Positions 1-60,378 of a stretch of 60,378 nucleotides of DNA are shown one piece after another. The stretch is from an uncultured Clostridia bacterium. GTDB taxonomy: Bacteria; Bacillota; Clostridia; Oscillospirales; Acutalibacteraceae. The DNA lies in contig CAMVQZ010000003.1 of the NCBI GenBank assembly GCA_947169745.1, positions 1 to 60,378 of the forward strand, in the 5' to 3' direction. Each line of letters starts with the position of its first letter. The first letter of the stretch is position 1. The position numbers and the translations under genes are program-made. The notes beneath the pieces were generated by a model. That model was not told the origin of the DNA, searched no databases, and worked only from the letters and a program-made list of their open reading frames with translations.

Positions 1-55
1 CGAGCGAATGGAATGAGCGACTACGCGAACACGGGTCCAGCGTCGACGCTGGCAC
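1..55 (+). repeat. Right end of the dispersed hairpin repeat (copy 0, type II end)
   Basis: The stretch from about position 8 to 56 matches the right end of the copy at 53011-53243 over about 50 bp. It includes the perfect 16-bp palindrome CCAGCGTCGACGCTGG at 37-52. The window starts inside the element, so its left part is not visible. It lies 11 bp before the -35 box of the B12 operon promoter. Function unknown. Confidence 0.8.
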
Positions 56-66
56 GTGGTAGTGGG

Positions 67-95
67 TTGACATTGGTGTAATTTTTTGTTATATT
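67..95 (+). promoter_or_regulatory. Promoter of the cobalamin operon (TTGACA-17-TATATT)
   Basis: TTGACA at 67-72 and TATATT at 90-95 are separated by 17 bp. This predicts a start near 102 and a leader of about 360 nt that carries the cobalamin riboswitch. The -35 box follows directly on the right end of the dispersed repeat, as at 33319 and 53250. Confidence 0.65.
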
Positions 96-204
96 TTATA
101 TGAACTGAATAGTACTTTCTGTAGTATATAAAGGCTAGCAGATTTTCAGCGATAAGATGTTGTTACTGATAGATGTCATTGTGTTTTTTGTGCTGCGGAG
201 AGGA

Positions 205-322
205 TACCTGCAGGTACGAAAGGCGTATGCCCGGTAGGTAATAGGGAATCCGGTGTAAATCCGGGACAACCGTCATTACTGTGATTGGTATTAACCATAA
301 GTCAGAATACCTCCTGCGGATA
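205..322 (+). promoter_or_regulatory. Cobalamin riboswitch aptamer
   Basis: Characteristic blocks appear in order. They are AATAGGGAATCCGGTGTAAA at about 240-259, a TTACTGTGA block near 276-284, and a B12-box-like AAGTCAGAATACCTCCTGC at 299-317. GCAGG at 210-214 can pair with CCTGC at 313-317 to close the aptamer. The intrinsic terminator at 421-455 is the likely expression platform, so B12 would lower transcription of the downstream operon. Exact ends are estimates. Confidence 0.9.
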
Positions 323-420
323 TTTCAGGTTTTGCAAGCTTGGACGATGAAGAGGTGCGACCGTTTATAGCCAGTGGTGCTGTGCCTTTTCGTGCCGGTA
401 TTGCCGGCTGTATACTGTTG

Positions 421-455
421 CGCTTTCTTTGTTATAAACGAGGAAAGCGTTTTTT
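421..455 (+). terminator. Riboswitch-controlled intrinsic terminator
   Basis: CGCTTTCTTTG at 421-431 pairs with CGAGGAAAGCG at 439-449 (11 bp with two G-T pairs). A run of T follows at 450-455. It lies between the B12 aptamer and the first gene, and its T run touches that gene's ribosome site (GGTGG 456-460). This fits a transcription-attenuation switch. Confidence 0.85.
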
Positions 456-461
456 GGTGGT

Positions 462-758
462 ATGATGAAAAAAAACGAGAAATACGATTTTGCTTTAAGG
501 CTTCTGGTCGAAAAAAAAGATCAGCTCGGGAGACTTCCGCAAAGAAGTGATTTTGATAGTCAGACTGTTTGTTTTATAAAACAGAAGCTGGGTCCGTGGC
601 CCCGGGCACTGGAGGCGGCAGGACTTAAAGATTCTTCCGGAGTGAGTTCTGCTGAGAAAAGCAGGAGAAAGCGGGAAGAGAGCAAAAAGCGGAGAAAGCT
701 TTTAAAACATCAGAAAGAAGAAATGCTTCCTCAGAAAAAAGAGGAGGATCAGAAATGA
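462..758 (+). CDS. Small basic protein with a homing-endonuclease-associated (HNH_repeat-like) module
   Basis: This is the first gene behind the riboswitch terminator, 98 residues. Residues 8-56 resemble the short helical repeat found beside HNH homing endonucleases. Key parts are LGRLPQRSDF at about 22-31 and KLGPWPRALEAAGL at 42-55. The remainder (62-98) is a very Lys/Arg/Glu-rich charged tail. No nuclease domain is present, so a nucleic-acid-binding role is only an inference. ATG codons at 462 and 465 are both possible; GGTGG at 456-460 is a weak ribosome site and fits 465 slightly better. Its stop overlaps the next start (ATGA at 755-758), so translation is coupled. Why such a protein leads a B12 operon is unclear. 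Confidence 0.75.
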   Translation: MMKKNEKYDFALRLLVEKKDQLGRLPQRSDFDSQTVCFIKQKLGPWPRALEAAGLKDSSGVSSAEKSRRKREESKKRRKLLKHQKEEMLPQKKEEDQK

Positions 759-2797
759 AGATCAAAAAGACGATAGCGGCCGGTTTTCTGACTGCAGCAA
801 TGGTTTCCGCACTTATTCCGTATAGTGTAAATGCAGTGGGAGTATCCCCGAAGATCAGAGTCGTGATAGAGAACAACACGAATAATTCAGCACCCTGGAG
901 TGGTGTCCTTGTGGATGAATATGTAGAGCTTAAGAGCGATTCTACTGCATTGTCTGTATTCAAGGATCTTTGCAGCAGAAAGGGATTCACTCAGACCGGT
1001 GCTGACAGTTATTATATAACCGAGATAAACGGCTTGTCTGCGGAGGGTATGGGCGGCTGGATGTTTTCTGTAGATGACTGGTTCGGAAACAGCGGTATTT
1101 CGGCATTCAAAGCCTCTGACGGTACTCTTTCTGACGGAGATGAATTATGCTTTGCTTATTCTATGAACTGGGGCACAGACCTGGGAGCCGATTTTATGAA
1201 TACGAGCACAAAGCTCAGCTCAATAGAATTTGATACTGAGATCAGTGACTTTGATTTTTCTCCCGATACACTTTCATATACCCTTACCCTTCCGGAGAAT
1301 ACAGATTCTGTAACGGTCATTCCGACTGCCGAGAATAAAAATTACAGGTATAAGATATACAAAAACGATTATACTCCGGAAAAAGACGGATACAGAAGGA
1401 CGGATCATATATCTGTAAAAAACGGTGATAAGCTTTATATCGGCGTAGGCGAACCATCCTGGCATAGTTATATGCCGGAGGGGGTAACAAAGACTGTATA
1501 TACTCTGGAGATCAGCATTCCGTCTGAAGAATCCTCCGGAACAGAATCATCGGAGACTTCAGAAGAATCAGAGGAACAAGAGAGTAAACAGGAGGAGTCC
1601 TCCGGAACAGAGGATAGCAGCATAACAGCGGAAACTATAATTAGTGAAACGAATAAAAAATTCCTTGCTTCAAAGGATACTGCGGTATTCGGAAATGAAT
1701 GGAATATGCTCACTCTCGCAAGACATTCAGTAATAAGTGATGAGTTCAGAGTCAACTATGTTGATAGCCTCAGGGAGTATCTCGCTGAGAATCAGTTTTC
1801 CAGTGCAACAGAAGCAGCCAGAGTTGTTCTTACTTTGAGTGCTCTCGGAGCAGATGCTTCTGATTTTTACGGAAACGATCTTACTGCTGTTTTTTCTGAT
1901 TATGAGTTTGTGTCAAAACAGGGAATAAACGGAATTGTATATTCCCTGATAGCTCTAGATTCCTGCGGGTATAAAATACCCTCTGCTTCAGGCGACACAA
2001 AACAAACAACGAGAGAAATGATTTTGGATGCTATTTTATCTTCACAGCTTGATGATGGGGGCTGGACATTTTACGGTGATAAATATGATCCTGATATGAC
2101 GGCTATGTCACTGCAGGCGCTTGCACCATATGTCGGAAGTAACGAAAAGGTCAGAAATTCAGTGGATAAAGCAGTCGGGTTGTTGTCAACCGCTCAGAAT
2201 AAGGATGGTACATATTCCTCATACGGAGCTGATAACTGTGAAAGTACAGCTCAGGTGCTTACAGCTCTGACCGCTCTTGGGATTGATCCTGACAAAGACG
2301 ATAGATTTATCAAAAACGGTAAAACTGTAGTAGATGGTCTTATCAGTTTCTATGTGACCCGGGATGCCGGCTTCTCGCATATACGCGGAGATGATGTGAA
2401 TATATATTCAACTCAGCAGGCGTGCTATGCCCTTTGCGCATATAAAAGATTTGTTTCAGGAAAAACTTTCCTCTATGATATGAGCGACGTAACCCTCACA
2501 GCTTATAAATCAGAAAGCTCTGTTTCTCCTGAGTCTGATGAGGATAGCAGTTCTGCTCCGGAGACGATCTCTGAGGTAAGTGAGGCAGAGAAAGAGATAA
2601 CTTCAGAAGCAGATGAGGACAGTAAGTCTGGAAATGAACCAGATAATACAAAAGACGATAATGATGAAAAAAATGCAGATGTATATAAAACAGGAGATAA
2701 CAGTGACTATGTATTTATCCTTGTACTTGCTCTCACATCTGCAGTAACGGCTGCTTTGGTTTTTAAGCGTAAAAACAGAGCTACAGAAGAAAAATGA
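755..2797 (+). CDS. Cell-surface cobalamin-capture candidate: DUF4430, cadherin-like domain and alpha/alpha toroid
   Basis: A 680-residue secreted protein. Visible parts are a signal peptide (1-27) and a DUF4430 domain (about 60-140), related to the transcobalamin/intrinsic-factor beta domain, with GGWMFSVDDWFGNSG and YSMNWGTDLGADF. A cadherin-like beta-sandwich follows (155-255), then an acidic Ser/Glu linker (256-295). An alpha/alpha toroid (about 300-568) has QLDDGGWTFYG and QNKDGTYSSYG repeats, like the prenyltransferase/intrinsic-factor alpha fold. After a second acidic linker come YKTGD (644-648), a hydrophobic segment (652-670) and KRKNR, which resembles a degenerate sortase signal. 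The two halves of an intrinsic-factor-like protein are present in reversed order. Riboswitch control and the ECF genes downstream suggest B12 binding at the wall; the ligand is inferred. GAGGAGG precedes the ATG. Confidence 0.85.
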   Translation: MKIKKTIAAGFLTAAMVSALIPYSVNAVGVSPKIRVVIENNTNNSAPWSGVLVDEYVELKSDSTALSVFKDLCSRKGFTQTGADSYYITEINGLSAEGMGGWMFSVDDWFGNSGISAFKASDGTLSDGDELCFAYSMNWGTDLGADFMNTSTKLSSIEFDTEISDFDFSPDTLSYTLTLPENTDSVTVIPTAENKNYRYKIYKNDYTPEKDGYRRTDHISVKNGDKLYIGVGEPSWHSYMPEGVTKTVYTLEISIPSEESSGTESSETSEESEEQESKQEESSGTEDSSITAETIISETNKKFLASKDTAVFGNEWNMLTLARHSVISDEFRVNYVDSLREYLAENQFSSATEAARVVLTLSALGADASDFYGNDLTAVFSDYEFVSKQGINGIVYSLIALDSCGYKIPSASGDTKQTTREMILDAILSSQLDDGGWTFYGDKYDPDMTAMSLQALAPYVGSNEKVRNSVDKAVGLLSTAQNKDGTYSSYGADNCESTAQVLTALTALGIDPDKDDRFIKNGKTVVDGLISFYVTRDAGFSHIRGDDVNIYSTQQACYALCAYKRFVSGKTFLYDMSDVTLTAYKSESSVSPESDEDSSSAPETISEVSEAEKEITSEADEDSKSGNEPDNTKDDNDEKNADVYKTGDNSDYVFILVLALTSAVTAALVFKRKNRATEEK

Positions 2798-2841
2798 TCA
2801 CAAGGCTGTCCTTTCCGGGCAGCCTTTAAGGATATGAAGCT

Positions 2842-3825
2842 ATGAAAAACTGGTTCAGAAAAAACAGCACATTGATTATTGTGGGACTATTACTGACAAT
2901 AGTACTCACTGCGGCATTTTTTTCGGGAGGAATTCCGGGCTCTCCTGATACAGAGATAACCTCTTCGATTTCAGCTTCCACTGTAAAGGAGCCTGAAAAA
3001 AGCGGGGAGCTTTCTTCTGATTTTTCGGAAAGCATCGTAAAAGAAGATTCTGATAAAAGCGAAAAATCTCAGAAAGAGGAAGAAAAAGTTAACTCCCGTT
3101 CTGATGAAAGCAGTAAAGTGTCGTCTGAGAGCTCAGAGAGAGAGAATTCACGGAAAGCAGAATCGGATGTATCACAAAGCTCTGAAAAAACGTCGCATGA
3201 AACGAATAAACAAAAATCGGTTGTAGACGAAAGCAGCAAAGAAGGGGATGAACCGAAAAAGGAAAGATCGGGGACAAGATCTGAAGTAACATCATCTGAA
3301 GCTTCTGATCCTCCTGAAGCTGAAAAAGCTTCTTCCGAAAATGAAACTACAGAGGATACTTCATCGGAGATTTCCGAGCGGGAAAAAACAGAGGATCCGG
3401 ACGTTTCTCAGGATAATGAATCGTCATGCACTATTCTTATTTCATGCAAAACTGCAGTTACCTGTCCTTCGCTAAAAAAGAGCACGCGCTCAGTTCTTCC
3501 TGATGACGGTATTGTTCTTGCAAGGATGAGCTGCGGTTTTTCAGAGGGAGAAAGTGTTTTTGATGTTTTGAAGAGAGTATGCAAAAATAATAAAATCCAT
3601 CTTGATTTTTCCTCCACACCTGTCAGCGGAGGCGCATATATAAGGGGTATAGCGAATCTTTATGAATTTGACTGTGGAAGTATTTCCGGGTGGATGTATA
3701 AGGTAGACGGAGAATTTCCAAGTGTAGGCTGCTCAGAATACAAGCTTACAGAGGGCTGCAATATCGAATTTTTATATAGCTGCAATCTTGGCGCAGATAT
3801 CGGGAATGAATACAAAGGAGAGTGA
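2842..3825 (+). CDS. Membrane-anchored DUF4430 protein, probable partner in B12 capture
   Basis: 327 residues. An N-terminal hydrophobic segment (about 10-28) without a clear lipobox should anchor it in the membrane. A long Ser/Glu/Lys-rich low-complexity stretch follows (about 40-200). The C-terminal DUF4430 domain (about 225-322) carries SGWMYKVDGEFPSVG and ends with YSCNLGADIG. That ending matches the YSMNWGTDLGAD motif of the upstream protein. The extended linker would let the domain reach through the wall. Its place between the surface toroid protein and the ECF genes suggests it passes cobalamin to the transporter; this is inference. AAGG at 2827-2830 is a weak, distant ribosome site. 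Confidence 0.8.
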   Translation: MKNWFRKNSTLIIVGLLLTIVLTAAFFSGGIPGSPDTEITSSISASTVKEPEKSGELSSDFSESIVKEDSDKSEKSQKEEEKVNSRSDESSKVSSESSERENSRKAESDVSQSSEKTSHETNKQKSVVDESSKEGDEPKKERSGTRSEVTSSEASDPPEAEKASSENETTEDTSSEISEREKTEDPDVSQDNESSCTILISCKTAVTCPSLKKSTRSVLPDDGIVLARMSCGFSEGESVFDVLKRVCKNNKIHLDFSSTPVSGGAYIRGIANLYEFDCGSISGWMYKVDGEFPSVGCSEYKLTEGCNIEFLYSCNLGADIGNEYKGE

Positions 3826-3829
3826 TGGT

Positions 3830-4720
3830 TTGAAAACAGGCTTTTTGTCATATAACCCCATTTCTCAGATGGTATTTTTTGTTTCAGTTATATGTATAAC
3901 TGTTTTTATAATGCACCCGATAATGCTGCTGATATCTCTGGCCGCAAGTTCGGTATATACCCTGGAGCATTCCGGTATCAGGGGGTATTTTTCATCACTT
4001 CGTTTTTCTCTGACTGTTTCGGTGATGGTTGTACTGATCAATCCTCTCATCAGTCATCAGGGTGTTACCATTATCGGATATTTTCCTGATGACAATCCTT
4101 TTACTCTTGAATCTGTTTTTTTCGGGTTTGCGGCTGCGTTGCTGATGTCCTCTTCAATCAAGTGGTTTTTCTGTCTTAATCGTATATTTAACTCAAAAAA
4201 AATAATATATATTTTCGGGAAAATTGTGCCAAAGCTTGCTTTGCTTCTTTCTATGACACTTCATTTCGGAGAAAGGGCGAAGAGACATATGTATATAGTC
4301 CGATCAGCCAGATATCCTATTGACTGTTGTGCAGGACGGATATCGCCTGTTGGAAAGATCAGAAATGGCATAAAGCTTTTGTCGTCGCTGATACAATGGT
4401 CTCTTGAAAATTCAATAGATACAGCGGATTCAATGAAAAGCAGGGGATACGGTCTGAGCAGGAGATCTTTCTCAGATGCTTATCCTGTAGGTGCCCGGGA
4501 TATAATTCTCATCGTTACTGTTATTGCCGGAGATGTATTCATCTTTTATACCTTCCTTTCGGAAAAGTTATACTATAGCTTTTATCCGGTGATTGAAATG
4601 AGGCCGGAGGGGCCTGCAGGTACGGTGTCATTTTTAGTTTTTATTATAATTCTGATCATACCCCTTCTCATTGATCTTGCGGAGGTGATTAAATGGAAAT
4701 ATTTTCGGTCAGGAATCTGA
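3830..4720 (+). CDS. ecfT: ECF transporter transmembrane component EcfT (CbiQ family)
   Basis: About 296 residues with several hydrophobic segments. The EcfT coupling signature DSMKSRGYGLSRRSF lies near the end of the cytoplasmic region (around 203-217). This family forms the scaffold that couples ATP hydrolysis to movement of the S component. I chose TTG at 3830 because AAAGGAG (3814-3820) is 9 nt upstream. In-frame ATGs at 3788 and 3806 lie inside the preceding gene and lack a ribosome site. It starts 4 bp after the DUF4430 gene and overlaps the next gene by 28 bp. B12 as cargo is inferred from the riboswitch. Confidence 0.88.
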   Translation: MKTGFLSYNPISQMVFFVSVICITVFIMHPIMLLISLAASSVYTLEHSGIRGYFSSLRFSLTVSVMVVLINPLISHQGVTIIGYFPDDNPFTLESVFFGFAAALLMSSSIKWFFCLNRIFNSKKIIYIFGKIVPKLALLLSMTLHFGERAKRHMYIVRSARYPIDCCAGRISPVGKIRNGIKLLSSLIQWSLENSIDTADSMKSRGYGLSRRSFSDAYPVGARDIILIVTVIAGDVFIFYTFLSEKLYYSFYPVIEMRPEGPAGTVSFLVFIIILIIPLLIDLAEVIKWKYFRSGI

Positions 4721-7338
4721 GATTCAGATATCCTGATTCTGATGATTATATACTGGATGATATATGTTTTAAGGTTTCTTCCGGGGAATTTATCACGCTC
4801 TGTGGTCTGTCCGGATGTGGGAAAACGACGTTTCTGAGGCATCTGAAAACCGCTCTCAGCCCATGGGGAGAAAAAAGCGGTGAAATATTATTCCGTGGGG
4901 TCCCCCTTGAAGAAGTTCCCGAGAAAGAGCAGGTGTCCGGGATAGGATTTGTAATGCAATCTCCTGACAATCAGAGTGTATGTGAGACAGTCAGGGAAGA
5001 GATTGCCTTCGGACCAGAGAGCCTCGGTATCAAGAGCAGTGTTATAAACAGGAATATTGCAGAGATGGCTGCTTTTTTCGGTCTGGAAAGTATCCTTGCA
5101 TCAAGAACAGATACATTGTCAGGCGGACAGAAGCAGCTTGTCAATCTTGCCTCAGTAATGATTCTGCATCCGGAGATTCTCATACTTGATGAACCAACAG
5201 CTCAGCTTGACCCTGTTTCCACCGAAGCCTTTCTCAACGCTCTCAAAAAGATCAATTCAGAACTGGGAACAACAGTGATATTATGTGAGCATACCCTTGA
5301 AGAAACATTTTCAGTAAGTGACAGGATCATTATTATGGAAAAGGGAAGAATAATCAGCGATTCCGCCCCCAGGAACTGCGCTGCGTTTTTAAGGAAAGAC
5401 AACAATGCTATGTTTGATTCCATGCCCTCTTCTGTCAGAATAGCAATGACTGTGCAAAAGAATCTCAGTGAGATACCTGCAGATGTTCCGGAAGGAAGAA
5501 AATGGCTTTCTGGAGTTACAGGGGGAAAAAAGATAGATTATTCTCCGGATAAGGAAACGGAGATTGCAGATATTCCGGATGCGCTGGAGCTGAAGAATAT
5601 CTGGTTCAGGTATGAAAAGAACAGCAGGGATATCCTGAAGGGGATAAATCTGAAGGCGGGATATGGAGAAATAATATCTGTTGTCGGAGGTAACGGCAGC
5701 GGAAAAACGACTCTTCTTTGTGCCATTACAGGTTATAATAAAATATATCGGGGGAGGATAATAAAAGACGGTAAGCAGATAAAAAGGGGAAGTCTTTCCG
5801 GCTTTGCGTATCTTCCCCAGGATCCCGGAGCTTTGTTTGTGGGAGATACTGTAATGGATGATCTTCACGAAGTGTTGTCATCAAGAAAGCTGTCAAAGGA
5901 TTCAAAGAAGAAAATGATATCCCAGGTTGTTTCTCTTTGCGGACTGGAAGGTCTTACCGGGAGGCATCCTTATGATCTTTCCTGTGGAGAAAAACAGAAG
6001 GCAGCTATTGCAAAGCTGCTACTTACCCGTCCGGATATTCTGCTTCTTGATGAGCCGGTAAAGGGTCTGGATGTAAGTTCAAAAAGAGAGATAGGGAAGA
6101 TACTTCAGGCTCTTTCTTCAATGGGTAAATGTATAATATTTGTAAGTCACGATATGGAGTTTTGTGCCGAATATTCCCACAGATGTGCACTGTTCCATGA
6201 CGGACAGCTTATAGGTTCTGCTTCACCCGCTGATTTCTTTTGCGAAAACACATTTTATACCACCTGCCCCAGGAGAATTTCATCCGGGATGATAGAAAAA
6301 GCGGTAACTGTTGATGATGTTCTCATGGCACTGAATATTAAAAGAGAGAAAAAAGAGGATATTTCCGAAAGGGTAAGGTGTCTGTTTGAAGATATCCCAC
6401 AAGAAACTGAGGTGAGAGCTTCCGGAGACCATGATACCCGTCAGATTATAAGCGGCTTGTCCTGTATTGCATTCATTGTTTCACTTATTATATTTACAGG
6501 TATCCTGTCGCCGTTACTGCCGGGAAAATACTCTGCTTCGGCAGCGGTTGCGGCTCTGATATCCGGATTTGTTTCTCTGATTACGGGGTTACCATCAAAG
6601 AAAAAGAGACAAAAGATGAGTATTAATAGTATGAAGAAGTCATCGAAAGCGATTATTTTGTCTGTCATACTGATCAGTCTTGCTGTACCATTCACGATTT
6701 TTGCCGGAATTTTTTTTCTCAGAGATTCCAGGTATCTGTTCATTTCGCTGCTGATTTGTCTTGAATGTATGATTCCGTTTTTTGTTGTTTTTGAAAACAG
6801 AAGTATCCGTGCAAGAGAGATTGTTATCATTTCTGTAATGTGCGCTTTTGCAGTTGTATCAAGGGCAGCGTTTTATATGCTCCCCCAATTCAAACCGATG
6901 ACAGCAATAGTCATAATATCCGGCGCAGCATTGGGAGCAGAATCCGGTTTTTTGATCGGCTCTGTTTCGATATTTGCATCAAATATAGTATTTGGTCAGG
7001 GACCCTGGACTCCATGGCAGATGTTTGCTATGGGGCTTATAGGTTTTTTATCCGGCATAATATTCGGAAGCGGACGTACAAGCTTCAGCCGGGTCACTCT
7101 TTCGGTATATGGTTTCTTTGTTTCTCTGATAATATACGGAGGGATAATGGATCCGGCAGCGATGATTATGTCTCATATCGAGCCTACTGCAGATAATCTC
7201 CGGATATATTATCTGACAGGGCTTCCTCTTGATACCGTTCATGGAATTTCTACTTTTATTTTCTTATTTATAGGATCCGAGGCTTTTATAAAAAAGCTGG
7301 AAAGAGTAAAACTGAAATATGGTCTGATACATCAATAA
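4693..7338 (+). CDS. Fused ECF transporter: two EcfA ATPase domains plus a substrate-binding S component
   Basis: An 881-residue single chain. ATPase 1 (about 1-230) has Walker A GLSGCGKTT at 38-46, signature LSGGQKQ near 142, and ILDEP. ATPase 2 (about 297-530) has Walker A GGNGSGKTT near 332, LSCGEKQ near 429 and LLLDEP. A hydrophobic region from about 580 to the end contains the S-component motif GQGPWTPWQMFAMGLIGF near 768. In most species EcfA1, EcfA2 and S are separate proteins; joining all three dedicates the ATPases to one substrate. Substrate is inferred as cobalamin from the riboswitch and DUF4430 neighbours. GGAGGTGA (4681-4688) supports the ATG. It is the last gene before the terminator at 7370. 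Confidence 0.88.
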   Translation: MEIFSVRNLRFRYPDSDDYILDDICFKVSSGEFITLCGLSGCGKTTFLRHLKTALSPWGEKSGEILFRGVPLEEVPEKEQVSGIGFVMQSPDNQSVCETVREEIAFGPESLGIKSSVINRNIAEMAAFFGLESILASRTDTLSGGQKQLVNLASVMILHPEILILDEPTAQLDPVSTEAFLNALKKINSELGTTVILCEHTLEETFSVSDRIIIMEKGRIISDSAPRNCAAFLRKDNNAMFDSMPSSVRIAMTVQKNLSEIPADVPEGRKWLSGVTGGKKIDYSPDKETEIADIPDALELKNIWFRYEKNSRDILKGINLKAGYGEIISVVGGNGSGKTTLLCAITGYNKIYRGRIIKDGKQIKRGSLSGFAYLPQDPGALFVGDTVMDDLHEVLSSRKLSKDSKKKMISQVVSLCGLEGLTGRHPYDLSCGEKQKAAIAKLLLTRPDILLLDEPVKGLDVSSKREIGKILQALSSMGKCIIFVSHDMEFCAEYSHRCALFHDGQLIGSASPADFFCENTFYTTCPRRISSGMIEKAVTVDDVLMALNIKREKKEDISERVRCLFEDIPQETEVRASGDHDTRQIISGLSCIAFIVSLIIFTGILSPLLPGKYSASAAVAALISGFVSLITGLPSKKKRQKMSINSMKKSSKAIILSVILISLAVPFTIFAGIFFLRDSRYLFISLLICLECMIPFFVVFENRSIRAREIVIISVMCAFAVVSRAAFYMLPQFKPMTAIVIISGAALGAESGFLIGSVSIFASNIVFGQGPWTPWQMFAMGLIGFLSGIIFGSGRTSFSRVTLSVYGFFVSLIIYGGIMDPAAMIMSHIEPTADNLRIYYLTGLPLDTVHGISTFIFLFIGSEAFIKKLERVKLKYGLIHQ

Positions 7339-7339
7339 T

Positions 7340-7375
7340 AATTATCACTTATCCTCCAATTATCACTTATCCTCC
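7340..7375 (+). repeat. Two tandem copies of an 18-bp unit
   Basis: AATTATCACTTATCCTCC occurs at 7340-7357 and again, identical, at 7358-7375. The second copy supplies the first bases of the left arm of the terminator at 7370, so the arm sequence is partly duplicated. Confidence 0.85.
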
Positions 7376-7399
7376 GTCTGAAAAGGCGGGGGATTTTTT
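7370..7399 (+). terminator. Intrinsic terminator of the cobalamin operon
   Basis: TCCTCCGTCT (7370-7379) pairs with AGGCGGGGGA (7384-7393) around a GAAA loop. TTTTTT follows at 7394-7399. Confidence 0.9.
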
Positions 7400-7476
7400 G
7401 TAAGTTAAGGATTCTACAAAATCTGTCGATTGTTTGTCAATTATTTTTATATTTTATAGTTTTAATAGTTGATGAA

Positions 7477-7488
7477 TTATGGTATAAT
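7477..7488 (+). promoter_or_regulatory. Extended -10 promoter element
   Basis: AATTATGGTATAAT ends in TATAAT at 7483-7488, with an upstream TG suggesting an extended -10. No good -35 is visible. A start near 7495 would exclude upstream start codons for the next gene and supports 7520. Confidence 0.5.
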
Positions 7489-7519
7489 CAAGTGGAATAA
7501 CAGGAAAAATCAGGGAGTG

Positions 7520-7852
7520 ATGTTTTTGAAGAATTATCTTATCTGCTACTATATTTTGCAGCAGTGTCTTTTTGAGAGTCTCGAAGAGGATCTGGGAGAG
7601 CTGCTAAATATAATTTCACCTGAATTATGGAAAAATGGAAAGCCCTCTGATGAAGATGTATTCAAAGATTGGAAAAGCGTAATCGATACTGAAAAAATGA
7701 CAGTAGAGGATATGAAGAAAAGTCTTTCAGAAAAGCTTTCAGGTCTTGGGATGGAGCTTGAAAAGACTATGAAAATAATAGATTCTGAGGATTTTGAATA
7801 CTTTATTTCTCAGGCGAAAGAAAGGGCAGAGGAGTATCTTTCAGAATTTTAA
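7520..7852 (+). CDS. Hypothetical small acidic helical protein
   Basis: About 110 residues from ATG at 7520; a TTG at 7526 is an alternative with better spacing from GGGAG (7513-7517). It begins with a hydrophobic, Tyr/Cys-containing stretch (FLKNYLICYYILQQCLF). The rest is acidic and probably alpha-helical with charged heptads, ending in EYLSEF. I recognise no family. It lies 32 bp before the Spx/ArsC-like gene and may share its transcript. Confidence 0.65.
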   Translation: MFLKNYLICYYILQQCLFESLEEDLGELLNIISPELWKNGKPSDEDVFKDWKSVIDTEKMTVEDMKKSLSEKLSGLGMELEKTMKIIDSEDFEYFISQAKERAEEYLSEF

Positions 7853-7884
7853 CAGCAGAACTTATTACAGAACGGAGGAATAAT

Positions 7885-8238
7885 ATGCTTATAGTTTGTT
7901 ATCCGAAATGCACAACCTGCAAAAAAGCACAAAAGTGGCTTGCAGATAATAATATTTCTTTTGAAGAAAGAAATATAAAAGAGGAACGTCCTTCCGCTGA
8001 TGAGTTGAAGAAGTGGATCACCCTCAGCAAACTTCCTGTCAGGAGGTTCTTTAATACAAGCGGAATGCTGTACCGTGAAATGCAGTTAAAGGAGAAGCTT
8101 CCGGGTATGAGTGACGAGGAAATGATCTCGCTGCTCTCGTCCGACGGAATGCTGGTCAAAAGACCCATACTTGTTAATGATGAAACAGTTCTTGTAGGTT
8201 TTAAAGAAGATTTGTGGAAAGAAATGCTTTTAAAATGA
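7885..8238 (+). CDS. Spx/ArsC-family thioredoxin-fold protein
   Basis: 117 residues, the usual length for the ArsC/Spx/YffB family. It has YPKCTTCKKA with a CxxC pair at Cys9 and Cys12, then the KEERPSADELKKW region and the KRPILV motif near residue 95. Spx members act on RNA polymerase under disulphide stress, while ArsC members reduce arsenate; the sequence does not decide between these. No ars genes are nearby. A GGAGG at about 7875 precedes the ATG. Its 3' end lies 11 bp before the ygiQ start. Confidence 0.85.
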   Translation: MLIVCYPKCTTCKKAQKWLADNNISFEERNIKEERPSADELKKWITLSKLPVRRFFNTSGMLYREMQLKEKLPGMSDEEMISLLSSDGMLVKRPILVNDETVLVGFKEDLWKEMLLK

Positions 8239-8249
8239 CAGGTGATCGA

Positions 8250-10220
8250 ATGAAAGATTATTTACCTATTTGCCGCGCAGATATGGAAAAGCGGGGCTGG
8301 GATCAGGTGGATTTTGCATTTATTATCGGAGATGCATATGTGGACCATCCCTCCTTCGGACCGGCAATAATCAGTCGTGTTCTTGAGTCAGCCGGCTACA
8401 GGGTGGGCATCATACCACAGCCCGACTGGAAGGACGAGAACAGTATTGATATTTTTGGAGAACCCCGGCTGGGTTTTCTGATCTGCGCAGGAAATATGGA
8501 TTCAATGGTAAATCATTACTCTGTGTCAAAAAAGCGGAGATCAAAGGATATGTTTACCCCGAAGGGCGAGATGGGAAAAAGGCCGGATCATGCAACGGTG
8601 GTATATGGAAATCTTATCAGACGTAAATATAAGAATAAACCGGTGGTAATAGGCGGTATCGAGGCAAGCCTGCGCAGAATGGCTCATTACGACTATTGGG
8701 ATGATTGTCTGAAGCGTTCTGTTCTCCTTGATTCTCAGGCGGATATCATTTCATACGGAATGGGGGAGCATTCTATCGTTGAGATCGCTGATGCTTTGAA
8801 CAGCGGAATACCGGTAGAAGATATAACCTTTATCAGGGGAACGGTTTACAAAACAAGATCCACAGAGGGTCTTTTTGACCATATAATGCTCCCCTCATAT
8901 CAGGAGCTTTGTGATGATAAGCTTAATTATGCAAAAAGCTTTTATATCCAGTATTGTAACACAGATGCTTTTTCAGGTAAGCAGCTTGTGGAGCCATATG
9001 GGAAAAGCACATATGTTGTCCAGAATCCGATGTCGCCTCCTCTCACACAGGAAGAAATGGATAAGGTATATGACCTGCCCTATATGAGAAATTATCATCC
9101 GTGCTATGAAGCCTCTGGGGGGATAGATGCAATAAAAGAGGTTAAATTCAGCCTTATAAGCAACAGAGGCTGCTTTGGTGGATGTAATTTCTGTGCATTG
9201 ACTTTTCATCAGGGAAGAATAATACAGACAAGGAGTCATGATTCTATATTGCGGGAAGCGGAGATAATAATTAAAGATCCTGATTTCAAAGGCTATATCC
9301 ATGATGTGGGGGGTCCGACTGCAAATTTCAGACAGCCTGCTTGTAAGAAACAGCTTTCAAAAGGAGTCTGTACAAATCGCCAGTGTCTTTTCCCGAAGCC
9401 GTGTCCAAATCTTGAGGTGGATCATTCGGATTATCTTCAGCTTCTCAGAAAGCTCAGAGAGCTTCCAGGAGTAAAAAAAGTCTTTATAAGATCAGGCATA
9501 AGATTTGATTATGTCATGGCAGATCCTGATGAGACATTTTTCCGTGAAATGTGTCAGTACCATATCAGCGGTCAGCTGAAGGTTGCGCCTGAGCATATTT
9601 CGGATACAGTACTGAAAACTCTTGGAAAACCTGAAAACAGCGTCTATAATGCCTTCTGCAAAAAATATGCGGCAATAAACAAGAAGCTGGGAAAGCCTCA
9701 GTATCTTGTTCCGTATCTTATGTCATCTCATCCCGGTTCAACACTGAAAGAGGCGATTGAGCTTGCAGAGTATCTCCGGGATAATCATCTCAGCCCGGAG
9801 CAGGTGCAGGATTTTTATCCTACTCCATCTACAATTTCTACTTGTATGTATTATACAGGTGTTGATCCCAGGACTATGAAACCTGTGTATGTGGAGCATA
9901 ATCCTCATAAAAAAGCTATGCAGAGGGCGCTGATTCAGTATAAGAATCCAAATAACTATGAGCTTGTACATGAAGCTCTGGAGCTTGCAGGGAGAACAGA
10001 TCTTATAGGCTTTGATAAGAAATGCCTTATTAGACCCAGGAATATGAAGGATCCTGCCTATAAACGAAAAACAAGATCGGATGTAAAGCAAAAGCCTTCC
10101 CGGAAGCTTACAGAAGAAGAAAAAATGTATGATATTTCCTTTGAAAAATACGAAAAGATCCAGAGCGCAGAGAGGGAAAGATCGAGGCAGAATAATGCAA
10201 AACGAAGGAAGAATCGTTAA
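8250..10220 (+). CDS. ygiQ: YgiQ-family (UPF0313) radical SAM protein
   Basis: 656 residues from ATG at 8250, giving the family-typical start MKDYLPICRADMEKRGWDQ. An AGGTGA lies 4 nt upstream; ATG at 8235 is an alternative. The N-terminal YgiQ domain has GDAYVDHPSFGPAIISRVLE. The radical-SAM cluster motif CFGGCNFC places cysteines at 308, 312 and 315. DFYPTPSTISTCMYYTG is also diagnostic. The C-terminal about 60 residues are basic and probably disordered. The reaction of this family is not established as far as I know. Confidence 0.93.
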   Translation: MKDYLPICRADMEKRGWDQVDFAFIIGDAYVDHPSFGPAIISRVLESAGYRVGIIPQPDWKDENSIDIFGEPRLGFLICAGNMDSMVNHYSVSKKRRSKDMFTPKGEMGKRPDHATVVYGNLIRRKYKNKPVVIGGIEASLRRMAHYDYWDDCLKRSVLLDSQADIISYGMGEHSIVEIADALNSGIPVEDITFIRGTVYKTRSTEGLFDHIMLPSYQELCDDKLNYAKSFYIQYCNTDAFSGKQLVEPYGKSTYVVQNPMSPPLTQEEMDKVYDLPYMRNYHPCYEASGGIDAIKEVKFSLISNRGCFGGCNFCALTFHQGRIIQTRSHDSILREAEIIIKDPDFKGYIHDVGGPTANFRQPACKKQLSKGVCTNRQCLFPKPCPNLEVDHSDYLQLLRKLRELPGVKKVFIRSGIRFDYVMADPDETFFREMCQYHISGQLKVAPEHISDTVLKTLGKPENSVYNAFCKKYAAINKKLGKPQYLVPYLMSSHPGSTLKEAIELAEYLRDNHLSPEQVQDFYPTPSTISTCMYYTGVDPRTMKPVYVEHNPHKKAMQRALIQYKNPNNYELVHEALELAGRTDLIGFDKKCLIRPRNMKDPAYKRKTRSDVKQKPSRKLTEEEKMYDISFEKYEKIQSAERERSRQNNAKRRKNR

Positions 10221-10305
10221 ATTGTTAATAAATTGTCAAAGTCTGAATAATTGATTTCCAGATTATTATCAGATTGTAAATTCGTCAGGATTGCTTTAAA
10301 TCTGA

Positions 10306-10334
10306 TTGATTTTTCCAAAAACTTATGCTAATAT
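10306..10334 (+). promoter_or_regulatory. Promoter of the nfeD-stomatin operon (TTGATT-17-TAATAT)
   Basis: TTGATT at 10306-10311 and TAATAT at 10329-10334 are separated by 17 bp, about 40 bp upstream of the nfeD ATG. Confidence 0.6.
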
Positions 10335-10375
10335 TATAGCAAGCGATATATATCGTTGAATGGAGGTGTATGAAA

Positions 10376-10804
10376 ATGTTGGAGGTTTGGATAGTTGTTA
10401 CTATAATAGCGATTGCAATGGAGATCGCAAGTCAGATTCAGCTCATTTCAATCTGGGCGGCACTCGGAAGCATTGTGGCTCTTATTTGCGATGTATGCGG
10501 TGTTGATGACAATATTCAGATCATTGTTTTCTTTGCTGTAACATTTGCTTCGTTGGCACTCACCAGACCTTTTGTCAGCAGAATGACTAAAAAGGTCAAG
10601 AATACGCCGATGAATGCTGATATGAATATCGGCAAGATAGGAAAGGTCACAAAAATAGTAGATGAGACCTCGTGCCTGTTCAGAGTCAGCCTTGGCGGAG
10701 AGGACTGGTCAGCAACATCTGCTGATTCCGTTGTTCCCGAGATCGGATCCCAGGTCAGAGTTGACGGGATCGAGGGAGTAAAGCTTATCGTTAAACAAGT
10801 TTAA
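10376..10804 (+). CDS. NfeD-like membrane protein
   Basis: 142 residues. Two hydrophobic segments (about 3-50) are followed by a C-terminal OB-fold-like domain (about 80-142) with MNIGKIGKVTKIV and GSQVRVDGIEGVKLIV. This is the short NfeD form without a protease domain. It sits 22 bp before a stomatin gene, the usual pairing for this family in membrane microdomains. I chose ATG 10376 because GGAGGTG (10362-10368) is 7 nt upstream; the ATG at 10370 is too close to it. Confidence 0.85.
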   Translation: MLEVWIVVTIIAIAMEIASQIQLISIWAALGSIVALICDVCGVDDNIQIIVFFAVTFASLALTRPFVSRMTKKVKNTPMNADMNIGKIGKVTKIVDETSCLFRVSLGGEDWSATSADSVVPEIGSQVRVDGIEGVKLIVKQV

Positions 10805-10826
10805 TTCAGAAAAGAGGTAATTATTT

Positions 10827-11870
10827 ATGGATGGCGGTATTGTAGCACTTATCGTAATTGGTGTGATCCTTTTAATTGTAATAGTCAAGAATATCAATGT
10901 TGTTCCGCAGTCTAATGCGTACGTAATTGAAAGATTCGGTACCTTCTTCAAGATCTGGGACACAGGAATTCACGTTAAGGTTCCTTTTATGGACAGAGTT
11001 GCAAGAAAGGTATCCCTTAAGGAGCAGGTTGTAGACTTCGAGCCTCAGTCAGTAATCACAAGAGATAACGTATCAATGAAAATTGATACAGTTGTATATT
11101 ATCAGATCACTGATCCCAGACTTTACACATATGGCGTTGAAAGCCCGATCATGGCTATCGAGACTCTTTGTGCAACAACACTTCGAAATATTATCGGTGA
11201 GCTGGAACTCGACAGCACACTGACTTCACGTGACAACATCAATGCAAGGATCCGTGAGATCCTTGATGAAGCAACAGATCCCTGGGGCATCAAAGTAAAA
11301 AGAGTTGAGCTCAAGAATATCCTTCCGCCCCGTGAGATCCAGGTTGCGATGGAGAAACAGATGAAAGCAGAGCGTGAGCGTCGTGCAAGAATCCTTGACG
11401 CAGAGGGTGAAAAAACAAGCCAGATCCTTGTTGCAGAAGGACATAAAGAAGCTGCAATTCTCAGAGCGGATGCTATCAAGGAAACAAAGATCCGTGAGGC
11501 ACAGGGTGAAGCTGAAGCTATCCTCGCAGTGCAGAAGGCTTACGCTGACAGTTTGAGAATGCTTAATGAAGCAGCTCCCACCGACAGAGTAATTGCCCTC
11601 AAGAGTCTTGAAACCTTCACTAAGGTTGCAGACGGCAGAGCTACAAAGATCATAATTCCTTCTGAGATACAGTCTATGGCAGGTCTCGCTACATCTCTCA
11701 AGGAAATGGTTGTTGATGGTCCTATCGACAATTCTCCCAAAACAAATAAGTCTGTAGAGATTCCGAATATGAAGGCTCCTACAGCTCAGCAGCTTCCTGC
11801 TGATCCCCAGGCAGCTCTCAGGGAAAAAGCAAGAGAAGCACTTCAGCAGAACGCTCCCCGTGTACAGTGA
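10827..11870 (+). CDS. SPFH/band-7 (stomatin-like, QmcA-type) protein
   Basis: 347 residues. An N-terminal membrane segment (about 4-24) is followed by the SPFH domain: PQSNAYVIERFGTFF, VVDFEPQSVITRDNVSM, and ELDSTLTSRDNINARI. A long charged helical region (about 180-250) contains EKQMKAERERRARILDAEGE, typical of this family's oligomerising coiled coil. The end is Pro/Gln-rich. Paralogs scaffold membrane microdomains with NfeD partners; here the nfeD gene is immediately upstream. Confidence 0.92.
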   Translation: MDGGIVALIVIGVILLIVIVKNINVVPQSNAYVIERFGTFFKIWDTGIHVKVPFMDRVARKVSLKEQVVDFEPQSVITRDNVSMKIDTVVYYQITDPRLYTYGVESPIMAIETLCATTLRNIIGELELDSTLTSRDNINARIREILDEATDPWGIKVKRVELKNILPPREIQVAMEKQMKAERERRARILDAEGEKTSQILVAEGHKEAAILRADAIKETKIREAQGEAEAILAVQKAYADSLRMLNEAAPTDRVIALKSLETFTKVADGRATKIIIPSEIQSMAGLATSLKEMVVDGPIDNSPKTNKSVEIPNMKAPTAQQLPADPQAALREKAREALQQNAPRVQ

Positions 11871-12013
11871 TAAAACATCAGAACTGATATGTCTTTGATC
11901 TTACTGTGACGATCAGCCCTGATAACACATAAAATAAAGGGTTGTTTCGATCTGTATTATTAATAGTAGGCATTTGAGTTATGGATTATCTTATCGGCTC
12001 TTAATTAAGATTA
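11871..12013 (+). other. Intergenic stretch between the stomatin gene and the repeat
   Basis: AT-rich, no coding signs. A weak hairpin AGCCCT...AGGGTT around 11915-11952 may end the stomatin transcript, but its loop is long and it is not followed by a clear T run. Confidence 0.35.
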
Positions 12014-12217
12014 AGTCAGACGCACTCTGCTGGAAAGTGAAATACGAGAAGTCAGAGTTTACCAGCCGCAGAAAGTAGCCTGTAGGGATGCGGCAGCGGA
12101 GGGGCAGGTGTTGTCCGGGGCACTGCGCTCCGGATGTCGCACGATAAGAATATAGTTAAATACAATTGAGCGAGTGTAAACGAGCGATAATGCGAATTGC
12201 TCAGTGCGAGCACGCAC
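12014..12217 (+). repeat. Dispersed hairpin repeat, copy A (type I end)
   Basis: The core 12062-12217 aligns by eye with the copies at 33094 and 52773. Shared blocks are CAGCCGCA-AAG, a GC-rich hairpin, GCGCTCCGGATG, GAGCGAGTGTAAACGAGCGA and the hairpin TGCTCAGTGCGAGCA (12198-12212). The part before 12062 is more diverged. The opposite strand can be read as a peptide containing LALSNSHYRSFTLAQ; similar reverse-strand readings occur in other copies and are not genes. A terminator and then the purine promoter follow directly. Confidence 0.8.
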
Positions 12218-12253
12218 GCAAGGTCGGAGATAAATTCGACCTTGCATTTTTTT
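12218..12253 (+). terminator. Intrinsic terminator at the end of repeat copy A
   Basis: GCAAGGTCG (12218-12226) pairs with CGACCTTGC (12237-12245); ATTTTTTT follows at 12246-12253. It would stop any transcript running through the repeat, before the purine promoter. Its right arm overlaps that promoter's -35 box. Confidence 0.85.
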
Positions 12254-12263
12254 ATTATATAAT
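12235..12263 (+). promoter_or_regulatory. Purine operon promoter (TTCGAC-17-TATAAT)
   Basis: TTCGAC at 12235-12240 and TATAAT at 12258-12263 are 17 bp apart. A start near 12270 gives a leader of about 180 nt. I found no purine or PRPP riboswitch consensus in the leader. GACC/GGTC around 12348-12361, followed by TTTTTT, is a weak attenuator-like hairpin. Confidence 0.6.
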
Positions 12264-12447
12264 GTAGAATGTATACGGAGAGTTTTATACTTTTGTAATA
12301 CTGTTTCCTGCCTTCATTTTTGGTATGGGGAGTATTATGGGCTCTTGACCGGACCGGGTCTTTTTTGCTGCTGCAAAATATTCTATGTATGACATTCAGC
12401 GCGGAGGGGATCTTTCTCCGGGAATTTAACCTAAGGAGAGAAAAGCA

Positions 12448-12963
12448 ATGTCTATTCAGAAAAAGGTAGCTGTCATTATGGGCAGCGACAGTGATTTTCC
12501 GGTGGTATCCGGAGCGATCAAAACAATGGATCAGTATGGTGTACCCTTTGAGGTTCATATCATGTCTGCTCACCGTACACCGGAGAAGGCTGCTGAGTTT
12601 TCTTCAAATGCCCGTGATAATGGTTTCGGAGTAATAATTGCAGCAGCAGGAAAAGCAGCGCATCTTGCCGGTGTACTTGCAGCTCACACTACAATACCGG
12701 TGATAGGTATTCCGATCAAATCATCAACTCTTGATGGTTTGGATGCTTTGCTTGCAACAGTTCAGATGCCAAAGGGTATTCCTGTAGCAACAGTGGCAAT
12801 CGACGGATCTGATAATGCAGCGCTTCTCGCCATACAGATGCTTGCTCTCAGTGATGAAGAGCTTACAAAGAAGCTTGCAGAAGAAAAGAAAGCGATGAAG
12901 GACGGCGTTGCAAAAAAAGACGATGCTGTTCAGGCAAGGGTACAGGAGCTTATAAATAAATAA
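12448..12963 (+). CDS. purE: N5-carboxyaminoimidazole ribonucleotide mutase
   Basis: 171 residues. PurE moves the carboxyl group of N5-CAIR to give CAIR. The family motifs VIMGSDSDFPV (10-20) and IMSAHRTPEKA are present, as is the GIPIKSSTLDGLDALLATVQMP loop region. It is the class I type used with PurK, but no purK is seen here. The C-terminus (about 135-171) is a charged helical extension. First gene of the seven-gene purine operon, preceded by AAGGAGA. It lies 12 bp before purF. Confidence 0.96.
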   Translation: MSIQKKVAVIMGSDSDFPVVSGAIKTMDQYGVPFEVHIMSAHRTPEKAAEFSSNARDNGFGVIIAAAGKAAHLAGVLAAHTTIPVIGIPIKSSTLDGLDALLATVQMPKGIPVATVAIDGSDNAALLAIQMLALSDEELTKKLAEEKKAMKDGVAKKDDAVQARVQELINK

Positions 12964-12975
12964 GGAGTCAACTTT

Positions 12976-14388
12976 ATGTCTGAGTTACACGATGAATGCG
13001 GAGTATTCGGTATATATAAAAATTCCGAAGAAACAGATATAGTTGAAGAAACATATCTTGCGCTTTATTCCCTCCAGCACAGGGGACAGATAGGCGCTGG
13101 TATTGCTGTAAATAACGAAGGCCGCATGGTATATCATAAGGATCACGGAATGATCCCGGAGGCACTTCCCGAATCAGAGCTGGCAAGACTGGGTAACGGA
13201 TGGATCGCACTTGGCCATGTGAAATATTCTTCAGGCGAAGCTGTAGATCACGAAAACCTTGCTCCTCTTGTTATGAGATACATAAAGGGTCAGCTTGCAA
13301 TTTGTATGAACGGAGCTCTGACAAATTATCAGAAGCTGAGAAATGATCTCAATAAGGGAGCTGCTATATTCCAGTCAAATGGTGATACAGAGATAATATC
13401 ATATCTAATCGCCAGAGCAAGGATCAGAAGTGCGAGTATAGAAGAGGCAGTCCGGCTTGCAGTTTCAGAGCTGCAGGGCGCATATGCTATTGTTCTCATG
13501 TCTCCCAGCAAGCTGATAGGAGTCAGAGATCCTTTGGGAATAAGACCTCTTTGCCTGGGAAGAATAAGGGACAGCTATGTTCTGGCCTCAGAGTCCTGTG
13601 TTTTCGATAGCCTCGGAGGAGAGTTTATAAGGGACGTGGCGCCGGGAGAAATGATAGTAGTGGATAAAGACGGTATGCACAGCTATACTGCCTGCAAATC
13701 CACAAAATCGGCTCTTTGTCTTTTTGAGTTCGTTTATTTTTCAAGGCCGGATACTATTCTTGACGGTGTGTCTGTTGCAAAAGCACGTCAGAGAGCCGGA
13801 AGACTTCTTGCGCAGCAGCATCCTGTAGACGCAGATTTTGTCTGTGGTGTTCCCGACTGCGGAATTGAATCTGCAATCGGCTATTCGATGGAATCAGGGA
13901 TCAGATATGCTACCGGTCTGATCAAGAATAAATATATAGGACGAGCCTTTAACAACAGAAAAAAGAATTCTCAGTATCTGATGAGGATTAAGCTGAATGC
14001 TCTGAAGCATAATGTGGAAGGCAAAAGAGTCATTGTAATAGATGATTCTGTGTTAAAAGGAGATACAAGCAAGCATATAGTTGAGCTTCTCAGACAGGCA
14101 GGTGCGAAGGAAGTTCATATGAGAATAGCTTCTCCGATGTTCAGAAATCCCTGCTTCCTCACAAGCGATACAACTCCGAAAGAGGATCTTATTGCATCAA
14201 GGATGACCAGTGATGAGATCTGCAGATATATAGGTGCAGACAGCCTTGGTTTTCTTTCTGTGGAGAGTCTGCCGGAGATAGCAAGAGAGTGTAAGCTTGA
14301 TTTCTGCGATGCCTGCTTTACAGGCAATTATCCGCTGGATGTTTCTGAGACCTCAAGAGAGGACAAATATTCTCAGAAAATAAAATAA
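12976..14388 (+). CDS. purF: Amidophosphoribosyltransferase
   Basis: 470 residues. Catalyses the first committed step, PRPP plus glutamine to phosphoribosylamine. Cys8 in [14 protein letters not shown] should be the catalytic N-terminal nucleophile after propeptide removal. The PRPP loop reads [14 protein letters not shown], less typical than the common VDDSIVRGTTS. A Cys pair in CDACFTG near the end fits the iron-sulphur type of Bacillus. AAGGAG precedes the ATG. Confidence 0.95.
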
Positions 14389-14422
14389 TATATACGGCAA
14401 AGCCGTTCCTGGAGGTAATAAA

Positions 14423-15463
14423 ATGAAAAGCTTTAGTGACAGCTATAAGGCAGCAGGCGTTGATGTTACTGCTGGTTACAGATCAGTCGAGCTGATGAAG
14501 GAGCACGTTGCAAAAACTATGACAAATGGTGTTCTTTCCGGTATAGGCGGTTTCGGAGGACTTTTTGAAATAGATACAACTGGTATGGAGCATCCGGTGC
14601 TTGTTTCCGGTACAGACGGTGTCGGAACAAAGCTTAAGGTTGCAATGCTTCTGGATAAGCATGATACCATAGGTATCGACTGTGTAGCTATGTGTGTAAA
14701 CGATATTATCTGCTGCGGCGCCAGACCTCAGTTTTTCCTTGATTATATTGCTATCGGAAAAAACTATCCTGAAAAGGTTGCGCAGATAGTTTCAGGAGTT
14801 GCAGAGGGCTGCGTTCAGAGCGGATGTGCTCTGGTAGGCGGCGAGACAGCAGAGCATCCCGGTATGATGCCTGAGGATGATTATGACCTTGCCGGATTTT
14901 CAGTGGGAGTAGTAGATAAGAGCAAGATTCTTGATCCCGGAACACAGTCTGCAGGAGATGTAATGATAGGCATCAGATCCAGCGGTGTTCATTCAAACGG
15001 CTTTTCTCTTGTGAGAAAGGTATTTGACATCACTTCAAAGGAAAGCATATCAAAATACTACGATGAACTGGGAATGACTCTCGGAGAGGCTCTCCTTACT
15101 CCTACTAGGATCTACGTTAAAGCGATACTTTCCCTTATAGAAAGTGTTAAGGTCAAATCTGTTTCTCATATCACAGGCGGCGGTTTCTATGAGAATATCC
15201 CCCGTTCACTGCCCGAAGGCCTTTCAGCAAAGATCAGACGCAGTGACGTTCAGGTTCTTCCCATATTTGATCTTATAGCAAAGACCGGAAATATCCCTGA
15301 AAGAGATATGTTTAACACCTTCAATATGGGCGTTGGTATGACAGTAGTTGTAGATAAGGCTGATGCAGAGAAGGCTGTTCAGGTTCTTAAAGAGGCCGGT
15401 GAGGAGGCATATATCCTTGGTGAGCTGGTCGAGGGAAATGACGGCGTGATAATAGAATACTGA
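14423..15463 (+). CDS. purM: Phosphoribosylformylglycinamidine cyclo-ligase (AIR synthetase)
   Basis: 346 residues, the usual length. Closes the imidazole ring of AIR using ATP. Typical motifs are [20 protein letters not shown] at the N-terminus, [44 protein letters not shown] and [19 protein letters not shown] lies 7 nt before the ATG. It starts 34 bp after purF. Confidence 0.97.
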
Positions 15464-15481
15464 TAAAGGGAAGATAACAGA

Positions 15482-16105
15482 ATGAAAAATATTGTTGTAC
15501 TTGTTTCAGGCGGGGGTACAAATCTCCAGGCGCTGATAGACGCCCAGGAAAGCGGATTGATAAAGGGCGGTAAAATCACTTGCGTCATTTCTTCAAAGCC
15601 CGGCGTATATGCTCTTGAACGCGCAAAGGCTCACGATATTCCTTCCCGGGTCATTCCAAGAAAGGAATATCCGGACAGTATTGAATACAGTAAGGCTATC
15701 CTTTCAGCACTGAAGGAAGAAAATGCGGATCTTGTGGTTTATGCAGGGTTTATGACTATACTTGATGAGCTTGTTGTCAGGGAATATCCGAATAAAATGA
15801 TGAATGTGCATCCGGCGCTTATCCCCAGCTTCTGCGGAAAGGGCTATTACGGTCTCAGGGTTCACGAGGAGGCGTTGAAAAAAGGTGTAAAGCTCACAGG
15901 AGCTACAGTTCATTTTGTTACAGAGGTTTGTGACGGCGGTCCCATAATACTGCAGAAGGCAGTTGAAATCGAGAACGGAGATACTCCAGAGACGCTTCAG
16001 AAGAGAGTTATGCAGCAGGCGGAATGGAAAATACTTCCAAAGGCTGTTTCCCTGTTCTGTGAGGACAGACTTGTAGTCACAGACGGCAGGGTATATATAA
16101 AATAA
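15482..16105 (+). CDS. purN: Phosphoribosylglycinamide formyltransferase
   Basis: 207 residues. Uses 10-formyl-THF to formylate GAR. VLVSGGGTNLQALIDA at the start and the catalytic-site segment MNVHPALIPSFCGKGYYGLR are present. ATVHFVTEVCDGGPIILQ is also visible, although the usual catalytic Asp motif reads E-x-CDGG here. It starts 18 bp after purM. Confidence 0.95.
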   Translation: MKNIVVLVSGGGTNLQALIDAQESGLIKGGKITCVISSKPGVYALERAKAHDIPSRVIPRKEYPDSIEYSKAILSALKEENADLVVYAGFMTILDELVVREYPNKMMNVHPALIPSFCGKGYYGLRVHEEALKKGVKLTGATVHFVTEVCDGGPIILQKAVEIENGDTPETLQKRVMQQAEWKILPKAVSLFCEDRLVVTDGRVYIK

Positions 16106-16121
16106 AGAGAGGAAGATAAGA

Positions 16122-16829
16122 ATGACAGACCTTAAAAAAGAAATATCTTCAACAACCTATCCCGGAAGAGGGATAATTATCGGAAAAAGCGAGGACGGCA
16201 AAAAAGCTGTTATCGGATATTTCATTATGGGCAGGAGCGTAAATAGCAGAAACAGGGTTTTTGTAAAAGAGGGAAAAGATCTTAAAACACAGGCGTTTGA
16301 TCCTTCTCAGCTTGTAGACCCGTCTCTCATTATCTATGCACCTGTGAGAACTCTGGAAAACTGCACTGTAGTGACTAATGGAGATCAGACTGATACTGTC
16401 AGAGATTTCATTCTTGAAGGAAAAAGCTTTGAGGATGCTCTCAGAACAAGGACATTTGAACCGGATCCCCCGAATTTCACTCCCAGAATATCTGGTATCC
16501 TTGATTTTGCCGATAGTGATTTTTCATATAAGATGTCTATCCTCAAAAGCAACGAGGGACGAGAAGAAAGTGCTCTTCGCTTCTTCTATGAATATGAAGC
16601 TCCGGTAGCAGGCGAGGGTCATTTTATCCACACATATAAGTGTGACGGTAATCCTATTCCTTCATTTGAAGGCGAGCCCACTCTCGTTGATATAAAAGGT
16701 GATATTGACGCATTTACAGCCAATGTCTGGGATAGCCTCAACGAAGACAATAAGGTCTCACTCTATACAAGATTTATAGATCTTGAAACCGGAGAAATCG
16801 AGGACAGAATCGTAAATAAAAACGTTTGA
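16122..16829 (+). CDS. purO: IMP cyclohydrolase of the PurO type
   Basis: 235 residues. It matches the archaeal-type IMP cyclohydrolase family: TYPGRGIIIGKSEDGKKAV at about 9-27, GYFIMGRSVNSRNRVF, and PDPPNFTPRISG. This family closes FAICAR to IMP and is unrelated in fold to the PurH cyclohydrolase domain. The next gene supplies only the formyltransferase half of PurH, so the two genes together replace bifunctional PurH. GAGAGGAAG precedes the ATG. Confidence 0.9.
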   Translation: MTDLKKEISSTTYPGRGIIIGKSEDGKKAVIGYFIMGRSVNSRNRVFVKEGKDLKTQAFDPSQLVDPSLIIYAPVRTLENCTVVTNGDQTDTVRDFILEGKSFEDALRTRTFEPDPPNFTPRISGILDFADSDFSYKMSILKSNEGREESALRFFYEYEAPVAGEGHFIHTYKCDGNPIPSFEGEPTLVDIKGDIDAFTANVWDSLNEDNKVSLYTRFIDLETGEIEDRIVNKNV

Positions 16830-16863
16830 GAAGATCTGTCATTAACAGAAAGGGGAAATCAAA

Positions 16864-18039
16864 ATGAACGAACTAGAACTTAAATATGGATGTAATCCTA
16901 ATCAGAAGCCTTCAAAGATTTTTATGGAAAACGGTGAAGAGCTTCCTATCACCGTTCTCAACGGAAAACCCGGATATATTAATTTCCTTGATGCATTCAA
17001 CAGCTGGCAGCTTGTTTCAGAGCTTAAAGCAGCAACAGGACTTCCCTCAGCTGCGTCCTTCAAGCACGTCAGCCCGGCAGGTGCAGCGGTTGCTACTGAG
17101 CTTTCAGAAACGCTGAAAAAGATATATTTTGTAGATGATTTAGAGCTTTCTCCAATAGCAAGCGCATATGCAAAGGCAAGAGGAGCAGACAGAATGTCCT
17201 CATACGGTGACTGGGTTGCTCTTTCAGATGTCTGTGATAAAGAAACTGCAATTCTTCTAAAAAGAGAAGTGTCAGACGGCATTATTGCTCCCGGTTATAC
17301 AGATGAAGCTCTGGAGATACTTAAGTCAAAAAGAAAAGGTACATATAATGTTGTTCAGATAGATCCCGGATATACCCCTGCAGCTGTTGAACATAAGCAG
17401 GTTTATGGAATAACATTTGAGCAGGGAAGAAACGAGCTTAAGATCGATGAGGAAATGCTCAGCAATATAGTAACAGAAAACAAGACATTTACAGATGATG
17501 CAAAGAGAGATCTGATGATAGCACTTATCACTCTTAAATATACTCAGTCAAATTCTGTATGCTACGCCAAGGACGGACAGGCAATCGGAGTCGGGGCAGG
17601 ACAGCAGTCCAGGATCCATTGTACCAGACTTGCTGGTAATAAAGCTGACATCTGGTATCTCCGTCAGAATCCGAAGGTTCTTGCGCTTCCTTTCAGAGAA
17701 GATATCAGAAGGCCTGACAGAGACAATACAATTGATGTATATATTTCTGATGATTATGAGGATGTACTTGCAGACGGTATCTGGGAGCAGTTCTTTACAG
17801 AGAAGCCGGAGCCTCTCACAAGAGAAGAAAAGAAAGAATGGCTCAGCACCTTCAAGGGCGTTTCACTTGGCTCAGATGCATTCTTCCCCTTTGGTGATAA
17901 TATAGAGAGAGCAAAGAGAAGCGGCGTAGAATTCATTGCCCAGCCTGGTGGATCTATCCGTGATGACAATGTTATAGAAACTTGCAACAAGTATAATATG
18001 ACAATGGCATTTACCGGTATCCGTCTTTTCCATCACTGA
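16864..18039 (+). CDS. Stand-alone AICAR formyltransferase (PurH-type, no cyclohydrolase domain)
   Basis: 391 residues, against about 510-530 for bifunctional PurH. It begins directly in the formyltransferase fold with LKYGCNPNQKPSKIF and has AASFKHVSPAGAA, TYTQ-like KYTQSNSVCYAKDGQAIGVG, and the C-terminal QPGGSIRDDNVI. The N-terminal MGS-like cyclohydrolase domain is missing. The preceding PurO gene supplies that activity. It uses 10-formyl-THF to make FAICAR. AAAGGGGA precedes the ATG. Confidence 0.92.
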   Translation: MNELELKYGCNPNQKPSKIFMENGEELPITVLNGKPGYINFLDAFNSWQLVSELKAATGLPSAASFKHVSPAGAAVATELSETLKKIYFVDDLELSPIASAYAKARGADRMSSYGDWVALSDVCDKETAILLKREVSDGIIAPGYTDEALEILKSKRKGTYNVVQIDPGYTPAAVEHKQVYGITFEQGRNELKIDEEMLSNIVTENKTFTDDAKRDLMIALITLKYTQSNSVCYAKDGQAIGVGAGQQSRIHCTRLAGNKADIWYLRQNPKVLALPFREDIRRPDRDNTIDVYISDDYEDVLADGIWEQFFTEKPEPLTREEKKEWLSTFKGVSLGSDAFFPFGDNIERAKRSGVEFIAQPGGSIRDDNVIETCNKYNMTMAFTGIRLFHH

Positions 18040-18054
18040 TAACGGAGGTAAACT

Positions 18055-19320
18055 ATGAAAATATTAGTAGTAGGAAGCGGCGGAAGAGAACACGCTATAA
18101 TCCGTAAGCTTAAAGAAAGCCCGAAAGTCGATAAGATCTATGCAGCTCCCGGAAACGGTGGTATTTCCAGGGATGCTGAATGTGTAGATATCGGAGCTAT
18201 GGACAAGGAAGGCATCGCAAAATTTGCAAAGGAGAAGGAGATAGACCTTGTATTTGTCGCTCCTGATGATCCTCTGGCAGATGGAATGGTTGACACACTG
18301 AATTATCACGGCATCAGAGCCTTTGGTCCTGTTGCAAATGCTGCGGTTATCGAGAGCAGCAAGGTTTTTTCAAAGAACCTTATGAAAAAATATCATATTC
18401 CCACAGCGGAATATGAGGTGTTTGATGATCCTGCAAAGGCTGTTGAATACATAGAGAAAAATGACAAATATCCTGTGGTTGTAAAAGCGGATGGTCTTGC
18501 ATTAGGGAAAGGCGTAATTATTGCAAAGGATCACCAGGAGGCTGTTTCTGCAGTAAAGGAGATTATGGAGGATAAAAAATTCGGTGATTCCGGTAATAAC
18601 GTAGTTATCGAAGAATTTCTTACCGGTCCTGAGGTATCAGTCCTTGCATTTACAGACGGTATTTCTCTTAAACCTATGGTTTCCTCAAAAGATCATAAAA
18701 GAGCATATGATAATGACGAGGGGCTGAATACTGGAGGAATGGGCACAATCAGCCCGAATCCTTATTACACTGATGAGATTGCAGAAATATGCCGCAAGAC
18801 TATATTTGAGCCAACGGTAGCTGCAATGAACAGTGAAAACCGTACTTTCAAAGGCTGCCTCTACTTTGGTCTGATGATCACACCGGATGGTCCGAAGGTG
18901 ATTGAATATAATGCCCGTTTCGGAGATCCTGAAGCTCAGGTTGTTCTCCCGAGACTGGAAACAGACCTTGTAGATATAATAGAAGCTGTTATTGATGAAA
19001 GACTGTCAATGATAGATATCAAATGGAAGGATGAGCCGGCGGCCTGTGTTGTAATGGCTTCAGGCGGATATCCTCTCGCATACAAAAAAGGTATCGAGAT
19101 CACAGGACTTGATGAAGGCGGTCAGGTAGAAGGGGCTACTGTTTATCACGCAGGTACGAAATATACAGATGGAAAATTCCTCACAAACGGCGGACGTGTT
19201 CTCGGCGTTACCGCAAGAGGAAAAACCCTGGACGAGGCTCTCGAAAAAGCATATCTTGCAGTGGAAAAGATCAAATTTGACGGCGCTCATTTCCGTAAGG
19301 ATATAGGAAAAACAAAATGA
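18055..19320 (+). CDS. purD: Phosphoribosylamine-glycine ligase
   Basis: 421 residues, the normal length. The ATP-grasp enzyme joins glycine to phosphoribosylamine. Motifs are VVGSGGREHAI at the N-terminus, AAPGNGGI, VVKADGLALGKGVIIA, HKRAYDNDEGLNTGGMGT and ARFGDPEAQVVLPRL. Last gene of the visible purine operon; purC, purQ, purL, purS and purB are not in the window. ACGGAGG precedes the ATG. Confidence 0.97.
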   Translation: MKILVVGSGGREHAIIRKLKESPKVDKIYAAPGNGGISRDAECVDIGAMDKEGIAKFAKEKEIDLVFVAPDDPLADGMVDTLNYHGIRAFGPVANAAVIESSKVFSKNLMKKYHIPTAEYEVFDDPAKAVEYIEKNDKYPVVVKADGLALGKGVIIAKDHQEAVSAVKEIMEDKKFGDSGNNVVIEEFLTGPEVSVLAFTDGISLKPMVSSKDHKRAYDNDEGLNTGGMGTISPNPYYTDEIAEICRKTIFEPTVAAMNSENRTFKGCLYFGLMITPDGPKVIEYNARFGDPEAQVVLPRLETDLVDIIEAVIDERLSMIDIKWKDEPAACVVMASGGYPLAYKKGIEITGLDEGGQVEGATVYHAGTKYTDGKFLTNGGRVLGVTARGKTLDEALEKAYLAVEKIKFDGAHFRKDIGKTK

Positions 19321-19329
19321 TCTGGATTT

Positions 19330-19390
19330 CAGCCGCTTCTGAATGCTGTAGATAACGATTTCTATTATTATCAGCTTCAAAAAGCGGCTG
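19330..19390 (+). other. Long-loop hairpin after purD
   Basis: CAGCCGCTT (19330-19338) pairs perfectly with AAGCGGCTG (19382-19390); the loop can fold again through GATAA/TTATC. No T run follows, so a terminator role is uncertain and the next gene might be cotranscribed with the purine operon. Confidence 0.45.
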
Positions 19391-19432
19391 ATATTTCAGG
19401 CTTCTGTACATAAGGATTATCTGGTACTTATC

Positions 19433-21064
19433 ATGAAAAAAAATAAAAAAACTCCGATGTTAAAGACCATATCAGAAAAAGAATACAATAAGCTGGTAAA
19501 GGATTCAAACGATTGTACATATTACAAGGAAAAATCCCGGTCTCTTCTGATGGAAAATGAACGGCTTAAAGAAGAAAACAGCCGTTTCAAGCGTATCGCT
19601 CTGGCGACTCAGCCAGAGAAACGATTGCTGATAAATAAAAACTATGATTGTCTCATTAATGAAATAGAATCTGTCTATTCCGAGTACAGAAACAGGGGCG
19701 GGTTCATAAAAAACGGAACAGATTCTCTCATTTCTTCCATGCGTAAACTCAGACCTAATGATGAAGTCGATGATAATCTTAATTATCTGTTTGTTCATCA
19801 TTTTCCATATTTTAAGGACGGCGCTTGTCCCGAATGCGGGTTCAGACTTCAGGTGTTTGATGAATTTCCAAGAACGAAATTCAAGCTGAATAACGAAAGG
19901 GCTGTTCTGAGAGATGATATTTACGGCAGCCTGTATTGTAAAAAATGCGGATTCAGATCCGAGAATCCATATACTGCCGTTTTGCACAGGACACCGGTAC
20001 TGAATGATAACAGGATCAGCGCCGAGGCAATCGCTCAGCTTGTTGTCAATAAGTTTTCCCTTGGAATGTCTCTCGCGTATCAGGAAATGTTCTGGGAGGA
20101 GTTAGGGCTGAAATTTCCGGCATATGTTATGTCTGCCTGGCTGATGGAGGCTACAGTATTCAGATTCAGATATCTGTATGATGCTCTGAGAAATGAACTG
20201 ATCGGGAGAGATACAATTTACTCCGGTGCAGGTAATGTTACAAGCGGTAAGCTGAGCGCAAACAGAGCATTGTTTGATCCTATATCAGACAAATATGTCT
20301 GGCTCTATCAGACACCACCCGAGGATACAAAGCCCATAATCTTGTATGATATCAAGGACAGCACGGATTTTACCGATCCTGAAAGATTTCTTTTCGGATT
20401 CAAGGGTATTCTGCAAACCTCTGATTTTGATATTTTTGATCCTCTCAGGGAAGAAATAAATATTTCTGTTCCCTGGAGCAAAGCTCTTGAGTTTTTTGAA
20501 ATAGCATATGAATTAATTGATCCGAAACTAAGGGATAATTCATATGCGGGGAGAGGTATGGAATTGTGCCAGATGGTCATAAATAATGAGGAAACAGTAT
20601 TAGGATCCGATAAAGAGATCAGACAGGCGATGAGAAGGATAAAATCACTTCCACTGATTGAGAATCTGTGTAAGATGGCAAGAGATTATTTTACTGAGAT
20701 AAGCGGCAGCTCAACCTATGGAAAAACAGGACAGGCGTTTGCATTTGTACTGGACTATGAGCAGGAACTGAAGAGATATATTCAGGACGGCGAACTTGGT
20801 ATCGATAACGATCACTGCGAAATAGCTCTTCACAAATTTGTTCTTTCAGAAAACAGATGGAAGGTTGCAGACGACGGTTCCGGATATGATATAGGAATGA
20901 TCCTGTACAGTATAGTGGAGACAGTAAAAAAGAACGGTCTCAGCCCGTACAGATATCTGACATATTATCTTAAACATTCAGATGATCTGAAACAGGGAAG
21001 AGATATCAGCAAGCTTCTTCCGTGGAATGCGCCGGATGAATGTAAAGAGGTTTATCTGTACTGA
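19433..21064 (+). CDS. IS66-transposase-derived protein lacking catalytic motifs
   Basis: 543 residues. It keeps the IS66 TnpC layout: an N-terminal coiled coil (about 20-55), a zinc ribbon (Cys132, Cys135, Cys169, Cys172), the RNase-H-like core, and the C-terminal domain NGLSPYRYLTYYLKHSDD...LLPWN. The catalytic landmarks have changed. HADET reads IYSGAG near 262, LQTDGY reads LQTSDF at 327, and CWAHARR reads VPWSKAL. Only the final Glu (Glu463 in DNDHCEIAL) remains. The frame is intact over the full length. No tnpA/tnpB partners or terminal inverted repeats were noticed. A domesticated, non-transposing DNA-binding protein is the likeliest reading; a decaying transposon is the alternative. 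Confidence 0.78.
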   Translation: MKKNKKTPMLKTISEKEYNKLVKDSNDCTYYKEKSRSLLMENERLKEENSRFKRIALATQPEKRLLINKNYDCLINEIESVYSEYRNRGGFIKNGTDSLISSMRKLRPNDEVDDNLNYLFVHHFPYFKDGACPECGFRLQVFDEFPRTKFKLNNERAVLRDDIYGSLYCKKCGFRSENPYTAVLHRTPVLNDNRISAEAIAQLVVNKFSLGMSLAYQEMFWEELGLKFPAYVMSAWLMEATVFRFRYLYDALRNELIGRDTIYSGAGNVTSGKLSANRALFDPISDKYVWLYQTPPEDTKPIILYDIKDSTDFTDPERFLFGFKGILQTSDFDIFDPLREEINISVPWSKALEFFEIAYELIDPKLRDNSYAGRGMELCQMVINNEETVLGSDKEIRQAMRRIKSLPLIENLCKMARDYFTEISGSSTYGKTGQAFAFVLDYEQELKRYIQDGELGIDNDHCEIALHKFVLSENRWKVADDGSGYDIGMILYSIVETVKKNGLSPYRYLTYYLKHSDDLKQGRDISKLLPWNAPDECKEVYLY

Positions 21065-21112
21065 CAGTAATTTCCTTTTTGTGTATTATCTGGAGACAAG
21101 TGTATTTTCAGA

Positions 21113-21155
21113 GCGGATGTTCGTTATTCTGACGAATATTCGCTTTATTTTTATT
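21113..21155 (+). terminator. Intrinsic terminator after the IS66-derived gene
   Basis: GCGGATGTTCGT (21113-21124) pairs with ACGAATATTCGC (21132-21143), 12 bp with two G-T pairs. TTTATTTTTATT follows. Confidence 0.75.
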
Positions 21156-21183
21156 ACTAAAATAGTAAGTTTTAAAATTGATG

Positions 21184-21208
21184 TACACTATACACGAACA
21201 ATAGTGTA
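21184..21208 (+). promoter_or_regulatory. Inverted repeat upstream of the hydrogenase promoter
   Basis: TACACTAT (21184-21191) and ATAGTGTA (21201-21208) form perfect 8-bp arms with a 9-bp spacer, about 115 bp upstream of the -35 box. It resembles a binding site for a dimeric regulator. It does not match the Rex consensus as I know it. Confidence 0.45.
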
Positions 21209-21321
21209 TGATATTGTTATTAATCACTATAAAATCATAAGAAATTGCAGGAAAAAAGAAAATATTTCATTTTCAATTAAGATTTGATTCTTGTTTTTAT
21301 ATATAATATATAAAAAAATTC

Positions 21322-21350
21322 TTGTAATTTGACCGAAAAGGCTGTATAAT
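21322..21350 (+). promoter_or_regulatory. Hydrogenase operon promoter (TTGTAA-17-TATAAT)
   Basis: TTGTAA at 21322-21327 and TATAAT at 21345-21350 are 17 bp apart. The predicted start near 21357 lies about 50 bp before the hydC ATG. Confidence 0.6.
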
Positions 21351-21407
21351 ATATGTGTTATTATATATGAAAATATATAAAATTAAAGTAATGGGAGGTA
21401 AATCCTA

Positions 21408-21917
21408 ATGGCAGAAAATGTTTTGCCCTTTAAGGGCACAAAAGCTCAGGAAGAACAACTTATGGCTGTGATCGCAAGCAATAAAGAAGTTCCCGGAGCG
21501 CTTTTGCCTGTACTTCACGAGGCTCAGGAGATATATGGCTATCTTCCGATCGAGGTTCAGCAGATGGTTGCTGACGGACTCGGTGTTTCCCTCAGCGAAG
21601 TATACGGCGTAGCAACTTTCTATTCACGATTCAGCCTTACCCCGAAAGGTAAGCACAGGATCAGTGTCTGTCTTGGAACAGCTTGTTATGTAAAGGGTGC
21701 CGACAAGATCCTTACAGAGATTGAAAACAAACTCGGCATAAAGAGCGGTGAATGCACACCCGACGGTCTTTTCTCAATAGACTCATGTCGTTGTGTTGGT
21801 GCATGCGGACTCGCACCGGTCGTAATGATCGATGAGGAAGTTTATGGTAAACTTACTCCTAAGGAGATCAATAAAGTTCTTGATAAATATATTGCCGAGG
21901 AAGGAGGGGACAAGTAA
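21408..21917 (+). CDS. hydC: NuoE-like [2Fe-2S] subunit of a multimeric [FeFe] hydrogenase
   Basis: 169 residues. Thioredoxin-like 2Fe-2S subunit, with the four cluster cysteines in CLGTACYVKGAD (two) and CRCVGACGLAP (two). The PVLHEAQEIYGYLP segment is typical of NuoE/HydC. It forms the gamma subunit of HydABC, which oxidises NADH and reduced ferredoxin to make hydrogen. GGGAGG precedes the ATG. The stop overlaps the next start by 1 bp (TAATG). Confidence 0.93.
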   Translation: MAENVLPFKGTKAQEEQLMAVIASNKEVPGALLPVLHEAQEIYGYLPIEVQQMVADGLGVSLSEVYGVATFYSRFSLTPKGKHRISVCLGTACYVKGADKILTEIENKLGIKSGECTPDGLFSIDSCRCVGACGLAPVVMIDEEVYGKLTPKEINKVLDKYIAEEGGDK

Positions 21918-23809
21918 TGACGCTTGAGGAACTCAATAAGATCAAAAAAGAAAAAGAAGAACTCGTAATGGTCAGAAAGGTAGTCAAGGAAAAGGGCGAA
22001 GAACTGGCAAAGAATACGGGTTACCGCAAGCAGGTGCTTGTTTGCGGAGGTACAGGCTGTACTTCCTCCGGTAGTAAGAAGGTACTTGCAGCTCTCGAAA
22101 AAGCACTCAAGGAAAACGGTATTGAGGAAGAGATTCATGTTGTAAGGACAGGCTGCTTTGGTCTTTGCTCTCTCGGTCCGATCATGATCGTATATCCTGA
22201 GGGTTCTTTCTATGCTCAGGCTACACCAGAGGGTGTTGAGCGTATTGTTAAAGAACATCTAAAAGAGGGTAATGTAGTAAAAGAGCTTCTTTACAAGGAG
22301 ACTGTTCATTCCGACGGATCAATTACACCTCTCTCTGAGACAAACTTCTATAAAAAGCAGATGAGAATAGCTCTGAGAAACTGCGGCGTTATCGACCCGG
22401 AAGATATCGAGGAATATATTGCTGTAGACGGATATCAGGCTCTCTATAAGGCTCTTACATCAATGACTCCTGATGATGTAATCAAGGAGGTTCTTGATTC
22501 TGGACTTCGCGGAAGAGGCGGCGGCGGATTCCCCACAGGTAAGAAGTGGATGTTCGCAAAGGCTTCTGAGGGCGATGTAAAGTATGTATGCTGTAATGCA
22601 GACGAAGGCGATCCGGGTGCATTTATGGATCGTTCTATCCTTGAAGGTGATCCTCAGTGTATCATCGAGGCAATGGAAATCGCAGGTTATGCTATTGGCG
22701 CTCACCATGGTTTTGTATATGTACGTGCTGAGTATCCTATCGCAGTACAGAGACTTTCGATAGCTATTGAGCAGGCTAAAAAATATGGTTTCCTTGGAAA
22801 GAATATTTTCGGAACAGGCTTTGACTTTGATCTTGAGATTCGTCTGGGTGCCGGAGCGTTCGTATGCGGTGAAGAGACAGCGCTTATGACTTCTATTGAA
22901 GGCAACAGAGGCGAGCCCCGTCCCCGTCCTCCGTTCCCTGCTGTAAAGGGACTTTTCGAGAAGCCTACAGTTCTCAATAACGTTGAGACATATGCAAATA
23001 TTGCTCAGATTATTTATAAGGGCAGCGATTGGTATTCATCAATCGGAACAGAGACCAGCCGAGGAACAAAGGTATTTGCTCTCGGCGGTAAGATAACAAA
23101 TGTCGGACTTGTTGAGATCCCTATGGGTACAACACTGCGTGAAATCATCGAAGAGATCGGCGGTGGCATTCCCAACGGAAAGAAATTCAAGGCAGCACAG
23201 ACCGGTGGTCCTTCCGGCGGATGTATTCCTGCTGAGCATATAGATACTCCTATCGACTATGACAGCCTCCTTGCCATCGGTTCAATGATGGGTTCAGGCG
23301 GAATGATCATTCTTGATGAAGATACATGTATGGTAGATATCGCAAAGTTCTATCTTGAATTTACTGTTGATGAGAGCTGCGGAAAATGTACTCCTTGCCG
23401 CGTAGGTACAAGGAAGCTCCTTCAGTATCTTGATAAGATCACAAAGGGCAATGGCGTTCCTGAGGATCTTGATAAGATCGAAGAGCTGGCTCAGCATATG
23501 CAGAAGTCTTCACTCTGCGCACTTGGCCAGACAGCACCTAACCCCATCCTCTCAACAATGAAGTTCTTCAAGGATGAGTATATCGCTCACATTGAGGATA
23601 AGACCTGTCCCGCAGGCGTCTGTAAGTCACTTATCAGATATGAAATCATTGCCGATAAGTGTAAGGGCTGTACACTTTGTGCCAGAAATTGTCCTGCAAA
23701 GGCTATCAGCGGTACTGTTAAGCAGCCTCACGTCATTGATTCCGAGAAATGTATCAAGTGCGGCGTTTGTATGAATAACTGCAAATTCGGCGCAATCATT
23801 ACGAAATAA
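21917..23809 (+). CDS. hydB: NuoF-like NADH/flavin subunit of the [FeFe] hydrogenase
   Basis: 630 residues. An N-terminal thioredoxin-like 2Fe-2S domain has CGGTGCTSSGS and TGCFGLCSLGP. The NADH/FMN domain contains GLRGRGGGGFPTGKKW near 196 and FVCGEETALMTSIEG. The 4Fe-4S motif SCGKCTPCRVGTRKL follows. The C-terminus is a two-cluster ferredoxin, CKGCTLCARNCPAKAI and CIKCGVCMNNCKFGAI. This layout is the beta subunit of bifurcating trimeric hydrogenases. It is followed 14 bp later by hydA. Confidence 0.95.
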   Translation: MTLEELNKIKKEKEELVMVRKVVKEKGEELAKNTGYRKQVLVCGGTGCTSSGSKKVLAALEKALKENGIEEEIHVVRTGCFGLCSLGPIMIVYPEGSFYAQATPEGVERIVKEHLKEGNVVKELLYKETVHSDGSITPLSETNFYKKQMRIALRNCGVIDPEDIEEYIAVDGYQALYKALTSMTPDDVIKEVLDSGLRGRGGGGFPTGKKWMFAKASEGDVKYVCCNADEGDPGAFMDRSILEGDPQCIIEAMEIAGYAIGAHHGFVYVRAEYPIAVQRLSIAIEQAKKYGFLGKNIFGTGFDFDLEIRLGAGAFVCGEETALMTSIEGNRGEPRPRPPFPAVKGLFEKPTVLNNVETYANIAQIIYKGSDWYSSIGTETSRGTKVFALGGKITNVGLVEIPMGTTLREIIEEIGGGIPNGKKFKAAQTGGPSGGCIPAEHIDTPIDYDSLLAIGSMMGSGGMIILDEDTCMVDIAKFYLEFTVDESCGKCTPCRVGTRKLLQYLDKITKGNGVPEDLDKIEELAQHMQKSSLCALGQTAPNPILSTMKFFKDEYIAHIEDKTCPAGVCKSLIRYEIIADKCKGCTLCARNCPAKAISGTVKQPHVIDSEKCIKCGVCMNNCKFGAIITK

Positions 23810-23823
23810 GGAGGGGATAATTT

Positions 23824-25575
23824 ATGGAAACAGTACATCTTAAAATAAATAATATCCCTGTCGAAGTTCCGAAGGGCTATACGATACTTCAGGCTGCAAA
23901 GGCTGCTAATATCGAAATCCCCACACTCTGCTACCTCAAGGACATCAACTGCATCGGTGCATGCCGTGTATGTATGGTAGAGGCAAAGAACAGAAGAGGA
24001 CTTCTTGCTGCTTGTGTATATCCTGCAGAAGAGGGATTGGAAGTATTCACAAATACTCCCGCTGTTATCAAATCAAGAAAGACTACAATTGAGCTTCTTC
24101 TTGCTAATCACAAGAAAAAGTGTCTTTCCTGCGTAAGAAACAATAACTGTGAGCTGCAGAAGCTTGCTCTTGAATATGGTGTTGATGAAGACCATTTTGA
24201 AAGTGAAGTTGCTGATTACGAGATAGACGAGCAGTCACCATATATCGTTCGTGATAACAACAAATGTGTTCAGTGTATGCGCTGCGTTTCTGTTTGTAAG
24301 AACGTTCAGACTGTATCTGTAATCGGTGCTATCAAAAGAGGATATCAGGTTCATGTAGGCAGTGCATTTGACAAGAGCCTTGATGATTCCCCCTGCGTTG
24401 GCTGCGGTCAGTGTATCGTAAGCTGTCCTGTAGGCGCTCTTCATGAGAAGCCTCAGGAGGAGAAGGTCTGGGATGCTATCAATGATCCTGAGAAGGAAGT
24501 TATCTTCTTTACAGCTCCTTCAATCAAGGCAACACTCGGTGAAAGCTTTGGTATGCCCATAGGCTCAAATGTTGAGGGTAAGATGGCTGCTGCTATTCGT
24601 CGTCTCGGTGAAGGTGTTAAGATCTATAACATGGACTTTACAGCTGACCTTACAATCCTCGAAGAAGCTCACGAGCTTATCGAGAGGATTCAGAACGGCG
24701 GTACACTGCCGATGTTCACATCATGCTGCCCTGGCTGGGTAAAGTTTGTTGAGCATTATTATCCTGACTTTATACCGAATCTCTCAACCTGTAAATCACC
24801 TCAGGCTATGTTCGGTGCTGTTCTTAAGGGCTATTATGCTCAGAAAACCGGCATGGATCCCAATAAGATGTTTATAGTCAGCGTTATTCCCTGTACAGCA
24901 AAGAAATTTGAATGTACTCGTCCTCAGCTCCGCTCAGGCGATGGTGACTATGATGATGTTGATGTAGCTCTTACAACAAGAGAGCTTGCAAGAATGATTA
25001 AGCGCGCTGGTCTTGATTTCACATCACTCCCCGATGAGGATTATGATGCACCCTTCGCAAAGGCAACAGGCGGCGGCGTAATATTCGGCGCTACCGGCGG
25101 TGTTCTTGAGGCTGCACTCAGAAATGCTGCAAGGACTCTTGACGGCGACTTCAAGGTTATTGATTTTGTTGATGTCAGAGGTCCCGAAGTAATCCGTGAG
25201 GTAACTTACGAAGTAGCCGGCATTAAGATCAATGTTGCTGTTACATCTGGCCTCGGAAATGCACGCAAGCTTCTTGAGAAGATTAAGAGCGGCGAGGCTG
25301 ATTATCATATGGTTGAGATAATGGCTTGTCCCGGCGGCTGCATAAACGGCGGCGGTCAGCCTTATCAGCCTGACAGCGTCAGAAATTATGTAGACTATAA
25401 GGCTCTTCGCTCCAAGGCACTGTATGATCAGGATAAGGCCAGCGAGATGAGAAGCAGTGAGGAAAGCCCTGTATGTAAGATGGTTTACGATGAGTTCTTT
25501 GAGGCTCCCGGAAAGGAAAAGGCTCACAAGTACCTCCATACATCATATATTTCCCGTGGTTCAAAAATGAAATAA
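23824..25575 (+). CDS. hydA: Catalytic subunit of a group A [FeFe] hydrogenase
   Basis: 583 residues. An N-terminal 2Fe-2S ferredoxin domain has Cys36, 47, 50 and 64. The HxxxCxxC cluster site HKKKCLSCVRNNNC follows. Two 4Fe-4S motifs come next, CVQCMRCVSVCKN and CVGCGQCIVSCPVG. The H-cluster motifs are all intact: TSCCPGW (299-305), PCTAKKFE with Cys357, and MACPGGCINGGGQ (500-512). With NuoE- and NuoF-like partners this is the NADH/ferredoxin-coupled bifurcating type (A3). It lacks the extra C-terminal 2Fe-2S domain of Thermotoga HydA. GGAGG precedes the ATG, and a terminator follows at 25593. Confidence 0.96.
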   Translation: METVHLKINNIPVEVPKGYTILQAAKAANIEIPTLCYLKDINCIGACRVCMVEAKNRRGLLAACVYPAEEGLEVFTNTPAVIKSRKTTIELLLANHKKKCLSCVRNNNCELQKLALEYGVDEDHFESEVADYEIDEQSPYIVRDNNKCVQCMRCVSVCKNVQTVSVIGAIKRGYQVHVGSAFDKSLDDSPCVGCGQCIVSCPVGALHEKPQEEKVWDAINDPEKEVIFFTAPSIKATLGESFGMPIGSNVEGKMAAAIRRLGEGVKIYNMDFTADLTILEEAHELIERIQNGGTLPMFTSCCPGWVKFVEHYYPDFIPNLSTCKSPQAMFGAVLKGYYAQKTGMDPNKMFIVSVIPCTAKKFECTRPQLRSGDGDYDDVDVALTTRELARMIKRAGLDFTSLPDEDYDAPFAKATGGGVIFGATGGVLEAALRNAARTLDGDFKVIDFVDVRGPEVIREVTYEVAGIKINVAVTSGLGNARKLLEKIKSGEADYHMVEIMACPGGCINGGGQPYQPDSVRNYVDYKALRSKALYDQDKASEMRSSEESPVCKMVYDEFFEAPGKEKAHKYLHTSYISRGSKMK

Positions 25576-25592
25576 TAATTAATACTTTTCTT

Positions 25593-25630
25593 GCCGGAAG
25601 CTATTGATTTAGTTTCCGGCTTCTTTTTTT
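25593..25630 (+). terminator. Intrinsic terminator of the hydrogenase operon
   Basis: GCCGGAAGCT (25593-25602) pairs with AGTTTCCGGC (25611-25620), with one G-T pair. TTCTTTTTTT follows. Confidence 0.92.
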
Positions 25631-25750
25631 GAAATTCTGACATGATAATGGAATTTTTGACATTATTGAAACGGAGTATAATAAATAAAATGTGTAAAAT
25701 GTATGATTAACACATTTAATATTCTATCTAAGAAGATTAATTGTATATCA

Positions 25751-25762
25751 TTATGGTATAAT
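25751..25762 (+). promoter_or_regulatory. Extended -10 promoter element for the SCP2 gene
   Basis: TTATGGTATAAT with TATAAT at 25757-25762. It has the same ATTATGGTATAAT context as the element at 7477-7488. GATTAA sits 17 bp upstream as a poor -35. The stretch 25631-25750 is AT-rich and shows nothing else I can support. Confidence 0.5.
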
Positions 25763-25835
25763 ACAAAAAGAGTGTAAAGGTAAGTGTATATTTTTGTGAG
25801 ATTGTTTGATTAAGCCCCTTGTGATTGTAATTTCA

Positions 25836-25857
25836 GATCCTGAGTAGTTTCAGGATC
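25836..25857 (+). other. Leader hairpin before the SCP2 gene
   Basis: GATCCTGA (25836-25843) pairs perfectly with TCAGGATC (25850-25857) around a 6-nt loop. No T run follows. It lies just upstream of the ribosome site at 25867-25872, so it could affect translation or RNA stability. Confidence 0.5.
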
Positions 25858-25880
25858 GCTGAAAGCGGGTGATAGCGCTA

Positions 25881-26201
25881 ATGACCTATAATGAATGTTA
25901 TCTGTATCTGGAGAAAATGTTTATTTCAACAGATTTTAGTTCCATCGGGAAAGATTTCACCTCTCTTATTTATATAACAGATCCCGGAGGAGGATATATA
26001 AATATGTCGTATATCGGGGGGCAGAAATCTATTTCTCCTGTAAAGACTGACAGCTGTAATATTTTTATGAAAATGTCAGCAGATGTTTTTTCACAGATGG
26101 TATCGGGAAATCTTGATCCTCTCAAAGCATTCACAACCGGAAAGATTCAGGCAAAGGGGAATATTCTTCTTGCGATGGCAATTTATAATTCCTTTAAATA
26201 G
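25881..26201 (+). CDS. SCP2 (sterol-carrier-like) domain protein
   Basis: 106 residues from ATG 25881. GGGTGAT at 25867-25872 is a suitable ribosome site; a GTG at 25869 overlaps it and is less likely. The C-terminal half has LDPLKAFTTGKIQAKGNIL, typical of the SCP2 hydrophobic-pocket fold. In bacteria such single-domain proteins may bind lipids, but their ligand is mostly unknown. It lies about 100 bp before glgB but has its own promoter elements. Confidence 0.85.
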   Translation: MTYNECYLYLEKMFISTDFSSIGKDFTSLIYITDPGGGYINMSYIGGQKSISPVKTDSCNIFMKMSADVFSQMVSGNLDPLKAFTTGKIQAKGNILLAMAIYNSFK

Positions 26202-26214
26202 ATAAGTCGGATTT

Positions 26215-26264
26215 TTAGACACTTGTCGTAATATGTCTAATGACAAGTTAAGATGCAGTATAAT
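26215..26264 (+). promoter_or_regulatory. glgB promoter region with interleaved inverted repeats
   Basis: TATAAT at 26259-26264 is the likely -10; no good -35 is seen. Instead two inverted repeats interleave. TTAGACA (26215-26221) pairs with TGTCTAA (26234-26240), and ACTTGTC (26221-26227) pairs with GACAAGT (26242-26248). They occupy the -35 zone, as an operator would. Confidence 0.5.
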
Positions 26265-26298
26265 AAAATAAATATATTAAATAGTAGGAGATGATGTA

Positions 26299-28206
26299 AT
26301 GACTGCTTTTTCAATGGATGAATACTACAAGGGTATCAGCGTAAATGCATACGAGTATTTTGGTGCTCACCCGGTTTCTGACAATGACGAGGATGGAGTT
26401 ATTTTCAGAGTTTATGCGCCTTCCGCTCACGGAGTAGATGTTCTTGGAGATTTTAACGGATGGAATGGCGGATATCATCCGATGAACAGAATAAACTATG
26501 GTATCTATGAGCTCGCTGTTCCCGATGCAAGGGTAGGACAGCTTTATAAGTTTCGCGTATACCAGCAGGGAGGCAATGTTGTAGATAAAGCGGATCCTTA
26601 TGCTTTCCACAGCGAATTAAGACCCAACACTGCCTCTATCATTACCAGGATAGCTCCTGAGAAGATTTTTAATGATGAGAAGTGGATGAAGAGCCGTTCA
26701 AAGTGTTATGATAAGCCTCTTAATATTTATGAGATGCATATGGGCTCATGGAAAAAACCCGAAGGCAAAAGCGAGGCTGACGGCGGAGCCCAGTGGTTCA
26801 GGTACGATGAGGTTGCTGACGATCTTATCAAATATGTAAAAGAAAACAATTTCACACATATAGAGGTAATGCCTCTTGCAGAATTTCCCTTTGATGGTTC
26901 CTGGGGTTATCAGGCATCACAGTATTACAGCGCTACTTCCAGATATGGTACACCGGAGCAGCTTATGATGTTTGTCAACAAATGTCACGAGAACAATATA
27001 GGCGTTATCATTGATTTTGCGTTTGTACATTTTGTCAGAGATAATTATTCTCTTGCAAAGTTCGACGGAACCGATCTTTATGAATATCCGCCTTCAGATG
27101 TAAACCAGAGTGAATGGGGAACATATAATTTCAATGTATCCAGAGGTGAAGTTCAGAGCTTCCTTATTTCCTGTGCTTCATTCTGGCTTGATGCATATCA
27201 TTTTGATGGCATAAGGATGGATGCTATTAACAACGGTATCTATTGGATGGGTAATAAGGACAGAGGTGTCAATGATCGTTCTGTAGAGTTCTTTAAAAAG
27301 ATGAATACTCTTCTTAATGAAAACTTCGGAAATATTATGCTTATTGCAGAGGATTCCTCTGACTATCCCGGAGTTACAAAGCCCGTCAAGGAAGGCGGTC
27401 TCGGATTTGACTATAAATGGGATATGGGCTGGATGAATGATACTCTTGAGTATATGAAGATCGATCCTCTCTGGAGAGCAGGAAGTCATAACAAGATCAA
27501 CTGGTCAATGGCATATTTCTATTATGAGAGGTTTATTCTTCCGTTCTCACATGATGAAGTTGTTCACGGTAAGGCTACTATAGTCCAGAAGATGTTCGGC
27601 GGCGACTATGCCGATAAATTTGCTCAGGCAAGGACTCTGTATGCATATATGTTCACACATCCCGGAAAGACCCTTAATTTTATGGGTAATGAGCTTGGTA
27701 TGTTCAGAGAATGGGATGAGACAAAAGAACTTGATTGGTTCCTTATAAGAGATTATGAGATGCATCGTTGTTTCCATAGATTTTTCCGTGAATTAGGAGA
27801 GCTCACTACAAAGAATCCTGCGTTCTATGAAAAGGATTATGAGAGTGATGGTTTTCTTTGGATTAATGCTGATGATGCAGATCATAATGTATACTCATAC
27901 TATCGTATGACTGATGGTCAGAAATATGTAATAGTCTGCAATATGGCAAATGCAGTCAGAGAAAACTATCGTATAGGTCTCAAGGAGTCTTGTACACTTA
28001 CTGAAGTGTTTAATACCGATTTTGAGATATATGGCGGTAAGGGTATAACAAATGCTAAGCCTATAAAATCGTTGCATGAGCAGTGCTGTCAGTGGGAATA
28101 CTCTGCAGATATAAGGCTTGCTCCCTTCGGAACGGCTATTTTCGCAGTCAAGGAAAATCCCAAGCCGAAGCCTAAAAAGACTACAGCGAAAAAAGAAAAG
28201 AAATGA
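26299..28206 (+). CDS. glgB: 1,4-alpha-glucan branching enzyme
   Basis: 635 residues, a short form of the family. An N-terminal CBM48-like domain (about 15-110) contains FRVYAPSAHGVDVLGDFNGW. The GH13 barrel follows, with catalytic Asp308 (GIRMDAI), Glu351 (LIAEDSS) and Asp419 (SHDEVVHGK). It introduces alpha-1,6 branches into glycogen. The end is an unusual Pro/Lys tail (NPKPKPKKTTAKKEKK). No other glycogen gene is adjacent, although phosphoglucomutases lie at 55325 and 58575. GTAGGAGATG precedes the ATG. Confidence 0.95.
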   Translation: MTAFSMDEYYKGISVNAYEYFGAHPVSDNDEDGVIFRVYAPSAHGVDVLGDFNGWNGGYHPMNRINYGIYELAVPDARVGQLYKFRVYQQGGNVVDKADPYAFHSELRPNTASIITRIAPEKIFNDEKWMKSRSKCYDKPLNIYEMHMGSWKKPEGKSEADGGAQWFRYDEVADDLIKYVKENNFTHIEVMPLAEFPFDGSWGYQASQYYSATSRYGTPEQLMMFVNKCHENNIGVIIDFAFVHFVRDNYSLAKFDGTDLYEYPPSDVNQSEWGTYNFNVSRGEVQSFLISCASFWLDAYHFDGIRMDAINNGIYWMGNKDRGVNDRSVEFFKKMNTLLNENFGNIMLIAEDSSDYPGVTKPVKEGGLGFDYKWDMGWMNDTLEYMKIDPLWRAGSHNKINWSMAYFYYERFILPFSHDEVVHGKATIVQKMFGGDYADKFAQARTLYAYMFTHPGKTLNFMGNELGMFREWDETKELDWFLIRDYEMHRCFHRFFRELGELTTKNPAFYEKDYESDGFLWINADDADHNVYSYYRMTDGQKYVIVCNMANAVRENYRIGLKESCTLTEVFNTDFEIYGGKGITNAKPIKSLHEQCCQWEYSADIRLAPFGTAIFAVKENPKPKPKKTTAKKEKK

Positions 28207-28214
28207 TTAACATT

Positions 28215-28248
28215 AAGCACCTCCGTTTAAAAGATGGAGGTGCTTTTT
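28215..28248 (+). terminator. Terminator between convergent glgB and the DUF4363 gene
   Basis: AGCACCTCC (28216-28224) pairs with GGAGGTGCT (28236-28244) and TTTT follows. The stem could also serve the minus-strand gene ending at 28248, though the T run on that strand is poorer. Confidence 0.88.
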
Positions 28249-28628
28249 CAGAATACATTATAGACAGAAGGATATTCCATATCCTTGAAATGAGCAAGTA
28301 GAACAAGTGCCCTGCTTGCTTCGGTTATAAATACTTCATCATTATTTCCGTTCAGTTGATAATCAGCTGTTTTAAGCGATTCGTCTATCTCATCGATCCT
28401 CCCGTGTGAAATGAATATCTGCATTTTCTGAAAATTACTGTTCCAGATTTCCATGCAGTCATTCATTACACTGCGGGCTTTTTCATTTTTACCATCATTA
28501 ACAAGCTCAATTGCTTTGCTGAGTTTTGCGCCTACAGCATCAGATGTTTCTGTGTTTATCCTGAAACCGGCTGAAGTTATTATCAGAAGTATAAGTGCGA
28601 TAATGCCAGCGGTAAATAGTTTTTGCAT
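28248..28628 (-). CDS. DUF4363-family protein
   Basis: 126 residues. An N-terminal hydrophobic segment (about 5-22) acts as signal or membrane anchor. The remainder is a helical extracytoplasmic domain with IELVNDGKNEKARSVM and a C-terminal LVLLAHFKDMEYPS. DUF4363 genes commonly follow DUF421 genes in Clostridia, as here, 10 bp downstream. No catalytic motif is visible. A role at the spore membrane is an inference from the germination genes next door. Confidence 0.8.
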   Translation of the reverse strand: MQKLFTAGIIALILLIITSAGFRINTETSDAVGAKLSKAIELVNDGKNEKARSVMNDCMEIWNSNFQKMQIFISHGRIDEIDESLKTADYQLNGNNDEVFITEASRALVLLAHFKDMEYPSVYNVF

Positions 28629-28638
28629 TTTTCCTCCT

Positions 28639-29310
28639 TTATCCTTCTGCCTTTATTATTTTGTAATGTTTTCCCTTATCGGCCGTCATAATGAAAATAT
28701 CCTGCAGATCTGTTTTTTCCAGCTTAAGAATACCCTTAAGCCAGTTCTTATCAAGATGACAGAATTCAAGAGATGATTCGGCAATCTGGCCGTCGCTGAC
28801 GATCACTGTTTGTATGCCGTCATTTTTAGCGGTAACACCAAGCTGTCTGGCAGTAACGGTATCACAGGAGGCTTTTTTCATTATACTCATTTTTCCGTTT
28901 GTTTCTACAATAGCGTAATCCACATCATCAATATGGAAAATATCCTTTTGCCGTAACTCCTTAAACAGATCCTCTGCGCTCATTCTGAGTTTTTCCATTG
29001 CCTTCTGATCTACCTTCCCGTTGTTGATGACGATAACAGGTTTTCCGCATATCAGTTTTCTGAGCTTCGTGTGTTTAAGCATCAGAATAGAAATAACTAT
29101 CTCGCAAATGACGAGAACAAGAAGGGGGACAATACCGCTGACCATAGATTGATCGTTATCCTGCATAGGTATTGCAGCAATATCTGATAGCAAGAATGTA
29201 ATAACAAGCTCACTGGTCTGAAGCTCGCTGATTTGTCTTTTACCCATTATCCGGATCGACGTTATGATAATAATGTAAAGCAATATCGTTCTGATAACTG
29301 ATATTATCAA
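28639..29310 (-). CDS. DUF421 (YetF/YdfR-like) membrane protein
   Basis: 223 residues. Three hydrophobic segments (about 3-20, 35-50, 58-80) are followed by a soluble domain. Family motifs are RIMGKRQISELQTSELVITF and the region around RKLICGKPVIVINNGKV. DUF421 proteins occur in spore-forming bacteria, and a related protein of the spoVA mobile operon raises spore resistance. It is divergent from gerA with about 120 bp between them, so shared control is possible. Confidence 0.85.
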   Translation of the reverse strand: MIISVIRTILLYIIIITSIRIMGKRQISELQTSELVITFLLSDIAAIPMQDNDQSMVSGIVPLLVLVICEIVISILMLKHTKLRKLICGKPVIVINNGKVDQKAMEKLRMSAEDLFKELRQKDIFHIDDVDYAIVETNGKMSIMKKASCDTVTARQLGVTAKNDGIQTVIVSDGQIAESSLEFCHLDKNWLKGILKLEKTDLQDIFIMTADKGKHYKIIKAEG

Positions 29311-29433
29311 TGTATTCCTTCCTCTCCGATGTGGTTTTCATTCAGTAATAATATTCTTCTCAAAAAAAGGTTTTAATATACATAGTTTTGTCACGGTTGC
29401 AAATAATATTAAAGCTTGGAGAGGGTGAGAATA

Positions 29434-30972
29434 TTGTATGAATTTATTGCCTCTGTCCTGAGATTATACGATAAAGGTTCAGAAGCGGCTCAGAAAAAAA
29501 CAAGTGTTAGTATGAAAGATTCTCTGGATGAGAATATAAACCTTATAAAAACGGAATTCAATAATTCTGAGGATCTTACTATTCATATTATGAGGATCCG
29601 GACAACGCGAATAGCAATTATAGTAATTGACAATATGGTAAATAAAGATATTCTTGCAAACTGTGTCATCAAACCCCTTTTTCATAAAGAGATCAATAGT
29701 AATCCTGAAGAGTATATATCAGGTATCAGTGAAGAGGTCTTGATTACAGATGACATAACAAAGATCAATAAACTTGAGGAAGTATGTACGGCGATACTAT
29801 CAGGTTTTGCCGTAATTGCTGTTGATGGGTTTTCAGAATTGCTTTCAGTTGGTATACAGGGATTTCAGACGAGAAGTATTTCTGAGCCCGAGTCGGATGT
29901 CGTGCAGAGAGGTTCAAGAGAAGGCTTTGTAGAATCACTGAGAACAAATATTTCAATGCTCAGAAGAAAGATAAAGTCGCCGAAGCTGTGCTTTGAAACA
30001 ATGACGGTAGGTAATATCTCAAGGACAGATGTAGGTATCTGTTATCTCAGGGATGCTGTTTCGGACAGTATTCTTAAAGAATTAAAGTGCCGTCTCAGAA
30101 ATGTTGATCTTGATACCGTTTTATCTGCTGGATATCTTGTACCTTATCTTGAAGACAGGGGAGGGGTGTCTCCTTTCCGGACAGTGGGTGTAACGGAAAG
30201 ACCGGATACTGTTTGCGGCAAGCTGACGGAAGGCAGAATTGCTGTGATGATAGACGGCGTTCCATCAGCGCTTATTGTACCTTATTTATTCGGTGAGTAT
30301 TTTCAGACTCTCGATGATTATTCAAACCGTCCGTATTTTTCCGTTTTTACAAGATGGCTGAAATTTATATCTTTTCTCGTATCGATACTTCTTCCCGGAA
30401 TATTCACATCTCTTGGCACCTTTGCACCGGAAATGTTTCCCACTCTTCTACTGAATAAGATTGCCGGCTCTATTGGTCATACTCCCTTATCCCTTACTGC
30501 AGAAACCATCCTGATACTGCTTGTCTATGAAATAATGAGAGAATCAGGACTAAGAATGCCGCAGCCTCTGGGATATGCAGTAAGCATAGTAGGAGGTCTT
30601 GTTATAGGAGATACCGCAGTCAGTGCAGGACTGATAGGAGCCCCTACCCTGATGGTAGTAGCTGTATCCGCAATATGTTCATACATTATTCCTAATCTGT
30701 ACGCACCTGCAGCTATTCTGAGGCTTGCTTTCACGGTCTGCGGAGGGATTGCTGGTATATGGGGTGTTTCGGCTCTGTTTGCAGTAGTACTGATAAACAT
30801 CTGCAGTAAGACAAGCTTCGGGATTCCATATACAGCTCCAATATCTCCTCTAGGCGCATCTGCGTTCAGAGATATTTTTATCCGTGCAGGATGGAAGACT
30901 CTTTCGGCTCATAGCGAAAAGGTACAGGATATGCCTGGAGCTGAAAATAAGGAGGATGAAAGAAATGACTGA
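29434..30972 (+). CDS. gerA: Spore germinant receptor subunit A (GerA family)
   Basis: About 512 residues from TTG 29434, chosen because GGAGAGGG (29418-29425) lies 8 nt upstream. The N-terminal soluble domain (about 1-290) has the GFVESLRTNISMLRRKIKSP motif. Membrane segments follow with FTSLGTFAPEMFPTLL, ESGLRMPQPLGYAVSIVGGL and SPLGASAFRDIFIRAGW. It forms a germinant-sensing channel with the B and C subunits. The germinant cannot be read from the sequence. Its stop overlaps the gerB start (ATGACTGA). Confidence 0.93.
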   Translation: MYEFIASVLRLYDKGSEAAQKKTSVSMKDSLDENINLIKTEFNNSEDLTIHIMRIRTTRIAIIVIDNMVNKDILANCVIKPLFHKEINSNPEEYISGISEEVLITDDITKINKLEEVCTAILSGFAVIAVDGFSELLSVGIQGFQTRSISEPESDVVQRGSREGFVESLRTNISMLRRKIKSPKLCFETMTVGNISRTDVGICYLRDAVSDSILKELKCRLRNVDLDTVLSAGYLVPYLEDRGGVSPFRTVGVTERPDTVCGKLTEGRIAVMIDGVPSALIVPYLFGEYFQTLDDYSNRPYFSVFTRWLKFISFLVSILLPGIFTSLGTFAPEMFPTLLLNKIAGSIGHTPLSLTAETILILLVYEIMRESGLRMPQPLGYAVSIVGGLVIGDTAVSAGLIGAPTLMVVAVSAICSYIIPNLYAPAAILRLAFTVCGGIAGIWGVSALFAVVLINICSKTSFGIPYTAPISPLGASAFRDIFIRAGWKTLSAHSEKVQDMPGAENKEDERND

Positions 30973-32014
30973 CAGAATCTCTGCAGTACAGTTATTTATC
31001 CTCCTTACAGCCGGAAAGCTTGCTGGTCTGATACTGTATCCTGGAGTTACGGATACTTATGTATCGTTATTTTCGTTTATTCCAGCTATAATTATTTATT
31101 CTATGATGGTATATTTTCTGATAATACCTTCTTCTATGCGGAATAAAATATCAGGATTGTTATCTGCCCGGTATCCGGAACGCTGGTTGAGCTTTTTCTT
31201 TTCATTGTATTTTATGTATATGGTCTTTCTGAGATTATATCGTTTTTACAGATTTGCTCAGCTGAATACAACTGAGGGCTTAAGTCCTTTATTCATAACA
31301 CTATTTATTCTGACAGCGGCAGTATATGCGGCAACTTCCGGCTCAGAAGCTGTTGCAAGATTTTCCGGATTTGTGTTTTTTTCGTTTTTAATTTGTTCTG
31401 TTCCACTTATTTATCTGATGCTTCAGACTTTCGATCCCGGATCTCTGACTGCTATCAGCAAAGGAACAACGGGAGATACCGTATGGTGTCTCCAGGAGAT
31501 TATTTCGGAAAGCGATGATCTAGCGCTGATGTTTATACTTTCATCATCCGCATCAGGAAAATTCAGACGAACCGCAATGCTCTGGAATACCTTTATTCTG
31601 ATATCATTCCTGTTTTTCCTGATAATCGTCGGAGGCTCGGTGATAGATTATATCGAAGGAACAGATTATCCGATATATAAAATAACAGACAGTGCATCCT
31701 TTCTCCAGAGAACAGCTCCGGTATTTGTAATGATAACTATACTTTGCATTATATGTCTTATATCGGCAGAACTGTATGTTGTTATGAAACTTCCGGATAA
31801 TTTTGCATTTTCCGGCAAGCAAAAAAAATTTTTCATAATTATTATTGCCGCTGCTGTATACGGCGGAGCTCTCCTTGTGATATTTTTTTCCGGACTGAGA
31901 GATGCTGTATACTCTGAAAAAGTCAGATTTATTATCACTATGCTGTTTTCACTTGTTGTACCTCTCATCTCATTTGCTGTTATGATAATAAAAGAAAGAA
32001 AGGTAAGAGCGTAA
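30965..32014 (+). CDS. gerB: Spore germinant receptor subunit B (GerB family, APC fold)
   Basis: 349 residues, about ten hydrophobic segments. It starts MTDRISAVQLFILLTAGKLA, typical of GerB. ATG 30965 is preferred because GGAGG (30951-30955) lies 9 nt upstream; ATG 30956 abuts it. It overlaps gerA by 8 bp and is followed directly by gerC. The family belongs to the amino-acid transporter superfamily and holds the germinant-binding pocket. Confidence 0.92.
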   Translation: MTDRISAVQLFILLTAGKLAGLILYPGVTDTYVSLFSFIPAIIIYSMMVYFLIIPSSMRNKISGLLSARYPERWLSFFFSLYFMYMVFLRLYRFYRFAQLNTTEGLSPLFITLFILTAAVYAATSGSEAVARFSGFVFFSFLICSVPLIYLMLQTFDPGSLTAISKGTTGDTVWCLQEIISESDDLALMFILSSSASGKFRRTAMLWNTFILISFLFFLIIVGGSVIDYIEGTDYPIYKITDSASFLQRTAPVFVMITILCIICLISAELYVVMKLPDNFAFSGKQKKFFIIIIAAAVYGGALLVIFFSGLRDAVYSEKVRFIITMLFSLVVPLISFAVMIIKERKVRA

Positions 32015-33025
32015 TTGAAAAGAAAGATATCCGTTTTACTTGTGTTAGTTTTATTTGTTTTAATAATAACTGGCTGCAATAAGCTTCAGCTTAATCAACG
32101 AATGATAGTACAAGGGATAGGAATAGATAAAAACAGAGATGGATACTATATGACATTTATTGTTCTGGATACAGAAAATGAAAAGGAAAACAGCTCGGAG
32201 ATAATGTATTCTGAAGGTGAAAATGTTGAGGATGCTATCATTCGCTTTCAGAATAATACAGGAAGAAGAATACTTCTCAGTCAGTGCCTGTTTATAATGA
32301 TGAACAAATCTGCAGCAGAAAACTGCGATGAGACTTTATCCTTCTTTGTGACTGATAAAGAAATAATGAAAACTGTAACTCTTGAAGTAACAGGAGACAA
32401 AGCTGCAGATGTTATTGATACCGCTTATAATAAATATAATTATTCTGCAGAAAACATCAGCCTGAGTACTGAAAGTAAGGTGATTAACCAGGAGTGCGCA
32501 CATTATACACTGTACGATCATATGGTCTCTCTTAAGGGAATGCACGGTGATAAGCTGCTTGCATATGTGGAAACGGATCCCTATACCTCGTCGCTATATG
32601 CGTATAAAAGCTGTATCATAAAGGGTGATAACGAGGGAGCCTTTGTACTTGATGAGTATTACACTCTTGGAAGTCTGATAATGTCCGGTCAATGCAAAGA
32701 GGTTTCCTTGTATTCTGTTGATGATAAAAGAATGTATCATATTTCAGGATTAAAAACAAAACTATCGGCTGTTCCTCAGGGTGATGGAATTGATATAAGA
32801 ATAACTGCAAGGGGAGAGACTGATAAAAACAGCAGGGATAAGGCAGAGAAAGAGGTTTATGAGCGGATATCCTCAAGCGCAGTCAAAATTTTTAAAGATA
32901 ACAGATCAGATGTTTTTTCAATAATAAAAAATTCTTTCCCTTCAAAGGATATCACCGAAGTACAAAGAGAGAACCTGCTGGAAAAAAGTACTATTTTTGT
33001 TGATGTCAGACTAAGTGGAATTTAA
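32015..33025 (+). CDS. gerC: Spore germinant receptor subunit C, lipoprotein (GerC family)
   Basis: 336 residues. The signal peptide ends in the lipobox IITGC, so Cys21 should be lipidated. The next part QRMIVQGIGIDKNRDGYYMT is typical of Ger(x)C proteins. TTG start at 32015 follows the gerB stop (TAATTG) with AAAGG about 10 nt upstream. It completes the gerABC receptor operon. No clear terminator follows before the repeat at 33094. Confidence 0.92.
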   Translation: MKRKISVLLVLVLFVLIITGCNKLQLNQRMIVQGIGIDKNRDGYYMTFIVLDTENEKENSSEIMYSEGENVEDAIIRFQNNTGRRILLSQCLFIMMNKSAAENCDETLSFFVTDKEIMKTVTLEVTGDKAADVIDTAYNKYNYSAENISLSTESKVINQECAHYTLYDHMVSLKGMHGDKLLAYVETDPYTSSLYAYKSCIIKGDNEGAFVLDEYYTLGSLIMSGQCKEVSLYSVDDKRMYHISGLKTKLSAVPQGDGIDIRITARGETDKNSRDKAEKEVYERISSSAVKIFKDNRSDVFSIIKNSFPSKDITEVQRENLLEKSTIFVDVRLSGI

Positions 33026-33093
33026 CATGTATTTTATTCAGAACCCAAAAGAATGCATTGTTTTGCGAATATACCAGCAAGACTTACAAATAT

Positions 33094-33300
33094 CCAGGCG
33101 CTCACTGTCAGGGGATTGAAAATCCTGAACTCAGGATAAACCAGCCGCAAGAAGCAGCCTGTGCAGGCTGCGACGGCAAGGGGTGGGAGTACTGTCTGAG
33201 GTACTGAGCGACGGATGCCTTGGAACAAGAATATATGTACGCACAACAGAGCGAGTGCAAACGAGCGATTATGTGAATACGGGTGCAGCGTCGACGTTGC
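33094..33300 (+). repeat. Dispersed hairpin repeat, copy B (type II end)
   Basis: It starts near CAGGCGCTCACTGTCAGGGG and contains the perfect hairpin GCAGCC-TGTGCA-GGCTGC at about 33136-33153. It then has GAGCGAGTGCAAACGAGCGA and ends with the near-palindrome GCAGCGTCGACGTTGC (33285-33300). The hairpin loop differs from copy E while the stem is the same, which suggests selection on structure. The region 33026-33093 holds nothing else I recognise. Confidence 0.8.
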
Positions 33301-33318
33301 CTGATGGAGAGGACGAGG

Positions 33319-33347
33319 TTGACGGGGTTAACGTGTTAAGGTAAAAT
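33319..33347 (+). promoter_or_regulatory. Promoter after repeat copy B (TTGACG-17-TAAAAT)
   Basis: TTGACG at 33319-33324 and TAAAAT at 33342-33347 are 17 bp apart. The start would be about 33354, very near the DUF5131 gene's ribosome site (33358-33364). Confidence 0.5.
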
Positions 33348-33370
33348 AATAATAAAAGGGGGTGGCAGAT

Positions 33371-34462
33371 ATGCCTGTCTGGAATCCGTGGCATGGCTGC
33401 AGGAAGTATAGCAGCGGATGTAAAAACTGCTATGTCTATAGGAGGGATTCAGCCTTCGGCAAGGATAGTAGTGTAATCAATAAGACAAAAGCCTTTGACC
33501 TTCCTCTGAAAAAGGATCGAAACGGAAGATATAAACTTCTTGGCAGCGCAGGAGTTGTTTACACCTGTATGACATCTGATTTCTTTATCGAGGAAGCAGA
33601 TGAATGGAGAAGCGAAATATGGAAAATGATATCTTTAAGAAGTGACCTTCATTTCATAATAATAACAAAACGTATAGTCAGGATGAGTGAATGCCTTCCT
33701 GAGAACTGGGGATCAGGTTATGATAATGTGACAATATGTTGTACCTGTGAAAACCAGGAGGAGGCTGACAGACGTTTGCCTGTATTTCTGGAGCTTCCGA
33801 TAAAACACCGTCATATTATAGAGGAACCGATGCTTTCGGATATTAATATCAGTAAATATCTCGAAACCGGGAAAATCAGCCGTGTTATTTGTGGGGGAGA
33901 ATCAGGAGATAATGCCAGGATTTGTGATTACGAATGGATACTTGATTCAAGAAAACAATGTGAAAAAACAGGAACTGAGTTTTATTTCAAACAGACTGGT
34001 GCAAAATTCAGAAAAGACGGAAGACTTTATAATGTAAAGAGAAAGTATCAGATGTCCCAGGCTCAGAAGGCCGGGATAAATATTGTGTATGAGAAAACAA
34101 AGGATCATAGTGTTCTTTTTAACAGGTTGTCTGGTTCTTCCTTTCGCTCCAGGTTCAGATTATCTGAAAGAGATGTTTTATACATAAAAGAAAAGGGTAT
34201 AGAAACTATCAGATCTCATGCGAACGATTTTATCACGAAAAGACTTGCTCCGGAGTATCCGGAAAATGATGGGAAACAGACTCCGATGAGAGGACATCCG
34301 GTTTTTATTGCGCAACACGCATGCGCCTGCTGCTGCAGAGACTGTTTATATAAATGGCATAGAATAGAGAAGGGAAGAAAGCTTTCCGAAAACGAAATTA
34401 ATGATTTAGTTGATATTGTTATGGAATGGATCCAAAGACAGTCTGAAAATTATCGGGTTTAG
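33371..34462 (+). CDS. DUF5131 (phage Gp37/Gp68-like) and DUF4186 fusion protein
   Basis: 363 residues from ATG 33371, with GGGGGTG at 33358-33364 as ribosome site; GTG 33362 overlaps that site. The N-terminal domain (1 to about 225) matches DUF5131: WNPWHGC, a radical-SAM-like CxxxxxCxxCY (CRKYSSGCKNCYVYRR), CMTSDFFIEEAD and VICGGESGDNARICD. The C-terminal domain (about 250-350) matches DUF4186: SSFRSRFRLSERDVLYI, MRGHPVFIAQHACACCCRDC and a KWH segment. The second domain is Cys/His-rich and may bind metal. Both functions are unknown to me. DUF5131 is common in phages and mobile islands. Confidence 0.82.
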   Translation: MPVWNPWHGCRKYSSGCKNCYVYRRDSAFGKDSSVINKTKAFDLPLKKDRNGRYKLLGSAGVVYTCMTSDFFIEEADEWRSEIWKMISLRSDLHFIIITKRIVRMSECLPENWGSGYDNVTICCTCENQEEADRRLPVFLELPIKHRHIIEEPMLSDINISKYLETGKISRVICGGESGDNARICDYEWILDSRKQCEKTGTEFYFKQTGAKFRKDGRLYNVKRKYQMSQAQKAGINIVYEKTKDHSVLFNRLSGSSFRSRFRLSERDVLYIKEKGIETIRSHANDFITKRLAPEYPENDGKQTPMRGHPVFIAQHACACCCRDCLYKWHRIEKGRKLSENEINDLVDIVMEWIQRQSENYRV

Positions 34463-34560
34463 TTATAGATATAAATTACAATCTTTATGGTATGTTTTGA
34501 AGGCTTTTTATGCAAAGCCCTACAGATATCAGCGATGAGCCTCATTGAGACTGTATTTGC

Positions 34561-34589
34561 TTGACAATAAAATGACGTTATGTTATAAT
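34561..34589 (+). promoter_or_regulatory. Consensus promoter of the polysaccharide operon (TTGACA-17-TATAAT)
   Basis: TTGACA at 34561-34566 and TATAAT at 34584-34589, 17 bp apart: a perfect match to the housekeeping consensus. The predicted start near 34596 gives a leader of about 150 nt. Confidence 0.85.
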
Positions 34590-34605
34590 TTAGCTTGTGT
34601 AATAA

Positions 34606-34690
34606 GGCATGAAACACGGTTTTATGCCGATGAATACTGGAGTTTTTAATTAGTCCTTTGTCTTAGTCTGCCGCTTTACTGCGGCTGCTT
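34606..34690 (+). promoter_or_regulatory. Structured leader of the polysaccharide operon
   Basis: Two hairpins are visible. GGCATGAAA (34606-34614) pairs with TTTTATGCC (34620-34628). GCCGC pairs with GCGGC around 34670-34685. Neither has a T run. Long polysaccharide operons in Firmicutes can carry leader RNAs for antitermination; that role here is a guess. Confidence 0.4.
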
Positions 34691-34747
34691 TCACGTCATA
34701 TGGAAATAATCAGAAACAACAATCACTTTGGATCAGAGGCGATTATT

Positions 34748-35767
34748 ATGACAATTATTGTTACAGGCGGAGCAGGTTTTATAGGCTCAAATTTTGTATT
34801 TCATATGCTTCGTGAGCATCCCGATTACAGGATCATATGTCTTGATAAGCTTACCTACGCAGGTAATCTGTCAACATTAAAAGGTATAATGAACGATCCT
34901 AATTTCAGATTTGTAAAGGCTGATATCTGCGACAGAGATGCGGTAGACAGGCTTTTTGAAGAAGAAAAGCCGGATGTGGTTGTTAACTTTGCTGCCGAGA
35001 GCCATGTGGACAGATCAATAGAGGATCCAGAAATATTCTTAAAAACAAATATAATAGGCACTGAAGTTCTCATGGATGCCTGCAGAAAATACGGTATCAA
35101 GAGATATCATCAGGTATCGACCGATGAGGTCTATGGGGACCTTCCCCTTGACAGACCAGATCTTTTCTTTACAGAAGAGACTCCGATCCACACAAGCTCC
35201 CCATATAGCAGTTCCAAAGCCGGCGCCGATCTCCTTGTTCTCGCATATCACAGAACCTATGGACTCCCGGTAACGATCTCCAGGTGCTCAAATAACTATG
35301 GCCCCTACCATTTTCCGGAGAAGCTGATACCACTGATGATAGCAAATGCACTCAATGATAAACCGCTTCCTGTATATGGCGAGGGGCTTAATGTGCGTGA
35401 CTGGCTTTATGTGGAAGATCACTGCAAGGCTATAGATCTTATAATACATAAGGGAAGAGTCGGAGAGGTATATAATATCGGCGGTCACAATGAAATGAAG
35501 AATATAGACATTGTCAAGCTTATTTGTAAAGAACTGGGAAAGCCCGAAAGTCTGATAACCTTCGTTGCAGACAGAAAGGGTCATGATATGCGTTATGCAA
35601 TTGATCCCACAAAGATACACAGTGAGCTCGGCTGGCTGCCGGAGACAAAATTCGCTGATGGAATAAAAAAGACTATCAAGTGGTATCTCGAAAACCGTGA
35701 GTGGTGGGAAGAAATCATTTCCGGTGAATACCGGGATTATTATGATAAAATGTATTCAAACAGATAA
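34748..35767 (+). CDS. rfbB: dTDP-glucose 4,6-dehydratase
   Basis: 339 residues from ATG 34748, which starts MTIIVTGGAGFIGSNFV and has AGAGG 9 nt upstream. ATG 34700 lacks a ribosome site. The NAD-binding Rossmann motif GGAGFIG, the segment FAAESHVDRSI, the catalytic VSTDEVYGDL and YSSSKAGADLLV (YxxxK) are present. It makes dTDP-4-keto-6-deoxyglucose. The usual rfbA, rfbC and rfbD are not adjacent. First gene of the polysaccharide operon. Confidence 0.94.
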   Translation: MTIIVTGGAGFIGSNFVFHMLREHPDYRIICLDKLTYAGNLSTLKGIMNDPNFRFVKADICDRDAVDRLFEEEKPDVVVNFAAESHVDRSIEDPEIFLKTNIIGTEVLMDACRKYGIKRYHQVSTDEVYGDLPLDRPDLFFTEETPIHTSSPYSSSKAGADLLVLAYHRTYGLPVTISRCSNNYGPYHFPEKLIPLMIANALNDKPLPVYGEGLNVRDWLYVEDHCKAIDLIIHKGRVGEVYNIGGHNEMKNIDIVKLICKELGKPESLITFVADRKGHDMRYAIDPTKIHSELGWLPETKFADGIKKTIKWYLENREWWEEIISGEYRDYYDKMYSNR

Positions 35768-35816
35768 TTTGATTATCGGATTTTGCATTGCGTCGTTGTA
35801 ATGAAAGAGGAATGAT

Positions 35817-36905
35817 ATGCAGGAAAAACTGGTTAAGTTGCCGACTAAAAGGAAAAGGATAGATTATTTTGATGCCGCAAAGGGTCTTGGTATGTTTCTT
35901 ATCATATGGGATCATGCTTCTGTTCTTTCAAATGACGTAATCTCCGTCTGGGGAGCGTCCTTCAAGGTATGTTTGTTTTTTATAATAAGTGGAATGCTTG
36001 TGGGAATGTCAGATAAAAAGCGTAAGAAATCCGACACCTTCAAAAAGCTTTTCAAATCTCTTATCATTCCATACTTTATATATTCCGCACTGTCGGTTGC
36101 GATGCATATATCGGGTCTGCTGATTATGCACAAAAAGAATATCCTGTCAGCCTTGTGGAGTGATGTGTTTACAACTATCAGTTTCAGAGGAATATCGGCT
36201 TTGTGGTTCCTGCCGTGCATTTTTATCGGGAGGGCGATATTTGAGCTGATAAGCTATAAGGATAAAAAGATGCCGATAAAACTTTTGATTTGTCTCTTTA
36301 CCTTTGGCTTTGTTTATCTGAATACATTCATCTTCGGACATTTTGAATCTTCAATGAATAAATATCTGCTATATCCTTACATAACGATTATGAAAGGAAT
36401 TACGGCATTCTTGTTTATATGTATCGGCTGGCTTCTTGTGAGGATAGGTAAGAAATATAAAAAGATACTGTTTTCGCTGCCCTCAGGTATTATAATGCTT
36501 ACTGTTAATACAGGTTTGTGTTTTGTCGTGGTCTTTAACGAAAATGTTAATTTCAATAGTTTCCATCTTGGGATGTTCCCGATTATATATGTTATACGGG
36601 CGATAATTGGCAGCCTCGGGGTGATAATCATACTAAAGGCTGTAACATCCAGGATCAGGCTGAGATTTCTGACGTATATGGGTGTAAATTCCTTGTTCTT
36701 TATGGCTACTCATCATCCCTTGTATATTACAAAAGCAACAAGGAAGATCGTAAACAGGTGTTTAATGAATTACAATACTCTTTCAGTTATGTATTACATT
36801 CAACTGATAATTATAGTAGCTCTTATCCTTTTGATCGAGTTCGCTCTTTGTGAGCTTGTAAATAAACGAAGGATTATTTTAAGTAAATTAAAAAAGCAAA
36901 AATAG
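35817..36905 (+). CDS. Acyltransferase 3 family membrane protein
   Basis: 362 residues, about ten hydrophobic segments. The N-terminus IDYFDAAKGLGMFLIIWDHA has the family's conserved His (here in WDHAS), followed by FFIISGMLVGM. Such proteins O-acetylate sugars of surface polysaccharides. Position inside the polysaccharide operon supports that. Acceptor sugar unknown. Confidence 0.85.
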   Translation: MQEKLVKLPTKRKRIDYFDAAKGLGMFLIIWDHASVLSNDVISVWGASFKVCLFFIISGMLVGMSDKKRKKSDTFKKLFKSLIIPYFIYSALSVAMHISGLLIMHKKNILSALWSDVFTTISFRGISALWFLPCIFIGRAIFELISYKDKKMPIKLLICLFTFGFVYLNTFIFGHFESSMNKYLLYPYITIMKGITAFLFICIGWLLVRIGKKYKKILFSLPSGIIMLTVNTGLCFVVVFNENVNFNSFHLGMFPIIYVIRAIIGSLGVIIILKAVTSRIRLRFLTYMGVNSLFFMATHHPLYITKATRKIVNRCLMNYNTLSVMYYIQLIIIVALILLIEFALCELVNKRRIILSKLKKQK

Positions 36906-36920
36906 ATCGGGAGAGAAATT

Positions 36921-37985
36921 ATGGAGATAATAGACCTAAAAAACAAAAACATTCTTGTGACAGGTGCGGCTGGCTTTATTGGCTCAAATCTAGTGAAGCG
37001 ACTTCTGAAGGACGCACCGGATTCAAAGATCATCGGAATTGACAGTATGAATGATTATTACGATGTATCTCTGAAGGAATACAGATTAAATGAGCTTTCA
37101 GCGAATGAAAATTTCATATTCATCAAAGGAAATATTGCTGATAAAGAGCTCATAGACAGTGTTTTTGAAAAGTATAAGCCTTCTGTAGTTGTGAATCTTG
37201 CTGCACAGGCAGGAGTGAGATATTCGATTATCAACCCGTCAGCTTATATTGAATCCAATATTACAGGCTTTTTCAATATTCTTGAGGCTTGCAGACATTC
37301 ATATGATGATTCACAGCCAGGCGTAGAGCATCTTGTATATGCTTCAAGCTCGTCAGTATACGGATCCAATAAGAAGGTTCCGTACAGCACAGATGACAAC
37401 GTAGACAATCCGGTGTCACTTTATGCTGCAACAAAAAAGTCAAATGAGTTGTTTGCACACGCATATTCAAAGCTTTATAATATTCCTTCTACCGGTCTGA
37501 GGTTTTTTACTGTATACGGACCTGCCGGCAGACCAGATATGGCTTATTTCGGATTTACAAATAAACTCAGGAATAACCAGACTATTGAGATATTCAATTA
37601 TGGCAACTGTAAGCGTGACTTTACCTATGTTGATGATATAGTTGAGGGTGTAGTAAGAGTTATGAAAAAAGCTCCTGAAAAGAAAACAGGAGCTGATGGT
37701 CTTCCGCTTCCTCCTTATGCTGTATATAATATCGGTAATAGCAGTCCAGAGAATCTTCTTGATTTTGTAACAATCCTTCAGGAGGAGTTGGTTGCAGCAG
37801 GAGTTCTTCCGGATGATTACGATTTCGAGGCTCATAAGAAGTTAGTTCCCATGCAGCCCGGAGATGTTCCGGTAACATATGCTGACACCTCAGCGCTTGA
37901 GCGTGATTACGGCTTCAAGCCATCAACGACGCTCAGGGAGGGGCTCCGCAGTTTTGCTCGTTGGTATGCTGAATTCTATAAATAA
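36921..37985 (+). CDS. NAD-dependent sugar epimerase, UDP-glucuronate 4-epimerase-like
   Basis: 354 residues, SDR fold. GAAGFIGSNLVKRLL binds NAD. IDSMNDYYDVSLKEYRLNE is characteristic of the UDP-glucuronate 4-epimerase (CapI) group. ASSSSVYGSNKKVPY and YAATKKSNELF give the catalytic Ser/Tyr/Lys. With the UDP-glucose dehydrogenase next to it, it would yield UDP-galacturonate for the polysaccharide. The exact substrate is inferred. GGGAGAG precedes the ATG. Confidence 0.88.
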   Translation: MEIIDLKNKNILVTGAAGFIGSNLVKRLLKDAPDSKIIGIDSMNDYYDVSLKEYRLNELSANENFIFIKGNIADKELIDSVFEKYKPSVVVNLAAQAGVRYSIINPSAYIESNITGFFNILEACRHSYDDSQPGVEHLVYASSSSVYGSNKKVPYSTDDNVDNPVSLYAATKKSNELFAHAYSKLYNIPSTGLRFFTVYGPAGRPDMAYFGFTNKLRNNQTIEIFNYGNCKRDFTYVDDIVEGVVRVMKKAPEKKTGADGLPLPPYAVYNIGNSSPENLLDFVTILQEELVAAGVLPDDYDFEAHKKLVPMQPGDVPVTYADTSALERDYGFKPSTTLREGLRSFARWYAEFYK

Positions 37986-38010
37986 CAGATCATAGGGGGT
38001 CATTAATGTT

Positions 38011-39258
38011 ATGAAAAATCCGGTTATTGCAGTAGCAGGTACTGGTTATGTAGGATTATCTATTGCTACTCTTCTTTCACAGAACCATAAGGTATATGCT
38101 GTTGATATTGTTCCAGAAAAGGTAGAGCTTATCAACAACAGAAAGTCACCCATACGTGACGAGTATATTGAAAAGTATCTTTCTGAAAAAGATCTGGATC
38201 TGACGGCAACTCTTGATGGCGAGATGGCATATAAAGAGGCTGATTATGTCGTTATTGCTGCGCCTACAAATTATGATTCAAAGACCCAGCATTTTGATAC
38301 ATCAGCAGTTGAAGCCGTTATTGATCTTGTTATGAAAGTTAATCCGGATGCCATAATGGTTATAAAGTCAACGATTCCTGTCGGATATACTGAATCGATC
38401 CGAAAGAAGAAGGGCTCTGACAATATTATTTTCAGCCCGGAATTTCTCCGTGAGTCAAAGGCTCTTTATGATAATCTTTATCCCAGCCGTATTATTGTCG
38501 GTACAGTTATGGATGATGAAAGACTGTACCAGGCTGCAAAGGATTTTGCCTTCCTTCTCCAGGAGGGTGCTGAAAAAGAAAACATTGACACTCTTTTTAT
38601 GGGCTTTACCGAGGCAGAAGCAGTCAAACTTTTTGCAAATACCTACCTTGCTCTGAGAGTCAGCTATTTTAATGAGTTGGATACATATGCAGAGATGAAA
38701 GGTCTTGATACAAAGCAGATTATTGACGGTGTATGTCTTGATCCCAGGATCGGAGGTCATTATAACAATCCAAGTTTCGGATACGGAGGCTATTGTCTTC
38801 CTAAGGATACTAAGCAGCTTCTTGCTAATTACAGGGATGTACCCCAGAATCTTATCGAAGCAATAGTTGACAGTAATAGTACAAGAAAAGATTTTATCGG
38901 AGAGAGAGTTCTCAGCCTCGCCGGATATTACGATAAATTCAACAGAGGTGATTTCCAGGCTGATAAGTCTCTTACCTGTGTTGTAGGAGTTTACAGACTG
39001 ACAATGAAATCTAATTCAGATAATTTCCGTCAGTCATCTATACAAGGTATAATGAAAAGGATCAAAGCCAAGGGTGCTGAGGTAATAGTATATGAGCCCA
39101 CTCTTGAAAACGGAAGTACCTTCTTCGGAAGCAGGGTCGTAAATGATCTTGACGAATTCAAGAGGAGATCCGCAGCGATCATTGCTAACAGATATGACAG
39201 CGTTCTTGACGATGTACGCAGTAAAGTTTATACAAGAGATTTATTTGGAAGGGATTGA
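38011..39258 (+). CDS. ugd: UDP-glucose 6-dehydrogenase family protein
   Basis: 415 residues. The N-terminal NAD-binding motif is [27 protein letters not shown] and [20 protein letters not shown] are family motifs. The catalytic Cys lies in [15 protein letters not shown]. It oxidises UDP-glucose to UDP-glucuronate, feeding the epimerase just upstream. AGGGGGT is 11 nt before the ATG. Confidence 0.92.
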
Positions 39259-39263
39259 GCCTG

Positions 39264-40379
39264 ATGTCGGACAAGAGCAAGAAACAGGAGACAGTTCTTT
39301 TGCTGTCAAACTCCCGGATCGGTGTTTTTGGTTTTCGTAAAGAGCTGGTTCAGAGACTGGTTAAAGAGGGTTACCGTGTAGTAGTGTCATTCACAAACGG
39401 CCCCTTTGGAGAGGGAGAAACCGAAAGCAAGGAATGTGGCTGTGAGTTTATTGAAACCGTCATAGACAGAAGGGGAACGAATCCCTTTAAAGATCTCAAG
39501 CTTGTAAAGCAGTACAAGGATCTGCTTTACAAAGTTAAGCCTGATTATGTATTTGCCTATACTGTAAAGCCTGATATTTATGCTGGTATGGCTTGTAAAA
39601 AAGCGGGAATAAAGTTTTATCCTAATATTACAGGTCTTGGTAAAGGCCTTACAGAGGGAAAGCTGGTTTCCACCGTTCTGAAAAGTCTTTACCGAAAGGG
39701 TATAAAAAAATCCGAATGCGTTTTCTTTCAGAATGATTCAGATAAAAAGTTCTTTGATGATAATAAAATCGGTTACAATAAATGTCGGGTACTTCCCGGT
39801 TCCGGTGTAAATCTTGAAAAATTCAAACCTCTTCCGTATCCGGATGATAAAAAGGTAATATTCACTTATGTTGCCAGAGTAATGAAAGCAAAGGGTATTG
39901 AAGAGTTTTTTGAGGCAGCAGCTTATCTGAAGAAAAAACACGATAACTGCGAGTTCCAAATTTGCGGTTATTGCGAAGAGGATTATAAAGAAAAGATCAA
40001 GGAATATGCTGATAAGGGAATTGTTGTTTATCACGGCCTTGTAAAGGATATAATGGAATATGAAAAAATGTCCCACTGTATTGTAATGCCTTCATTTCAT
40101 CCTGAAGGAGTTTCAAATGTCCTTCTTGAGGGAGCTGCGTGTGCAAGACCGCTTATTACTACTGATTGGACCGGATGTCGCGATGCAGTCAATGACGGTA
40201 TTTCCGGATATCTTGTTGAGCCAAGAAACAGTAAGGATCTTATCGAGAAAATGGAAAAATTCCTCAGCCTTTCAAATGAAGAAAGGAAGCAGATGGGTCT
40301 TGCAGGTCGTGAATTTGTTGAAAAGAAATTTGACCGTAATATTATCGTACAAGCTTATCTGGATGAGATCAGATCGTGA
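39264..40379 (+). CDS. Glycosyltransferase (GT4-like)
   Basis: 371 residues from ATG 39264; GGAAGGG (39247-39253) lies 10 nt upstream, and TTG 39255 would be too close. The N-terminal domain includes VKPDYVFAYTVKPDIYAG and a NITGLGKGL segment. The C-terminal nucleotide-sugar domain has FTYVARVMKAKGIEEF, PSFHPEGVSNVLLEGAACAR and DGISGYLVEP. It probably adds one sugar of the repeat unit on the inner membrane face. It begins 5 bp after the ugd stop. Confidence 0.88.
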   Translation: MSDKSKKQETVLLLSNSRIGVFGFRKELVQRLVKEGYRVVVSFTNGPFGEGETESKECGCEFIETVIDRRGTNPFKDLKLVKQYKDLLYKVKPDYVFAYTVKPDIYAGMACKKAGIKFYPNITGLGKGLTEGKLVSTVLKSLYRKGIKKSECVFFQNDSDKKFFDDNKIGYNKCRVLPGSGVNLEKFKPLPYPDDKKVIFTYVARVMKAKGIEEFFEAAAYLKKKHDNCEFQICGYCEEDYKEKIKEYADKGIVVYHGLVKDIMEYEKMSHCIVMPSFHPEGVSNVLLEGAACARPLITTDWTGCRDAVNDGISGYLVEPRNSKDLIEKMEKFLSLSNEERKQMGLAGREFVEKKFDRNIIVQAYLDEIRS

Positions 40380-40398
40380 GCATTGAAAGGTAAAGATT

Positions 40399-41595
40399 AT
40401 GATAGAGATCACAGATAAATCCAAATGCTGCGGGTGCAGTGCCTGTTCGCAGAAATGCCCCAAAAACTGTATCGAGATGAAGAAAGATAAAGAGGGCTTT
40501 CTTTATCCTGTCGTAAATAAGGATGTTTGTATAGACTGTGGGATGTGTGAAAAAGTATGTCCGGTGTTACGCAGCGAGCCTGAAAAGAAATTCACCCAGA
40601 CTGCATATTTGGTACAGAATAAGAATCAGGAAATACTCGGGCAGTCAACATCAGGCGGTGCGTTTACAGCTATTGCAGAAAACATCATAGAAAGAGGCGG
40701 AGTGGTATTCGGAGCAGCTTTTGATGATGATTTCAATGTATTTCACACATATGCCGAGAATGCTAATGATCTTAGAAAATTCAGGAACAGTAAGTATGTT
40801 CAGAGTGATATCCGGGGTGCATATAAGGATGTTCTCCGGTTTCTTAAAGAGGGAAGAGCAGTCCTTTTCAGTGGTACGCCGTGTCAAGCCGAAGGACTTT
40901 ACAGATATCTTGGCAAAAAGTATGATAATCTTATCATTATTGATACTGTCTGTCGTGCTGTTCCTTCACCGGAGTTATGGAAAAGATATCTTGATTACAG
41001 AAAAAAAGACAGCTCTGAAAAGCCGGTATATGCAGCTTTCAGAGATAAATACAGATATGGTTATCAGTATTCACAGATGCATATTAAATTTGATTCCGGT
41101 CGGGATTATTATAGCGGTGTTGAATCAGACCCGTATCTCAGAGCTTTTTTTAATAATCTGTGCGACCGTCCGTCTTGTCATGAATGCGCCTTTAAAAAGA
41201 GATACCGCATAAGTGATATAACTGTATGGGATTGTTTTAATGTAAGTCTCATTGATAAGTCAATGGATAATAACCGTGGAGTTACCAGAATGCTTGTTCA
41301 TTCCGAAGCAGGTGAAAAGTTGGTATCAACGCTTAAAAATGTCCAGCTTGTTGCTATTGACCCGGATGTTGCGGTCAACAGATCTAAGGAACTTGTAAAA
41401 CCTACAGAAAAAAATCAGAGGAGAGATGAATTCTTCTCTGACTTTGAAAGTATGGAAATGGAACAGCTGATAAAAAAATGGTTTCCGGACAGGATGAAGG
41501 TAAAACTGGAGCGTTTCACAAGAAAATTCCTTGCCCGGACAGGTCTTTACAGGATCGCAAAGAAAACTGCAAGAAAAGTTGTTGGAAAAGACTAA
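40399..41595 (+). CDS. Coenzyme F420 hydrogenase beta-subunit-like iron-sulphur protein
   Basis: 398 residues. The N-terminus has two 4Fe-4S motifs, CCGCSACSQKCP and CIDCGMCEKVCP. The FrhB-like domain follows, with STSGGAFTAIAENII, VFSGTPCQ-like LFSGTPCQAEGL, and a Cys cluster CDRPSCHECAFKKR. Such proteins often sit next to pyruvyl transferases in polysaccharide operons, as here. The redox partner and reaction are unknown. It does not imply F420 use. Confidence 0.85.
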   Translation: MIEITDKSKCCGCSACSQKCPKNCIEMKKDKEGFLYPVVNKDVCIDCGMCEKVCPVLRSEPEKKFTQTAYLVQNKNQEILGQSTSGGAFTAIAENIIERGGVVFGAAFDDDFNVFHTYAENANDLRKFRNSKYVQSDIRGAYKDVLRFLKEGRAVLFSGTPCQAEGLYRYLGKKYDNLIIIDTVCRAVPSPELWKRYLDYRKKDSSEKPVYAAFRDKYRYGYQYSQMHIKFDSGRDYYSGVESDPYLRAFFNNLCDRPSCHECAFKKRYRISDITVWDCFNVSLIDKSMDNNRGVTRMLVHSEAGEKLVSTLKNVQLVAIDPDVAVNRSKELVKPTEKNQRRDEFFSDFESMEMEQLIKKWFPDRMKVKLERFTRKFLARTGLYRIAKKTARKVVGKD

Positions 41596-41613
41596 TTAGG
41601 AGAGATCGGTATT

Positions 41614-42786
41614 ATGAAAAAAATAGCTGTAGTTTCCTGTTATTTTCAAAAGAATTATGGCAGTGCCCTTCAGGCGCTTGCAACACAGAAGATACTTGAT
41701 GAGCTCGGAGTAGAAAATGAAACACTGAATTATTCAGGCATTGAAAAACAAATAAAGAAGAAAAAGTATTTTTTCTATATGAAAAAAATGCTTAGTCCTC
41801 AGGTTGTTATCGGTAAGATGGGATATATTAAAGTCCGTCTCAGGAAAAAGCTTTCAAAATCCCAGCTTGCAAAAAATCTCAGACTGAGGGACGCATCTAT
41901 CAAGCAATTTGAGAAACATTTCAGGCTGTCTAAGACTTTTGCTGATTTCGATGAAATTTCAGATTATGTGTCCGATTTTGACGCTGTTCTTGTAGGCAGC
42001 GATCAGCTGTGGCTTCCATCTAATCTTGACGCCGATTATTATACACTAAATTGGGTTCCTGATAAGGTCAAGCGTATATCATATGCTACCAGCTTTGGTG
42101 TGCCTGAGATACCGAAGAAATACTACCCAATGGCCAAGCATTTTCTTGAAAGGATAGATCATCTTTCAGTCAGGGAACAGACAGGTGCAAAGATTGTCAA
42201 GGATGTATGCGGACTTGACGCCAAAGTGATTTGTGATCCGACAATGATGCTTACAAGTCAGCAATGGATGGATATACAGCAGAAAGAACCTCTTTATAAG
42301 AAGAATAAATATATTTTCTGCTATTTTCTTGGAGACAATCCGGAGCAGAGAGAATTTGTCAAGAAACTGAAGAAACTTACAGGCCATGATATTGTCTCAA
42401 TACTTCATCTTAATGTTTATGTAAAATCAGATGAACACTATGCTGATTATACTCCCTATGATGTGGACTCTGCAGGCTTTATAAATTATATCAGAAACGC
42501 AGAATATGTGTGTACGGATTCTTTTCATGCATCAGTATTTTCTATTCTTTACAGACGTAAATTCTTCACATTCAGACGTTTTAAAGCAAGCTATTCACTC
42601 CAGACAAATAACAGGATAGATACCCTTCTTGATTCCCTTTCTCTCAGGGACAGACTTCTGACAAATGATGCAGACCCGTCTGAGTATAAGGATAAGGAAA
42701 TAGACTATGATTCAGTCGAGTCAAAGATCGAAGGACTCAGGGAGATCAATATGAAATTTTTGCAGAATGCTATTGATTCACTTTAA
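41614..42786 (+). CDS. Polysaccharide pyruvyl transferase family protein
   Basis: 390 residues. The N-terminus SCYFQKNYGSALQALAT is typical of the family. VGSDQLWLPSN, SYATSFGVPEIP, KVICDPTMML and YVCTDSFHASVFSILY are further family motifs. It would add a ketal-linked pyruvate to the polysaccharide, giving negative charge. It forms a pair with the FrhB-like gene 18 bp upstream. Confidence 0.88.
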   Translation: MKKIAVVSCYFQKNYGSALQALATQKILDELGVENETLNYSGIEKQIKKKKYFFYMKKMLSPQVVIGKMGYIKVRLRKKLSKSQLAKNLRLRDASIKQFEKHFRLSKTFADFDEISDYVSDFDAVLVGSDQLWLPSNLDADYYTLNWVPDKVKRISYATSFGVPEIPKKYYPMAKHFLERIDHLSVREQTGAKIVKDVCGLDAKVICDPTMMLTSQQWMDIQQKEPLYKKNKYIFCYFLGDNPEQREFVKKLKKLTGHDIVSILHLNVYVKSDEHYADYTPYDVDSAGFINYIRNAEYVCTDSFHASVFSILYRRKFFTFRRFKASYSLQTNNRIDTLLDSLSLRDRLLTNDADPSEYKDKEIDYDSVESKIEGLREINMKFLQNAIDSL

Positions 42787-42800
42787 TTTAGAGGAAAAAT

Positions 42801-43748
42801 ATGAATATATTATTTTTAGATACAGGTTTCGATAAAACAAGCGAGACTTTCAGAAAACAGAGGAGCTCTGTTAAGGGCTGTAATAATGTCTGTTTATATA
42901 AAAAAGCTGAAAAAAGCCTTCTGGATAAGATAATAATGGCTCTTGGTATATACCTGTTCCCGCCACTTCTTCTTTTTGCATACGGAAACTGGAAAAAAGA
43001 GCTTGATGATTACGATCTTTTTATTATTCCTTCAAGGCGACCCGCAAAATATGCTGCAAAGTATATCAAGAAAAAGACAGGGAAGCGGGTTATTGTATGG
43101 TACTGGAATCTTGTTACTGATAAGGAGATACCACCGGATTATTGTAAAAAAATCGGGTGTGAGCCATGGACCTTTGATAAAAAGGACAGCAAGAAGTACA
43201 GTATGAGATTCGGCGACACATATTATTTTCCCGGATTTGTGGAAAATCCGGATAGCAGAATGATAAAAAATGATGTTTTTTATGTTGGTATAAGCCGTCC
43301 GGGAAGAGAAGAGTTTCTTAATGATCTCGAGACATATCTGAAAGGACATGATATGACCTGCAGGATCAACCTTGCCGCTATCCCCACTGATTCAAAAAAG
43401 GTAAGAGAAAAATATACCGGGCGAATGACATATGAGGAGATCATAAATGCCATAGGGGAGACAAGGGCCATACTTGATCTGAACCGTGAGGATCAGACCG
43501 GACTTACCCTCAGACCCCTCGAAGCGCTTTTTTTCAAAAGAAAGCTTGTTACAAACAATGAGCATATAAAGAATTATAAGGTTTATAATCCGGAAAATGT
43601 TTTTGTAGTAAAGGAAAATGATTTTACCGGTCTGGAGGATTTTCTGAAAAAGCCGTATATTCCTGCCGCAAATGAGGAAGAGATAGTTAAAAGATACAAT
43701 TTTTCTGACTGGCTCGACAGGATAGTCAAGGAAGAGGAAGCAGATTGA
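42801..43748 (+). CDS. Putative glycosyltransferase of the polysaccharide cluster
   Basis: 315 residues. The C-terminal part has ILDLNREDQTGLTLRPLEAL followed by FFKRKLVTNN and ends YNFSDWLDRIV. That pattern, a nucleotide-sugar binding half with an E in the EALF region, is seen in CgeB-like and lipopolysaccharide glycosyltransferases. The N-terminal half is poorly conserved, so the assignment rests on the end of the protein and on the operon. Sugar unknown. Confidence 0.65.
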   Translation: MNILFLDTGFDKTSETFRKQRSSVKGCNNVCLYKKAEKSLLDKIIMALGIYLFPPLLLFAYGNWKKELDDYDLFIIPSRRPAKYAAKYIKKKTGKRVIVWYWNLVTDKEIPPDYCKKIGCEPWTFDKKDSKKYSMRFGDTYYFPGFVENPDSRMIKNDVFYVGISRPGREEFLNDLETYLKGHDMTCRINLAAIPTDSKKVREKYTGRMTYEEIINAIGETRAILDLNREDQTGLTLRPLEALFFKRKLVTNNEHIKNYKVYNPENVFVVKENDFTGLEDFLKKPYIPAANEEEIVKRYNFSDWLDRIVKEEEAD

Positions 43749-43766
43749 CAGTAAGGAGGTACTTGA

Positions 43767-45095
43767 GTGTTACAGGAAGCAAGTAAAAGAAAAAGCATTT
43801 TTATTCTTGATGAACAGCGTATTTGCTTTTTATTAGGGATAGTCGCAGTCTTTCTGGCTCAGTTCAGTCAGCGCACGGGCAGTAATTCGTATATGTATGC
43901 CGCCTATTTTTTGATAGTTGGCTGGTCTCTGATATGTAAACTGGATCTTCTTTTCCCGGTTGCTCTTTTTCTTCTTGTAGATAATAACATCCTTGAAATA
44001 GGAGGAGTATCTGTACAGCTTTCAATCATGATGATTTATATGTGCAGGAGCCTTTTTGTCTATCACGAGAAGCTGCACCGTATGACGATAGTTTTTGCAG
44101 TTATGATTTCGCTATATTCATTGATATATTATAATCTTGGGTTTACCTATGTGTTGTACGGACTCCGACTCGCACTTGTTGTTGTTTTTTATACAGAATT
44201 CATCTGTATAAAATCAAATGGTACCCGTGAATCATATGACAGAATGCTCAGCTTTGCTGTCTGGGGATTGTTTTTCTCCTTCTTTATTGCACTTCTCGTT
44301 AACCGTCAGATCCTGGAGCAGTCCAGATTGTCTATTTCTGTCGGCGGTGCGTGGAATCTTGTTGGAATGCTGGCGGCAGTTCTTTTTACTCACAGTTTGA
44401 TGATGTATTTCACATATGAAAAGGTTGTTTATCTTCTTTACACAGGAATTTCTTTTGTTGTTTCAATAATGAGTACCTCAAGAACCGCACTTCTTATTCT
44501 TGCTGTAAGCTTTGTATGGGTATTTCTTTTTGCAAGGAAAAATTCTGCCAGGGCTGTGTTAAAGAGACTTATAATACTTTCAGTTGTTGCCCTTGCGATT
44601 TATCTCATTGTCTCTGGTACAGTACAGATAGGTATTGTAAATAAGCTTATTGACAGAATAATCAATCCCCGAAGAGGCGATGTTTCCAACGGTCGTTTTA
44701 CTCTCTGGAGTCAATATACTGCCTTTATTTTCAACGATCCTGTTGTTTTGATATTCGGCTATGGTTCAACAGGCGTCAAAGGGCTCAGTACAATCGCTAC
44801 TGTTCCCCATAATATGTACATTGAACAGTTACTTATGTATGGTATCGTGGGAAATATTATAGTATTTTTCCTCTATTTCAATTCATTTAAATATTCAATC
44901 AGAACACATAAGTTCAATTTCGGATACAGCAAACTGAATTTCAGATATATTCTTCCTATTCTTGTTATATTTGTCATTGGAATGTTTTCTCATGTCTTGA
45001 CATCCGTATTTGTTACTACGGAATTGTTCTTAGGACTGATACAATTTCTTGTGCTTAGCTCTGACAGCAGCTCTGGTGCAAAAAAACTTGTATAA
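43767..45095 (+). CDS. O-antigen polymerase-like (Wzy) membrane protein
   Basis: 442 residues with about ten to twelve hydrophobic segments. A large loop contains GDVSNGRFTLWSQYTAFI and GYGSTGVKG, then VPHNMYIEQLLMYGIVG, as in the Wzy/WaaL superfamily. It probably joins lipid-linked repeat units outside the membrane. GTG start at 43767 with AAGGAGGT (43753-43760) 6 nt upstream. Confidence 0.85.
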   Translation: MLQEASKRKSIFILDEQRICFLLGIVAVFLAQFSQRTGSNSYMYAAYFLIVGWSLICKLDLLFPVALFLLVDNNILEIGGVSVQLSIMMIYMCRSLFVYHEKLHRMTIVFAVMISLYSLIYYNLGFTYVLYGLRLALVVVFYTEFICIKSNGTRESYDRMLSFAVWGLFFSFFIALLVNRQILEQSRLSISVGGAWNLVGMLAAVLFTHSLMMYFTYEKVVYLLYTGISFVVSIMSTSRTALLILAVSFVWVFLFARKNSARAVLKRLIILSVVALAIYLIVSGTVQIGIVNKLIDRIINPRRGDVSNGRFTLWSQYTAFIFNDPVVLIFGYGSTGVKGLSTIATVPHNMYIEQLLMYGIVGNIIVFFLYFNSFKYSIRTHKFNFGYSKLNFRYILPILVIFVIGMFSHVLTSVFVTTELFLGLIQFLVLSSDSSSGAKKLV

Positions 45096-45120
45096 TCATT
45101 TTTGAAGAGGTATAGCATTT

Positions 45121-46224
45121 ATGAAAAAGGTAATGATAATAACCTCCGCAATAGATGTAGGTGGAGCTCAGCGTTTTTGCCTCAATCTGACAAAATACCT
45201 TAATAGTGTCGACTATGATTATGAAATGGTTTTTCTCAGAAAGAGTAAAAGCGAAAAGCTAAAGCAGGAGTTTTGTGATAACAAGATTAAATTCAGAGAA
45301 CTTAATGCTAAGTCAGTTATGAGGGCAGTTCCTTCGCTGGTAAAGCTTATAAAAAAATCCAAACCTGATATTATGGTATGTACTATCGGTAATGTGGATT
45401 TTGCTGTATCCATAGCAAAAAGGCTCAGCCATACAAAAGCGAAGCTTGCTATCAGAAAAGCTAATGTTGTTTTTGATGATCAGAAAAGCAGATCAAATCT
45501 CAAAAAGCTTCGTTTTGAAAGTAAAGCTGCAGATATGCTTATAGCTTTAACGGAAGAGATGAAGCAGGATTACCAGCAGTATGGTTTTAGCGGAGATAAA
45601 ACTACTGTCATTTACAATATGGTAGACCTTGATTATATAAAGGGGAAAATTGATTCTTCAAAAGATGACGATCATCCCTGGTTCAGAGATAAAAAAGGAA
45701 AAATCATAATTGCAAACGGCAGATTTGTTCCGGAAAAAAGATATGACATTATGATAAGGGCATTTCATGAGATCTATAAGACTTCCCCTGAAACAAGATT
45801 TATGATTCTCGGGGACGGTAAGCTCAGGGAGGAGATCACAGGCTCTGTTCCTGATGAAATGAAAGATAGTATTGATTTTCTTGGTTTCAGAGATAATCCG
45901 TATTATTATATGAAAAACTCAGACCTATTTATGCACGCTTCTGATTATGAAGGCTTCCCGAATGTACTTATTGAAGCATTTGCGTGCGGTCTGCCTGTGA
46001 TATCCACAGACAGTAAAACAGGTCCGAAAGAAATTATAAAGAACGGTTATAACGGATATGTTGTTGACCGTGGAGATTATCAAGGTCTCGCAGACAGGGC
46101 GCTTTCAGTTTTATCTGATGATAATCTCCTTAATGAACTTTCAAAAAATGCAAGCTCAGATTCGGAAAACTATACTGTAGATAAGATAGCGAAAAAATAC
46201 ATCGAGCTTTTTGACCGTCTGTAA
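45121..46224 (+). CDS. GT4-family glycosyltransferase
   Basis: 367 residues. The N-terminus has ITSAIDVGGAQRFCLNLTKY, the acceptor-side glycine motif of GT4. The C-terminal domain has NGRFVPEKRYDIMIRAF, MILGDGKLREE and HASDYEGFPNVLIEAFACGL, with the E-x7-E type donor site, then NGYNGYVVDRGD. A sugar-adding step of the polysaccharide repeat is likely. Confidence 0.93.
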   Translation: MKKVMIITSAIDVGGAQRFCLNLTKYLNSVDYDYEMVFLRKSKSEKLKQEFCDNKIKFRELNAKSVMRAVPSLVKLIKKSKPDIMVCTIGNVDFAVSIAKRLSHTKAKLAIRKANVVFDDQKSRSNLKKLRFESKAADMLIALTEEMKQDYQQYGFSGDKTTVIYNMVDLDYIKGKIDSSKDDDHPWFRDKKGKIIIANGRFVPEKRYDIMIRAFHEIYKTSPETRFMILGDGKLREEITGSVPDEMKDSIDFLGFRDNPYYYMKNSDLFMHASDYEGFPNVLIEAFACGLPVISTDSKTGPKEIIKNGYNGYVVDRGDYQGLADRALSVLSDDNLLNELSKNASSDSENYTVDKIAKKYIELFDRL

Positions 46225-46271
46225 TTTTTGTTGTTTGATCAATACTTATCCTGAGAGAATGGAGGTTTCAT

Positions 46272-47840
46272 ATGCGCAGCAGAAAAGCATTAATGAATAC
46301 AATGGCTGCAATTCTCTATGAAATGACAGCTATTATCTGTGGATTTATAGTGCCAAAGCTGATACTTGACACTCTGGGATCTCAGTATAACGGACTGACG
46401 TCGTCAATTACTCAGTTTTTAGGATATGTTTCTCTGATGAGAGCTGGAATCGGAGGAGTTACGAGAGCTGCATTGTATAAACCTCTTGCACACAATGATA
46501 TGGAAGGTGTCAGCGCCATAGTCAATGCTACGGAGAAATTCCTTAAAAGGGTCTCTGTTATTTTTGCTATATCACTTGTAGGTTTTGCCTGTGTATATCC
46601 TTTTTTTGTAAGGCAGAGCGGCGAAAACGGAGAGACCTTCAGCTGGTTTTTTACTTTTTCTCTTGTTCTGATAATAGGTATCAGTACATTTGTGCAGTAT
46701 TTTTTCGGGCTGACATATCAGATGCTTCTCAATTCCGATCAAAGGCAGTGTGTCATATCATTTGTTCAGATAGGAACTGTTATTCTGAATACTGTCATTG
46801 CTGCTGTGTTGCTTAAGCTTGGTGCTTCTATTCACATAGTTAAGCTTGGAAGTGCAGTTGCATTCTCTCTTAACCCGATCGTCATTAATCTGTATGCGAG
46901 AAAGAAATATAAGATAAATAAAAAGATTCCCCCTAACAACGATGCAATCAAGGACAGGTGGGATTGCTTCGGACTTCAGGTTGCAAATTTTGTAAATGCA
47001 AACACAGATATGTTTATCCTTACTCTTTTCTGCAGAATAGAGATTGTTTCGGTTTACACTGTATATTATATGGTCACCAGCGGTATCAGAAAATTCATTA
47101 TGACTTTTGTAAATGGTATCGGCGCTGCATTCGGAAATATGTTTGCAAAAAAGGAAATGGATGCTGTACACGAAAATCTCAGACTGTTTGAATTGATAAC
47201 CTTCTCAATGACGAATTTTCTGTTTTCAGTCACTGGCTCTATGATACTTTCGTTCGTAGGAATTTATTCGACAGGAATAAAGGATGCCGGAGCTGTGGAT
47301 TATATCCAGCCGGCGTTTGCGTTTGTACTTGTTATCGGAACGATGTTTATGGCATACAGAATTCCGTATCAGACGGTTGTCGAAGCAGTGGGACATTTCA
47401 GACAGACTCGAAACGGTGCTTTTTTTGAGGCGATAATGAATATTACGGTTTCTGTTGTTCTTGTAATTTTCTTCGGACTGATAGGTGTTGCAGTAGGAAC
47501 ATTGTGTGCAACTGTATTCCGTACCTTCCAGTATGCCACATATATGTCTAAAAACCTCGTCAAAAGAAGCCTTTGGTTCCTTATTAAAAGACTTATACTC
47601 TCTGCAGCGGACTTTCTGATAGTAATTGCATTTTCTTTTGCAATGCATTTTGACAGTCCCAGCGGCTATATGCAGTGGATAGTTCAGTCGCTGATAATGT
47701 CCTTTGCAGCCGGAATAGTTGTATTCGGGACTGAGATTATTTTCTACAATAAAGACTTAAAGCTCACAATTAAAAAAATAAAAGGTGCTGTATTCAAAAA
47801 ATTCAAGAAGAAGAAAAAAACAGCAGATACTGCCTCATAA
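46272..47840 (+). CDS. Polysaccharide flippase (Wzx-like, MOP superfamily)
   Basis: 522 residues, about twelve to fourteen hydrophobic segments. The N-terminus KLILDTLGSQYNGLTSSITQ is typical of Firmicute polysaccharide transporters. The C-terminus is Lys-rich (KFKKKKKTADTAS). It would move lipid-linked repeat units across the membrane for the Wzy-like polymerase. GGAGG precedes the ATG. Last gene of the polysaccharide operon. Confidence 0.9.
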   Translation: MRSRKALMNTMAAILYEMTAIICGFIVPKLILDTLGSQYNGLTSSITQFLGYVSLMRAGIGGVTRAALYKPLAHNDMEGVSAIVNATEKFLKRVSVIFAISLVGFACVYPFFVRQSGENGETFSWFFTFSLVLIIGISTFVQYFFGLTYQMLLNSDQRQCVISFVQIGTVILNTVIAAVLLKLGASIHIVKLGSAVAFSLNPIVINLYARKKYKINKKIPPNNDAIKDRWDCFGLQVANFVNANTDMFILTLFCRIEIVSVYTVYYMVTSGIRKFIMTFVNGIGAAFGNMFAKKEMDAVHENLRLFELITFSMTNFLFSVTGSMILSFVGIYSTGIKDAGAVDYIQPAFAFVLVIGTMFMAYRIPYQTVVEAVGHFRQTRNGAFFEAIMNITVSVVLVIFFGLIGVAVGTLCATVFRTFQYATYMSKNLVKRSLWFLIKRLILSAADFLIVIAFSFAMHFDSPSGYMQWIVQSLIMSFAAGIVVFGTEIIFYNKDLKLTIKKIKGAVFKKFKKKKKTADTAS

Positions 47841-47846
47841 TATTCT

Positions 47847-47873
47847 GACCAGAGTCTTTTTCCGGCTCTGGTC
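47847..47873 (+). terminator. Hairpin after the flippase gene
   Basis: GACCAGAG (47847-47854) pairs with CTCTGGTC (47866-47873). No good T run follows, so termination may be inefficient. Confidence 0.45.
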
Positions 47874-47986
47874 ATAGATATTTCTGGAGTATTAGTATCA
47901 GAATCAGTCTACAGGAGACAGGGTTAATGACATTTGTAGTCTTGTAATAATAATGACGTTTATTGTTTATAAAGGAGGATATAGAT

Positions 47987-48544
47987 ATGACCAAAGTGAT
48001 AAGTAAGGTTAAAAGAAATGATGGGAGAGAGGAAGCAAAAACAGCCTTTATTTTTTCATGTCCCGGCCAGGAAGAACAAAAAAGCGGAAAGCTTGTAAAC
48101 GGCCGTACCGGAAAAAATCTTGACATAATGCTTTCTATTTTAAACAGACAATATCCTGAAATTTTTCCGTACTGTGGTCGGTATGATTACAGAATCACAA
48201 ATTCTTCTGAAAATGTACACTATAAAGCATTTGATAACAGATCTGAACCAAAAGAGGCAGAGATAACAGATCCAGAAAATATCCGGCGACTCATAAATGA
48301 TATCACCGGATATAAATACATAATCACCTTCGGGAGATGTGCTGCACTTGCGGCTGATGAGATAAAAAAACTCGGGCTAATGCCGGATTCTGTTTTTTTG
48401 TATTCCAGACATCTTTCATTTCTCAGTCTCAACAGCAGCATAAAGTTTGATACAGACGGAAATATAATTGAAAAAGGAAGCCAGGATTCAACATACAAAA
48501 GACTTGAAGTTGCTGCAAAAATGATTACAGATCAGCTTATATAG
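47987..48544 (+). CDS. Uracil-DNA-glycosylase-like protein
   Basis: 185 residues from ATG 47987, with AAAGGAGG at 47971-47978. The N-terminus FIFSCPGQEEQKSGKLVNGR followed by TGKNLDIML resembles the EAPG...GRPFVGRAG-LLD pattern of family 4/5 uracil-DNA glycosylases. YIITFGRCAALAADE may match the second motif and SRHLSFL the third. The usual iron-sulphur cysteines are absent. Repair activity is uncertain. It converges on the S1-domain gene with a 3-bp gap between stops. Confidence 0.7.
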   Translation: MTKVISKVKRNDGREEAKTAFIFSCPGQEEQKSGKLVNGRTGKNLDIMLSILNRQYPEIFPYCGRYDYRITNSSENVHYKAFDNRSEPKEAEITDPENIRRLINDITGYKYIITFGRCAALAADEIKKLGLMPDSVFLYSRHLSFLSLNSSIKFDTDGNIIEKGSQDSTYKRLEVAAKMITDQLI

Positions 48545-48547
48545 TTT

Positions 48548-49513
48548 TTAAACGCAACTGCTCAGCACAGCTTCTCTTTCAGGATACATCAATTCAAAGT
48601 TTGTTTCTATTATCTTACTGGATTCCTCAGGTGAGTATCTGAAGTGATCCATGTGATTTCCGGTAAAGTAATAATCAGGGAGTGTCGGTATATAATCATA
48701 ATCGAAAGTATCAATAATTATGAGCTTGATCTTCATTCTTGATGGAATTATATTTTTTATATAAACGCTTGCCTGCTGCCCAGGAAGAATACTGTCCTTT
48801 ACCTCAGCAAGACCTGCAAGATTAGGTGCAAGTTCTACAAAAGCACCATATTCTTCAACTGACCTTATTATTCCTGCAACAGTTTCTCCGATCGAGAAGT
48901 TCGCTGCATTTTCCTCCCATGTTCCTAAAAGCTCCTTGTGAGTAAGACTTATTCTGCCGTCTTCAAAGGTTCTGACTACTGCTTTGATTTCCATTCCGAC
49001 ACGGAATCTTTCTCTCGGATGATCGATCCTTGAAACCGAAATAGAATCAATTGGTATCAGTGATATTATACCGCATCCTATATCCGCAAAAGCACCGAAT
49101 GAATCCAGATGTGTGATCTTAGCATCGATCACATCTCCTGGTATGAGGTTATTGATGTATTCCTTCATACATCTTTCCTGAGCAAGTCTCCTGGAAAGAA
49201 TTGCAATTGTTTTTCCTGATTCATTTTTTCTGAAATCAGTAATAATAAAACACACAGGACGATTTACTCTTGAGATCACCGCTATATCCCGTACTTTTCC
49301 TTCTCTTATACCAATTGCACCTTCTTCCCGCGGAATGATTCCCTTCATAATTCCGAGATCAACTATCAGGTTATGCTGAGAATCACAGACTATAGCCCTT
49401 GCTTCGAGGATTCTTCTCTCGTTGTATGCTTCGTTCAGAGAAGAGAGAGACATTAATGCATTAATATTTTCCTCTTTACCAATGAGTCTGCCTTCAGGAT
49501 AATATCCTGCCAT
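48548..49513 (-). CDS. S1 RNA-binding domain protein (ribosomal S1-like)
   Basis: 321 residues. Two clear S1 modules: PGDVIDAKITHLDSFGAFAD (about 125-195) and GETVAGIIRSVEEYGAFVEL (about 210-275). A weaker one lies at about 35-110 with LIVDLGIMKGIIPREEG. The bacterial S1 protein has four to six modules, so this is a shorter S1-like protein. AAAGGAATG precedes the ATG on the minus strand. Probable role in mRNA binding or translation; inferred from the family. Confidence 0.88.
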   Translation of the reverse strand: MAGYYPEGRLIGKEENINALMSLSSLNEAYNERRILEARAIVCDSQHNLIVDLGIMKGIIPREEGAIGIREGKVRDIAVISRVNRPVCFIITDFRKNESGKTIAILSRRLAQERCMKEYINNLIPGDVIDAKITHLDSFGAFADIGCGIISLIPIDSISVSRIDHPRERFRVGMEIKAVVRTFEDGRISLTHKELLGTWEENAANFSIGETVAGIIRSVEEYGAFVELAPNLAGLAEVKDSILPGQQASVYIKNIIPSRMKIKLIIIDTFDYDYIPTLPDYYFTGNHMDHFRYSPEESSKIIETNFELMYPEREAVLSSCV

Positions 49514-49631
49514 TTTGCTTCATTCCTTTCTTGAGGCACGCCTCGTTTATCTTTCTCAACATCATATGTAACAGCTACCGAAAATATGCAATGACGGATC
49601 GAAACATTCATTGAACAACACAACAATCATA

Positions 49632-49669
49632 ACGAGCGATAACGCGAATTGCTCAGTGCGAGCGCGCAC
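49632..49669 (+). repeat. Remnant of the dispersed hairpin repeat (copy C, type I end)
   Basis: ACGAGCGATAACGCGAATTG then CTCAGTGCGAGC matches the right end of copies A and D. Only this end is clearly conserved; the left part is degraded or absent. Confidence 0.75.
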
Positions 49670-49692
49670 ATACACTGTGTACGCTGATACAC

Positions 49693-49721
49693 TTGAAAAT
49701 GATACAATAATATATTAAAAT
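49693..49721 (+). promoter_or_regulatory. Promoter after repeat copy C (TTGAAA-17-TAAAAT)
   Basis: TTGAAA at 49693-49698 and TAAAAT at 49716-49721 are 17 bp apart, just before the DUF4870-like gene. Confidence 0.5.
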
Positions 49722-49747
49722 AGATTATGTACCACGGAGGTGTTTGT

Positions 49748-50119
49748 ATGGAAAAAAATAATGGAAATATCCGTTTTTTGTCTGTCATTTCATATATCGG
49801 GATACTTTTTGTTATCGGTTGCTTTTCAGTTGAGAGGGACCACCCGGATCTCAGATTTCACACTATACAAGGCGGTCTGCTTTTTGCTTGTTTTTCAGTG
49901 ATCTATTCTTTCGTCTTTCTTTTCGGACAGCTATTCTGGTTCATACCTGAGTTTCAGTTTATTATCACGCTCCTTTTGATGCTCGGTGTAACTACAGCTT
50001 ATCTTTTTATGATCGGGATTGGTATTTCCGGAGCAATAAAATATGAACAAAAAATGCTGCCGTATATCGGACCCATAGCTGTTACGCTCAGGACAAGACT
50101 TGACAGAAAAAAGAAGTGA
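49748..50119 (+). CDS. Small DUF4870-like membrane protein
   Basis: 123 residues from ATG 49748, with CGGAGGTG at 49735-49742. Three or four hydrophobic segments follow a short polar start. FHTIQGGLLFACFSVIYSF resembles the motif of Tic20/DUF4870-like proteins. The C-terminus is short and basic. Function unknown. Confidence 0.65.
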   Translation: MEKNNGNIRFLSVISYIGILFVIGCFSVERDHPDLRFHTIQGGLLFACFSVIYSFVFLFGQLFWFIPEFQFIITLLLMLGVTTAYLFMIGIGISGAIKYEQKMLPYIGPIAVTLRTRLDRKKK

Positions 50120-50213
50120 TCTGAGACCGAAATAATAATACATCAGTTGTATTGCGAAAAATGCCGTAAATACAAGGATGAATAATTTATTAACCAGACA
50201 GGAGATCTGATTT

Positions 50214-50537
50214 ATGAATGAAGATGTTATAAGAATTGATTCATATGACTATTACGACAAATTATCAACTCCGAGAGCAATGCTTTTCTTATATGACCAT
50301 CTTGACTATCAGAGCAGAACGATGGAAGAAGTAATCGGTGAAATTGCCTCTGAATATGTTGATAGCATTTCGGTTTTTGCCGCAGATAACGAGCAATCTC
50401 CTGATATAGCATATAGCTTTGGCGTAACTTCTACCCCGTGTGTGTTATTCCTAATAGACGGGGAAGTTGCAGAGGCTGTAGAAGGAGCCAATCCAAAGGA
50501 GATATATACGGATATTATAAATGAAATAATCGTTTAA
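50214..50537 (+). CDS. Thioredoxin-fold protein without the CxxC active site
   Basis: 107 residues. The fold is suggested by a beta strand before DHLDYQSRTMEEV, where thioredoxins have WCGPC, by DSISVFAADNEQSPDIAYSF, and by the cis-proline loop VTSTPCVLFLIDGE. The active-site cysteines are missing; the only Cys follows the cis-Pro. It is therefore unlikely to be a disulphide reductase and may be a binding protein. GGAGAT lies about 8 nt before the ATG. Confidence 0.78.
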   Translation: MNEDVIRIDSYDYYDKLSTPRAMLFLYDHLDYQSRTMEEVIGEIASEYVDSISVFAADNEQSPDIAYSFGVTSTPCVLFLIDGEVAEAVEGANPKEIYTDIINEIIV

Positions 50538-50566
50538 AAAGGGGCTGTCGCATTATGACAGCCCCT
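50536..50566 (-). terminator. Terminator between convergent genes
   Basis: AGGGGCTGTC (50540-50549) pairs perfectly with GACAGCCCCT (50557-50566). On the minus strand TTTTT follows the stem, so it best serves the GH3 gene. The plus-strand gene ends just before it and may use it too. Confidence 0.85.
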
Positions 50567-50644
50567 TATACTAATATCCCAAGAACATATACAGCCTATA
50601 CGGTCTGCACTCAATCAGTTATTAGTAATAAATTGTTGTAAGAT

Positions 50645-51901
50645 TTATTTTATCATACCTTTTGCATATTTCCATGCGAGTATTCTCATAACAGCTCTGT
50701 CGATAAGATCAGTTTCCAGCTTTCCGGTATGAACTGCATCGATTATATTATTATATGCATTATCATACTCCGTAACGCAGAGCATATCATTTCCGGCAAG
50801 CACTGCTCTGACTTCCGCAGAAGTTCCGTCCGAGCTTTTGCTTATAGCATCCATAGAGAGGTCATCTGTAATGATGATACCCGAAAATTTGAGTTTTTCC
50901 CTCAATATCTTATGAACCTTTTCTGAAAGAGAAGCAGGATTTTCCTTATCCATACATTCCACTACATTATGACTTACCAGTACCATATGAGCTCCTGCGT
51001 TTATTCCTGATTCAAATGGTTTGAAGTCGTTATTCAGGAAGGTCTCATATGTCCTCTTGTCGACAGCGATCCCGGTGTGTGTATCAGTGTTGTTTCCGTA
51101 CCCTGGAAAATGCTTCAGCGTCGCTGAAACTCCGTTCTCCTGGCTGATTTTTGTAACAGATGCCGCGAATATAGATGTTACCTCTGCATTTTGTCCAAGA
51201 GATCTGTCATACATATAGTTTGAGGTTCCAGTACTGATGTCACAAACAGGAGCAAGATTGACATTTATCTTCAGGTCACTGAGAAGCTGAGCCTTTCTCA
51301 AAGCATCCGCTTCAATTGCCTCCATTCCTCCTTCGTCAAAAAGCTCTCTCGGAGATTTGAAATCCTGATCAGTCAACCTTTTGTTTCCACTTATTCTGCT
51401 GACTGTTCCGCCTTCCTCGTCAACGGATATGACCATTGGTATCTCAGGCGATTTGATATATGTATTGTTGTTGTCGATTACCTCGTCCTTTGTTTTTCCT
51501 ATGAAATCTCTCCCGAAAAGAACATATCCGCCAAGATGATAATCTTTTGCGATTTCATCAGCATCTGCTTCGGGGCACCTGACCATCAGCATTTGTCCGA
51601 CTTTTTCATAAAGGGACATTTTTTTCATTTTATCATATGCTTTATCATAGTAATCGGAAAAAATACCTTCATCCTGCCACTCTTTCGGTATTTTACTGTT
51701 ATTCTCCTCAGAGCTTTCCGTAGCAGATGAAGTGGTAATTGAAGATTCTGTTTTTTGGCTGTTTTCACTTACTTTTGTTTCGGCTGATGCATTAGTTTTT
51801 TTGCTGTCCTCTTCAGTTTTGCATCCGGAAATAGTGAGAGCGGCCGAAGCAATTATTATCAGTGAAATACATTTTGTTACAATATTATATTTAGATTTCA
51901 T
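50645..51901 (-). CDS. Glycoside hydrolase family 3 lipoprotein (NagZ-like beta-N-acetylhexosaminidase)
   Basis: 418 residues. The signal peptide ends in LTISGC, so Cys27 should be lipidated. A Ser/Glu/Lys-rich linker (about 30-75) precedes the GH3 barrel. VDEEGGTVSRI and KHFPGYGNNTDTHTG (from 263), with the loop His of NagZ-type enzymes, are present. The nucleophile Asp lies in IITDDLSMDA (Asp346 or Asp347). It probably trims N-acetylglucosamine from wall fragments outside the cell. It starts 3 bp downstream of the PHP gene's stop and should be in one operon with it. Confidence 0.9.
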   Translation of the reverse strand: MKSKYNIVTKCISLIIIASAALTISGCKTEEDSKKTNASAETKVSENSQKTESSITTSSATESSEENNSKIPKEWQDEGIFSDYYDKAYDKMKKMSLYEKVGQMLMVRCPEADADEIAKDYHLGGYVLFGRDFIGKTKDEVIDNNNTYIKSPEIPMVISVDEEGGTVSRISGNKRLTDQDFKSPRELFDEGGMEAIEADALRKAQLLSDLKINVNLAPVCDISTGTSNYMYDRSLGQNAEVTSIFAASVTKISQENGVSATLKHFPGYGNNTDTHTGIAVDKRTYETFLNNDFKPFESGINAGAHMVLVSHNVVECMDKENPASLSEKVHKILREKLKFSGIIITDDLSMDAISKSSDGTSAEVRAVLAGNDMLCVTEYDNAYNNIIDAVHTGKLETDLIDRAVMRILAWKYAKGMIK

Positions 51902-51904
51902 TTA

Positions 51905-52687
51905 TTACACCTCAAAAATATTTTCAATAACATTCAGTCCCAGATCAGTACATATTTCCAGAGATTTGATGCATTCATTGTCATAAACCAGATCCGGAAT
52001 ATGACAGTCGGAACCAATAATAACTCTCTGATTACTTCCTTTAAGCTCATTCCAGAATCTCTCGTGGGGATACGGATAACGACGTCCATCCGGAAAATCA
52101 GACTTTCCTCTTCTCAGTCCGTTTGCGTTGAATTCAAGAGGAATATCATACTTTTCAGCAGCAGATAATATTATCGAGACAGCTTTGTCACAATTTTTAT
52201 CCCAGGAGAATTCTGATAAAAACATCAGATCCGGATGAGCAATTATATCAAACAGACCAGTACTGACAGCTTCCTCTATATTTTTTGCATATACAATATA
52301 ATCCCCGGTACTATTTGCAAAATAAATATTCTTTATCTGATTATCAATATCTGTATACATATGTTCTCCGAGTATAAGATAATCAAGTCCATATTTTACC
52401 TTAAGTTCTTCATAATACGTTTCATATTTCCTGAGATATTCTATTTCCAGTCCTTTATAGAGCTTTAATTTATTGCGAAATTCTGTTTTCAGGGAATCTA
52501 TTTCTGAAAGATAATCATTCAGCTCAGAAAAATCCATTCTGGAACCATAATCCTTGTCAGGAAAGGGACCATGATCAGAAAATCCCAGTACGGAGAGATC
52601 ATTCTTTATCGCAGCCAACACATAATCTCTCTCACTTCCGATGGCGTGTTTACACCGTTTTGTATGTGTGTGAAAATTAGCTTTCAT
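51905..52687 (-). CDS. PHP-domain phosphatase (histidinol-phosphatase-like)
   Basis: 260 residues, the usual HisK size. Metal ligands of the PHP domain are visible: FHTHTKRCKHA (His6, His8), GFSDHGPF, GLEIEYLRKYE, and the late IIGSDCHIPD. This group hydrolyses histidinol phosphate, but PHP phosphatases with other substrates look alike and no his genes are nearby. GAGGGGGAT precedes the ATG on the minus strand. First gene of a two-gene operon with the GH3 lipoprotein. Confidence 0.85.
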   Translation of the reverse strand: MKANFHTHTKRCKHAIGSERDYVLAAIKNDLSVLGFSDHGPFPDKDYGSRMDFSELNDYLSEIDSLKTEFRNKLKLYKGLEIEYLRKYETYYEELKVKYGLDYLILGEHMYTDIDNQIKNIYFANSTGDYIVYAKNIEEAVSTGLFDIIAHPDLMFLSEFSWDKNCDKAVSIILSAAEKYDIPLEFNANGLRRGKSDFPDGRRYPYPHERFWNELKGSNQRVIIGSDCHIPDLVYDNECIKSLEICTDLGLNVIENIFEV

Positions 52688-52772
52688 AAAAATCCCCCTC
52701 TTTTCATTGCTTCAATTCTATCATATTTTTTATTAAAAAACAACAGCTCTCCACCGGCAGTCTCACGCGCTG

Positions 52773-53008
52773 GATAAAATAATTCAGGGAAAAATCAGGC
52801 GCCCAATGTCAGAGGATTAAAAGCCTAAAGTCAGAATAAGACAGCCGCGTTAAGCAGACCGTTAGGGCTGCGGCGGCGGAGAGTGGGAGTGTTGTCTGGA
52901 AAAATGAGCGCCGGATGCCGCGCCACGAAAGTATTTGTACGCACAACCGAGCAAGTGTAAACGAGCGATGACGCGAATTGCTCAGTGCGAGCACGCACCG
53001 CTGGCGGT
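52773..53008 (+). repeat. Dispersed hairpin repeat, copy D (type I end)
   Basis: It starts GATAAAATAATTCAGGG, has GCGCCGGATGCCGCGC, and GAGCAAGTGTAAACGAGCGA, then the hairpin TGCTCAGTGCGAGCA, and ends in ACCGCTGGCGGT (52997-53008). It lies head-to-tail with copy E at an offset of 238 bp. The flanking 52688-52772 is otherwise featureless AT-rich DNA with a stretch CTCTCCACCGGCAG. Confidence 0.82.
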
Positions 53009-53010
53009 TA

Positions 53011-53243
53011 GATAAAATAATTCTGGGAGAAACAGGCGCTCGCTGTCAGAGGATTGGAAAACCGAAAGATAAAGTAATCCAGCCGCATAAAGCAGCCTGT
53101 AAGGGCTGCGGCGGCGGAGGTAGGGAGTATTACCTGAGATAGTGGGCGCCGGATGCCGCGCGACGAGAATATATACACGCACGGCAGAGGGAATGGAATG
53201 AGCGACTACGCGAACACGGGTCCAGCGTCGACGCTGGCACGCG
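53011..53243 (+). repeat. Dispersed hairpin repeat, copy E (type II end)
   Basis: The most complete copy: GATAAAATAATTCTGGGAGA, AGGCGCTCGCTGTCAGAGG, the perfect hairpin GCAGCC-TGTAAG-GGCTGC, then GCGCCGGATGCCGCGC. It ends in the palindrome CCAGCGTCGACGCTGG (53222-53237). Its last about 50 bp are the same as positions 8-56. It differs from copy D mainly in the right end, so the two copies have different terminal modules. Confidence 0.85.
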
Positions 53244-53249
53244 TTGGGG

Positions 53250-53278
53250 TTGACAAATTATGAAAACTGAGGTAATGT
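53250..53278 (+). promoter_or_regulatory. Promoter after repeat copy E (TTGACA-17-TAATGT)
   Basis: TTGACA at 53250-53255 and TAATGT at 53273-53278 are 17 bp apart, giving a start near 53285. A weak terminator at 53353 lies between it and htrA. Another possible -10 (TATAAT) lies near 53435 but lacks a -35. Confidence 0.55.
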
Positions 53279-53352
53279 TATTGTTGGTACTGATTATTAT
53301 CTTTTTTCAAAGTATACAAGTAAACATTCAAACTGATTGTGTAACATGGTTT

Positions 53353-53376
53353 CTTAAAAATGTTTAAGTTTTTTTT
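53353..53376 (+). terminator. AT-rich hairpin with T run in the htrA leader
   Basis: CTTAAA (53353-53358) pairs with TTTAAG (53363-53368) and eight T follow. The stem is weak but the T run is good. It would cut the transcript from 53285 to about 90 nt. Confidence 0.45.
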
Positions 53377-53475
53377 CATAGATTATTATTAAAAGATATT
53401 ATATTTGTTATCACAAACCGATTATTAATGTTATATAATTAGATCATCAAAGAAAACAAATTGGAGGTATCAATT

Positions 53476-55170
53476 ATGGATAACAATGAATACAAGAATA
53501 CAGAAAACGAAGAAAGAAAGAGTGAGCTTAACGCTTACGAGACCGGAAGAAGAAATGAGACTGGACTGGAGCCGGTATTTTCAAGCTCAGAGAGGGAGAG
53601 GGAATACCAGAATAAAAGCAGTGATATTTCTGTAAATACAGAAGCTTCTTCGTCGGATAATACGCAAAGCAATATATACTCAGGATATAACCAGACTTCT
53701 AATGGATATCCCGGATATGGTAATTATCAGAATATGGGCAGCAGCCCTTCTCCGTATCAGGCATATAGTAATCCTTATTATATGCCGAGGAATAATACAT
53801 CATCCGGACAGATCCCTCAGACTCCTGGCGCCTATCAGATGCATAATACACAACAGAGAGCAGCAACTGACTATCAGAATTACTCTCAGCCTGTAAAGCC
53901 TCAGCAGACAAAGAAAAAATCCGGCAGTTCAGGCAGAGGTGCAGCTGTTATTGCGGCAGCTATGATAATTTCATTGCTTGCTGGTGTCGGCGGAGGTTTC
54001 TTCGGAGCATATGTTATGAATAACAACAGCACAAGCTCAAGCAGTGTTTCGACTCAGAGCACCGTTGAGAATGATAAGAAGAAAGAAGAAAAAATCACAT
54101 CTGATAGCAGCAAAAAGGAAGAAGAAAGTGATTCTGTGAAGATCACTGAGGCAAGTGATACAAAGACCACGCCCACTACAATTCAGGAAGTTGCTGCTAT
54201 GGTAAAGGATTCCGTTGTTGAAATCACAACAGAAACCACTTCATATGACAGTTTCTATGGATCTTATGTTTCCAAGGCAGCCGGAAGCGGTGTTATTATA
54301 TCTGAAGACGGATATATAATAACTAATAATCATGTTATCGAAGATGCAAATACTATAACAGTCAGACTTACCAATTCTAAGACATACACAGCTAAGCTTA
54401 TCGGTAAGGATGCAACTCTTGATGTTGCATTGCTTAAAATAGATGAAAGCGGACTCACAACTGCAAAATTTGGCAATTCAGCGAAACTCAATGTTGGTCA
54501 GATCGCAATAGCAATCGGTAACCCTCTTGGTCAGCTGGGCGGAACTGTTACAGATGGTATTATCAGCGCTACAGACAGAGAGATACAGCTTGATGGCAAG
54601 ACTATGAATCTTCTTCAGACTAATGCTGCCATTAATCCCGGAAATTCCGGAGGCGGACTCTTTGATTCAAATGGTAATCTTATTGGTATAGTTGTTGCAA
54701 AATCCACATCAACAAGCTCCGGAACATCAGTAGAAGGTCTTGGATTTGCCATTCCGATAAATGATGTTTCAGATGTTCTTGATGATCTTAAGAAAAACGG
54801 CAAGGTTACAAACAGAGCGTATCTTGGAGTAAATCTTCGCGAGGTAACAAGTGAGGATGATATGTTCACATACCGTGTTGATAAGGCAGGGGTATACGTT
54901 ACAGCAGTAACAGCAGGCTCAGCTGCTGAAAAGGCAGGTATAAAGATAGGTGACTGCATCGAGAAATTTGACGGTAAAGAAGTCGAATCTGCTTCTTCTC
55001 TTTCAGCTCTGGTTTCAAAGCATAAGTCAGGTGATACAGTTGAAATAAAGATATATCGCGACGGAAAAGAACAAACACTCAGTGTTACACTGGGTGAGAA
55101 ATCCAACGACTCCGACTCAACTGAAAAAAGAAGAAGCTACGACGAGGACGATTATATTCCTCGCTGGTAA
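53476..55170 (+). CDS. htrA: HtrA/DegP-like membrane-anchored serine protease
   Basis: 564 residues from ATG 53476; TTGGAGG at 53461-53467 is the ribosome site. A long polar, Ser/Asn/Tyr/Gln-rich cytoplasmic part (1 to about 150) precedes one membrane segment (about 155-180). The trypsin-like domain has catalytic His286 (TNNHVIEDA), Asp316 (DVALLKID) and Ser391 (NPGNSGGGLF). One PDZ domain follows (about 455-545) with GSAAEKAGIKIGDCIEKFDG. It degrades or refolds damaged proteins outside the membrane. Confidence 0.95.
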   Translation: MDNNEYKNTENEERKSELNAYETGRRNETGLEPVFSSSEREREYQNKSSDISVNTEASSSDNTQSNIYSGYNQTSNGYPGYGNYQNMGSSPSPYQAYSNPYYMPRNNTSSGQIPQTPGAYQMHNTQQRAATDYQNYSQPVKPQQTKKKSGSSGRGAAVIAAAMIISLLAGVGGGFFGAYVMNNNSTSSSSVSTQSTVENDKKKEEKITSDSSKKEEESDSVKITEASDTKTTPTTIQEVAAMVKDSVVEITTETTSYDSFYGSYVSKAAGSGVIISEDGYIITNNHVIEDANTITVRLTNSKTYTAKLIGKDATLDVALLKIDESGLTTAKFGNSAKLNVGQIAIAIGNPLGQLGGTVTDGIISATDREIQLDGKTMNLLQTNAAINPGNSGGGLFDSNGNLIGIVVAKSTSTSSGTSVEGLGFAIPINDVSDVLDDLKKNGKVTNRAYLGVNLREVTSEDDMFTYRVDKAGVYVTAVTAGSAAEKAGIKIGDCIEKFDGKEVESASSLSALVSKHKSGDTVEIKIYRDGKEQTLSVTLGEKSNDSDSTEKRRSYDEDDYIPRW

Positions 55171-55214
55171 TTGAAATCGCTTACAACATCTTCATATTTT
55201 CATAATTTTCTCCG

Positions 55215-55252
55215 GAACAGGGTGCTGCTTTATAGCGGCGCCTTGTTCTTTG
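55215..55252 (+). terminator. Terminator of htrA
   Basis: GAACAGGGTGC (55215-55225) pairs with GCGCCTTGTTC (55238-55248), 11 bp with two G-T pairs. TTTGT follows, so the T run is short. Confidence 0.7.
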
Positions 55253-55270
55253 TATAAAGAAAAATATGAT

Positions 55271-55304
55271 AAAAATAGCCCCGACAAAATAAGTTCTGTC
55301 GGGG
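55271..55304 (-). terminator. Terminator of the phosphoglucomutase gene
   Basis: CCCCGACA (55279-55286) pairs perfectly with TGTCGGGG (55297-55304). On the minus strand CTATTTTT follows the stem. It lies 20 bp after the minus-strand stop. Confidence 0.85.
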
Positions 55305-55324
55305 TAAATCATATTTTACTGTTA

Positions 55325-57043
55325 TCAGATACCAAGAATCTTTATCATTGAATCGATCATATTCTGAGCGATATCTGTGGCATCACTTTCGTCTTTGCCT
55401 ACGGCAGTAATATACACCTTGATTTTTGGTTCTGTACCTGATGGTCTTACTATAGCAGCCCCGCCGCCCTCGAGAGAGTATGCGAGGACATTGGATTTGG
55501 GAAGGTCGATCTCTGTTTTGTTGCCTGTAGCGAGATCGACAGAATAAGAATTGAGAAAATCAGAAACTGCAGTTACTTTATACTTATCAATTACCTCCGG
55601 ATGCTCGTTTCTGATTTTTGCCATGATATCGGCCATCTTCTGCATACCTGATGCACCTTCAAATTCAAATGCTTCAGTTCTGTTGAGATAATAACCGAAT
55701 TCATCATAGAGCTCATTCATTACATCGTTAAGGCTTTTATTTTTCTTGCGGTAGTAAGCAGCCATTTCGCAAATAAGCATAGAGGCAACAACCGCATCCT
55801 TGTCTCTTACATATGTTCCTGCGAGGTAACCGTAGCTCTCCTCAAATCCGAATACATATCTGTTTTCCTGACCCTTCTGCTCAAGAAGAAGGATCTGTTC
55901 ACCGATATACTTGAACCCTGTAAGAACAGTCTTGAGCTCGCAGCCGAATTTTTCGCAGACCTTGTCAACGAGCTTACTGGTAACAATAGTTCTTACAGCT
56001 ACAGGATCAGAGGGAAGGGTACCATTCTCTTTTCTTGTGGAAAGGATATAATTCATAAGCATGATACCGGTTTCATTACCGCTCATAAGACGGTAACCGT
56101 TATCAGTTTTTACTGCGATACCAACTCTGTCACTGTCAGGATCCGTTGCAAGGAGAAGATCGGGCTTTACTTCATTACAAAGCTTAAGACCAAGCTCAAG
56201 AGCCTCTTTTATTTCCGGATTAGGATAGGGACAAGTTGTAAAGTTTCCGTCAGGCATTTCCTGCTCCGGAACAATAACAACATCATCAACGCCTATTCTG
56301 CTGAGTATTTTTCTGACAAGCTTGTTGCCAGCGCCATTGAGGGGAGTATATACTATCTTAAGACCTGAATCCATACATACTCCGGGGCTGACTGACTGAG
56401 CCTGAACATTTTCAAGATACTTATCATAAAGGTCGTCGCCTATCCACTGGATCATACCGCTTTCAAGACCTTCTTCAAAGCTTATAAGTCTGATATCCCC
56501 GTTAAAATACTGGACTTTTTCGATCTCGTCAAATACAGCATTTGCATTAACATCTGTCATCTGACATCCATCGCTGCCATAGCATTTGTAGCCGTTATAC
56601 TTTGCAGGGTTATGGCTTGCAGTCACCATTATACCAGCCTGTGTCTTAAGCTCTCTTACAGCGAATGAGACAACAGGTGTAGGCTGAAGCTCGGTGCTGA
56701 TATAAGCCTTTATACCATTTGCAGCAAGAACCCTTGCAGCTTCTCTGGCGAAAACATCTGCCTTGATCCTGGAGTCGTGAGAAATAGCGACTGTAGGATT
56801 CTTGTATTTATTATTTAGGAAATTCGCAAGACCCTGTGTAGCGCGCCGTACAGTATAAACATTCATTCTGTTTGTTCCCGCGCCGATAATACCTCTGAGT
56901 CCGGCGGTACCGAATTTAAGTTCAGTATAGAAACGCTCATAGATCTCATCATCATTGCCGGTTATCTCTTTGAGCTCATTAACGAGATCCTCATCATCGA
57001 TTGCATTATTGAGCCATGACTTATAAGCAGCTCCGATATCCAT
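55325..57043 (-). CDS. pgcA: Alpha-phosphoglucomutase/phosphomannomutase (PgcA-like)
   Basis: 572 residues, the long Firmicute form. The N-terminus has GTAGLRGIIGAGTNRMN. The phosphoserine loop is VTASHNPAKYNGYK with Ser143. The metal loop DPDSDRVGIA, the sugar-binding GFEESYGYLAG and the phosphate-binding RPSGTEPKIKVY are all present. It links glucose-6-phosphate and glucose-1-phosphate, feeding glycogen and sugar-nucleotide synthesis for the polysaccharide operon. ACAGGAGG precedes the ATG on the minus strand. Confidence 0.95.
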   Translation of the reverse strand: MDIGAAYKSWLNNAIDDEDLVNELKEITGNDDEIYERFYTELKFGTAGLRGIIGAGTNRMNVYTVRRATQGLANFLNNKYKNPTVAISHDSRIKADVFAREAARVLAANGIKAYISTELQPTPVVSFAVRELKTQAGIMVTASHNPAKYNGYKCYGSDGCQMTDVNANAVFDEIEKVQYFNGDIRLISFEEGLESGMIQWIGDDLYDKYLENVQAQSVSPGVCMDSGLKIVYTPLNGAGNKLVRKILSRIGVDDVVIVPEQEMPDGNFTTCPYPNPEIKEALELGLKLCNEVKPDLLLATDPDSDRVGIAVKTDNGYRLMSGNETGIMLMNYILSTRKENGTLPSDPVAVRTIVTSKLVDKVCEKFGCELKTVLTGFKYIGEQILLLEQKGQENRYVFGFEESYGYLAGTYVRDKDAVVASMLICEMAAYYRKKNKSLNDVMNELYDEFGYYLNRTEAFEFEGASGMQKMADIMAKIRNEHPEVIDKYKVTAVSDFLNSYSVDLATGNKTEIDLPKSNVLAYSLEGGGAAIVRPSGTEPKIKVYITAVGKDESDATDIAQNMIDSMIKILGI

Positions 57044-57497
57044 ATATAAAACCTCCTGTATAAAAACAATTACGCCCTAAGACATAATTATACAAACATA
57101 AAATCATATGATAATAATACCATATTTTCGGAAATGTTTCAATAATTTGTTTCTTTTTCTTGCATTCTTTTTATCAAATCAATAACGATATATTTTTATC
57201 CTTTTTTCTTTTTTTTGTATAATTATTATATATTGTGAGTGAGCAGTATCATATGATCTTTAATTTCTGTTTTATTTAGAAAATTATTCCATTTTTGCTT
57301 GTAATAATACTCAAATTAAGTTACAATATTATAGGAATCAATAACAATGTTCAGCTGTCAGATTGAACTGTTGGCACTTTATGCTCTAAAACATTCATTA
57401 TATATTTTGTAATAATATATATCAGATTCCTGTCGGCGGCCGCATGTATTCTCCCGGTCTGCTGATAAGATTATTATTTCGGGGAGGAATATGATTA
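57044..57497. other. AT-rich divergent intergenic region
   Basis: 454 bp between divergent genes. Several AT-rich -10-like strings are present, including TATAAT on the minus strand near 57090, but I cannot pair any with a convincing -35. GCGGCCGC lies at about 57437-57444. The ribosome site GGGGAGG near 57481 serves the next gene. No further feature is supported. Confidence 0.4.
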
Positions 57498-58571
57498 ATG
57501 TCAGAAGAAGATTTGAAAAATGAAATTCCGGAAGCGGATACAGAAGAGATCCTGGATCAGGTATCGGATAAATTGCCTCAGGGTGAAGGAGAACTCAGAG
57601 ACAACATAAGCGATGAAAAAGAAGCACTGGAGGAAGAGGATATTGAAGAAAAAGAAGCTGATTCTGAAATCAGTGATAATGCTTCAGTTGTACAATCCGA
57701 TCCGCCCAGAAGATTCAGAGCACCGCTGATGATTGCATTTGGTATTCTTCTTTGCTCCGTATTGTTTTTTGTAGGGTTGGGAATGTTTTTCCCGTCCGAT
57801 TTCAATGGAACGTGGGGAATAGAGCTAAAGACCTCTGATGACGGTGAACCTCTCAGATTCAATTTTACTTTTAATAGGGATAATACCCTTAAATTCCAGT
57901 CAGGGGGTTCCTCATATCTGGGCAGTTATTCTACAAAGAATGAGGATGGATCACTTATCAAGGATGATGAAGGGAATAATGTTGTTAATATTTCTGTTCT
58001 GAAAAACGGATTAGAAGAAAAGTACAGATTCAATTATTCCTTCAAAGGTAATATTATTACCGGGAAAACTCTTGAAATGACAGATCTTGACGGACTGTTC
58101 CTGTCACCTGACAGTAAATCCGCAGATGAAGAAACTATTAAAAGACATAAAAAAATGACAGATAGTGTTACAAAGGGCGATAGCATATATTACATCTGGT
58201 CCTTCAGACCGAGTGAGGTAAACTATTATGTTAAAAAGAACGAGGGCTTTAAACCTGATGATCAGCTTTTGTTCACATGGATACACAGTAATGCGCAATC
58301 GGATTATAGTTATACCATAAGATTCAATAAAGACGGTACATTTGATGAGTATTCTTATGATTTTGAAGTACACGGAACATATAAAATCAATAATGGAAAG
58401 TGTACCATACAGTTCTACGACTTAGGAAACGAGAACAAGGAAGTTGAGCTTGACTATAGCGTAAATGATGACAAACTTGATCTTAATGGAATTGAGTTTA
58501 CAAAAACTGAAAAAACCGATGATTATCTGAAAAATGCTAAAGATAATTCAAATAATAGCAAAGGAGAATAA
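57498..58571 (+). CDS. Membrane protein with acidic N-terminus and two lipocalin-like beta domains
   Basis: 357 residues. A highly acidic cytoplasmic part (1-70) precedes one membrane segment (about 75-97). The outside part has two similar beta-rich modules. The first, FNGTWGIELKTSDDGEPLRF with TFNRDNTLKF and YLGSYS, lies at about 101-190. The second, LLFTWIHS with IRFNKDGTFDEY and HGTYKI, lies at about 255-340. The W-T-F-DGT-GTY pattern resembles DUF5640/lipocalin-like modules. Ligand unknown. It is followed 3 bp later by the phosphohexomutase gene, so they are likely cotranscribed. Confidence 0.7.
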   Translation: MSEEDLKNEIPEADTEEILDQVSDKLPQGEGELRDNISDEKEALEEEDIEEKEADSEISDNASVVQSDPPRRFRAPLMIAFGILLCSVLFFVGLGMFFPSDFNGTWGIELKTSDDGEPLRFNFTFNRDNTLKFQSGGSSYLGSYSTKNEDGSLIKDDEGNNVVNISVLKNGLEEKYRFNYSFKGNIITGKTLEMTDLDGLFLSPDSKSADEETIKRHKKMTDSVTKGDSIYYIWSFRPSEVNYYVKKNEGFKPDDQLLFTWIHSNAQSDYSYTIRFNKDGTFDEYSYDFEVHGTYKINNGKCTIQFYDLGNENKEVELDYSVNDDKLDLNGIEFTKTEKTDDYLKNAKDNSNNSKGE

Positions 58572-58574
58572 ACT

Positions 58575-60378
58575 ATGTTAAACGAATTTTGGAAACAGTT
58601 CAAAAGCGGCACTGACATCAGGGGAGTTGCTGTCGCAGGAGCCGGTTCAGAGGTCAATCTGACAGATAAAGCTGTGACAGCAATGGTCAACGGTTTTATC
58701 TGCTGGCTCAGCGAAAAGAAAGGCGTGCCCACATCCTCACTGACTATTGCTGTTGGAAGAGATTCCAGGATTTCCGGTCCTCATATTCTGGATCTTGCTG
58801 CAGATACAATGGTAAAGGCAGGTATTACAGTATATGACTGTGATCTTGCTTCTACTCCTGCAATGTTTATGACAACAGTAGATATGGAATGTGATGGTTC
58901 TCTCCAGATAACCGCAAGTCATCATCCTTATTATCGTAATGGACTTAAATTCTTTACCCGAGAGGGTGGTCTTGACAGCCAAGATATAGAAAAGATACTT
59001 GAAAATGCTCAAAACGGAATTGTTCCGGAAAAAGCCGGTTTCGGAAGAAGAGAATACTGCGACTATATGAACCGCTATGCCTTTAATCTCAGAGAGATGA
59101 TAAAAGAGGAGGTTGCATCCGATGATGATTATGAACATCCTCTGAAGGGATTCAGGATTGTTGTTGATGCAGGAAATGGTGCAGGTGGTTTTTATGCTGC
59201 AGATGTACTAGAGCTGCTCGGTGCTGATGTAAGAGGAAGCCAGTTCCTTGAACCCGATGGAATGTTCCCGAATCATATCCCGAATCCGGAGGATGAGACA
59301 GCCATGTCATTTATCTGCAAGGCTGTTACAGATAACAAAGCAGATCTGGGTGTGATTTTTGATACAGATGTTGACAGGTGTGGCGCAGTTGATGCAGAAG
59401 GTAAAGAGATCAACCGAAACAGACTTGTTGCTCTTGCTTCTGCTATAGCTCTTGAGGATAACGAAGGCGGCACTATAGTAACCGATTCAATTACTTCAAG
59501 TGGTCTAAAGTTATTTATCGAGAACGAACTGGGAGGAAAGCATCTCAGATTCAAGAGAGGATATAAAAATGTAATTAACGAAGCTGTTTCACAGAACCAG
59601 AAGGGTGTAAACTGTCCTCTTGCAATAGAGACTTCTGGTCATGCTGCAATGAGAGAAAACTATTTTCTTGATGATGGAGCATATCTTGTTACAAAGATAA
59701 TCATTAAAATGGCAAAGCTCAGAAAAGAGGGCAAAAAGCTGGAAGCAGTTATCGAAAAGCTTGCTGAACCTGTTGAGAGCAAAGAGATCAGAATTAAGAT
59801 CACAGAAAAGGATTTCCGCAAATGTGGTGAAAAAGTTATTAAGGATCTGTTTGCATATGCTGCAAAACAGAAGTCCTTTATCGTTGCTGAGGATAATCAT
59901 GAGGGTATCAGAGTATCATTTGATAAATCAAACGGTAACGGGTGGTTCCTCCTCAGACTCAGTGTACATGATCCTATAATGCCTCTTAATATTGAAAGCG
60001 ACAGCAAGGGCGGAGTAGAAAAGATCTATTCAAAGATCATTCCTTTCCTTGAAACCTGCGAAGGTCTCGAGACATATAAAAAAACTGCTGATAAGTCGGC
60101 AGTAAAAGCTGAACCGGTAAAGAAGCTTACTGCAAAAGCAACTGCAGCCAAGGAAGACAAACCAGCGCCTGCGAAGAAACCTGCTGCAAAAGCAGCTGTC
60201 AAGGCAGAGCCCGAAAAGAAAGCTGCTGTGAAGGAATCCAAATCGGAGGTAAAGGCGGAGCCTGAAAAGAAGACTGCAGCAAAAGCAGAGGAAACTGCTG
60301 CAAAGGCAGCTGTCAAGGCAGAACCCGAAAAGAAAGCTGCTGTGAAGGAATCCAAATCGGAGGTAAAGGCGGAGCCTG
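58575..60378 (+). CDS. Phosphohexomutase with a Lys/Ala-rich repeat tail (runs off the window)
   Basis: At least 601 residues; no stop before the window end. ATG 58575 has AAAGGAG at 58561-58567. The catalytic part spans about 1-500: DIRGVAVAG, phosphoserine loop QITASHHPYYRNGLKF with Ser115, and metal loop DTDVDRCG (263-270). The expected glutamate-serine sugar loop reads ETSGHAAM rather than EMSGH or EESYG. From about 505 the sequence becomes a long Lys/Ala/Glu/Pro tail with a 38-residue repeat. Such tails resemble histone H1-like proteins and suggest binding to nucleic acid or polyanions. Substrate (glucose, mannose or glucosamine phosphate) is not decided. Confidence 0.88.
   Translation, partial: MLNEFWKQFKSGTDIRGVAVAGAGSEVNLTDKAVTAMVNGFICWLSEKKGVPTSSLTIAVGRDSRISGPHILDLAADTMVKAGITVYDCDLASTPAMFMTTVDMECDGSLQITASHHPYYRNGLKFFTREGGLDSQDIEKILENAQNGIVPEKAGFGRREYCDYMNRYAFNLREMIKEEVASDDDYEHPLKGFRIVVDAGNGAGGFYAADVLELLGADVRGSQFLEPDGMFPNHIPNPEDETAMSFICKAVTDNKADLGVIFDTDVDRCGAVDAEGKEINRNRLVALASAIALEDNEGGTIVTDSITSSGLKLFIENELGGKHLRFKRGYKNVINEAVSQNQKGVNCPLAIETSGHAAMRENYFLDDGAYLVTKIIIKMAKLRKEGKKLEAVIEKLAEPVESKEIRIKITEKDFRKCGEKVIKDLFAYAAKQKSFIVAEDNHEGIRVSFDKSNGNGWFLLRLSVHDPIMPLNIESDSKGGVEKIYSKIIPFLETCEGLETYKKTADKSAVKAEPVKKLTAKATAAKEDKPAPAKKPAAKAAVKAEPEKKAAVKESKSEVKAEPEKKTAAKAEETAAKAAVKAEPEKKAAVKESKSEVKAEP
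60181..60378 (+). repeat. 114-bp direct repeat in the phosphohexomutase tail
   Basis: The stretch 60181-60264 recurs at 60295-60378 with about two mismatches, an offset of 114 bp (38 codons). The second copy is cut by the window end, so the number of units is unknown. Confidence 0.85.

Follow-up and report, generated by a model that had tools for sequence, protein, structure and literature searches.

Repeat copies and candidate promoters in the window

The window (the whole stretch of 60,378 nucleotides that was analysed) includes: (i) six copies of a repeat, the last two in tandem, (ii) candidate promoters to the right of the copies, and (iii) the genes that follow, among them purE and a trypsin-like/PDZ protease assigned by Pfam (window 53461), referred to as the focal gene (Table 1). 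The core motif of the repeat, GAGCGANNANGNGAA, is found six times in the window, always on the + strand, by a search that allows at most one mismatch, compared to 1.18 occurrences expected by shuffling. The six copies listed in a preliminary description of this DNA are, thus, all present, and the five pairs of -35 and -10 strings it gave are each found at their coordinates with a 17-nt spacer. Two of the five pairs (12235-12263 and 53250-53278), although present as strings, are probably not the main promoter. TTCGAC (12235-12263) is located where an intrinsic terminator has the 3' arm of its stem. The boxes at 53250-53278 score 10.7 compared to a 95% shuffle limit of 9.6, include a poor -10 (TAATGT) and are missing from a separate consensus promoter scan. 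A terminator scan of 52600-53500 identifies no intrinsic terminator on the + strand and two weak ones on the - strand, both within the repeats, where 0.7 are expected. Elsewhere in the window, a cobalamin riboswitch (195-331; Rfam, 46.7 bits) lies just 3' of copy 1 and ahead of gene 462, and the right end (60098-60378) has direct repeats inside coding sequence.

Table 1. Repeat copies, candidate promoters and adjacent elements of the window.
Feature	Position	Strand	Remark
Copy 1, cut down to its right part by the contig end	1..56	+	Hairpin CCAGCGTCGACGCTGG at 37-52
TTGACA-N17-TATATT adjoining copy 1	67..95	+	Score 14.9
Copy 2, full length	12017..12217	+	Right end GCTCAGTGCGAGCACGCAC
Terminator-like stem-loop GCAAGGTCG/CGACCTTGC followed by a T run	12218..12246	+	Counterparts in several repeat-free relatives
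Conserved purE promoter TTGCAT-N17-TAGAAT, in place of the earlier 12235-12263 boxes	12242..12270	+	Based on relatives
Copy 3, full length	33095..33300	+	Hairpin GCAGCGTCGACGTTGC
TTGACG-N17-TAAAAT adjoining copy 3	33319..33347	+	Score 13.4
Copy 4, 39-bp right-end fragment only	49631..49669	+	
TTGAAA-N17-TAAAAT adjoining copy 4	49693..49721	+	Score 13.5
Copy 5, first member of the tandem pair	52796..52998	+	
Tandem junction module ..GGTTAGATAAAATAATTCTGGGAGAAA	52999..53032	+	Recurs left of other copies as GTTAGTGTAAAATAATTCTGGGAGAAA
Copy 6, second member of the tandem pair	53033..53241	+	Hairpin CCAGCGTCGACGCTGG at 53222-53237
Focal TTGACA-N17-TAATGT, weak promoter candidate	53250..53278	+	Absent from the relatives read
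CTTAAAAATGTTTAAG block, conserved 5' of the focal gene in many relatives	53353..53368	+	
TTATCA-N20-TATAAT, conserved block 5' of the focal gene	53408..53439	+	Probable native promoter

Anatomy and copy number of the repeat family

The ~55-bp unit first taken as the repeat is instead the right-hand part of a ~210-bp element, of which GAGCGANNANGNGAA forms the core. The left body is near-constant where complete, with ~167-168 bp up to core GAGCGAnnACGCGAA, and the distance from CAGGCGC to the core is 160-170 bp (mostly 167-168) in 42 of 93 sampled copies. An alignment of 40 of these 42 full copies, the other two being dropped for a spurious left end, has a mean column identity of 84%. The 3' side of the core carries between one and three GC hairpins, drawn from three types (H1, H2 and H3) and arranged in several orders (82/93 copies); no recognised hairpin is found in 11/93. 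The hairpins occur singly or chained by two or three and, as in BOX elements, are interchangeable internal modules of variable number. The repeat 'types' of the preliminary description differ in this hairpin module. The outer pair of H1, with each of 76 sites counted once, is G..C in 53, C..G in 15 and other in 8. The H1 palindromes are, thus, maintained through double (compensatory) changes, which argues that pairing matters at the level of DNA or RNA.

The core motif has 282 exact matches (130 on the + and 152 on the - strand) in the 2.53 Mb source genome (2,531,013 bases in 177 contigs), compared to two for the reversed motif. Contig ends that lie within or beside a repeat copy are noted in the window (at 15) and in C5, C6, C8, C11, C14, C16, C18, C24, C29 and C31 of the source genome. 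As many contigs stop at repeats, the assembly is broken by them, and the real copy number is probably higher. Other repeated sequences accompany certain copies. A larger recurrent composite consists of an inverted core, AAAAAGATnGTCGGTATCC..TTTACACAGATCTGACAACCGCGCC and a normal core (L032, 9415-9640; L041, 17467-17692; L051; L053; L060). A second repeated module, AGTAAGC(T/C)TATG..AACGGATACTGACTATAAAA, abuts the left side of several copies (L040, L044, L050, L056 and L058), and a G-run repeat, GGGGGATTTTCAAAGGGGGCAAACTCAAAGGGGG, is located on the left of three (L043, L062 and L070).

Position and orientation relative to promoters

The association with promoters was analysed in 754,875 bases, made up of the window and 40 stretches that surround listed copies, with 93 of the 282 copies in 71 clusters; the stretches were picked around the first 100 listed places, and the sample, thus, favours long contigs. 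A total of 616 genes were called with a custom script, at a coding fraction of ~85%. A promoter was defined as a sigma-A-like sequence match that starts at most 60 bp from the last hairpin and scores above the 95% limit set by dinucleotide shuffles; the score weights were untrained, and the calls are sequence matches that represent candidate promoters rather than mapped starts. The promoter statistics are based on 65 of the 71 clusters (six are too close to an end) and the orientation statistics on 53 (the neighbour gene is missing in the rest).

A same-strand sigma-A-like promoter is found at the right end of 49/65 clusters, a count that includes the purE and focal clusters as scored at the box first described or one nearby. 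By construction from shuffles the expectation is 5%, and the reverse strand of the identical windows yields a promoter in 2/65. The limit is passed by 16.6% of random starts 5' of element-free genes (n=950) and by 5% of other intergenic starts (n=990). The early observation that the right end of the repeat meets promoters, thus, holds well above chance in the sampled genome. In the 49 repeat-linked promoters, the -35 starts at a median of 15 bp past the last hairpin, and 38 have a spacer of 17. The right-hand gene is on the same strand as the repeat in 49/53 clusters, and none of the 93 cores is within a called gene. A preference for gaps between convergent genes, which the preliminary description had named as evidence to the contrary, is not observed: 1/50 repeat-bearing intergenic regions is convergent compared to 34/194 that are repeat-free. 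Placement within the gap is also non-uniform, with a median of 16 bp to the -35 versus 176 bp to the upstream gene (KS p=2e-19; 36 of 37 clusters, solely those with a called promoter).

The promoter link does not depend detectably on the similarity of a copy to other copies, as 5/6 are linked at an identity of at least 96% and 7/11 at below 80% (correlation p=0.21), in a small test in which gene conversion could make copies look young. The link persists in copies where no left body is recognised (15/22 compared to 34/43 with the body; p=0.37); thus, the link is carried by the right end. The flanks to the right of the repeat are unlike one another and run into the -35. The genes behind the repeat-linked promoters are of many kinds, including probable housekeeping genes; purE is identified by Pfam, and leuB, serC, yicC and rpsF are names that we presume solely from reading protein starts.

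Orthologous promoters in relatives

The purE promoter is noted as TTGC(A/T)T-N15-19-TA(A/G)AAT upstream of the gene in 18 of the 24 relatives printed, several of which share the same terminator-like stem; among the matches listed, none of 80 loci has the core motif. The repeat copy of the source genome stops directly 5' of this stem, and a different GC hairpin is located at the same place in L159. The leuB promoter, TTGACTAAT..TATAAT, is common to species with and without a hairpin, and two of 30 are without the promoter by pattern. A blind rule detects a GC hairpin at up to 60 bp in 10/28 leuB loci and misses some short-armed hairpins, including the copy of the source genome. On the leuB gene tree (28 rows, labelled by a GC-rich 40 bp upstream, with G042 relabelled by hand as hairpin-free), the hairpin state requires eight changes (bootstrap 7-9), of which at least three are forced by well supported branches, and the label is not clustered (105/500 shuffles are as low). 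For yicC, a strong promoter is found in 25 of the 29 loci read, and a promoter-adjacent hairpin, identified by eye and of several sequence types, in five (source genome, L403, L404, L418 and L421).

The focal gene has a conserved block ~155 bp downstream of the 53250-53278 boxes, and GC hairpins of another type abut the conserved palindrome in G060. With promoters of purE, leuB and yicC present without the repeat, and with the focal block conserved, the repeats, thus, come to promoters where this can be checked. The orthologs of the focal gene (L239-L267; window 53461) often include a CTTAAA-N-TTTAAG palindrome and have a TATAAT ~20 nt past a -35-like block; this spacing is unusual, and the promoter is perhaps an activated one. 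In L268, L276, L284 and L287, the rpsF promoter lies, from the -35 to the -10, within the inverted repeat CACCCTTGAC..GTCAGGGGTG.

Repeats in other genomes of the genus

A near-exact core, GAGCGANNACGCGAA, is found in 22 of the 64 genomes of the genus that were searched, of which only five have 20 or more copies (source genome, 260; G077, 170; G062, 72; G051, 45; and G023, 20). A different hairpin, ACCGGCGGCWCGCCGG, occurs in 34/64 genomes at up to 165 copies, with no match in the source genome. Four genomes were read for promoters at 30 of 75 (G062), 30 of 172 (G077), all 21 (G023) and 40 of 62 places (G047, 27 with enough flank). G062, which has a different left body and the same core and hairpin type as the source genome, has a promoter in 20/22 clusters (reverse strand, 2/22) and the right-hand gene on the same strand in 21/22. 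G047, with the ACCGGCGGCWCGCCGG hairpin, has a promoter in 22/27 (reverse strand, 0/27) and 24 of the 25 called right-hand genes on the same strand. By contrast, the promoter link fails in G023 (5/19) and G077 (5/15; reverse strand, 2/15) despite the same core motif. Of the called right-hand genes of G023, 13/17 are on the opposite strand; at two G023 loci, a search for a protein gene that ends on the right side of the copies found none. The promoter link is, thus, dependent on lineage. In a set of about one ACCGGCGGCWCGCCGG locus per genome, a promoter is detected in 10/27 (reverse, 1/27). Certain places of G062 (C21, C122, C141 and C146) carry the core and hairpin in tandem, with a period of 39-42 bp and up to four units.

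Via purE, the closest named relatives among the matches listed are genomes from metagenomes; they are deposited under uncultured Clostridiales or Ruminococcus, and many bear RUG isolate names. The carrier is a bacterium of the gut or rumen, and many hairpin repeats before promoters are also found in two or more sister species.

Composition of the promoter spacer

Repeat-bearing promoters of the source genome have spacers that are rich in G (.305 vs..183; p=2e-4) and poor in C (.034 vs..092; p=8e-7), and GGGG is found in 14/49 compared to 1/68 other promoters. Of these 14, the rpsF spacer is part of an inverted repeat that repeat-free relatives also have. The element-free comparison promoters were taken from up to 300 bp upstream at a score limit higher by 1.5, and by eye two or three of these resemble remnants of the repeat. 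Similar values are observed for G047 (G.338 vs..200, p=2e-4; GGGG 6/24 vs. 0/41) and G062 (G.319 vs..226, p=0.05; GGGG 4/19 vs. 0/17), for which the promoters from elsewhere may lie inside genes. The G effect declines with distance from the hairpin (.37,.31 and.24; p=0.07). GG immediately precedes the -35 in 19/49 repeat promoters compared to 4/68 others, and the -35 hexamers beside the repeats are as diverse as elsewhere.

Among orthologs, with the source genome left out, the spacer effect is suggestive for leuB (Spearman 0.51, p=0.006, phylogeny not controlled) and not significant for yicC (0.31, p=0.14). A phylogeny-controlled comparison is limited to three pairs, with an average of 1.9 in the same direction and 0.1 in the opposite. 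A distinct promoter architecture could tentatively be proposed, in which a GC-hairpin array is followed by (often) GG, the -35, a G-rich and C-poor spacer and the -10. Such an architecture might be made by a promoter-seeking repeat, with its insertion polarity set by the direction of RNA polymerase and with spacer and hairpin co-evolving.

Origin of the promoter association

We lean towards the reading that the family is a promoter-anchored, polarity-locked mosaic hairpin repeat with its right end at the 5' edge of pre-existing promoters, probably placed there by promoter-targeted insertion. This reading builds on the anatomy and copy number of the repeat, its position and orientation in the sample, and the promoters common to repeat-free relatives at three loci. 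It builds further on the repeated gain or loss at one locus (leuB), the compensated palindromes and the recurrence in two sister species whose repeats differ in sequence. The earlier suggestion of an element that is associated with, or inserts at, promoters gains support from the position and orientation in the sample, the two further species and the repeat-free orthologous promoters. Insertion would be directed just upstream of the -35, either because the DNA there is open or supercoiled or through RNA polymerase/sigma itself, and its polarity would be set by the direction of transcription. The repeats may then grow and turn over by exchange of hairpin modules, with the promoter-side end staying fixed. 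The GC hairpins would replace the AT-rich upstream region and probably change the strength or insulation of the promoter. Promoter-directed insertion is, we think, the likeliest cause and selective retention its main rival; the most similar copies are no less promoter-linked, which suits targeting better than slow sorting.

Selective retention is possible, if doubtful, and would make the repeat a regulatory or architectural module that lands widely, with only the promoter-pointing 5' copies kept because the GC hairpins help. The hairpins could, speculatively, shield the promoter from transcription or supercoiling that arrives from upstream, bind a nucleoid protein or a topoisomerase, or adjust how strong the promoter is; the control module of the preliminary description is, likewise, a putative function. 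The fixed polarity and position ahead of genes of many kinds are consistent with such a module, as are the compensatory maintenance of the hairpin palindrome and the promoter link that persists without the left body, and the G-rich, C-poor spacers suggest co-evolution. However, for convergent regions to be nearly empty, neutral copies would have to be lost very efficiently, the copies of highest similarity already show the promoter link, and at leuB and yicC presence varies erratically from one relative to the next. Donation of promoters by a repeat end that carries the -35 (or -35 and -10), as in the neisserial Correia repeats, is improbable. The frequent GG before the -35 and a focal 53250-53278 candidate that is not seen in the relatives read would fit this explanation, but the purE, leuB and yicC promoters exist in repeat-free relatives, the right flanks are unlike one another, and the -35 hexamers are as varied beside repeats as elsewhere. 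The early proposal that the repeat supplies promoters is, therefore, not supported.

It is very improbable that the repeats form a family of structured RNAs, transcribed as a leader, small RNA or guide RNA. One copy folds well (z -4.5), body length is near-constant, and the share of paired cells is slightly over that of shuffles (75.5% vs. 74.8%; 13/500 as high). However, for 40 copies and one proposed structure, the cells changed on both sides number 23 compared to a shuffle mean of 18.9 (95/500 as high), the outer stem is present in just 17/40 single-copy minimum-energy folds, and no Rfam family is matched. The RNA-gene reading was, thus, rejected for its lack of clear covariation on 40 copies and of an Rfam match, despite the good single fold. 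The repeat is also upstream of the promoter and is, thus, not a leader RNA of the downstream gene. Scarcely credible is a by-product, in which repeats fall anywhere intergenic and, with gaps kept short by the high coding fraction of the sample, promoters are bound to be near; this is contradicted by the non-uniform placement, orientation lock, convergent avoidance and reverse-strand control.

Other candidates were considered. A REP/RAYT system was rejected because Y1 transposase (PF01797), the sole transposase family tested, has no match in the source genome (completeness 100); G062, G051 and G023 also have none, and G077 has five. Of the marks of a MITE (non-autonomous DNA transposon), terminal inverted repeats with arms of at least 8 bases are absent from two copies, which have internal palindromes only; shorter arms are possible. 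As for target-site duplication, the relatives diverge too far between genes to provide an empty site. Carriage on a phage or plasmid was set aside, as one 209-base copy is unmatched in phages and plasmids and one exact pattern is unmatched in viral contigs. An intrinsic terminator repeat (SPRITE-like) was likewise dismissed, as the copies scanned have no GC hairpin with a T run at the right end and their flanks run into the -35.

Yeast has promoter-targeting retrotransposons. If insertion of the repeat is targeted, bacteria would own a promoter-seeking element of comparable logic; if the repeat is instead selected, it would represent a kind of hairpin upstream of promoters, paired with a matching spacer, that has gone unrecognised.

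Comparison with known systems

Full-text literature searches, judged by titles and the starts of abstracts, revealed no description that was recognised as this repeat family. The comparisons made here draw on partial texts of the cited sources. The repeat resembles REP/BIME elements with RAYT (Y1) as a mosaic, high-copy array of extragenic palindromes, but has no Y1 transposase match in the source genome and a promoter-side position (PMC2817692, as far as the partial text describes). Correia elements of Neisseria are similarly ~200 bp, present in >100 copies, often just upstream of genes and linked to sigma-70 promoters; however, they carry a promoter and terminal inverted repeats, whereas the promoters checked here are native and no terminal inverted repeat is seen (PMC10969869, partial text). 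The insertion of IS5 upstream of glpFK in Escherichia coli is similar in that it takes place 5' of a native promoter, which it activates, in destabilised DNA and at one site and in one orientation, but involves a full IS at single loci found under selection, compared to a short repeat that is polarity-locked genome-wide (PMC5493358, partial text).

BOX, RUP and SPRITE of Streptococcus pneumoniae are likewise small, modular, folded, many-copy intergenic repeats, of which boxA and boxC can stimulate downstream genes (PMC3049150, partial text). These pneumococcal repeats are over-represented between convergent genes (for BOX, 70 upstream to 16 convergent; P 0.0017), an excess that the authors tie to tolerance of insertion there (PMC3049150, partial text). 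The repeat described here, by contrast, nearly avoids convergent regions and abuts the -35 with its right end in one polarity. It, thus, resembles BOX in its modules, REP in its palindromes, and Correia in its upstream location and sigma-70 promoter, and as far as tested has the full defining set of none of them. The family of 282 cores does the opposite of the pneumococcal repeats as these appear in the partial text (PMC3049150): its copies abut the -35 with a single polarity, and its sequence differs between species.
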